DNA of 34,125 nucleotides, taken from the NCBI GenBank assembly GCA_016871535.1, contig VHCZ01000043.1:1-34125 (forward strand). Direction: 5' to 3'. Shown in pieces: positions 1 to 34,125 of this stretch. The notes beneath the pieces were generated by a model that saw nothing but the letters and a program-made list of their open reading frames with translations, searched no databases and was not told where the DNA came from. Origin of the DNA: Verrucomicrobiota bacterium (GTDB lineage: Bacteria; Verrucomicrobiota; Verrucomicrobiia; Limisphaerales; SIBE01). The first letter of the stretch is position 1. The number at the start of each line of letters is the position of its first letter. The translations under genes were made by a program, and so were the position numbers.

Positions 1-667
1 CCAGCGTGAAGGCCACGACGTTGTTCGCGCACGAGGCGTTACCCGGCCGCAGCCAGAAACCCACCACCAGCTTGGCTTCTTCCAACACAGCCAAGAGCGG
101 ATGCAAACAGGGCTTGGTCCCCAAACGAGTGTAGCCAACGGCCACCCCTTCCTGGTGGCCGTCCTCGTGCAGGAGCCGGGTCGAGTCCAAGTCCAGAGCA
201 TAGCCGCCCGGGCGGCTGGGCAACCGTTCCTGACACCAGCGCCACAACGGACGGAACGTGGCCAGGTTTTGGCCGGCGCTGGTGAACCCCTGGAAGAAGC
301 GCGTGAAGGTGGACTGGCTGCCGATGCGCTGGATGGCCAGGAGCACCGGCAACATCACGTCGCGCCGCAGATGCGCGACTTGCGCCAGCTTCTGCGCACC
401 CGCCAGGATACCGCTCAAGAAGCCCAGTGCCAGATCGGCCACGGGAATGGCTTTCTTGCTGTGGCGCTGATGCGGCAGCACTCGGGCCAGCAGCTCGCCG
501 AAGCGGTGCCAATGGAGAAAACCAGCGAACGTCAGCAGTCCGGCCCGTCCGCTGACTTTCTGGTCGGTAAATCCGATTTGGATCGATTGTTCGGGAGTTT
601 GGAGTCTAATGAAGTCGGTCACTGTTTGGTGAGCCGCTTCCCGTGTGGGAATTGATGGTAATGTCAT
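1..667 (-). CDS. IS1380-type transposase, N-terminal part (runs off window)
   Basis: This is an open minus-strand frame from an ATG at 665-667 to the window edge, 222 codons without a stop. The protein resembles the N-terminal half of DDE transposases of the IS1380 group. It has a basic segment near residues 66-72 (QRHSKKA), a helical stretch with LALGFLSGILAGAQKLAQVA, and the segment GYALDLDSTRLLHEDG (residues 155-170), whose Asp (159 or 161) should be the first catalytic acid. The following GVAVGYTRLGTKPCLHPLLA is also typical of the family. It would bind the element ends and catalyse cut-and-paste transposition. The C-terminal half with the remaining acidic residues is outside the window, so integrity cannot be judged. 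The element's left end should lie between about 667 and 800, but I could not fix an inverted repeat without the other end. Assignment is from memory of the family. Confidence 0.8.
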   Translation of the reverse strand, partial: MTLPSIPTREAAHQTVTDFIRLQTPEQSIQIGFTDQKVSGRAGLLTFAGFLHWHRFGELLARVLPHQRHSKKAIPVADLALGFLSGILAGAQKLAQVAHLRRDVMLPVLLAIQRIGSQSTFTRFFQGFTSAGQNLATFRPLWRWCQERLPSRPGGYALDLDSTRLLHEDGHQEGVAVGYTRLGTKPCLHPLLAVLEEAKLVVGFWLRPGNASCANNVVAFTL

Positions 668-851
668 TGTCCATCAACGATTCCCAAATAGTGACCGCTT
701 CGGCTACTGAATAGTCACGGCTTAGCGCGTGCCAACCATCCTGCGGAGGACTCCCTCTTTGCTCGAGGAATTTTACAAAATCCAGGACCTCCTTCTGTAA
801 GGACGGCGGAAGTGTCTTGGTTTTCTCAAATATCCGTTCAGCAGTACTCAC
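606..851 (-). CDS. DUF2281/VapB-like antitoxin, possibly cut by the IS
   Basis: The frame starting at a GTG (849-851) gives a protein beginning VSTAERIFEKTKTLPPSL, followed by QKEVLDFVKFLEQRG. This is the signature of small DUF2281-type proteins, usually antitoxins of VapBC-like pairs. The open frame extends further upstream, but that part overlaps the start of the divergent PA14 gene and looks non-coding, so GTG 851 is the likely start. The family-like part ends near residue 33. The rest, to the TAG at 606-608, overlaps the first 62 bases of the transposase in another frame and may be IS-derived sequence. A toxin would be expected just downstream on this strand, where the transposase now sits. 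No PIN or RelE toxin is visible. Function is inferred from the short N-terminal match only. Confidence 0.5.
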   Translation of the reverse strand: MSTAERIFEKTKTLPPSLQKEVLDFVKFLEQRGSPPQDGWHALSRDYSVAEAVTIWESLMDNDITINSHTGSGSPNSDRLH

Positions 852-930
852 GATCCGATAATGTGTGCCGTCCAATGCAGCGTCAAGCCTCGTGGACGCT
901 AGCGTTTGCTGAGCACCGTCATCAATTCCA

Positions 931-1920
931 ATGAAATCCCCTGCCTGCCCCACCTTGCTGTTCGCAATGCTTGCCTGGAGCGTCCTAGGCATCACCGGCC
1001 AGACCGCGCCCGCTGCGCCTTCGGATACACCCGCCACAATCATCCGCGGTCGCGTGCTGGACGAGGCGCGTCGGCCTGCCCCTTATGTCTGGGTTCAAGT
1101 CCAGACGCTCGACCCCACTGCCGCGCCCGACTTGCGAACCGGTGGTTGGGCCTTGGCGAGCACGAACTCGGACGCGGACGGCGAGTTCGCACTCTCCGTT
1201 GATAGATTGCCGCCCACATGGACGCTCCTCGCGCTTCAAGGTGAAAACGTCGCGTGGCACGAGCACACGTTATCCATCGATCCTCCCGGCGCGCGACCCA
1301 TCACTCTCGATCTGCGCCCATGGCCTCGGATCAACGGTTTGATTCGCGCGCTGGATGAGTCGCTGCTCGGCTACTCGGTCGCCATCGAGGTGGAGTCCAC
1401 GGCGACGCGCGCCATCCCTGCGCTCGCATCCGTGCCGGCAAGCGTGGCGATAGGCGGCGAACTCAAACCCGGCCTCGTCGCTGAGGTGTTTCTCATTTCG
1501 GACAGTCTGGGAGACGGGTCCCGGATTCTTGACGATGCCTGGTTCACGCGCACACCTCTGTTTCGGCGAATCGAGTCCCAGATTAGCTATCGACAGGCCC
1601 CCCGCTTCGGGGAGACCGGCTTAGCCGCCGACTTCGCAGTTCGCTGGTCCGGCATCATCAGGATTCCGACAGCCGGAGAATACACCCTGTCGGTTTTAAG
1701 CGATGATGGAGTGCGAATCGTAATTGATGGTCATCCACCGGTGCTGTACGACGATGGAGTCCACGCCGCTCGACTTGCAAGCAAGAATGTGCAGCTCGCC
1801 GCTGGCGATCATGAGTTGCTCGTAGAGTACTTCCAGGGAGGATATTCTCCTTCGTTGCGCCTCGCCATCCGGCCTTTGGCGCGAAAACAGGACCCCGCGG
1901 AATTTTCGGACACGCTCTAA
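931..1920 (+). CDS. Secreted protein with carboxypeptidase-like and PA14 domains (5' part of a broken gene)
   Basis: The protein has 329 residues. The N-terminus (MKSPACPTLLFAMLAWSVLG) is a signal peptide. Residues about 35-130 look like a carboxypeptidase regulatory-like beta-sandwich (IRGRVLDEARRPAPYVWVQV, later DADGEFALSVD). Residues about 180-318 are a PA14 domain: LVAEVF near the start, then FAVRWSGIIRIPTAGEYTLS, SDDGVRIVIDG and GDHELLVEYFQGG, the usual sugar-binding or protein-binding fold of secreted bacterial proteins. It ends at TAA 1918-1920 soon after the PA14 domain. The sequence straight after the stop encodes a propeller in another frame, so this is probably the front half of a longer secreted or membrane sensor that has lost a base near 1918. 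An alternative start at 967 would shorten the signal peptide. The ligand is unknown. Confidence 0.75.
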   Translation: MKSPACPTLLFAMLAWSVLGITGQTAPAAPSDTPATIIRGRVLDEARRPAPYVWVQVQTLDPTAAPDLRTGGWALASTNSDADGEFALSVDRLPPTWTLLALQGENVAWHEHTLSIDPPGARPITLDLRPWPRINGLIRALDESLLGYSVAIEVESTATRAIPALASVPASVAIGGELKPGLVAEVFLISDSLGDGSRILDDAWFTRTPLFRRIESQISYRQAPRFGETGLAADFAVRWSGIIRIPTAGEYTLSVLSDDGVRIVIDGHPPVLYDDGVHAARLASKNVQLAAGDHELLVEYFQGGYSPSLRLAIRPLARKQDPAEFSDTL

Positions 1921-1922
1921 GG

Positions 1923-2604
1923 ACTGATTTCTTGCAAGGCGTCCAGACCCGGACCTTCAAGATTCATCCCCGCGACAAGGGCCGCTGGCGGACTTATACA
2001 ACGGCGGACGGCCTGCCGTCCGAAGACATCCGGCGCATCCTTTTCGCGCAAGATGGGGGCGGCTTGGTTCGCGACGGCGCATGGGGTGACGCGATTTGAC
2101 GGACGGCAGTTTAAAACCCTGAGCCGCGTGGATGGACTGCTCGATGATTCGGTGCTTTCCCTTTGTGAGACCCGGGACGGGTCCCTATGGGTTGGGAGTG
2201 CGTCCGGAGCGAACCGAATTAAGGAGGGGCGCATCACGACTTATGCCGCAACCAATGGCTTGGCTGGCGGCGAGATCTTCCACATCGAACAGGGACCTGA
2301 TGGGCGGATTTGGTTCCGCACCCGCGAGGGTCTCTGCTTCTTCGACGGCCAGCGATTTCAGTCCGTACCTGGGGTTTCCAGAATTGAGGATAGCCTCTTT
2401 ACCTTTTGGCGGAACAAGCCCCTGGCGGTGGCGCCTAACGGAATGGTTTGGGTTGTTACTAAAGACCGAGGCGAACTGGCGCAATGGGACGGCCAGACGA
2501 TGAAACCAGTCGCCGCCGACCTTATTCGAACCAACGATTGGATTGATACGCTCCATTTTGATCGCAAGGGAAGGCTTTGGTTTCAGTTGGGAACGCGAGG
2601 CTGA
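1923..2604 (+). pseudogene. Two-component-regulator-type beta-propeller, broken by frameshift and stop
   Basis: This piece encodes repeated propeller blades of the kind seen in the sensor part of hybrid two-component regulators. Typical motifs are WRTYTTADGLPSEDIRRILF, AAWFATAHGVTRFDGRQF, RDGSLWVGSASGANRI, PDGRIWFRTREGLCFFDG and RKGRLWFQLGTRG. The first blade is in the frame of position 1923 and the rest is in the frame of 2053. The switch falls in a run of five G at about 2054-2058: removing one G restores QDGAAWFATAHGVTRFDG. The frame then meets TGA at 2602-2604, and the same frame reopens immediately as GRIEGDHAGAVAMKD, so one in-frame stop separates this piece from the next propeller blades. 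The damage is either genuine decay or sequence error. The original gene probably ran from 931 through to at least 3160. Confidence 0.7.
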
Positions 2605-2634
2605 GGACGAATCGAAGGTGATCACGCCGGAGCG

Positions 2635-5112
2635 GTGGCGATGAAGGATGCCCTCCCGGCACAGGCTCCGGCCTCTCACTCAGACACTGACCTCTTCTTC
2701 GCTAGAAACTTCAGACGAAGTGTGCCGACGTCGTTTCTTGAACAAGATGATGGCACCTATTGGTTTGGTCTGGGAGGGGGCGGCGCTCTGCGATTAACCG
2801 GCCCAACACTCTTTGCTTTCGCCGCGCCAATTCCGCTTCCGAATGGACGGGTGATGGACATTCAAGCGGCGCCTGACGGAGGCATTTGGTTTGCTACTTC
2901 GGGCGGGTTGGCACGATACGAGTCTGGTCCGATCACTGCGTTTACGCGCGCGGACGGTCTGCCGTCGAACAACGCAAGTGGGGTAGCGTTCGATGCGAAT
3001 GGAGTTCTTTGGGTCGGATGTTACTGGGCCCAAGGCTTCAGCGGAGGGTTGTGGAAGTTCGATGGGAACCAATCGTCAGTCCTGGATCGCACCACTGGAC
3101 TCGAGGGAAGCGCCGTTAATCACATTCGCCGGACCAGTGAAGGGGCCATGTGGTTCAATGACGACTGGGTCAAACAGCAGCAACAATTCATCACAGGAAA
3201 CGCAGACAGCTTTGAAGGCGTTCAGGCCCTCGCAAACGCGCTGTCAACTGTCGCGGCATACCAGACCTTTCGTGTTCGGGCGCAGAACTTGAGCGCGCTT
3301 GCCTTTCGGATTCTGGCGGTGATGCGTGAAAGCGAAAGGTTGTGGAGCGGCGTTCGCCCAGACAGTTTGGCAGTTGAATTCAGGCGCACACTGTGGCGGG
3401 AGGCGCTGCTGGGCTGGAAGGACACCATGGAGCGGACCCGCCCGCAGCTCGTGATGGATCGCGCGGAATGCGAATCCAAGGTGCGCCTGCTCAGCGAACT
3501 GGAAATAAACATGCGCGAAGCGAACCGGCAGCTCCTTGCCCACGCCGCGCGTGCTGATGCACTCGCCCCACGCAAAGCCTGGGACGAAATCGTCATGCTG
3601 AGTGGCCCACGCGCTCGGCGATTGCGTGAGGTAACGGATCGCGGCGAGGCGCTGGGTTTGTTTTGCGTGCGTCCCGTCTGGTTAGTGAACCCAGAAATGG
3701 TGAGCCGTGTGTTTCCATTGCGCGCGGGTTTGTTCGATCTGATCGTGTTCGATGAGGCGTCGCAATTGCCTGTCGAGTGCGCCCTGCCGGCGCTCTATCG
3801 AGCGCGCCGCACAGTCGTCAGCGGGGACGAAAAGCAGCTTCCACCGACAAGCTTTTTCAGTTCACGGTTCAGCAGCGATGAGGACGAGGAAACGGGTAAC
3901 TGGTTGGAAAGCGACGATGCCGATGCCAACGCTGCGCTCCATCAGCAGCGAGTGGAGGCGGCAAACCGGCGCGAAGTAAAGGATTGTGAAGACGTGCTCG
4001 CGCTCGCCCAAGATGTTCTACCCGTCGCCACGCTGGAGATTCATTACCGCTCCAAGTTCCGCCATCTGGTCGCGTTCTCGAACGCGGCATTCTACGCGGA
4101 TCGTCTGAGTGTTCCGGCGAAGCATCCTGAGGCGGAGATTCACCGCGCGCGCCCCATTGAGGTCATCCGCGCCGACACCTTGTATCAGGACCAGTGTAAT
4201 TCCGGCGAGGCGGATCGCATCGTTGAGCTGCTCTGTAAGGTATGGTTGAACGGCTCAGCCCAAACGCGGCCAACCATCGGCGTGGTCACGTTCAACTTGA
4301 AGCAAGCCGACCTGATCTTCAAAAAAATTGAAGAACGCGCGGAAAGTGACGCTGCCTTTCGCAGCGCTTTCGAACAAGAATTGCACCGAACGCAAGAAGG
4401 AGAAGACATGCGCTTCTTTGTCAAGAACCTCGAAAACGTGCAAGGTGACGAGCGCGATTGGATTATCTTCTCGACGACCTTCGGCCGCGATCCGCACGGC
4501 GTGTTTCGACGCAACTTCGGCGTGCTCGGACAACAAGGTGGCGAGCGCCGGCTCAATGTGGCGATAACTCGCGCCCGGGAAAAGGTCGTGCTCGTCACGT
4601 CCGTGCCAGTGTCGGAAGTATCATCGTTCACAACGAGCGGTGGACGGCGGCGGGCGCATTTGGCGCGTGATTTTCTGCAGGCGTACCTCGACTATGCACA
4701 CAAGCTTCAGCAAGGCGATCTGGCCGGCGCGGACGCTGCGTTGCGGGCGCTCGGGAGTGACGGAGCGGCGACTCCGGGGCGGCCAATGGATTCGAGGCGG
4801 CGGTTTGTCAGCGAGGTTATGAAATTTCTCGAACGGCACGGGCATCAGCCCGTGGCGGGCGCTGAATGCGACGCTTTCGCGCTCGATCTCGCGCTTGTGG
4901 ATGCACGCACAGGATTGTTCGGCCTGGGCATCGAGTGCGATCCGCCGAGACACGAGTTGCTGGTCGCCGCGCGTGCGCGCGAGCTGTGGCGCCCTCGCGT
5001 CTTGCAGCGGAGCATCCCAGGTGTTCACCGTGTCTGGTCGCGTGCGTGGTATCATGACCGCGACGCTGAACAACGCCGTCTGCTGGAAGCGGCAGCCGGG
5101 TTGAGATCCTGA
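2635..5112 (+). CDS. Chimeric ORF: propeller blades joined to a truncated SF1 helicase with C-terminal endonuclease-like domain
   Basis: The protein has 825 residues. Residues 1-176 continue the upstream propeller (DGGIWFATSGGLARYESG, DANGVLWVGCYW, TSEGAMWFND). From about residue 178 it changes abruptly to a superfamily 1 helicase of the large DUF4011/AAA_11-AAA_12 kind. Visible motifs are DEASQ (373-377, motif II), GDEKQLPP (397-404, motif III), HYRSKFRHL (470-478), NLENVQGDERD (598-608, motif V) and RRLNVAITRAREK (638-650, motif VI). Residues about 722-815 resemble the MTES_1575-type restriction-endonuclease fold (Asp751, GIECD at 765-769, HRVWS near 798). The Walker A part normally far upstream is missing, so the helicase cannot be an active ATPase as written. 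The join at about nt 3163 is in frame, so the start at GTG 2635 belongs to the propeller. Full-length relatives exceed 1,000 residues. The product is probably non-functional, or the join is an assembly artefact. Confidence 0.75.
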   Translation: MAMKDALPAQAPASHSDTDLFFARNFRRSVPTSFLEQDDGTYWFGLGGGGALRLTGPTLFAFAAPIPLPNGRVMDIQAAPDGGIWFATSGGLARYESGPITAFTRADGLPSNNASGVAFDANGVLWVGCYWAQGFSGGLWKFDGNQSSVLDRTTGLEGSAVNHIRRTSEGAMWFNDDWVKQQQQFITGNADSFEGVQALANALSTVAAYQTFRVRAQNLSALAFRILAVMRESERLWSGVRPDSLAVEFRRTLWREALLGWKDTMERTRPQLVMDRAECESKVRLLSELEINMREANRQLLAHAARADALAPRKAWDEIVMLSGPRARRLREVTDRGEALGLFCVRPVWLVNPEMVSRVFPLRAGLFDLIVFDEASQLPVECALPALYRARRTVVSGDEKQLPPTSFFSSRFSSDEDEETGNWLESDDADANAALHQQRVEAANRREVKDCEDVLALAQDVLPVATLEIHYRSKFRHLVAFSNAAFYADRLSVPAKHPEAEIHRARPIEVIRADTLYQDQCNSGEADRIVELLCKVWLNGSAQTRPTIGVVTFNLKQADLIFKKIEERAESDAAFRSAFEQELHRTQEGEDMRFFVKNLENVQGDERDWIIFSTTFGRDPHGVFRRNFGVLGQQGGERRLNVAITRAREKVVLVTSVPVSEVSSFTTSGGRRRAHLARDFLQAYLDYAHKLQQGDLAGADAALRALGSDGAATPGRPMDSRRRFVSEVMKFLERHGHQPVAGAECDAFALDLALVDARTGLFGLGIECDPPRHELLVAARARELWRPRVLQRSIPGVHRVWSRAWYHDRDAEQRRLLEAAAGLRS

Positions 5113-5117
5113 ACGCC

Positions 5118-5612
5118 ATGAGTGGCCCGAAAGTTGTCAATCTCGAAGCCGTTCGCCGCCGACGTCAACGCGAGTGCCTCGCCCACTTGCACGCGCTACG
5201 GGAGACGGTCGCCGAATGGCGATCGGCCATGAAACGCGCTGGCTTCCTCACTGATCAACTCACCCGCGAGGCCTCGATGATGCTGGAGCGGTTGGACGAA
5301 CTTCGCCAAAGTGAGCGATGGTCGCCACTTCAGGCGGAATTGTCTGCGCAACTGGCGTTCTTCCGCGAGGGCACCGCAAACGCCCGCGAGACCGCAATCC
5401 AACGCAAGGCGACCTCGCGTGAGCGAAGCAGACGCTTGGAGGTCGCCGCGGCGATGCTGCAACGGGAGTGGCGGGCGGCTGGTGGTCTCCCACCTCCAGA
5501 ATTGAACGAAGTGATCCGCGCGAGCAATACGGAGGACGAGACCGAGCTCGCTTGGATGTCGTTGTTCAGTCGGCCTTCCAGAAGCTGCCGAGTCCATCCA
5601 CGACCGGTTTAG
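5118..5612 (+). CDS. Small coiled-coil protein, likely partner of the helicase-nuclease
   Basis: This 164-residue protein begins MSGPKVVNLEAVRRRRQREC, only 5 bases after the helicase stop, so the two were co-transcribed. The body is almost entirely charged helix (long Arg/Glu/Ala-rich stretches, residues about 10-130), suggesting a coiled coil. No enzymatic motif is visible. I recall similar MSGPKVV-type proteins elsewhere but cannot name a family. The last 20 residues (about 145 onward) look out of frame. The alternative frame at about 5550-5680 gives LDVVVQSAFQKLPS and SARQRELGNALRDEN, which fits a helical continuation better, so a frameshift near 5550 is likely. The gene then runs into the transposase remnant at 5692. 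A role accompanying the helicase-nuclease, perhaps in phage or foreign-DNA defence, is inference from adjacency. Confidence 0.55.
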   Translation: MSGPKVVNLEAVRRRRQRECLAHLHALRETVAEWRSAMKRAGFLTDQLTREASMMLERLDELRQSERWSPLQAELSAQLAFFREGTANARETAIQRKATSRERSRRLEVAAAMLQREWRAAGGLPPPELNEVIRASNTEDETELAWMSLFSRPSRSCRVHPRPV

Positions 5613-5691
5613 ACGACGCCACTTCCGCCCGGCAACGTGAACTTGGCAATGCATTGCGCGACGAAAATTCCCCCAAGCGCAATTTTCAGGT

Positions 5692-5802
5692 GTGGATCCG
5701 TTGCTCTGTCCCAAGTGCGGCGGAACGATGAAGATCATCCGCTTCATCGAGCGACGGGAGCGCGATGTGATCGAGAAAATTCTCCGGCATTGCGGGCTGT
5801 GA
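5692..5802 (+). pseudogene. IS91-type transposase, C-terminal remnant
   Basis: A 36-codon segment encodes VDPLLCPKCGGTMKIIRFIE, followed by RRERDVIEKILRHCGL and TGA. This closely matches the usual C-terminal end of Y2-type IS91/ISCR transposases, with the zinc-finger-like CPKCGG and the terminal IEKILRHLGL pattern. Nothing of the catalytic body is present upstream, so this is only the tail left after deletion or recombination. It lies directly after the disrupted coiled-coil gene and just before a strong hairpin, consistent with the 3' end of such an element. Confidence 0.6.
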
Positions 5803-5888
5803 CGGTGAGGTAATCGTGACGGGCGGCTTGACGCAGGCGCGCTGTCCGTGCGAGGCCAAAATTCCACAGCGGACGGCGCCTTCGTGAA

Positions 5889-5933
5889 GATTCTGGCCTG
5901 GAACGGACGCGGAGACCGTCCCAGGCCAGAATC
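5889..5933. repeat. Long hairpin downstream of the IS91 remnant
   Basis: A perfect 13-base inverted repeat (GATTCTGGCCTGG at 5889-5901, CCAGGCCAGAATC at 5921-5933) continues after one mismatch with ACGG/CCGT, leaving a nine-base loop. There is no T-run after it, so it is unlikely to be a simple terminator. IS91-type elements have hairpins near their 3' end, and this may be such an end remnant. The rest of 5803-6059 shows no convincing gene. Confidence 0.55.
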
Positions 5934-6059
5934 CTTCCGACCAGAATCGGACCAGAACGTTGAGCCGGCGGCCATTTTTGCCGGACATTTGTGTTGAAGC
6001 CCTGACCCCGTACGGCTACGCTCCCTTCAATCCGCGAAAAAGCAAATTCCTATCATTTT

Positions 6060-7580
6060 ATGCTCAAGAATATGTGGGTCCCAAAATGGCAACGTGATCA
6101 GACCAAGGGTGTCGATTCCCCCATCCCAACCCAGGTGATTTCAACCGAGGAATTCATCCCGCGCCCGCAGAACCAGCAACAAAAGCAATGGGAACACCTC
6201 ATCGGCCAATTGGCTGAAGAAAAGTCCAAACGGCTCGGCATGACCAAACGCGATTTCCTGCGCAGTTCCATGGGCATGGCCACGGCCTTTATCGCCAGCA
6301 ACATGGTCTATGGCCCGTGCTGGGACGTTGAGGCCGCCGAAACCCTCGAACGGGCGGCCACGGAGGAGAAGTTCCCCAAGGGTGACTACTTCGTCTTCGA
6401 CGTGCAGACGCATTTCACGGACGGCGTGCCGCTGGGCATCCGAAACGCGCCGTTCGTCAAGGACATGGGATTCCAGCTCGACGAGAACCCCGAGGCCTAC
6501 AGCTTCAAGAATTTCGTGAAGGAGTTGTTTTTCGACAGCGAGACGAGCTTGATCGTCATCTCCGGTGTGCCCGGACGCGAGAACCCGAAAGATAACGCGG
6601 GTGTGCCGCTCGAAGGCAAAGCGCGCGGCGGCGGCGTGCTGCCCAGTTGGCTCATGTCCAGTCGCAAAAAGGAACTCAACGAATTAGCCGGCTGCACCCG
6701 CGCACTCTGCCAGGGCAATTGCGCTCCGAACCACTATTGGGACCGCACGAAAAATCAGCCGGATTTCCCCGCCTTGTTCGAACAGATGGAACGCGAGAAA
6801 AAACTTTACGGCATCGACTCCTGGAAGTGGTATTGCCACACGGACCCTGGCCGCTCGGGCAACGGCTTCCGGCTTGACGACGAAAAGTTGGCCTACCCGT
6901 TCTACAAAAAGTCCATCGAACTCGGACTGAAAATCTTTAGCGTCCACAAAGGGTTCTCGTCCCAGTCGCGAACGCTCGGCCACCTCGCGCATCCAGGTGA
7001 TGTCGAAAAGGCGGCGCTGAATCATCCGGATCTCACCTTCATTATTTACCACTCCGCGATGAAACACGGCCCGTGGGAGCCGGAGTTCAAGAACGATGGT
7101 AATTACGATCCGACCACGGGCGACTTCCTGTGGCATGCGGAGCTGATGAAGATCAAGGAGCGGAATCCGCGGATGAACAATGTCTATTGCGAGATCGGTT
7201 CCTCCTTTGGCTTGCTCTTCATTGCGAACCCGGAAATGTGCATGCACTTGATCGGGCGGAACATTAAAACCTACGGCGCCGACCATGTGGTCTGGGGCAC
7301 CGATTGCTTGTGGTGGGGATCGCCGCAATGGGTCATCGACGCGTTCAAGCGGTTCCAGATCAGCGATCAGTTGTGCGAGAAGTTTGGTTACGCCAAACTC
7401 ACGAAGGAAGACAAAGCAAAGATCTTCGGACTGAATGCCGCCAAAATCTACGGCGTGGACGTGAACGCCAAACTCAAGGCGTTTCCCAAGGACTCCCTGT
7501 CGCGGCTCAAGATGGCCTATCTGGAGCAGGGAGGGCAGCGTGACAACGCGGCTTATGGCTGGGTGCGCGCAGAAGCGTAA
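6060..7580 (+). CDS. Amidohydrolase-family protein (Amidohydro_2-like), exported or anchored
   Basis: The protein has 506 residues and appears intact. Residues 60-90 ([20 protein letters not shown]) look like a Tat-type signal with KR instead of RR, but it sits unusually far from the start behind about 60 hydrophilic residues. The body fits a TIM-barrel metal hydrolase. FDVQTHF (113-119) is at the first metal-ligand strand (one His rather than the usual HxH), SVHKG and IIYHSAMKH follow in the barrel, and WGTDCLWWG near the C-terminus carries the conserved Asp. Related members hydrolyse or decarboxylate small aromatic or cyclic acids, but the substrate cannot be read here. The next gene starts inside its last codons, so it is translationally coupled to a multiheme cytochrome. 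A start at ATG 6072 is an alternative. No clear ribosome binding site is seen. Confidence 0.75.
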
Positions 7581-8562
7581 GGCCGCGGCCCGCATTGCCA
7601 TAGCTGCCGCAGGGCTGATGATCGCTTCAGTGTCGCTCTCGGCGGCGGCATTGGAGCCGACGCTCGATCGAGCCGCCTGGGGTTCCAACCACGTGGGCCG
7701 GCTGCTTCCCGAGTTCATCTCCGGGGACGAGTGCCTGTTTTGCCATCGCGTCAGCATCGGGCCGGCCTGGACCAAGAACCGGCATCAATCAACCGTCCGT
7801 CTGGTCGAGTTCGATCCATCCGCGCGTCAGGGGCTGAAATCCTCCAAACTCCCCGAGTCGCTGATCAAAGAAGTGGAGTTTGCCCTGGGCCGAACAAATC
7901 AATGGCGCTGGCTCAAGCGATCCGAAGCGTACGGCCATCTCGACTTGCTCTCCGCGCGGACCGATCCAGCCGGGTCTGCAGCGAAGCCGCCATCCGAGCA
8001 CGTGGCACCGCACTGGGACACCCGCGCGTTTGCCGCCCGGTGTGCCGGCTGCCATGCGACCGGTGTTGATTCGCGCACCGGCGCGTTCGCGGCCACCTCC
8101 ATCGATTGCTTCGCCTGTCATGGCGATGCGAGCCTGGAACACACGAAGGACACGTCCGGCATTCTGCTGGCGAGAAAGCGCAATGACCCGGCGCGAGTGG
8201 TCGCGTCGATCTGTGGCTCGTGCCACATCCGCTCCGGCCGTTCGCGCAGCACCGGCCGGCCCTTTCCCAACAATTTCGTGCCCGGTGACAATCTGTTCCA
8301 GGACTTCGCAGTGAATTTCTCGAACGCCGCCATCGGTAAATTGAATCCCATCGATCGGCACGTTCTGCTGAACGTGCGAGACATGGTCGAACATGGCCGC
8401 CAGGAGGTGACCTGCCTTTCCTGCCACAGCGTGCATCGGAGTTCGACGGCGGGGCACCAACGGCAACCTCGCGGAGAGATTTGCTGGACCTGCCATGATC
8501 GCGAACGCGAGACGCTCCTGCCCAACGGGTCGAAGACGCTCGGCACAGTTTGCGATGAGTGA
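7540..8562 (+). CDS. Six-heme cytochrome c
   Basis: The protein has 340 residues, with a signal peptide ([20 protein letters not shown], then SLSAAA). Six CxxCH heme-binding motifs are visible: CLFCH (65), CAGCH (168), CFACH (190), CGSCH (225), CLSCH (292) and CWTCH (315). It should be a periplasmic electron carrier or multiheme redox protein. The GTG start at 7540 overlaps the amidohydrolase by 41 bases and is preceded by a good purine-rich ribosome binding site (AGGGAGGG, 7528-7535). An ATG at 7555 is the alternative. The 98 residues between hemes 1 and 2 have no match I recognise. The coupled start implies work with the upstream amidohydrolase-family protein, perhaps accepting or supplying electrons, but this is inference. 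Confidence 0.85.
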
Positions 8563-8600
8563 ACCATTCGACCCTGTGAACTCATGACTCAAAAGCCCCT

Positions 8601-8939
8601 ATGAACCACTCGAACGAAATCGACTACGAACATTGGCCCGCGAACCAGCCCATGGACGAAACTGACGTAAGTCTCCGAGCTTATCTCTCGCGCCTGAGCG
8701 ACGAGCACCTGGTTCGGTTCGACCCGGCCTGGAGCGACGACCAGGTCATGGAATGGGACGGTAACTTCAAATGCGACGGCACGTTGATGCTGGTCTGCTG
8801 CGAGCGCGATGTGGGCGTCACTGAGTTTCGCCGAGTGTTGGCGGAACATTTGCAGGTCCGCACTGCCGTGGTTTCAGGTCCAAATTTCACGAGCGCCAGC
8901 AGACCCGGCGGCAATACAGACACCACAACTCAGGCCTCG
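8601..8939 (+). other. Unrecognised coding-like segment in frame ahead of the hydrolase
   Basis: This segment is open and in frame with the following hydrolase. It begins MNHSNEIDYEHWPANQPMDE and includes YLSRLSDEHLVRFDPAWSDD, then WDGNFKCDGTLMLVCCERD. I do not recognise it. The hydrolase has its own start and secretion signal at 8940, so the segment is either a small separate gene whose stop was lost or the front of another truncated gene. There is no signal peptide at its start. Confidence 0.35.
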
Positions 8940-9875
8940 ATGACAGTGCTCCTGGCTTCCATGCTGACGTTGGTTTCATGTGGTGGGTTGGCAGCCCAAG
9001 ACAGCCGGCCGGGCTTCGCGGTTCCTGCTGACATCACGTTCCGCGCGGCAACCATTCAAAGCGAAGGCGCGCGCATGGCCGCGGAGGTGTTTGCCCCCAG
9101 GGAGCCAAAGGAAAGCAAACTGCCCACGATCATCATGTGCCATGGCTGGGGCGGATTAGCGGAACAATTGCGTCCGGACGCCATCGTGTTCGCCCAGGCA
9201 GGTTATCTCGTGGTGACGTTTGACTACCGAGGATGGGGTCTGAGTGATTCCCGAGTGATCCTCGCCGGCAGCAAGCCGGCCTCGAAGGATCACAAGTGGA
9301 TGGCGGAAGTGAAGGAGGTCAGAGGCGTGGTCGATCCGATCGATCAGACGACCGATCTGATGAACGCGATCCACTGGACGATGGGCGATCCTCAGTGCGA
9401 CCCTCGGCGCGTCGGTTTGTGGGGTTCGTCCTTCTCAGGCGGACATGTCGCCTACGTGGCTGCCCGTGATCCGCGCGTGAAGGCTTTCGTCAGCCAGGTC
9501 GCAGCGATGGACGGACGCTGGGTGATCAACAATCCCCAGATGCGGAACCAAACGTTCACGCAAGGAACGGCTCGCGCGCGCGGCCAGATCGAATACCCCC
9601 AAGCCGGCGAGAAATTCGGCACGCTGAAAGGCGCGCCGGTGCTGGAAAGATTCATTGGATATGCCCCCGTCGAGGACCTGGGTCGCTGCCAGCACGTGGC
9701 GAAACTGTTCATTATCGCCGAGAAGGAAGAATTATTCGACAACCGGGACCACGCCATCCTCGCTTACCAGCGGGCTACGGGCGTGAAGAATTTGGTCACG
9801 CTCCCCGGGATCACGCATTACGGCATACGATCCCAACCTGGCGCTCTACATCACGGGCACGCCGAAAGCGTTTAA
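8940..9875 (+). CDS. Secreted alpha/beta hydrolase, C-terminus replaced
   Basis: The most likely start is ATG 8940, because [20 protein letters not shown] is a signal peptide with a possible lipobox (LVSC). The frame is open back to 8601. The protein is a dienelactone-hydrolase/peptidase-S15-like alpha/beta hydrolase. It has IIMCHGWGG (oxyanion region), [11 protein letters not shown], the nucleophile elbow [11 protein letters not shown], an acid in [11 protein letters not shown] and the catalytic His in GITHYGI. Directly after this His the sequence switches near nt 9820 to the coding sequence of a quinoprotein in a different frame. The last 18 residues ([15 protein letters not shown] and neighbours) are therefore out-of-frame quinoprotein sequence. 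About 20-30 native C-terminal residues are missing. The substrate is unknown. Activity is doubtful, although the three catalytic residues remain. Confidence 0.7.
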
Positions 9876-10638
9876 GGGCAAAGTGCTGATCGGCAATGGC
9901 GGCACGGAGAACGGCCCTTCGCGCGGCTTCGTCACGGCTTACGATGTGGAGACGGGAAAGGAGGCGTGGAAGTTCTACATCGTGCCGGGAAATCCAGCGG
10001 ACGGATTTGAGAACGAAGCCATGGCCATGACGGCGAAGACCTGGACAGGTGAATGGTGGAAACATGGCGGCGGCGGGAATGCCTGGCATGGGTTCACCTA
10101 CGACGCCGAACTGGACGTGCTCTACGTCGGCACGGGGAACGGCTCGCCCTGGAATCGAAAAATCCGCAGCCCGGACGGCGGTGACAATCTTTTCCTGTGC
10201 TCGATCGTCGCCTTGAATCCCGACACGGGGAAATACCTCTGGCACTATCAAACCACGCCGGGCGAATCGTGGGACTACAACTCCAACATGGACATCGTGC
10301 TGGCCGACCTGACCATCGACGGCAAAGTGGTGAAGGCCATCCTGCATGCGCCCAAGAACGGCTTTTTCTATGTCATCGATCGCAAGACCGGCAAATTGAT
10401 CTCCGCCGAACCGTTCGCCGAAACGACTTGGGCGTCGCACATCGAGAAATCGACAGGCAGACCGGTCGAGATTCCTGGCGCCCGTTACGAAAACAGCCCA
10501 GCGTTGATTTCTCCCAGCGCCTTGGGTGCCCACAACTGGCATGCGATGTCGTACAGCCCTCTCACCGGGCTTGCCTATATCCCCACGATCCACCAGGCCG
10601 CTACGTACTCGGATCAGGGAATCGATCTAATTAATTAA
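9820..10638 (+). pseudogene. PQQ-dependent alcohol dehydrogenase-type quinoprotein, internal fragment
   Basis: The fragment encodes part of an eight-bladed PQQ propeller. Motifs include [60 protein letters not shown] with GSPWN (PQQ/calcium site region), and [12 protein letters not shown], which contains the probable catalytic Asp. [19 protein letters not shown] is a typical blade sequence. Family members are about 600-700 residues; here roughly 270 remain. The 5' third is replaced by the hydrolase at about 9820 and the 3' part ends at TAA 10636-10638 just after [10 protein letters not shown], where relatives continue. The open frame with an initiator starts at 9883 ([10 protein letters not shown]), but the homology begins earlier. 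It is not expected to be active. Confidence 0.75.
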
Positions 10639-10737
10639 CCAAAGTGTCCGCCTCGTTACCGCGGCGGCTACGAACCGACTGTTCATGGAAAGCTGCCCGT
10701 TCCTTTCGGACCTGCACTCGGCCCATACAGTAAACCT

Positions 10738-10822
10738 GGTAGGGCGAGTCCGTCCCCGGCGAGCCGCTCGACGTGACTGGAACACGGCCGACTCGGCTCG
10801 CTGGGGACAGGCTCGCCCTACC
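10738..10822. repeat. Palindromic element, copy 1 (intergenic)
   Basis: This 85-bp imperfect palindrome starts GGTAGGGCGAGTCCG and ends GGACAGGCTCGCCCTACC, with inner arms GGCGAGCC and CGGCTCGC. Two more near-identical copies follow at 11930 and 12654 in the same orientation. It lies in the 255-bp gap between the quinoprotein fragment and the cupin. The same gap has a small hairpin (GAATTGC/GCAATTC, 10850-10868) and no other gene. Confidence 0.9.
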
Positions 10823-10893
10823 GTCTGGTTGATGGGAAGAATGGATCCGGAATTGCGCCTTGCAATTCCCGGACCCAGGACTCTCATGGATGC

Positions 10894-11229
10894 ATGTTCC
10901 AGTACGTTGCACTCGCGAAAGACAAGGCCTGGCAGCCGGGACCGTACGACGGCGTCGAACTGTTGTTTCTCCATAAAAACGATTCCACCGGCGGCGTGAC
11001 CGTATTGCGAAAATTCAAACAAGGCGTCACCGTTCCGGCGCACATCCATCCGCTCGCGAACGAGTCGGTTTATATTCTCTCCGGCGAGTGGGAAGAATCC
11101 GGCGTGACTTACACAACCGGCGCCTTCTTTTTCGCGCCGCGGGGCGAACGGCACGGCCCGCACGTGGCCAAAACGGAAGTCATCAGCCTGACATCTTTCG
11201 ACGGCCCGCTCACGGTCAAGGATGCTTAG
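10894..11229 (+). CDS. Small cupin-domain protein (ChrR-like)
   Basis: This 111-residue single-domain beta-barrel protein shows cupin motif 1 as VPAHIHPLANESVYILSGEWEE in two adjoining stretches (His at HIHP and Glu in NESVYIL) and motif 2 as GAFFFAPRGERHGP (His in ERHG). These are the usual metal-binding residues. There is no signal peptide. It resembles ChrR-type anti-sigma or quercetin-dioxygenase-like small cupins, but nothing identifies the substrate. It looks complete. Its only neighbours are a truncated quinoprotein upstream and a convergent MFS gene downstream, so context gives no function. Confidence 0.75.
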   Translation: MFQYVALAKDKAWQPGPYDGVELLFLHKNDSTGGVTVLRKFKQGVTVPAHIHPLANESVYILSGEWEESGVTYTTGAFFFAPRGERHGPHVAKTEVISLTSFDGPLTVKDA

Positions 11230-11294
11230 CCGCCAAGAGCCATCACAGCCGGTGGCGCGACGCTCCTGCGGAGCATTTCGTTCAATTGTAACCA

Positions 11295-11328
11295 CGGCTC
11301 GGCGGGAGCCTCGCCCCACCGCCTGGTT
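11295..11328. repeat. Degenerate half copy of the palindromic element
   Basis: CGGCTCGGCGGGAGCCTCGC, followed by CCCACCGCCTGGTT, matches the right half of the approximately 84-bp element with several differences. It borders the stop codon of the MFS gene. Confidence 0.5.
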
Positions 11329-12631
11329 AGAACCGTCCTCGATTCCGAGAAGCCATCGCCAGCAACGCCCCCAACCCGATGACCAGCACGACGCCGACGG
11401 CGATCGTGCCGCTTTGGGGATTGGAAGGATTGAAGTAGAGCGCGGTCCCCGCAATCGCCGGTCCGCCAAAGATGCCGGCTCCGATGGCCGATTCATGCAA
11501 ACCGCCATGCTCGGCTTTGGCTTCTCCAACGTCCATCGAATAAAAAAGCGACGAGTAATAAATCAGCCCCAGTCCGAGGCCGAACGCAATCTGCGCCAGC
11601 ATGACCAGAGCAAGCTTCGGTGCGAGCAACACGCCGGCAAAGCCTGCCGTCAGCAGCATGTAAGCGCCCAGGAACCAGCCAGACCGGTAATGCCACCCTT
11701 TCCACAGCCACAGCACGCAGAACGTAACCGCTCGCGCAAAAAACCAGATGGAACAAAAGAATCCGGCCAGCCTGGGCGTCAGTCCGAATTGTTTGGCGAT
11801 TCCCGGAACGACCGCTACCACGGTATTGATCGCGATGTAGGCGAACGGATTCGCCAGCCAGGCCATCTTCAGAAACATCTTCGCGCGCGCAATTGGGCGC
11901 GGATTCAAAGGCGGCAAGGACGTGAACCAGGTAGGGCGAGTCCGCCCCGGCGAGCCGCTCGACGTGCCGGGAACACGTCCGACTCGGCTCGCTGGGGACA
12001 GGCTCGCCCTACCGTCAGGTTCACGGGAAGCGAGAACGATGGCGCCGGTTTTTCTCTTCAGTCTCGCGATCAGGAGAAGTTGAACCAATTGAATCCCGAC
12101 CGGCAGCCAGAACAAACTTCGTTCTCCAAGCGCTTCCAACAGCGCCCCGCCGAGGAAAAAAGCGACAGCTCCCATGGCCGCCCAAACCATGTTATAAATG
12201 CCAAGCGTGTGCGGCAGCGCCGCCGGACTTTCTCCCTCGCTCACCAGCGCCTCGAGGTTCGGCCAGGTGAAACCCATGCCGAGCGTGCAAAGGGCCATCA
12301 CCGCGATGTGCCCCCAAGCACTGTGGAGGGTGTAGCCGACGATCAGGGACAAAGCCATGCCCACGACGCCCACCTGCAACGCGGTGAGGTATCCGAACCG
12401 TTGTCCGAAGCGCCCTCCGAGCCACGCGTTCGCCATATAGACGAACCCGTTGAGGGCCGCCAGCGCGAGGTTGTCGCGGTTGTCGAAGCCGTACTCGTCC
12501 GCCATGAAAAAGAACAGGTAGAAAAAATAGTAGGAGGTCGAGAGCGAGTTCAGCGCCTCCAGTGCGAAGAAGATGAGCCGGGGGTTGCTCACGGCGAATT
12601 CATGCCAGGCCTCCTTGGGTTTCAGAACCAT
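11327..12631 (-). CDS. MFS transporter with an in-frame palindromic-element insertion
   Basis: This 434-residue protein is rich in hydrophobic helices. The N-terminal half (residues 15-195) and C-terminal half (250-430) each have about six membrane segments, typical of a major facilitator. Segments such as LGGRFGQRFGYLTALQVGVV contain a cytoplasmic-loop-like GxxxxRxG motif. Residues 207-234 (GRASLSPASRVGRV, then PGTSSGSPGRTRPT) are the exact translation of the 84-bp palindromic element at 11930-12013. They fall in the central cytoplasmic loop between the two six-helix halves, where extra residues are best tolerated. Without them the protein would be near 400 residues. The substrate is unknown. 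A further element copy lies 22 bases upstream of the start and a half copy sits at the stop. Confidence 0.8.
   Translation of the reverse strand: MVLKPKEAWHEFAVSNPRLIFFALEALNSLSTSYYFFYLFFFMADEYGFDNRDNLALAALNGFVYMANAWLGGRFGQRFGYLTALQVGVVGMALSLIVGYTLHSAWGHIAVMALCTLGMGFTWPNLEALVSEGESPAALPHTLGIYNMVWAAMGAVAFFLGGALLEALGERSLFWLPVGIQLVQLLLIARLKRKTGAIVLASREPDGRASLSPASRVGRVPGTSSGSPGRTRPTWFTSLPPLNPRPIARAKMFLKMAWLANPFAYIAINTVVAVVPGIAKQFGLTPRLAGFFCSIWFFARAVTFCVLWLWKGWHYRSGWFLGAYMLLTAGFAGVLLAPKLALVMLAQIAFGLGLGLIYYSSLFYSMDVGEAKAEHGGLHESAIGAGIFGGPAIAGTALYFNPSNPQSGTIAVGVVLVIGLGALLAMASRNRGRF
11930..12013. repeat. Palindromic element, copy 2, inside the MFS gene
   Basis: The core is 84 bp (28 codons) and lies exactly on codon boundaries of the MFS frame. 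Outside it, GTGAACC (11922-11928) and GGTTCAC (12018-12024) extend the palindrome. It differs from copies 1 and 3 at only a handful of positions, mainly near the centre. Confidence 0.95.
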
Positions 12632-12653
12632 GCACGCGGCTCATGAACCGTTC

Positions 12654-12737
12654 GGTAGGGCGAGTCCGTCCCGGCGAGCCGCTCGACGCGCGTGGAACAC
12701 GTCCGACTCGGCTCGCTGGGGACAGGCTCGCCCTACC
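12654..12737. repeat. Palindromic element, copy 3 (between MFS and Nudix genes)
   Basis: This 84-bp copy has the same ends as the others and flanking TGAACC / GGTTCA. It lies just upstream of the MFS start and 34 bases beyond the Nudix stop, so it could affect the MFS leader or act as a transcription barrier. Confidence 0.9.
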
Positions 12738-12771
12738 GTCTGGTTCACGCGAAGAGTTGGCGAAGTGCCGG

Positions 12772-13290
12772 CTAAACAGCGCGGGCCAGCGCCGCGGCGC
12801 CAGTCTTATCAGGTGCAGCCGGACCCGGTCTCGGATCGGCTATCTCCTCGATGGCTTTGAGGCAATACCACTTCACAGCCTCCGAAATTGCCGGGCGCAA
12901 CGACTCCAGCTCCGCCGCGGAACACCAACGGATTTCGTGATGCTCGCCGGAAGCCAGCTTCACCTGACCCCTCGCAGGCCTGGCCCAATAAATCATGCCG
13001 ATGTGCTCGTGCGTGTCCGTGATGCGGTGGATATCCAGAAAGCGGGGCGCAATCAGCGCGCGCGTCCCAGGGCCTGTCGTGGGCGGGCGTTCGCCGATCA
13101 GTTCCACGTCCAGGCCGCTTTCCTCTTTGGCTTCGCGCAGCGCAGCGATCTCCGGATCTTCGTCCAGTTCGATATGCCCGCCCAACGGCAGCCATTTGCC
13201 GAGCCGCCGATGGTGCACCATCAACACCCGGCCGCTCTCCACGACAAAGATTGCCACCGTGAAATCGATTTTCTCATGAATGTGCGCCAT
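12772..13290 (-). CDS. Nudix hydrolase
   Basis: This 172-residue protein has a perfect Nudix box, GGHIELDEDPEIAALREAKE followed by ESGL (G-x5-E-x7-REAKEESGL), at about residues 37-60. The fold hydrolyses nucleoside diphosphates linked to another group, using Mg2+ held by the Glu residues. HHRRLGKWLPLGGH ahead of the box and EIRWCSAAEL near the end are typical of MutT-like members. The substrate cannot be read. The start ATG directly abuts the TAA of the upstream FmdB-type gene (TAAATG), so the two are translationally coupled. The tail after residue 150 is Pro/Ala-rich and probably disordered. Confidence 0.9.
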   Translation of the reverse strand: MAHIHEKIDFTVAIFVVESGRVLMVHHRRLGKWLPLGGHIELDEDPEIAALREAKEESGLDVELIGERPPTTGPGTRALIAPRFLDIHRITDTHEHIGMIYWARPARGQVKLASGEHHEIRWCSAAELESLRPAISEAVKWYCLKAIEEIADPRPGPAAPDKTGAAALARAV

Positions 13291-13806
13291 TTAGTAATCG
13301 TACAGTCCGCTGTCCCTCGTGTAACCGCCGCCATAGCCGCCCATGCCGCCCTCGTCGTCAGGCCCGCCCATCAGATCGCCCAGGACATCTCCCATGTCCT
13401 CCTCGATCTTCTCCGGATCTTCACCTGCTTCGAGTCGTTTGATGGCGACATCGAGTTCTTTGGGGATGGAGCCGGCCGGGAGAATGTCCTTCATCTTGCG
13501 CATCATGTGCGCCATGTGCCTGGGATTGTTCTCATCCATGTGCTCCATGTCGCGCTCCAACTCCCCCATGGCGCGCGCCACGCGCGGATCATCGAAATCC
13601 GGCATGGGGCCCGCGTCGCCGCCTTCGGCATCGCTCGCGGCCTTCGGCTCTTTCACGCCGCGTGGCATGGCGAAGGCGCTCATTTGTTTCGTCATCCCTT
13701 TGTTGCCGCACTTTGGGCAAGTCGGCAAGCGGTCGGGATTGATCCGCTTCGAGAGGAAACTGAAAATGACCCGGCATTTCGGGCACGCAAATTCGTAAAT
13801 CGGCAT
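13291..13806 (-). CDS. FmdB-family zinc-ribbon protein with Gly-rich tail
   Basis: This 171-residue protein begins MPIYEFACPKCRVIFSFLSK. Cys8, Cys11, Cys30 and Cys33 (ACPKC, TCPKCG) form the zinc ribbon typical of the FmdB regulatory/ribbon family, usually under 110 residues. Here the ribbon is followed by an acidic, Met-rich helical region (residues about 60-150; EDPEKIEEDMGDVLGDLMGG) and a Gly/Tyr-rich end (GGYGGGYTRDSGLYDY). The open frame extends upstream to 14055, but only the ATG at 13806 gives the family N-terminus. It forms an operon with the Nudix gene. The function of the family is not settled. Confidence 0.8.
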   Translation of the reverse strand: MPIYEFACPKCRVIFSFLSKRINPDRLPTCPKCGNKGMTKQMSAFAMPRGVKEPKAASDAEGGDAGPMPDFDDPRVARAMGELERDMEHMDENNPRHMAHMMRKMKDILPAGSIPKELDVAIKRLEAGEDPEKIEEDMGDVLGDLMGGPDDEGGMGGYGGGYTRDSGLYDY

Positions 13807-14068
13807 AACCAGCCCGGAAATTAATGGAACCACCGCATCCCGCAAGTTGAGAAATGAAAGACGATCAATCCTTGTCCTTTCGCTCCGTGACCGACGGTGG
13901 GGCGAGGACCACTGCCAAGCCAATCGCCATCGACGCACAGCTCGGCAGGCGCCTGGCGCCACCTTCGTTTGCCGAAGAGTTCCCAGTCCAGCCGCATTCT
14001 TGGTGACGCAGCGCAAGTTTCTCGGCACGATGTCCGGGAACAAAGCCCGACCCAACTATTCAGCACTT
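13807..14068. other. Divergent intergenic region
   Basis: The region separates the FmdB-type gene (minus) from the MBL hydrolase (plus) and must hold both promoters. I see no clear -35/-10 pair, operator palindrome or small gene. Open frames crossing it are extensions of the two neighbours. Confidence 0.4.
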
Positions 14069-14929
14069 ATGAAAACCTCGTTCCTCTCCCTCGGGATCTT
14101 CCTGGCGCTGTCTATCGGCGCCCCCGCGCAACAAGACTTTTCCAAAGTCGAGATCAAAGCCACGCAGGTCGCCAAGAATATTTACATGCTCGAAGGCGCG
14201 GGCGGGAACATCGGCGTGTCGGTCGGGCCGGACGGCCTCTTGATTGTCGATGACCAGTTCGCGCCGCTCGCGCAAAAGATCGAAGCCGCGTTGAAGCAGT
14301 TGAATCCGGGCAAACTGAAGTTCGTGCTCAACACCCACCATCACGGCGATCACACGGGCGGCAACGCCCACTTTGGCCGCGAGGCGCACATCATCGCGCA
14401 CACGAACGTCCGCAAACGCCTGCGAAAAGGGCCGAGCGAGTCGCAACCGGGTTTGCCCATTATCACATTCGACGACGCGCTTTCGCTGCACTTCAACGGT
14501 GAGGAAATCAAGATGCTCCATGTCCCGCCCGGCCACACCGACGGCGACAGCATCATTCATTTTACCGGCGCGAACGTCGTGCACATGGGCGACTCATTTG
14601 CGTCGGGCCGGTTCCCGAACATCGATCTGGCCGGCGGCGGCGACGTGCGCGGCTTCATCCGCAACGTGGAGACCGCGATCGCGAAGATTCCCGCAGACGC
14701 AAAAATCATTCCCGGCCACGGCCCGCTAAGCACGCTGAAGGAGATGAAGGAATTCCATGCCATGCTGGTCGAGACGTCAGGCATCGTCGAGAATGCCATT
14801 GCCGCTGGGAAAACGCTCGATCAGATCAAAGCCGAAGGCCTGCCGGAGAAATGGAAGAATTGGGCCGGCCCCATGATCAACCCGGGCCGCTGGCTGGAGA
14901 TTCTTTATCGAGGGTTGAGCAGAAAGTAG
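14069..14929 (+). CDS. Secreted MBL-fold metallo-hydrolase
   Basis: The protein has 286 residues. The ATG at 14069 is chosen because it gives a clean signal peptide (MKTSFLSLGIFLALSIGAPA); the frame is open further upstream. The metallo-beta-lactamase motif is THHHGDHTGG (His90, His92, Asp94, His95). Further ligands are His in VPPGHTDGDS, Asp in VHMGDSF and His in IIPGHGPLS, so the two-metal site looks complete. It resembles the class B beta-lactamase-like and QuiP-like hydrolases rather than glyoxalase II. A hydrolytic role in the periplasm is likely, and antibiotic resistance is only one option. It is followed after 2 bases by the convergent end of the DUF1501 remnant. Confidence 0.85.
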   Translation: MKTSFLSLGIFLALSIGAPAQQDFSKVEIKATQVAKNIYMLEGAGGNIGVSVGPDGLLIVDDQFAPLAQKIEAALKQLNPGKLKFVLNTHHHGDHTGGNAHFGREAHIIAHTNVRKRLRKGPSESQPGLPIITFDDALSLHFNGEEIKMLHVPPGHTDGDSIIHFTGANVVHMGDSFASGRFPNIDLAGGGDVRGFIRNVETAIAKIPADAKIIPGHGPLSTLKEMKEFHAMLVETSGIVENAIAAGKTLDQIKAEGLPEKWKNWAGPMINPGRWLEILYRGLSRK

Positions 14930-14931
14930 GG

Positions 14932-15705
14932 CTAACCAAATATCTCGCGAATCGGCACGCCTCGGTCTGTGATCGGCACGGGCCGGTCATCCGCGTAAAG
15001 ATCCTTGCCTGGATTGATCCCCAGGGCGCTGTGGATCGTGGCGTGAAAATCAGCTACGGACACCGGCTTCTCCACCACCGTCTTCCCCAGGTCGTCGGTC
15101 TGCCCCACTACGCGCCCCGTGCGCAAGCCGCCACCCGCCAGAACGCACGTGAAAGCCACGGATTGATGCCCCCGTCCGCCGCCGCTGTCGAATTCGGGCG
15201 GACGGCCAAATTCCGTGGCGATCACCACCAGGGTCGTGTCGAGCAGCCGGTTCTTCTCCAGGTCGCGCAACAGCGTGGCGAAGGCCTGGTCGAGATCTTT
15301 GATGAGCAAATGTTGCTTGAGCTGGCCGTCATTGTGGGTGTCCCAGCCCGTGCCGTTCAGGAAATTCAGATTGAAGGAAACCTCTACGAAACGCACGCCC
15401 GCCTGGACGAGCCGCCGCGCGAGCAAACAGCGCTGGCCGAATTCGCCGCCATACGCTTCCCGCAGCGATTGCGCTTCGCGCCCCAGGTCGAAAACGTTCA
15501 AGAACTCCGGCCCGGCCATGCGGAAGCCTTGCTGGGCGACGGCGGACTGCGCGCGGAAAGTTTCGTCGTTCGGATGCTTTCCCAGGTATTCATTCCTCCA
15601 CGCGCCCAGGAGCGATTCGCGGCGGCGCTGCCGTTCCTCATCGACGTCGGGCGCGCGGATCAACCCGTTCGGCCCGGTTTCAATCTGCGTCAAATAAACG
15701 TAACA
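14932..15705 (-). pseudogene. DUF1501 protein, C-terminal fragment
   Basis: The fragment encodes the last 257 or so residues of a DUF1501 (sulfatase-like fold) protein. GWDTHNDGQLKQHLLIKDLD, FATLLRDLEKNRLLDTTLVV, ATEFGRPPEFDSGGGRGHQS and DFHATIHSALGINP are the family's metal-site and C-terminal motifs. The open frame reaches 15975, but the first 90 codons are the DUF1549 gene read in another frame. Real similarity starts at about CYVYLTQIETGPNGLI (nt 15705). The Tat signal and N-terminal half are absent. It may be what is left of the usual partner of the DUF1549 gene after a deletion that removed the end of one gene and the front of the other. Confidence 0.75.
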
Positions 15706-17027
15706 CGACAGCGGGCGCAAGAGAGCTTTTCGCCCAGGAACGCCTGGGAAAGAATATCCGCCTTGGCGGCCATCGGCGAATCGTTCAGCGTCGCCAGCTT
15801 GAAGGCCGCGGGCGCGCCCAGAGAAATGCTGCCTTCCATCTGGACCAATTCTGCGACCAGGCGGTCGAAGGGAATGTTGTCCGTGAACGATTGGTGCAGC
15901 CACCAGCGGAACGGACCGGAATTGTTTAGGTCGGGTTTGAGGATGCCCGGATTCTCCGCCAGCGCGTCCTGCCAATAACTGACCCAGTGATCCGCCCAGC
16001 CGGTGTGCGCGAGCAACCGCTCGATGGCGCGCGGCCGGCGTTGATCAGCGGGATCACTCAGAAACGCTTGGATTTCCTCGGGCGACGGGACGACGCCGAT
16101 GGTGTCCAGCGAAAGCCGGCGAAAAAAATCGAGATCGGAGCTCAAAGGCGTCGGGCGCACTCCAACTTGTTCCAGCCGCGCCCCGATGAATCGGTCGATG
16201 CCGTTGAAAACCGGAGTCTGCGCCGAAACCTTTGGAACGGCTGGCGCGGGTTCGCGGCTCACCCTGGCGCGAACCTGTTGATGATATTCGTCCCACAGCG
16301 CGACGACCTCGGCGCTCAAGGTTCTCCGGCGAACGACATCTTCTTGCCGCTGCCTTTCGATTTGTTGTTGAGCGTACGATTCCCACGCTTCGTCCGTGAG
16401 GAGCGGGGAATCCGGATCGCCAAGCAAGCGCGGGATCTCATCGCGGCGCCCCATGCTGACCGAGAGTTCGCCCGGCGACGGGACGAGGCCTTTGCCTCCG
16501 ATCACGGCGGTCAGAGAAAAGCTGTGTTCCTGCCCATCTAGTTTCACCGTGGCGATGACTTCCTGGTGTGGATATGGGGCCGGCCGAATCGGACTATCGT
16601 TGCGTTCTACGGGCGGAGGGACTGGGTCGTTGCCGGAGGTGTTTCGTTCCTGAGGTTTCGTGGTGAGAAGGATTTCGCCGTCCAGAAGGAAACGCGCCGC
16701 TCCCTTTGCGCGCAACTGAAACTCGTACTCGCCCGCCGGGAATGCGCGCTTCGACGAGGCGCGGATCACGAAAGGCGTCGAACGGTCCAGAGGCAGCGCG
16801 TTAGCGGAGTATTTTGTCGGAAAACGAATAAAACCAAAGGCAGCCTCGGCGTATTCCTCGACCGGCTCGGAACTGCTCAACTCGAATTCGGCGCCGGGTT
16901 TCGAGTTCTCGAAGATCTGGACCTTGACCGGCAGCGAGGCAGTTTGGGCAGCGGCAGGCAGGAGTGTTGGGTGAAACAGGAGCGCGAGGAGGAAGGCCAA
17001 TTTCACGATGGTCATAATTCTTGCCAA
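15690..17027 (-). CDS. DUF1549 (PSCyt2) protein, C-terminally truncated, with PA14-like front
   Basis: This 445-residue protein has a signal peptide (MTIVKLAFLLALLFHPTLLP, start at 17027 or 17015). Residues about 35-120 contain a beta-rich segment ending GEYEFQLRAKGAARFLLDG, like part of a PA14 domain, where many relatives have a cytochrome c domain. DUF1549 proper is at about 275-440: DRFIGARLEQVGVRPTPLSS, DFFRRLSLDTIGVVPSPEEI, TGWADHWVSYWQDALAEN, and LGEKLSCARC at the end. Relatives continue CARCHDAP and then have a DUF1553 domain of several hundred residues; here the frame turns to RVTFI and stops. It begins 9 bases after the upstream DUF1501 gene and would be co-transcribed with it. The function of the family is unknown. 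Confidence 0.75.
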   Translation of the reverse strand: MARIMTIVKLAFLLALLFHPTLLPAAAQTASLPVKVQIFENSKPGAEFELSSSEPVEEYAEAAFGFIRFPTKYSANALPLDRSTPFVIRASSKRAFPAGEYEFQLRAKGAARFLLDGEILLTTKPQERNTSGNDPVPPPVERNDSPIRPAPYPHQEVIATVKLDGQEHSFSLTAVIGGKGLVPSPGELSVSMGRRDEIPRLLGDPDSPLLTDEAWESYAQQQIERQRQEDVVRRRTLSAEVVALWDEYHQQVRARVSREPAPAVPKVSAQTPVFNGIDRFIGARLEQVGVRPTPLSSDLDFFRRLSLDTIGVVPSPEEIQAFLSDPADQRRPRAIERLLAHTGWADHWVSYWQDALAENPGILKPDLNNSGPFRWWLHQSFTDNIPFDRLVAELVQMEGSISLGAPAAFKLATLNDSPMAAKADILSQAFLGEKLSCARCRVTFI

Positions 17028-17036
17028 GCGTGCTTG

Positions 17037-18446
17037 CTAAACCAGTTCTCGGATCGGCTGGCCCACCGTGACCAGGAATTGCGGCCGGCCGCTGGTGTCA
17101 GTCACGGTCGTGGTGCGCGGGTCGAGGCCAAGGTTGTGATACAAGGTGGCGACCACGTCCTGATAGTGGACCGGCCTGGAAGTGGCCTCGGCGGCGAAAC
17201 GGTCGGTCGAACCGATCACTTGCCCAACGCGCATCCCGCCGCCGGCCATCATCGCCATGCCGACGCGCGGCCAATGATCGCGGCCGCCATCCTTGTTGAT
17301 CCGGGGCGTCCGCCCGAACTCGCCCCAGGCGACAATGGTGACGTCGTCGAGCATGCCGCGTTCGTCTAAGTCCGTGATCAAGGCGTGCAGAGCGTGATCC
17401 ACAACCGGCACCAGATCGCGCATGCGCTGTAAATTGTCCGAGTGCGTGTCGAAATCGCTGATCGACAGGCTCACGCATCGCACGCCGGCTTCAACGAGCC
17501 GGCGCGCCAGCAACAGTTTCTGCGCGGCTTTCGGGCCTTCGCTGGTGTAAAAGAGATTGTCGCTCCCGTTGAATCGCGGCGTGTACCGCTCCACCAGGCG
17601 CGGATCTTCCTTTCCCAGGTCCATCGCGTCCGCCAACTTGCCCGAAGTCAAAATGCCGACGGCTTGCTGCGTGAATTTGTCCAGCGCCTCCATCTCGCCG
17701 CTGCGGTCGATTTCGCGGCGCAGCACGTCCAGGTTGGACAGCAATTCAACGCGATTCTCCAAGCGGCCCACGGTGATGCCTTCCGACAACGCCAGGCTCA
17801 AAGTGTGTTCGGAGCCGCGGGCGGCCAATTCCTTCTTCATCCCCGGCTCCAGTTCGCGATGAAACAACTTCGAAATGTCCGGGCGAAACGGCTTATACGC
17901 GGGGCCGAGGAAGCCAGGCCGAGCGCTGTTTCGCACCAGAGGGCGCCCCTGCATCAGATCGACAAAGGACGGAGCTGAATCCTCCGGCGAGCCCAGCAGC
18001 TTGGCCACGACGCAACCGAGAGAGGGACGGCCACCGATGTTTGCGAGGTCCTTTTCCTCGAAGCCGGAAAGGCATTGAAACGCGTGATGTTGCTCTTCCG
18101 CGCCAACGAGCGAACGGATGAAAACCAATTTGTCCGCGATAGAGGCCACCCGGGGCATCAACTCGCTGACGTGCAGTCCCGGAATCCGCGTCGGAATGGA
18201 ATCCAGATTCCCGCGAAATTCAATGGGAGTCTCCGGTTTGGGATCGATGAGATCCATCTGAGGCGGGCCGCCATCCAAATGGACGTTGATGATGGCTTTG
18301 GTCGATGAACCTCGCCTGGCGGCATGCTCGGCGCGGAGCAAGTCAGCGAACGTGAGACCACCAAGGCCAAACGCGCCTGCCTTCAGGAAAGTGCGCCGCG
18401 AGACGCCGTCGCAATGGCGGACAGGCTGGCTAAGAAACGTGAGCAT
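17037..18446 (-). CDS. DUF1501 family protein with Tat signal
   Basis: This complete protein has 469 residues. The start at ATG 18446 gives a twin-arginine signal (CDGVSRRTFLKAGAFGLGG, Arg17-Arg18) typical of the family. The open frame continues to 18809, but that extension translates an intergenic palindrome. The body has the alkaline-phosphatase/sulfatase-like fold: NVHLDGGPPQMDLIDPKPE near the N-terminus, SISDFDTHSDNLQRMRDLVP, TIVAWGEFGRTPRINKDGGR followed by DHWP, and YHNLGLDPRTTTVTDTSGRP at the end. Metal-binding Asp/His residues look present. DUF1501 and DUF1549/1553 proteins occur as pairs in Planctomycetes and Verrucomicrobia, and this gene leads into the truncated DUF1549 gene. The substrate is unknown. 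Confidence 0.9.
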   Translation of the reverse strand: MLTFLSQPVRHCDGVSRRTFLKAGAFGLGGLTFADLLRAEHAARRGSSTKAIINVHLDGGPPQMDLIDPKPETPIEFRGNLDSIPTRIPGLHVSELMPRVASIADKLVFIRSLVGAEEQHHAFQCLSGFEEKDLANIGGRPSLGCVVAKLLGSPEDSAPSFVDLMQGRPLVRNSARPGFLGPAYKPFRPDISKLFHRELEPGMKKELAARGSEHTLSLALSEGITVGRLENRVELLSNLDVLRREIDRSGEMEALDKFTQQAVGILTSGKLADAMDLGKEDPRLVERYTPRFNGSDNLFYTSEGPKAAQKLLLARRLVEAGVRCVSLSISDFDTHSDNLQRMRDLVPVVDHALHALITDLDERGMLDDVTIVAWGEFGRTPRINKDGGRDHWPRVGMAMMAGGGMRVGQVIGSTDRFAAEATSRPVHYQDVVATLYHNLGLDPRTTTVTDTSGRPQFLVTVGQPIRELV

Positions 18447-18879
18447 GGCGCAGGTCGCAACTGGATCAAGCTTGCTCGGCAATCTAGTCGATGAACTACC
18501 CGTCTCGCAAGCTGAACCTGAACCTCCCTGAACCTCCAATGAAACCTCCGGTGCAGCCACATGTTGTCGGTGGCACAGGCAACTTGCCTGTTCCGTCCGG
18601 CTACCAGCCGGACGGAACGGTCGCGGATCAGTCCTGGACGGATCGCAAGGAATTACCCACGACCTTTCACGCGGCAGGTTGCCTCGCGAGGCGGGCTGGT
18701 AGCCCGCTCCACCCAGCTTCCTCCAGCGTGCTCGCCTTTCCTTCAACGACCAAGGTGACCACAGCCGGGACACCGCGGCCAGGATACTGGAACGACTCAG
18801 TAACATCAAACCGCATCAATCCTCCAAAGTCAGGGACTTCCGCACTGCTCGCGCCCTTTGTCCGGTTCCCTTTCCGCGT
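18447..18879. other. Intergenic gap with palindromic repeat
   Basis: This stretch of about 430 bases lies between the DUF1501 start and the end of the MacB-like gene. The only structure I can support is the double hairpin at 18590-18707. No gene, tRNA or clear terminator is visible. The DUF1501 promoter must be here. Confidence 0.5.
18590..18707. repeat. Double-hairpin intergenic repeat
   Basis: The first hairpin has a perfect 13-bp stem and three-base loop (GTTCCGTCCGGCT at 18590-18602, AGCCGGACGGAAC at 18606-18618). The second has a 7-bp stem (GCGGGCT / AGCCCGC, 18691-18707). The unit around them (GGCAACTTGCC ... GGCAGGTTGCC) is roughly inverted, suggesting a REP/MITE-like element. Confidence 0.8.
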
Positions 18880-20934
18880 TCACTCGTGCCGCAGCGCTTC
18901 GATGGGATCAAGGCTGGCGGCGCGGGAGGCGGGGTAGAGACCGAAGATGATTCCGACTGCGCCCGAGATGCTGAAAGCCAGCATGACGGAGAGCGGCGTA
19001 ATAATTGTCACCATGTCGGTCAAACGCGACACAATCAACGGCGTCAGCACGCCCAGGCTCACGCCGATCAAGCCGCCGCCAATCGCCAGGACGATCGCTT
19101 CGACGAGGAACTGGGCGGTGATATCGCGTTGCTTGGCGCCGAGCGCGCGCCGGATTCCGATCTCGCGCGTTCGTTCCGTCACCGTCGCGAGCATGATGTT
19201 CATGATCCCGATGCCGCCGACCAGGAGGGAAATGGCGGCGATTGATCCGAGCACGATATTGAAGATGCGCTTGGTTTGCTCGGCCTGCCGCAGGAGTTGG
19301 AGCGGAACGATCAACTCGTAATCCTTCTTGGTGTGGAACCGTTCGAGCAAGGTCTCGATCTGCGGCACTGCGGTTTCCACGTCGGCGGTGCTGGCGAACT
19401 GCACAGTGATCTGGTGGAGTTGCACGCGCTCGGCTTCCTGGCTGCCGGCGGAACGGCGGATCAGAGTTTCGCCGAAGCGATTTCGCGCCGCGGAAAGCGG
19501 AACATAGACGTTGTTGTCGAGCGCCTGGCCGGTGGTTTCGCCCGATTGCGGGCGTTTTTCCTCCGTGCTGGTTTCACGCACCAGCCCGACCACCTGGTAA
19601 TAATGGGCGCCGATCTTGATTTCCTGGTCGAGCGGATCCTGGTACGGGAACAGACGCTTGGCCAGTCCTGCCGAAATCGCGCAAATGTTGTTTTGATGAA
19701 GGTCATCCGTCTCCGTGATAAAGCGGCCGCGCAGACTGTCCAGGCCGGCGATTTCGCTGTACACCGGGTAGGTTCCGATCACCTGGCCGGAGACTTCATT
19801 CCGGAAGAAGCGGACGTTCTCGCGAATGATGCGCATGGGCAGGACGTGGTTGATGCCCGGAATCGTCGCTTGAATGCGGCTGGCGTCCTTGTAGGTCAGG
19901 CCGTATTCGATGACCGAGCCGCGGCCAGAGGTCGCGGTGGTGGTTTTGGTGTCTTCGGGCGGTTTGACGGCCCGGATGATGATGTTGGCGCTGCCGAGTT
20001 TCTTGATCGTTTCCTGCGCTTCGTACGACGCGCCTTCGCCGATCGCGAGCATCGCAATGACGGAGCAGACTCCGAAGATGATTCCCAGCATCGTGAGCGC
20101 GGAACGGAGCTTGTGCAGCAGAAGGCTCTTGATCCCCACCTGCATGGTGCGCACCGGGCGCAGCGCGAGCCGGAACGCTGATCGACTCTCAACGGCGTCG
20201 GTCGGGTGTTCGATGTCCGGGAGATGGCCCGGGGCTGGCCGCCGCTCTTGCTCAACGATCCGGTCGATAACGCCGTCGCGCATGTGCACGACGCGCCGGG
20301 CCCGGGCCGCCGTGTTCGGATCGTGCGTGACGAGCACGATGGTCTTGCCGCTGTGGTTGAGGCGATCGAGGAGATCCAGGATTTCTGTCCCGGTCCGGGA
20401 GTCGAGGTTGCCGGTCGGCTCGTCCGCCAGGATCATGAGCGGATCATTGACAAGGGAACGGGCGACGGCGACGCGCTGCTGCTGGCCTCCGGAAAGCTGG
20501 CTCGGCCGATGGTGCAGGCGGTCGCCGAGTCCGACCAGGCCCGCGAACCGTTCGCACCGCGAATTGTTCTTGGGAGTGTCCAGGCCTTGATAAAACAGCG
20601 GCATCTGGATGTTCTCGATCAGCGAAAGCTGGTGAATCAAGTTGTAGGACTGGAAAATGAAACCGATCTTCCGCCCGCGAACTTCGGACAGCTCGTTGTC
20701 GTCCATCTGGGAAACGTCATCGCCTCCGAGATAGAAACGCCCGGCGGTAGGCCGGTCCAAACAGCCGAGAAGGTTCAGCAACGTCGATTTCCCCGACCCG
20801 GAAGGACCCATGATGGCGATATAGTCGCCTTCCAGGACTTCGAGGTTCACGCCGCGCAGCGCGTGGACTTTGACCTCGCCCATGTCATAGACCTTCTCGA
20901 CGGATTCAATGCGTATGATCGCTTTTTGTTTCAT
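18880..20934 (-). CDS. macB: MacB-like ABC transporter (ATPase fused to permease)
   Basis: This 684-residue protein has the length of fused MacB proteins. The start at ATG 20934 gives [20 protein letters not shown]; longer frames run into a repeat. The nucleotide-binding domain (1-230) has Walker [10 protein letters not shown] (43-51), signature LSGGQQQ (147-153), Walker B LMILADEP (166-173) and His204. Residues 280-297 form the first membrane helix ([20 protein letters not shown]), followed by a large periplasmic domain (about 300-550). Three C-terminal helices follow, with the FtsX-like [20 protein letters not shown] before them and PIEALRHE at the end. It should power export through the adaptor proteins and the TolC-like protein encoded upstream in the same direction. 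The substrate is unknown. A repeat-filled gap of 354 bases separates it from adaptor 2, so it may also have its own promoter. Confidence 0.9.
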
Positions 20935-21288
20935 CCAAGACTCGGCAGTTGAAAAAAGGAAAACCGCAGAGGAGCCCACCGCGGCAAAGCCGCAATCGAG
21001 CGTTTTGGACTGCGGCGGGAAGGGAAGCGCCACGCCGCTTTGGATCCGGGATGGCCCCAGAAAGCGGTGTCGTCGCTGCGCTCTGCCACCGCAGTCCAAG
21101 TTCGTCGCAGGCGGCAAGCAATCTGGACGATGGCAGTGCAGATAAACGAGGATAGTTGAGCCGGAGAAAACTCGCCGCGTAAGCGAGTTCCCTGGGGGCA
21201 ACAGCGCGTTTGTAATCTGCGTTTATCAGCGTCCATCTGCGGTTGAAATGCCATTCTATGGCTTAGGGGTTTCCCGAGGTGGCTGGGC
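20935..21288. other. Gap inside the efflux locus
   Basis: This gap between adaptor 2 and the MacB-like gene holds the palindrome at 21005-21099 and, at about 21205-21250, a stretch like the GTTTATCAGCGTCCATCTGCG repeats common in such genomes. I see no gene. Confidence 0.5.
21005..21099. repeat. Nested palindromic repeat
   Basis: Outer arms are TTGGACTGCGG (21005-21015) and CCGCAGTCCAA (21089-21099). Inner arms CACGCCGCTTT (21031-21041) and AAAGCGGTGT (21061-21070) form a second stem with one or two mismatches. It differs in sequence from the other repeat families in the window. Confidence 0.8.
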
Positions 21289-23883
21289 TTAAAAGTCGGG
21301 CTGCGGCTGGCCTTGGCCTTGGCCTTGGCCGCGCCGGCCTCGAAACTGGCGCATCCGCTCTTCGCGTTCTTCCGGACTCAACTTCATGAACTCTTCCATG
21401 CGCTTCTGCATTTCGGGATCGAGCGGCCCTTGTCCGCGTCGTCCGCGCCCGCCACTTCGAGCGCCGCCTTCCGTTCCTTCCGCAGGTTGATTCTCGCCAC
21501 GCTGAACGCCGGTTTCCGTTTGAGAAGGTGTTGAGCGAGGAGGCCCGGCAGGTCGCTGGCCGTTTTCGATAGACCGGTTCTCCGCGGCGGGTTGAGAGTC
21601 GCCGGGCGGCGCCGCGGCGTTGTTTCTCGCCGAACCCGCTTCGCTCGCGGTGCTGCTTTGAGGCGTTTGCGCTTCGGGGTCAAGGTGCTCCTCGTCCGTG
21701 GTCGGCGCGAGCAACACGAGGTCTCCTTCCTTCAGTCCGGACGAGACCTCAATGAGCTGGTCATTGAACCAGCCGGTCTTCACTGAGATCGGGCTGACCC
21801 CGGAGCCTTTCTTGACGTAGCAAACGTGTTCGCCATTGAAAGTGGTGACCGCCTGGATCGGCACACTGAGCACTTGGGTCAGATTGGTAATAATAATCTG
21901 AGCGCGTGCCGATACGCCTGGCTTGAGTTCGGGCAATTCCTCATCAATCAGGACGTCCGTGGCATAGACTTTCGTGTCGGGACTGACCCAGCTTGCTTGC
22001 GTATCCGGCAGGATCGCGACGCGGCGCACCGTGCCCTTAAACCGGCGGCCCGGCAGTGTCTCGACCCGCACATATGCGGGCATGCCCGGATGAACCTGGC
22101 GGACGCGCGATTCGTGGATTTTGACTTCGGCCAGCATTTTCGAAACGTCGGGAAGTCGGATCAGCTCTTGCCGCTGCCGAACCATGGCGCCTTCCTCAAT
22201 CACTCCAGAAGTGCCGATGAACATGAACGATCCCATGTCAAAAGAGGAGCTTTGCGAACCAAACCGCGAACTGCTTTGGCTCCCGGTGGTGCTGTAGGGA
22301 TTCTGCACACCGTAGGCGCTGGAACTGCTCGAACCGAATGAACTGCCCGAACCGCTCCCGCCAAAAGAACTGCCTGAGCCGCCCGAACCAGAAAAACCGG
22401 AACCCGCGCCAGAACTCTGCCCCATCGAGCCGGATGAGCCGGTCTGTGAACTCTGCCGAATCGACCCGTAGGAGGCGAATGACGGGCTGGCTCCGCCTGA
22501 ACCCCCGCCCCCGCCGGAAGAGAAACCGCCACCACCGCTACCCCCGCCTGACCGCCCGCCTCCGGACGCCCCGCCGAAACCACCGCCCGCTGAAGATCCT
22601 TGCATCCCGCCGCCCATAGATGCTGACTGACTTCTGGATGCTGATGAACCCGATCCGCCCGCCGTCCCCGATGTTGAAGCCTGACTTGACGAACCGCTGC
22701 TTGTCGTGCCGGAGCCAACGGATGACGAACCACCGCTGCGCCCCGACGAGCCGGATGATGATGAACTGCTATAACCGCCGCCGGACGAAGAACTGCCCCA
22801 CCCGCTCCCGCCACCACTGCCGCGTTGTCCTCGCCGGCCTTCTCCGCCAAAGCTTTGAAATCCGCCGCCGAAGTCAGCCATGCCTCGCCCTCCCCGACTG
22901 CCTCGCGACCGGCCTTCTTCAAATCCTCCTTCTCCGCGACCCTGGAAAGGGCTGCTGGTGGAATACGCGACGAGGCCATCCTGCGGGGCGTAGATTTTCG
23001 CGTTCTCCAACTGCCTCCGTTGCTGCTTGAGCGTTTCGTCCGTGATCTCCTGCGCGCGCTGGCTTGTTTTGAGGTCCGCCTCGGCCTGGGCGAGTTCATT
23101 CGACGAGCGTTGCTTTAGCCGTTCGAGTTCGTCCTTCGCCAACTGCAGCTTCGATTCGAGCATGCGAATCATGTTGGGCTGATCGAATTTCTTGAGAAGC
23201 CGGAGGTCTTCGCGGATTTGCTCCAATCCAAGTTGTTCGCGTTTCAAACTCAGGCTGTCTGCCTCCAACTCGGACTTGGTGGCGGTGCCTTCCTTGAAAA
23301 GCTGTTCCGTCCGCGTGAACCGGGCGCTGGCAATGCGCACCTGCTCTTCAAGAACTCCGATCCGGGACTCCGAGATCCGAATTTGCTGCGGGGCGTCCCC
23401 ATCGCGGTATTTCTCCAAATCCGACTTTGCGAGTTCGACCTGGAGTTCGGCGTCCTTGATCCGGCTTTCGACCAGGCTCTTCTGAATCTTCAAGTTCTCG
23501 CGGGCCTGCAGCAGAAGGAACAGGTTGTCCTGATAAGCAAGCTCTTGTTCGTTCAACCGGTCCCGGAGCACGGAGCTGTCGAGTTCGACGAGCAAGTCCC
23601 CTTTTTTGACGTGCGAACCTTCGGGCACGAGGTGGATAATGCGGGAGACGCCTTCCAGGTTGTTGCGGATGATCGTTTCGTTGACGGCCCGAAGCGCGCC
23701 ATCTTCCACCACGGAAATCAAGAGGTCGCCACGCTTCACTTCGTAAAAAGCATTCGGCGGATACTGCGGCTTTCCCGATTTCTGGATGTAAGCGCGAATC
23801 GCGAAAGCGCCCGCGACGGCCACAAGGATCAGAACGGTCCAGGAAAGGCCGCTCTTGCGTCGCTGCCGGTTGCGCGTGGTCAT
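21289..23883 (-). CDS. Periplasmic adaptor (HlyD/MacA-like) with giant Gly/Ser insertion (adaptor 2)
   Basis: The protein has 864 residues. A membrane anchor lies at 14-30. The first half of the lipoyl (barrel-sandwich) domain is at about 45-102 (VPEGSHVKKGDLLVELDSS). A long coiled-coil hairpin spans about 105-295. The second lipoyl half begins IYAPQDGLVAYSTSSPF (298-313) and resumes VIEEGAMVRQRQELIRLPDV (561-580). Between them, residues about 312-560 are almost pure Gly/Ser with some Arg, Gln and Ala. Adaptor 1 has six residues here. Beta-barrel and membrane-proximal domains follow to about 750, then a disordered tail ending MKLSPEEREERMRQFRGRRG and a QGQGQGQ tract. It should bridge the MacB-like pump and the TolC-like channel. 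The insertion is encoded at about 22204-22950. Confidence 0.85.
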   Translation of the reverse strand: MTTRNRQRRKSGLSWTVLILVAVAGAFAIRAYIQKSGKPQYPPNAFYEVKRGDLLISVVEDGALRAVNETIIRNNLEGVSRIIHLVPEGSHVKKGDLLVELDSSVLRDRLNEQELAYQDNLFLLLQARENLKIQKSLVESRIKDAELQVELAKSDLEKYRDGDAPQQIRISESRIGVLEEQVRIASARFTRTEQLFKEGTATKSELEADSLSLKREQLGLEQIREDLRLLKKFDQPNMIRMLESKLQLAKDELERLKQRSSNELAQAEADLKTSQRAQEITDETLKQQRRQLENAKIYAPQDGLVAYSTSSPFQGRGEGGFEEGRSRGSRGGRGMADFGGGFQSFGGEGRRGQRGSGGGSGWGSSSSGGGYSSSSSSGSSGRSGGSSSVGSGTTSSGSSSQASTSGTAGGSGSSASRSQSASMGGGMQGSSAGGGFGGASGGGRSGGGSGGGGFSSGGGGGSGGASPSFASYGSIRQSSQTGSSGSMGQSSGAGSGFSGSGGSGSSFGGSGSGSSFGSSSSSAYGVQNPYSTTGSQSSSRFGSQSSSFDMGSFMFIGTSGVIEEGAMVRQRQELIRLPDVSKMLAEVKIHESRVRQVHPGMPAYVRVETLPGRRFKGTVRRVAILPDTQASWVSPDTKVYATDVLIDEELPELKPGVSARAQIIITNLTQVLSVPIQAVTTFNGEHVCYVKKGSGVSPISVKTGWFNDQLIEVSSGLKEGDLVLLAPTTDEEHLDPEAQTPQSSTASEAGSARNNAAAPPGDSQPAAENRSIENGQRPAGPPRSTPSQTETGVQRGENQPAEGTEGGARSGGRGRRGQGPLDPEMQKRMEEFMKLSPEEREERMRQFRGRRGQGQGQGQPQPDF
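22204..22950 (-). repeat. Low-complexity Gly/Ser-coding tract
   Basis: Around 250 codons of adaptor 2 are dominated by Gly and Ser with no exact repeating unit (runs such as SSSSSSGSSGRSGGSSS and GGGFSSGGGGGSGGA). Codon use mixes GGC/GGT/GGA and AGC/TCC/TCA, which argues for a selected, older protein sequence rather than a recent trinucleotide expansion. Confidence 0.8.
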
Positions 23884-24329
23884 AAGGGTGCTAATCGTGT
23901 CTTCCCATGAACCGTCGGTTCGGACCCTGGCCTTTAGGCCGCTTCAACGCCCGACTGCGGGGAGTGCGCGGAAGCGGCCTGAAGGCTGCGGTCCGCGCGG
24001 TTCTCGGTTCATGGGCCGTAGGCATGGCTTCTTGGCCAAGGAAGCTTCCCATGAAACGTTCCTCCGGACTGCGGCCTTGAGGCCGCTTCAACGCCAAACC
24101 CCGGAGCGGGACTGGAAGCAGCCTGAAGGCTGCGGTCCGCGCGGTCTTAGGTTCATGGACCGTATGCATGGCTCGAAGGCCGTGGAAGCTCCCCATGAAC
24201 CCACTCCCTGCCCCCTCCCAGGAGGGGAGGCTCGATCGGTGCGCCAGTCTCAAGTTCCCCCCCTGGGAGAGGCGAAGGCGTGAGTTCAGCGGTCGAATTC
24301 GCATAGGAAGAGAGTCGTGAAACCTTCAC
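23884..24329. other. Gap between the two adaptor genes
   Basis: The gap holds the tandem repeat at 23902-24200 and a C-rich stretch at 24200-24290 containing CCCTCCCAGGAGGGGAGG. There is no gene. Confidence 0.5.
23902..24200. repeat. Tandem pair of palindromic units of about 145 bp
   Basis: Two direct copies (about 23902-24045 and 24046-24200) each begin TTCCCATGAA and contain a palindrome: GCGGCCTTGAGGCCGCTTCA (copy 2) or GGCCTTTAGGCCGCTTCA (copy 1) facing GCCTGAAGGCTGCGGTCC. Each then has GGTTCATGG and GCATGGCT. Copies differ at many positions, so the duplication is not recent. Confidence 0.85.
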
Positions 24330-26231
24330 TCACTCGGGGTTTCGATTCTGCGGCGCAGAGGTTTCACTCACCGGCTGTCCGCGACGACCTCGGAACTGCT
24401 GCATTCTCGCGGCGCGCTCTTCCGGGCTGAGTTTCATGAATTCTTCCCGGCGCTTTTGCGCTTCGGGATCGTTGCCACCGCGGCGCCTTCCACCGAACTC
24501 GGATCCTGGCTCTGCCGTGGCGGCTGGCGGGGTTGGCGGCACGATTCCTGGCGCAACGGCCGGCTGGCCTGTTGCCACGGCGGCGATCGATCCGCTTGCG
24601 GATTCGGCTTCGCGGCCGGGATTGGCTTGGGTGGAGGTGTTGTTGTTTCCGGGACTTGCTTTGGGCGCGGTCGTGGCCGGCGGCGCCGTTCGCTGCTGTT
24701 CCAATTCGGCTGAGGATATGATCGATCCGCTCAGGTCGGCGTTATCGGTGGCCGCAGGCGGCGAGAGCAACACGCGATCTCCTTCCTTGAGGCCGGATTT
24801 GATTTCGATGAATTGATCGTTGAAATTCCCGACCACGACTGGCGCCGGCGTGGTGCCTTTTCCGTTCTGAACGTAACAGACCTGCTTGCCTTTGACGGTC
24901 GTCACCGCTTGCAGCGGGACCGTCAATGCCTGGACCAGGTTGGTGACGATAATCTCCGCCCGGGCCGAGACTCCGGGTTTCAAATCCGGCAACTCGTCTT
25001 CGATCAGCACGTCCGTGGAATAGACTTTGAGGTTCGGGTTCATCCAGCGGTCCTGCGAATTGGGCAGAACGGCGACCTTTTTCACTTTGGCTTTGAACCG
25101 GCGATCCGGAATGGAATCGACGGTGACGTAGGCATCCAGGCCGGCTCGGATCTGTAAGACATGGGATTCGTGGACGCGAATTTCCACGAGCATTTGCGAA
25201 ACGTCGGGCAACTTGATGATTTCCTGGCGCTGCCGGATCTGGGCGCCTTCCTCGATCAAGATTTGCCCGCCACTGCCGCCGATGAAGGGATTGCTCGAAG
25301 CATAGACGACCAGGCCGTCCTGCGGCGCCTTGATGCGCGAGTTCTCGAATTGCTGCTTCAGTTCATTCAGTTTCTCCAGTGTCAATTCCAGCGCGCGCTG
25401 GCGGGTTCGCAAGTCGGCCTCGGCCTGGGCGATTTGGTTCGAGGTGCGTTGTTTCAAACGGCCCAATTCCATCTTCGCCTGATCCCAGGCAGACTCGAGC
25501 CGGCGCACGCTTTTCGGCATGTCGTATTTTCGGAAAAGCCGCAAATCTTCCTCGGCCTGTTCCAGGGAGATTTTGGACTGCATCAAGCTGAGTCCGTCGG
25601 CTTCCAATTCCGATTTTGAGGCGTAGCCTTTTTTGAACAGTTGCTGGGTCCAATCCAACTTGTCTTGGGCGCGCTGCAACTGTTCCTTCCGGATGATGAT
25701 ATTATTGGTCTGGGTGTTGATTTGCTGGGGGGCATCGCCTTCGATGTATTTGTCGAGATCGGACTTGGCGAACTCCGCGCGCAATTCAGCGTCCTTGATC
25801 TGGCTATCGACCAGGCTTCTCTGGATGCTCAAGTTCTCCTTCGCCTGGACGAAAGCGAAATCGCTGTTCTGGTAACTGACCTCCTGTTGATTGAGACGGT
25901 CCTTCAACTCCGAAGAATCCAGTTCCACCAGCAGGTCGCCTTTCTTCGCATAAGTGCCTTCGGGCACGATGCTGATAATCCGGGACATGCCCTCGAACTC
26001 GCTCCGAATGATCGATTCGTTAACGGCCTTCAGCGCGCCGCCTTCCACGACCGAGATCAGCATGTCGCCCCGCTTTACGGTGTGGAATTGTTGTTCCACC
26101 GGTGGCGGAGTGGTCCAGCGCCGGATGCCAACGAAGGCCACAATCAGCAAGATCAGGCCGAGGGCGGCGGTCACGGCGGGCCGTTTGGTCAGGCTCTGCT
26201 GGACGGATGCTTTGACTTCAGGGTTTTTCAT
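24330..26231 (-). CDS. Periplasmic adaptor (HlyD/MacA-like), adaptor 1
   Basis: The protein has 633 residues. A membrane anchor lies at about 19-37 (AVTAALGLILLIVAFVGI). The lipoyl halves are VPEGTYAKKGDLLVELDSSE and APQDGLVVYASSNPF / LIEEGAQIRQRQEIIKLPDV, joined by the short loop IGGSGG. A coiled-coil hairpin lies between the halves (about 110-300). The beta-barrel and membrane-proximal parts contain LPDLKPGVSARAEIIVTNLV and VPLQAVTTVKGKQVCYV. The tail (about 500-633) is Pro/Ala/Thr-rich and ends with MKLSPEERAARMQQFRGRRG, the motif shared with adaptor 2. Its ATG overlaps the stop of the TolC-like gene (ATGA), so the two are translationally coupled. It is clearly a paralogue of adaptor 2, similar along the whole length outside the Gly/Ser insertion. 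Confidence 0.9.
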   Translation of the reverse strand: MKNPEVKASVQQSLTKRPAVTAALGLILLIVAFVGIRRWTTPPPVEQQFHTVKRGDMLISVVEGGALKAVNESIIRSEFEGMSRIISIVPEGTYAKKGDLLVELDSSELKDRLNQQEVSYQNSDFAFVQAKENLSIQRSLVDSQIKDAELRAEFAKSDLDKYIEGDAPQQINTQTNNIIIRKEQLQRAQDKLDWTQQLFKKGYASKSELEADGLSLMQSKISLEQAEEDLRLFRKYDMPKSVRRLESAWDQAKMELGRLKQRTSNQIAQAEADLRTRQRALELTLEKLNELKQQFENSRIKAPQDGLVVYASSNPFIGGSGGQILIEEGAQIRQRQEIIKLPDVSQMLVEIRVHESHVLQIRAGLDAYVTVDSIPDRRFKAKVKKVAVLPNSQDRWMNPNLKVYSTDVLIEDELPDLKPGVSARAEIIVTNLVQALTVPLQAVTTVKGKQVCYVQNGKGTTPAPVVVGNFNDQFIEIKSGLKEGDRVLLSPPAATDNADLSGSIISSAELEQQRTAPPATTAPKASPGNNNTSTQANPGREAESASGSIAAVATGQPAVAPGIVPPTPPAATAEPGSEFGGRRRGGNDPEAQKRREEFMKLSPEERAARMQQFRGRRGQPVSETSAPQNRNPE

Positions 26232-28054
26232 TTTTCGAAAAGTTGTTGCGGCGTGATGAGCTGGTCGGACGGCGGCGGAGTCGGCGGCGCGGTTTGGCCT
26301 GGCTGCACTTTGGCAAGGTCGCCCTGCTTGAGCCAGAACTTTTCCTCGGCCGTCCTAAGCGCCCCCAAATCCAGCAGGAAACGCAACCGGGTCAAATGAT
26401 AATCGACCAGCGCCGCGGTGGCTGCATTGTAGGCTTGGACGCGCGCGGTCTGCGCCTCCAAAACATCTCGGACCTGAACGCGCCCCGCGGCCTGCTGGAG
26501 TTCCGTGCTATCCACGCGTTGATCCGCCAGCGCCTTGGCGCTGTTCTGGATTTCATAACTTTGTCGCGCCTGTTCCAGGGTTCGCAGATCCGCGCGAACA
26601 TCATTCTTCAGATCGTCGAGGAACAGAGCCAAAGTGCGAATCTGGCGTTCAAAGCTGAGCAACGACGAGCGATAGGAATTGCGTTCCAGCAATCGATTGA
26701 TGGGAAGATTCACCTGCACGCCGCCGGAAAGCCGGTAGTCGTTCAGATCGAAGTTCGCATAATCCGTGGGACGTTCGGACTGAAGGGAAGCGTCGGCGAA
26801 TAAGTTCAAGTCGGGCTTCAAGCGGTCGGCGGCGATTTTGATCTTCCGTTTGCTATCTTCGAAAATATCGATCTCGTTGAGCAGGTCCAGGCGCCGGTTG
26901 AGCGCGGTCTGGAGCGCTTCGGATTCGTTCAGGGGCACCGGGAGCAAGCCTATCGCCTCGATCTCTTTCAACGCGTTTTCGTCGAGCTGGATTTCGTAGC
27001 CGGCCGGCAAGCCCAGCGTGATCTTGAACTGATCCAGGCTGTTTCGATATCGGTCCACGGCCAGGATGTAGCTGTTTTTCGCGGCGAGGCTCTCCTGTTT
27101 GGCTTGATCCGCCTGAATGGGAGCCAACCGGTCGAAGGCCAGCGCCACGGTTCGCGCCTCCAGGTTCGTCCTGCTTTGGTAGTTGTTGAACTGATTCCTC
27201 ACGGTGTCCTGCTGCTGGAGCAGCCGGAAATACGTCGAGACGATATCGAACGCGAACGTGTCCTGGTAATAGCTGAAGCTGCGGATTTCGTAGATCACGT
27301 TCCGCTCCGCCTGCGTGAGATTCTCCGCCGCGATCTTCGCGCCCGCCCCGCGCAGCAGCGGTTGGGACAGACTCAAGGCAATCGTCGAAACCGCCGACCG
27401 GCGCGGATCGCCCGTGTAAAACCGCAGCAAATCGTTCGCGAGGTCCAGACCGACGCGCCCGCCCGTTTTGAACAGCGTGTCCATGCCCAGCCGATTGGCG
27501 GCCCGAACTGATTCGTCGCCGTTGGAGGAGCGCTCCCCGCTGACAGTTGTCCCGGCAAAGAACTGCGGCACGTAAGCAAACCGTTCGCGCGTCAGCGTGA
27601 GAGCAGAGATGTAGAGGTTTTCCTTGCGAAGCTGATACGCCCGGTTGTTTTCGACGGCGAGCCGGAGCGCCTCCGGCAGCGTGAGCACATGCCTGGCTTG
27701 CTGAAGTCGATCTTCGAGAATCTCCTGCGCTTTGATGTCATCCGGAGCGCGGTTGGAGTAGCGCGTGTCGATGCTGAAGGCGTTGGTTTTCCCGAAGACC
27801 TGCTGCTGTTTGTTCTGGATGATCTTATAAACCTCTTTGTCGGCGGACTTCCGGTAATAGGAAGCGCGGCAGCCCGACACCAGCAGCGCCACGATGAGGC
27901 CGAAAATCTGGCTGGAGATTGAGAGAGTTCGGCGAATACTCCTTCGATTGAGGAGTCTTCGCGCGGAAACGGCCGTTCGGACAATAGGACAATTCACAAT
28001 TAGTTCAACAGGCTGACTAGGGACGGACAAGTCGCCCGGAATCGCCAGACGCAA
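26228..28054 (-). CDS. TolC-like outer-membrane efflux lipoprotein
   Basis: The protein has 608 residues if read from ATG 28054. It has a lipoprotein signal with lipobox (LIVALLVSGC, Cys62), long because the N-terminal 45 residues are hydrophilic and basic. A GTG at 27997 would give a more usual leader, so the start is uncertain. Two outer-membrane-efflux (OEP) repeats follow, helical and beta-rich: LTLPEALRLAVENNRAYQLR, LSLSQPLLRGAGAKIAAENL, then EALQTALNRRLDLLNEIDIF and SGGVQVNLPINRLLERNSYR. The tail is Pro-rich. As a trimer it should form the channel through the outer membrane for the MacB-like pump. It is the first gene of the efflux locus, and the promoter should lie in the repeat-rich gap upstream. 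Confidence 0.85.
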   Translation of the reverse strand: MRLAIPGDLSVPSQPVELIVNCPIVRTAVSARRLLNRRSIRRTLSISSQIFGLIVALLVSGCRASYYRKSADKEVYKIIQNKQQQVFGKTNAFSIDTRYSNRAPDDIKAQEILEDRLQQARHVLTLPEALRLAVENNRAYQLRKENLYISALTLTRERFAYVPQFFAGTTVSGERSSNGDESVRAANRLGMDTLFKTGGRVGLDLANDLLRFYTGDPRRSAVSTIALSLSQPLLRGAGAKIAAENLTQAERNVIYEIRSFSYYQDTFAFDIVSTYFRLLQQQDTVRNQFNNYQSRTNLEARTVALAFDRLAPIQADQAKQESLAAKNSYILAVDRYRNSLDQFKITLGLPAGYEIQLDENALKEIEAIGLLPVPLNESEALQTALNRRLDLLNEIDIFEDSKRKIKIAADRLKPDLNLFADASLQSERPTDYANFDLNDYRLSGGVQVNLPINRLLERNSYRSSLLSFERQIRTLALFLDDLKNDVRADLRTLEQARQSYEIQNSAKALADQRVDSTELQQAAGRVQVRDVLEAQTARVQAYNAATAALVDYHLTRLRFLLDLGALRTAEEKFWLKQGDLAKVQPGQTAPPTPPPSDQLITPQQLFEK

Positions 28055-28623
28055 TTGGCAATGGCCAGGTTACGTCAGGAGGTGGCCCCTCACGCGAGAA
28101 GCTGACACTCGATTACTACTTGCTTCTCAATGCGCAAAATTCTGTTTCCCTCCGCAAACTCTTTAACCGCTGCGACGTTTTAGCGCTCGGGCTACCGTCG
28201 GACATCCGTTTCTGCGCCATTCCCTCTGCCTTGGTCTGGGTTTGCGTTGGTAGGGACGGATTCCACTCCGTCCCTGCTATGATCCTTGAGGTCCTTGAAA
28301 CAAAGAGACAGCCCATGGAAAAACCAGGATCCCCGGTTGCCCATCGTCTCACCCTGAGCGGCAGCCAGCCTCAAGGTCCGATTTGGGACGGAATCCGTCC
28401 CGGACACGCTAAACACGCACGCAAGCGCCGAAGCTTTCTCCCTGACCCCAACCCTCCCGCTGGGGAGAATTCTCCGAAAAGTTTCGCACATTGAAACCCC
28501 TGAACCGGTTTTTTTAGCCACGGATTTCGCGGATTTCGCGGATGACAAAGAGATTTTATCCGGGTTATCCGTGTAATCCGCGGTTGAATCAGGTTCGTGG
28601 GGAGGGAGAACTCCTCGCGCGGG
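28055..28623. other. Gene-free gap upstream of the efflux locus
   Basis: About 570 bases contain a pair of small hairpins (28253-28401) and, at 28514-28585, a stretch rich in repeats of GCGGATTTCGCGGAT and ATCCGCGG type. No gene is visible. It should carry the promoter of the efflux genes, but no box is convincing. Confidence 0.5.
28253..28401. repeat. Paired hairpins with identical arms
   Basis: GGGACGGA/TCCGTCCC forms an 8-bp stem at 28253-28274 (loop TTCCAC) and again at 28385-28401 (one-base loop). The two hairpins bracket about 110 bases, giving the outline of another palindromic intergenic element. Confidence 0.7.
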
Positions 28624-29766
28624 TCACTTCACCTTCGCGACTTTCTCCCACTTGCCTGTCTTCGCCGATTTCAGGACGGCGTCGCAGATATTCTGAGTTT
28701 CCAGCGCGTCCCGGAAGGTTGGAGAAGCGGGCTTTCCGTTGCTCAACCCTTTCAGAAAGTCTGCAACCTGGTGAACAAAACTGTGCTCGTATCCGATTTG
28801 AAGCCCCGGCACCCACCATTTGCCCATGTACGGATGGTCGCCGTCAGTGACATGGATGGACCGCCAGCCTCGCACGGTCCCCTGATCACGGTGATCGAAG
28901 TATTGAAGGCGGTGCAAGTCGTGGAGGTCCCAAAAGATCGACGCGTGCTCGCCATTGATCTCGAATGTGTAAAGCGCCTTGTGGCCACGGGCGTAGCGCG
29001 TGGACTCAAAAGTCGCCAGCGAACCATTGCCGAAACGGGCCAGGAACGCACAGGCGTCGTCAATCCCGACTTTCTCGACCTTGCCGGTGAGATTGTGTTT
29101 CCGCTCCTTCACAAAGGTCTCCGTCATGGCGTTGACCCGGTCGATGCCGCCGTTGAGCCAGACCGCGGTGTCGATGCAATGGGCAAGCAAATCGCCCGTG
29201 ACCCCGCTGCCCGCGGCTTTCACGTCCAAACGCCAGAGGCCGGTTCCGCCCTGGGGCAGGTCCGGACTGATTGTCCAATCCTGGAGGAACTTCGCGCGGT
29301 AATGAAAAATGCGGCCCAGCTTGCCTTCGTCGATCAGTTGTTTGGCGAAAGTCACCGCAGGCACCCGGCGGTAATTGTACCAAACCATGTTTGCGACCCC
29401 GGCTTTCTCGACGGCGGCGACCATTTTCTTGCCTTCGGCCCCGTCCATGGAAAGGGGTTTCTCGCAGAGAATCATCTTGCCGGCTTTGGCGGCGGCGATG
29501 GCGATTTCGGCATGGGTGTTGTTCGGCGTGCAAATGTCGATGAGATCGATGTCGTCGCGCTGGATGAGTTTGCGCCAGTCGGCCTCAATGGATTCAAAAC
29601 CCCATTTTGCGGCGAAAGGCTTCACCTTGTCTTCGCTGCGGGCGCAAGCGGCCTTGAGGACGGGCTGGAATTCGAGGTCGAAGAAGTTATTGACCTTGCG
29701 GTAAGCGTTGGAATGAGCACGGCCCATGAAGCCGTAGCCGATAAGTCCGACGTTAAGTTTTTTCAT
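28624..29766 (-). CDS. Gfo/Idh/MocA-family oxidoreductase
   Basis: This complete protein has 380 residues. The N-terminal Rossmann fold has [17 protein letters not shown] (GxGxxG at 10-15), [20 protein letters not shown], and CEKPLSMDG (101-109, the family's EKP motif). The C-terminal alpha/beta domain contains [20 protein letters not shown], then [15 protein letters not shown] with the conserved His, and [20 protein letters not shown]. Family members oxidise or reduce sugars, inositols or their derivatives with NAD(P). The related Verrucomicrobia proteins are numerous and their substrates unknown. There is no signal peptide, so it is cytoplasmic. It stands alone, with the ATPase gene ending about 100 bases upstream on the same strand. 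Confidence 0.9.
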
Positions 29767-29869
29767 AGGGAGTCAGTTTGCCGCTCCCCGGTGTGCTTGA
29801 ACTGCGCCGTGACTTCAAGAAAGAAATGGGAAGCACACGCGGCCCCGGTGCATCGACAAGTCGTCCGTT

Positions 29870-31189
29870 TCATTCCAGCAGGTATTGCCATGCGGATTTC
29901 TGCACGATGGGAGCCGGCGCCTGGTTCTTGGGCAGTTCATGCCCGATCAGTTCGAACTCGGCCTGGGGGAATCGTTGAAATGCGGCGGTCAGTCCGGCGA
30001 TTTCCCGCCGGCTGGTTTGCGGCGATTCGACAGGCCAGCAAACGTTGGTGAAAGTTAGATTCGCGCCGGCGTGATGGACGATGTCCACTTCGTGCCCGTC
30101 GCTGCAATAGAACAATTCGCCGCCCAGAACCCGCTTTTTCAGGAAAATGAGATTCTCCAACTTCCTGCCCTGGTCCTTGTCTGGCTGCGCTGTGAACGCC
30201 TGCATCAATCCCAGGTCGGCAATATAGGTCTTCTTCGGATTCTGCTCTTGCTTGCGCAGAGACTGCGCGAAAATCGGGACGGAATAAATCAGGCCCGCCT
30301 CCTCGAGAAACCGCAGATATTCGTAAATCGTGTTTTTCGAAATACGGACGCCTTGTGAACGGAAGTCATGGTAAAGCTTGTGGGGGCTGACCAGGGCCGC
30401 CGGATGACTCAGGCTGTGCTTCAACAACAAACGCATGACGTGCTCATTGCGCACCGAGAATTCGTCGAGCAAGTCGCGGTAGTAGAGGACGTCCGCGTAC
30501 TCGGTCACGATTTTTCGTCGAAGGGGCTCCTCCGCCAGGAGGATCTCTGGAAATCCGCCCCACCGCAGATATTCTTCGAGCACGTTCACGGCCATCGCTT
30601 TGCTCGTCCTGGAATAGGTCTCAAAGGTCAGATCTCGAAATCGGATCGACTCGGAAAAGCTCAAGGGCAAAAGTTCGTAACTCAGGCATCGCCCGCGCAA
30701 GACGGGAGCGATTTGGCGGCCGAGCAGGTGCGGCGCTGACCCGGTGACGAATAGGGCCGCGTGTTCCGTATCATGAACTCGGCGCACGAAACGCTCCCAG
30801 CCGTTGACGGCCTGGATTTCGTCAAGGAACAGATAGAGAGGCTTCTTTTGAAACTCCGGAAGCAACTCGCCGTGGGCCTGCAGGATGAGGTCCAGTTCGT
30901 CCGCGCGAATGGGATAAAGCCGGTCGTCCTCGAGATTCACATAAAGGATTTGCTCGCGCGCCACGCCGCTCGCTTCCAACCTGCGCATCGTGTGGTAGAA
31001 CAGGGAGGTTTTCCCGCTCCGGCGAATGCCGCGCAGCAAAATCACTTTTCCGGAATCGAGCGGCAACTCCAGGGCGCGCGGACGCGTGGAAGGAAGCTGC
31101 GCCTTAAAAGCCTGCGGAGACCGAGCGCCTTTCGATAATCTGCTTGCCCAGCGTGCACGACTTTGTTTACTTCTCAGCGTTCCCGACAT
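29870..31189 (-). CDS. AAA ATPase with DUF4143 domain
   Basis: The protein has 439 residues from the ATG at 31189. Walker A is GIRRSGKTS (54-62) and Walker B is LYLFLDEIQ (118-126). FVTGSAPHLL then follows, with the Ser/Asn of the sensor-1 type position, and LRWGGFPEILLAEEPLRRKI. The C-terminal half matches DUF4143: SKNTIYEYLRFLEEAGLIYS (winged helix), KTYIADLGLMQAF, ENLIFLKKRVLGGELFYCSD, and GHEVDIV, which has the Asp of a nuclease-like fold. Such AAA_14/DUF4143 ATPases are very common and their role is not established; some are thought to be linked to mobile DNA or defence. The longer frame to 31366 reads back over the divergent LamG gene. The start codon overlaps that gene's possible upstream ATG on the other strand. 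Confidence 0.85.
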   Translation of the reverse strand: MSGTLRSKQSRARWASRLSKGARSPQAFKAQLPSTRPRALELPLDSGKVILLRGIRRSGKTSLFYHTMRRLEASGVAREQILYVNLEDDRLYPIRADELDLILQAHGELLPEFQKKPLYLFLDEIQAVNGWERFVRRVHDTEHAALFVTGSAPHLLGRQIAPVLRGRCLSYELLPLSFSESIRFRDLTFETYSRTSKAMAVNVLEEYLRWGGFPEILLAEEPLRRKIVTEYADVLYYRDLLDEFSVRNEHVMRLLLKHSLSHPAALVSPHKLYHDFRSQGVRISKNTIYEYLRFLEEAGLIYSVPIFAQSLRKQEQNPKKTYIADLGLMQAFTAQPDKDQGRKLENLIFLKKRVLGGELFYCSDGHEVDIVHHAGANLTFTNVCWPVESPQTSRREIAGLTAAFQRFPQAEFELIGHELPKNQAPAPIVQKSAWQYLLE

Positions 31190-31214
31190 GAATGCGCAAC
31201 CCCAGTCAACTCCT

Positions 31215-33899
31215 ATGAGAACCAAAACCCTTCGGACTCCTGACCTGCCTCTCCTCCTTCTGACTCTCCTCACCGCGGCGACTTTGCTTTCGAGCACCGG
31301 CTCGCAAGCGGCCCTGAAAGACGGCCTGGTGTCGTATTGGCCGCTCGACGACGTCGTCGGAACCAAAACCCCCGACCTTGTCAGCGGCTATGACCTTGAA
31401 CTGGCCAACTTGACCGCAGCCGATCTGGTGGCGGGAAAAGTTGGGAAGGCGTTCAAGTTTGACAACGCCCGGCAGACGATGCTCCGGCGGATCAACAGTC
31501 CGGGCGAACAATTGCCCATCAACCAGCATCCCGCGTTGACGGTCGCGTTTTGGGCCAACGTGACCGGCACCGGCCAGACGGACCTGCGGCTTTTCTCCGA
31601 AGGCAGCACCTCGAACAATGATCCCCTGTTCAACCTGGGCACCGACAGTGGCGGCGGCACCGGCAAGCTGGACGTCTTCTTCCGACAATCCGGCTGGGCC
31701 ACGGTCAACCATATCAAAAGTGAAGCCGATCCCTTGGATGGCACCTGGCACCACCTTGCGTTCATCCAGCAATCGGACGGGTCCCGCGCGCTCTACATTG
31801 ATGGCAAGAAGGACTCGCTGGAAATCCCGGCGAAAGAGTCGGGGTCCTGGCGGATCAACACGACCACCGTCGGGGGGATCCTGCGAGCGAATCCCACACA
31901 CTGGGTCACGGGCTTGATTGACGACGTCGCCCTCTGGAACCGCGCACTCTCGGAAGCAGAGCTCCAGCAGCTCGTCAAAGAGAGTTTGAGCAGTGTCTTC
32001 TCCCCTCTGGCCAAAGGGATGGTTTCATATTGGCCTTTGGATGAAGTGGTCGGCGTGAAAACCCCCGACCTGGTCAGTGGCTATGATCTGGAATTGGCGA
32101 ACCTGACTGCCGCCGACCTGGTGACCGGCAAAGTGGGTAAAGCCTTCAAATTCGACAATGCCCGGCAGACCATGCTCAAGCGAATCAACAACGCGGGCGA
32201 ACAGTTGCCCATCAATCAACATCCGGCTTTGACCGTTTCGTTTTGGGCCAACGTCACCGGCACCGGCCAGACGGACCTGCGGCTTTTCTCCGAAGGCAGC
32301 ACCTCAAACAACGATCCCCTGTTCAACCTGGGCACCGACAGTGGCGGCGGCACGGGCAAGCTGGACGTCTTCTTCCGCCAATCCGGCTGGGCCACGGTGA
32401 ACCATATCAAAAGTGAGGGCGAACCGTTGGACGGCGCCTGGCATCATATTGCTTTTGTCCAGCAAGCCGACGGCACGCGGGCGCTCTACCTTGACGGCGC
32501 TAAAGACCCCTTAGAGATCCCTGCCAAAGAAGCCGGCGCCTGGCGCATCAACACCACAACCGTCGGTGGAATCTTGCGAGCTAATCCCACGCACTGGGTC
32601 ACGGGCTTGATTGACGACGTCGCTCTGTGGAGCCGGGCGCTGTCTGTGGACGAAGTTAAGGCGGTTGTGACGACGGGCACGCCGGTTTCCTTCACCAAAC
32701 CGCAGCCGCTGGCTATTCGCTCCTTTGCCTCCAGCCGGCCGGCCGCAGCCGTCGGAGACAAAGTGATCTTGAGTTGGGACGTGACCAAGAATGTCCAGGT
32801 GGTTATCGACCAGGGCATCGGGGACGTGAGGGCGAAAACGGTCTCCGGCCTTGGGTCGGCCGAAGTGACGATGACTTCCAGCAAGACGTTCAAGCTGACT
32901 CTGACTCGTGGCGCTGAATCGGCCTCCCAGACCCTGGCTGTCGCGGCCATCGATGGTGTGGCGCCGGGGTGGACGTTGCTCGACAATTTTGACCGTTACA
33001 ACGTCGGGCTGCTCAACCTTCAAGGCGGCTGGGCTGATCTCGACGCGAATGATTTCACCATCGCCGAGATCGGTGGCAACAAGATGGTCGCGCCCAGGGG
33101 CGGCAACGGCACCGCATCGCTCCGGCTCGGCCCGCTCACGATCAAAGAAGGAGATCAACGGACGCTTTTCTTCCGCGTTTACGTATCGGGCGACGAGTCG
33201 GAACCCGTCAAAGGCACGGCGGCCCTCACTGATCGCAGTGTTCGTTTCGGCAGCGATGTAGGCGGCGGCGGAAATAATATCGGTCCAGGCGCGGTCATCA
33301 GCAATGAACTCGGCGCCGGCGTGCAGGTGGGCGGCGCGAATGGCTTCAGTTCACCGGCCGATTTTGCGGCGGACCCGATCGTTGCGCCCAGGACCGCCTA
33401 CAACGTGTGGGTGGACCTTAAGAATGGCGCTTTCCCGGCTGACCAAAGTTCGACCGGCGATACCTACTCGATCTACGTTCAAAAGGACGGAGCCACCCAG
33501 CGCACGAAGATCATTACCGATTACATCTCAGCTCGCGATCCGGTGGGCGCGGCGGACGTGGGTTTCACGACCAAGGATTTGGACAAGCTTATAATCGGCG
33601 GCCTCGCCGGGCATAGCACGACGACAAACCTCTTCTTTGACGACTTCTACCTGAGCCAGTCGGGTTTCAATAGTACGGTGCCGCGCGCATTCGGCTTCAC
33701 CGTCCCTGTGGCTGAAATGGCCAAACCGCCGGCGCTCGCTATCAAACGAGTCGGCGCAGAACTTGAAATCACCTGGAGCGGCGGCACGCTCGAATCGTCC
33801 ACAGCGTTGACAGGCGGCTGGACGGCTGCGGCGAATGCCGTTTCGCCTCTGAAAGTGAAGCCGGACGCCGGAATGCGGTTTTATCGCGCCAGACAATAA
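31215..33899 (+). CDS. Large secreted protein with two LamG domains and a Verrucomicrobia-type C-terminal domain
   Basis: This 894-residue protein starts at ATG 31215, which gives a signal peptide (PDLPLLLLTLLTAATLLSST). An ATG at 31188 would overlap the divergent ATPase start. LamG domain 1 is at about 37-255 and domain 2 at about 268-485, offset by exactly 231 residues and very similar (KTPDLVSGYDLELANLTAAD, FRQSGWATVNHIKSE, GILRANPTHWVTGLIDDVAL). Residues about 500-590 resemble an Ig-like domain (AVGDKVILSWDVTKN). Residues about 600-820 form a beta-rich domain (WTLLDNFDRYNVGLLNLQGG) of LamG/concanavalin kind. The last 70 residues (LEITWSGGTLESSTALTGGW, ending FYRARQ) match a C-terminal module common in secreted Verrucomicrobia proteins. 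A carbohydrate-binding or adhesion role is inferred. Confidence 0.85.
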   Translation: MRTKTLRTPDLPLLLLTLLTAATLLSSTGSQAALKDGLVSYWPLDDVVGTKTPDLVSGYDLELANLTAADLVAGKVGKAFKFDNARQTMLRRINSPGEQLPINQHPALTVAFWANVTGTGQTDLRLFSEGSTSNNDPLFNLGTDSGGGTGKLDVFFRQSGWATVNHIKSEADPLDGTWHHLAFIQQSDGSRALYIDGKKDSLEIPAKESGSWRINTTTVGGILRANPTHWVTGLIDDVALWNRALSEAELQQLVKESLSSVFSPLAKGMVSYWPLDEVVGVKTPDLVSGYDLELANLTAADLVTGKVGKAFKFDNARQTMLKRINNAGEQLPINQHPALTVSFWANVTGTGQTDLRLFSEGSTSNNDPLFNLGTDSGGGTGKLDVFFRQSGWATVNHIKSEGEPLDGAWHHIAFVQQADGTRALYLDGAKDPLEIPAKEAGAWRINTTTVGGILRANPTHWVTGLIDDVALWSRALSVDEVKAVVTTGTPVSFTKPQPLAIRSFASSRPAAAVGDKVILSWDVTKNVQVVIDQGIGDVRAKTVSGLGSAEVTMTSSKTFKLTLTRGAESASQTLAVAAIDGVAPGWTLLDNFDRYNVGLLNLQGGWADLDANDFTIAEIGGNKMVAPRGGNGTASLRLGPLTIKEGDQRTLFFRVYVSGDESEPVKGTAALTDRSVRFGSDVGGGGNNIGPGAVISNELGAGVQVGGANGFSSPADFAADPIVAPRTAYNVWVDLKNGAFPADQSSTGDTYSIYVQKDGATQRTKIITDYISARDPVGAADVGFTTKDLDKLIIGGLAGHSTTTNLFFDDFYLSQSGFNSTVPRAFGFTVPVAEMAKPPALAIKRVGAELEITWSGGTLESSTALTGGWTAAANAVSPLKVKPDAGMRFYRARQ
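31323..32708 (+). repeat. Tandem 693-bp LamG coding duplication
   Basis: The two LamG units are offset by 693 bases. Their first 140 bases or so differ at many third positions, while the middle (31560-31720 against 32253-32413) is almost identical at the DNA level, including silent positions. Confidence 0.85.
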
Positions 33900-33975
33900 A
33901 CCGACGCAGTAGAGCCAGGTCGAGATTCGCGAAGACTGCCGGCCCGAGTGCTCTCTCCCTCGAGGTGTCAGCCTT

Positions 33976-34125
33976 AGTGGTCCGTTTCGTAAATACGCTC
34001 ACGTTCGTTGCGCCCAATTTGGCCTGGGGCAAGGCGCGACGAGCGAGCATCCCCCGCCAGTGGGGCTGTGACCGAGGAGCAACGCAGCCCCAGGCAAAAT
34101 TCGGCGCAACCCGAAGGGCGGCAGT
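33976..34125. repeat. Palindromic element at the window end (incomplete)
   Basis: It starts at about AGTGGTCCGTTTCGTAAATA (33976) and contains a long inverted repeat: 24-base arms at 34007-34030 and 34087-34110 that pair at 22 of 24 positions (GTTGCGCC ... GCCTGGGGC against GCCCCAGGC ... GGCGCAAC). The window stops before its right end. I remember similar sequence in other Verrucomicrobia genomes, but that is not checked. There is no gene between 33900 and the end. Confidence 0.7.

Follow-up and report, generated by a model that had tools for sequence, protein, structure and literature searches.

A palindromic repeat sits in frame within the gene for an MFS transporter of a Verrucomicrobiota bacterium, and in-frame copies of the same repeat occur in at least ten other genes. 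We think it likely that the element is a non-autonomous hairpin repeat, and that its copies within genes persist only where the hydrophilic linker they add does no harm: the copies securely placed within genes are all read in one and the same frame, although several frames of the repeat are open, and relatives lack the insert in the host proteins compared.

Three copies of the repeat are present in the window (the whole stretch of DNA analysed, 34,125 nt), which contains the following features:

10738..10839, no strand assigned: copy 1, intergenic (85-bp core at 10738-10822 plus right arm)
11327..12631, minus strand: MFS transporter gene (PF07690; MFS_1, E 7e-16), interrupted in frame between helices 6 and 7
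11922..12030, minus strand: MFS intragenic copy, a 103-nt single hairpin with a right end conserved across 96 copies
11930..12013, minus strand: 84-bp B core (GGTAGGGCGAG...CTCGCCCTACC), 28 codons corresponding to MFS residues 207-234
12612..12649, no strand assigned: A module (CCTTGGGTTTCAGAACCATGCACGCGGCTCATGAACC) to the left of copy 3, overlapping the predicted MFS start
12654..12754, no strand assigned: copy 3, upstream of the MFS gene (84-bp core at 12654-12737 plus right arm)

The MFS copy has outer arms GTGAACC/GGTTCAC followed by the conserved end GGGAAG, and its minus-strand reading gives the peptide SREPDGRASLSPASRVGRVPGTSSGSPGRTRPTWFT. Identity to its sequence over 101 nt is 83% for copy 1 and 94% for copy 3 (100% for the MFS copy itself). 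The original prediction of three copies of a palindrome of about 84 bp, one of them an in-phase stretch of 28 codons, was borne out: the core of the MFS copy falls exactly on codon boundaries and contains no stop. The 103-nt palindrome proposed at 11922-12024 indeed folds into one hairpin closed by the outer arms. Two details stood only in part. Of the two copies described as intergenic, copy 1 is, whereas the left module of copy 3 enters the predicted MFS start; and the proposed size of 84 bp applies to the middle core of a larger unit, which has a left module and a right end reaching 12030. The predicted ATG at 12631 and the residues MVLKPKEA are read from A-module repeat sequence. Note that MFS orthologues begin further in than this ATG, and translation may really start at a GTG that lies about 14 codons downstream of it.

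The 84-nt core has a folding energy of -66 kcal/mol, with a z value of about -7 (-7.3) against mononucleotide shuffles, which also served for the other z values. Its halves taken alone fold no better than shuffles (z +1.5 and +1.6), and the B core is therefore a single long hairpin rather than a dimer of REPs of 20-40 bp. GTAG stands at both outer ends of the core (GGTAGGGC...GCCCTACC). In an alignment of 96 copies the right end of the unit is sharply conserved up to GTCnGGTTCATGGGAAG (position 12030), and to the left of the core lies a second, smaller hairpin module, A (GGTTCATGGG...CCCATGAACC; z -4.3). The outer arms of the repeat are CATGAACC/GGTTCATG and CTTCC/GGAAG, and the repeat contains no gene. 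The A and B modules alternate in tandem arrays with units of 138 bp (L105, contig C36), 141 bp (L277, contig C258), 146 bp (L074, contig C1) and 168-171 bp (L125, contig C75). Three of these arrays are near contig ends, and the arrays are locally open for hundreds of codons without coding signal.

A search of the bacterium's own genome, a 6.67-Mb draft in 460 contigs, gave 204 + 163 = 367 matches to the conserved half-core at up to 3 mismatches, i.e. about one copy per 18 kb. The same search with a reversed pattern gave no match, showing that the family is not due to chance. Extended to 39 relatives, the search gave only weak or partial matches, in 7 genomes that include the sister species (8 of 40 with the own genome), while a class-wide search found matches in 21 of 383 other genomes (22 of 384 with the own genome). 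The repeat is thus a multi-copy family, close to species-specific and nearly absent from relatives. An Rfam search of the window gave no match.

Most of the sampled copies lie outside genes. To recognize those that do not, we used a codon-usage model trained on long ORFs and retained copies flanked on either side by coding sequence within a single open frame; this census covers sampled copies. In a gene-blind sample, 7 of 93 non-array copies are in frame inside coding sequence, or 5 of about 91 once two copies that had entered through protein hits are removed, so that the in-frame genic share is about 5-8% of sampled copies. The in-phase insertion proposed for the MFS gene recurs in the following:

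L079: RND pump; the ACR_tran match is split in two, resuming at profile position 505 after the insert
L128: polyketide synthase; insert in the KS-AT linker
L117: PSCyt1/PSCyt2/PSD1 protein; secure or probable genic copy
L147: MMPL exporter; secure or probable genic copy
L108: fused MFS/spermidine-synthase-like protein; secure or probable genic copy
L144: HZS-alpha-like protein; secure or probable genic copy
L090: YdiJ/GlcD-like oxidoreductase; secure or probable genic copy
L104: protein without family match; secure or probable genic copy
L276: ResB-like protein; secure or probable genic copy
L275: methyltransferase/glycosyltransferase; insert inside the methyltransferase domain
L099: ApbE protein; insert just after the signal peptide, a weaker case
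L268: esterase-like ORF; insert at residue 191 of an incomplete ORF, a weaker case

In the RND pump (L079:1197-4781:+) the element is followed in the same loop by a second repeat-like peptide, LTPSLSPSGGEGVRRTGEGE, and the polyketide synthase (L128:2108-5563:+) has two further repeat-like peptides, NVGQTSCLPVDSASLPCHTRGKMPQEVAGWKPALH and SPSPPSLSPSGGEGVRRTGEGDS. The copy at L120 is frame-shifted internally. Four copies lying in long ORFs in other frames (L266, L085, L143 and L271) were rejected as genic, one flank being non-coding; at L266 the ORF runs into a pilin-like FTLIELLV start, so that the element precedes the gene. The array loci L105, L125 and L277, with their long open frames devoid of coding signal, were not counted as genes.

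We then considered the frame in which the genic copies are read. Four of the six frames of the 105-bp unit are stop-free in 67-73 of 78 canonical copies. Nevertheless, the secure genic copies all share one frame and orientation, which gives EPDGRASLSPASRVGRVPxTSSGSPGRTRPTGFM. When only copies sampled through DNA searches are counted, eight genic copies outside the window use the frame of the window copy (L079, L090, L099, L104, L117, L128, L144 and L268); with even use of the four frames, and if the copies are independent, the probability of such agreement is 0.25^8, or about 1.5e-5. The favored frame has a Ser/Gly/Pro/Thr share of 0.54, the highest of the open frames (0.24-0.41 for the others). 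We infer that the choice of frame is made by selection at the protein level. The hairpin could instead be kept in coding sequence because it acts as DNA or RNA, through transcription attenuation, mRNA stability or the binding of gyrase or IHF, the peptide being incidental, and the great stability of the hairpin and the extragenic position of the majority of copies are in keeping with such a role. Yet a regulatory hairpin need not hold one of four open frames, and the sampled copies elsewhere display no clear orientation bias relative to the flanking genes, which makes this explanation quite unlikely.

Sites without the element are found in relatives of several host proteins. In the PSCyt/PSD1 protein, exactly 66 residues are absent from 6 of 6 relatives, whose length at the joint is otherwise unchanged; this insert consists of the B core with an A module and a further GGTAGGGCTGCG palindrome. 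The element is likewise absent from relatives of the MMPL exporter and of the spermidine-synthase-like protein; in the sister species, the corresponding loop of the spermidine-synthase-like protein holds another repeat-like peptide, EPTPSPLPGGE.

In the MFS transporter, 79 residues separate the starts of helices 6 and 7, whereas the median for this segment is 52 among 58 orthologues taken from named genomes; a loop of the same length but unrelated sequence is therefore not general to the orthologues. The growth of about 27 residues is smaller than the 34-36 residues encoded by the element, so that part of the original loop seems to have been replaced. The segment exceeds 57 residues in 5 of the 58 orthologues, all with repeat-like inserts:

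L196: 94 residues; loop DNA multi-copy in its own genome
L200: 81 residues; loop DNA very high-copy in its own genome, with relatives in the genome of L227
L227: 63 residues; its genome holds relatives of the L200 loop DNA
L206: 61 residues; loop DNA high-copy in its own genome, with relatives in the genome of L216
L216: 61 residues; its genome holds relatives of the L206 loop DNA

The first of these comes from the nearest relative by MFS gene, a groundwater Verrucomicrobia MAG (JACPRI, G001). The inserts of L200 and L227 start with GGTAGGGCG or GGCAGGGCG, in a frame that differs from that of the window copy. L225, which shares 83% DNA identity with L227, has no insert; the net gain in L227 is 30 bp, and target sequence thus seems to have been replaced there as well. 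The inserts of L206 and L216 may stem from one shared event. Since the five longest-loop orthologues all carry a palindromic repeat or a relative of one, the loop is a recurrent landing site, hit by at least four separate insertions (including that of the window) from at least three repeat families.

An AlphaFold model of the transporter, built with 34 sequences, has the full MFS fold (mean pLDDT 86, pTM 0.85; helices mostly at pLDDT 96-98) and leaves residues 203-246, which lie between helices 172-202 and 247-273, without structure (pLDDT mostly below 50). The added residues are thus predicted to form a disordered loop in an otherwise intact fold. These results support the view that the palindrome extends, in phase, the central loop of a working-looking transporter, in an arrangement like that known from Rickettsia. 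From the open frame and the conserved flanks, the insert is probably translated.

Recurrence in the same MFS loop, with different palindromic repeats hitting it separately in several species, could also mean that the peptide is beneficial and not just tolerated, i.e. that it is a domesticated linker with a selected role in flexibility, regulation or interaction, and the use of a single frame in the own genome would fit. We consider this very unlikely: 53 of the 58 MFS orthologues do without an insert, the inserts of different species share only low complexity, the same peptide occurs in unrelated enzymes, pumps and cytochrome-type proteins, and AlphaFold gives the insert no structure. That the MFS copy is an assembly collapse or chimera with the neighboring copies is scarcely credible, for although high-copy repeats do break this assembly (as with the arrays at contig ends), homology places both flanks in the same gene with the frame kept, the copy differs from its neighbors by variants of its own (94% and 83% identity), including matched changes in both outer arms, and the same arrangement is found in about ten other genes.

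The reading that we favor, that of a hairpin repeat tolerated as a linker, would operate as follows. A B core with GTAG ends and a smaller A hairpin, forming a BIME-like mosaic, would have spread through one verrucomicrobial lineage by roughly random insertion, and selection would remove most copies that land within genes. This purging can only be inferred, because out-of-frame genic copies are not cleanly separable from tandem genes. The surviving genic copies would be those with a net length change divisible by three, placed in a surface loop or an inter-domain linker, and in the frame giving a soluble peptide rich in Ser, Gly, Pro and Thr. The element itself would be selfish or neutral, and the peptide a passenger without new function.

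How the repeat moves was approached through its ends and its neighbors. The original prediction of a target duplication of about 2 bp was unsupported: the ends of 16 full units show no excess of direct repeats over shuffled pairs, and no duplication is detectable genome-wide. An excess of direct repeats in the flanks was traced to the arms of tandem A and B modules. Mobilization by a RAYT was rejected as well, since among 13 places with Y1_Tnp only one (L151/L063, contig C9) is near a half-copy, which is not above chance. At that place, a Y1 (RAYT-like) transposase gene (L151:2540-3570) flanked by inverted GGGTCAGTCCCACATATTGACA/TGTCAATATGTGGGACTGACCC ends is inserted beside a broken half-copy of the element. 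A related GGTAGGGCGnGTCCGTCCC GTAG palindrome occupies the center of a MITE of about 131 bp in G036, a genome from another family of the order (loci L048, L052, L055, L057, L058 and L060). Unlike the repeat studied here, for which no duplication was found, this MITE carries terminal inverted repeats GGTGCATCCCGATG and is flanked by target duplications of 9 bp (e.g. gacgcgtgg, gttcaaaga, gccgcatct and ccggaaaag; in two further cases 7-8 of the 9 positions agree). This hints, as a lead only, at possible carriage of such cores by a DDE transposase.

REPINs are RAYT-dependent and lie mostly outside genes, whereas the repeat described here showed no linkage to a RAYT and no short REP hairpin. It resembles REPIN and BIME mosaics (Bertels and Rainey 2011, PMC3116915) in that two inverted ends form one long hairpin and in its hundreds of copies and tandem mosaics. 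GTAG- and CGTC-tagged repeats within ORFs were described by Di Nocera et al. (2013, PMC3733652), who cite the Rickettsia elements, name Opitutus terrae as the species richest in GTAG repeats within genes and report two Xanthomonas species with REPs at about the same site of recB. The intragenic palindromic repeats of O. terrae mean that ours is not the second, unrelated lineage after Rickettsia that had been proposed. Those GTAG-tagged REPs, which encode 20-30 residues, are like our repeat in being palindromes with outer GTAG, clustered, in mosaics and within ORFs, in the same phylum. By contrast, a GTAG-tagged REP would be expected to have its tag abutting a 20-40-bp stem-loop of its own, whereas here only the whole 84 nt folds, and to be associated with a RAYT (Y1) gene, whereas the single Y1 place near a half-copy here is at chance level; and one frame is used throughout here. 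As far as the Rickettsia palindromic elements (Ogata, Claverie) are described in PMC3733652, they too are selfish-looking palindromes lying in frame in many functional genes, where they lengthen the protein by a few tens of residues at places that tolerate it. The repeat described here likewise lies in frame in several conserved genes and is absent from orthologues. The phylum and host lifestyle differ, and the likeness is one of arrangement. A limited literature search in an incomplete library found no description of the repeat family, of the single-frame rule or of multiple hits on one transporter loop.

Selection filtering such insertions leaves measurable signs: a single frame used out of four, exact empty sites, and a loop hit separately by different repeats. 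Annotators should also be aware that repeat DNA accounts for many odd peptides in proteins of Verrucomicrobia. It is possible, though doubtful, that the repeat is adapted to life within genes, its sequence having been shaped so that one of its frames gives a benign flexible linker, and that verrucomicrobial genomes hold many repeat families of this sort which repeatedly insert in the same protein loops; if so, palindromic repeats would steadily supply the phylum with new protein segments. Whether such palindromes only survive in proteins or build them, a question open since the work on Rickettsia, is now testable with many cases in one genome.
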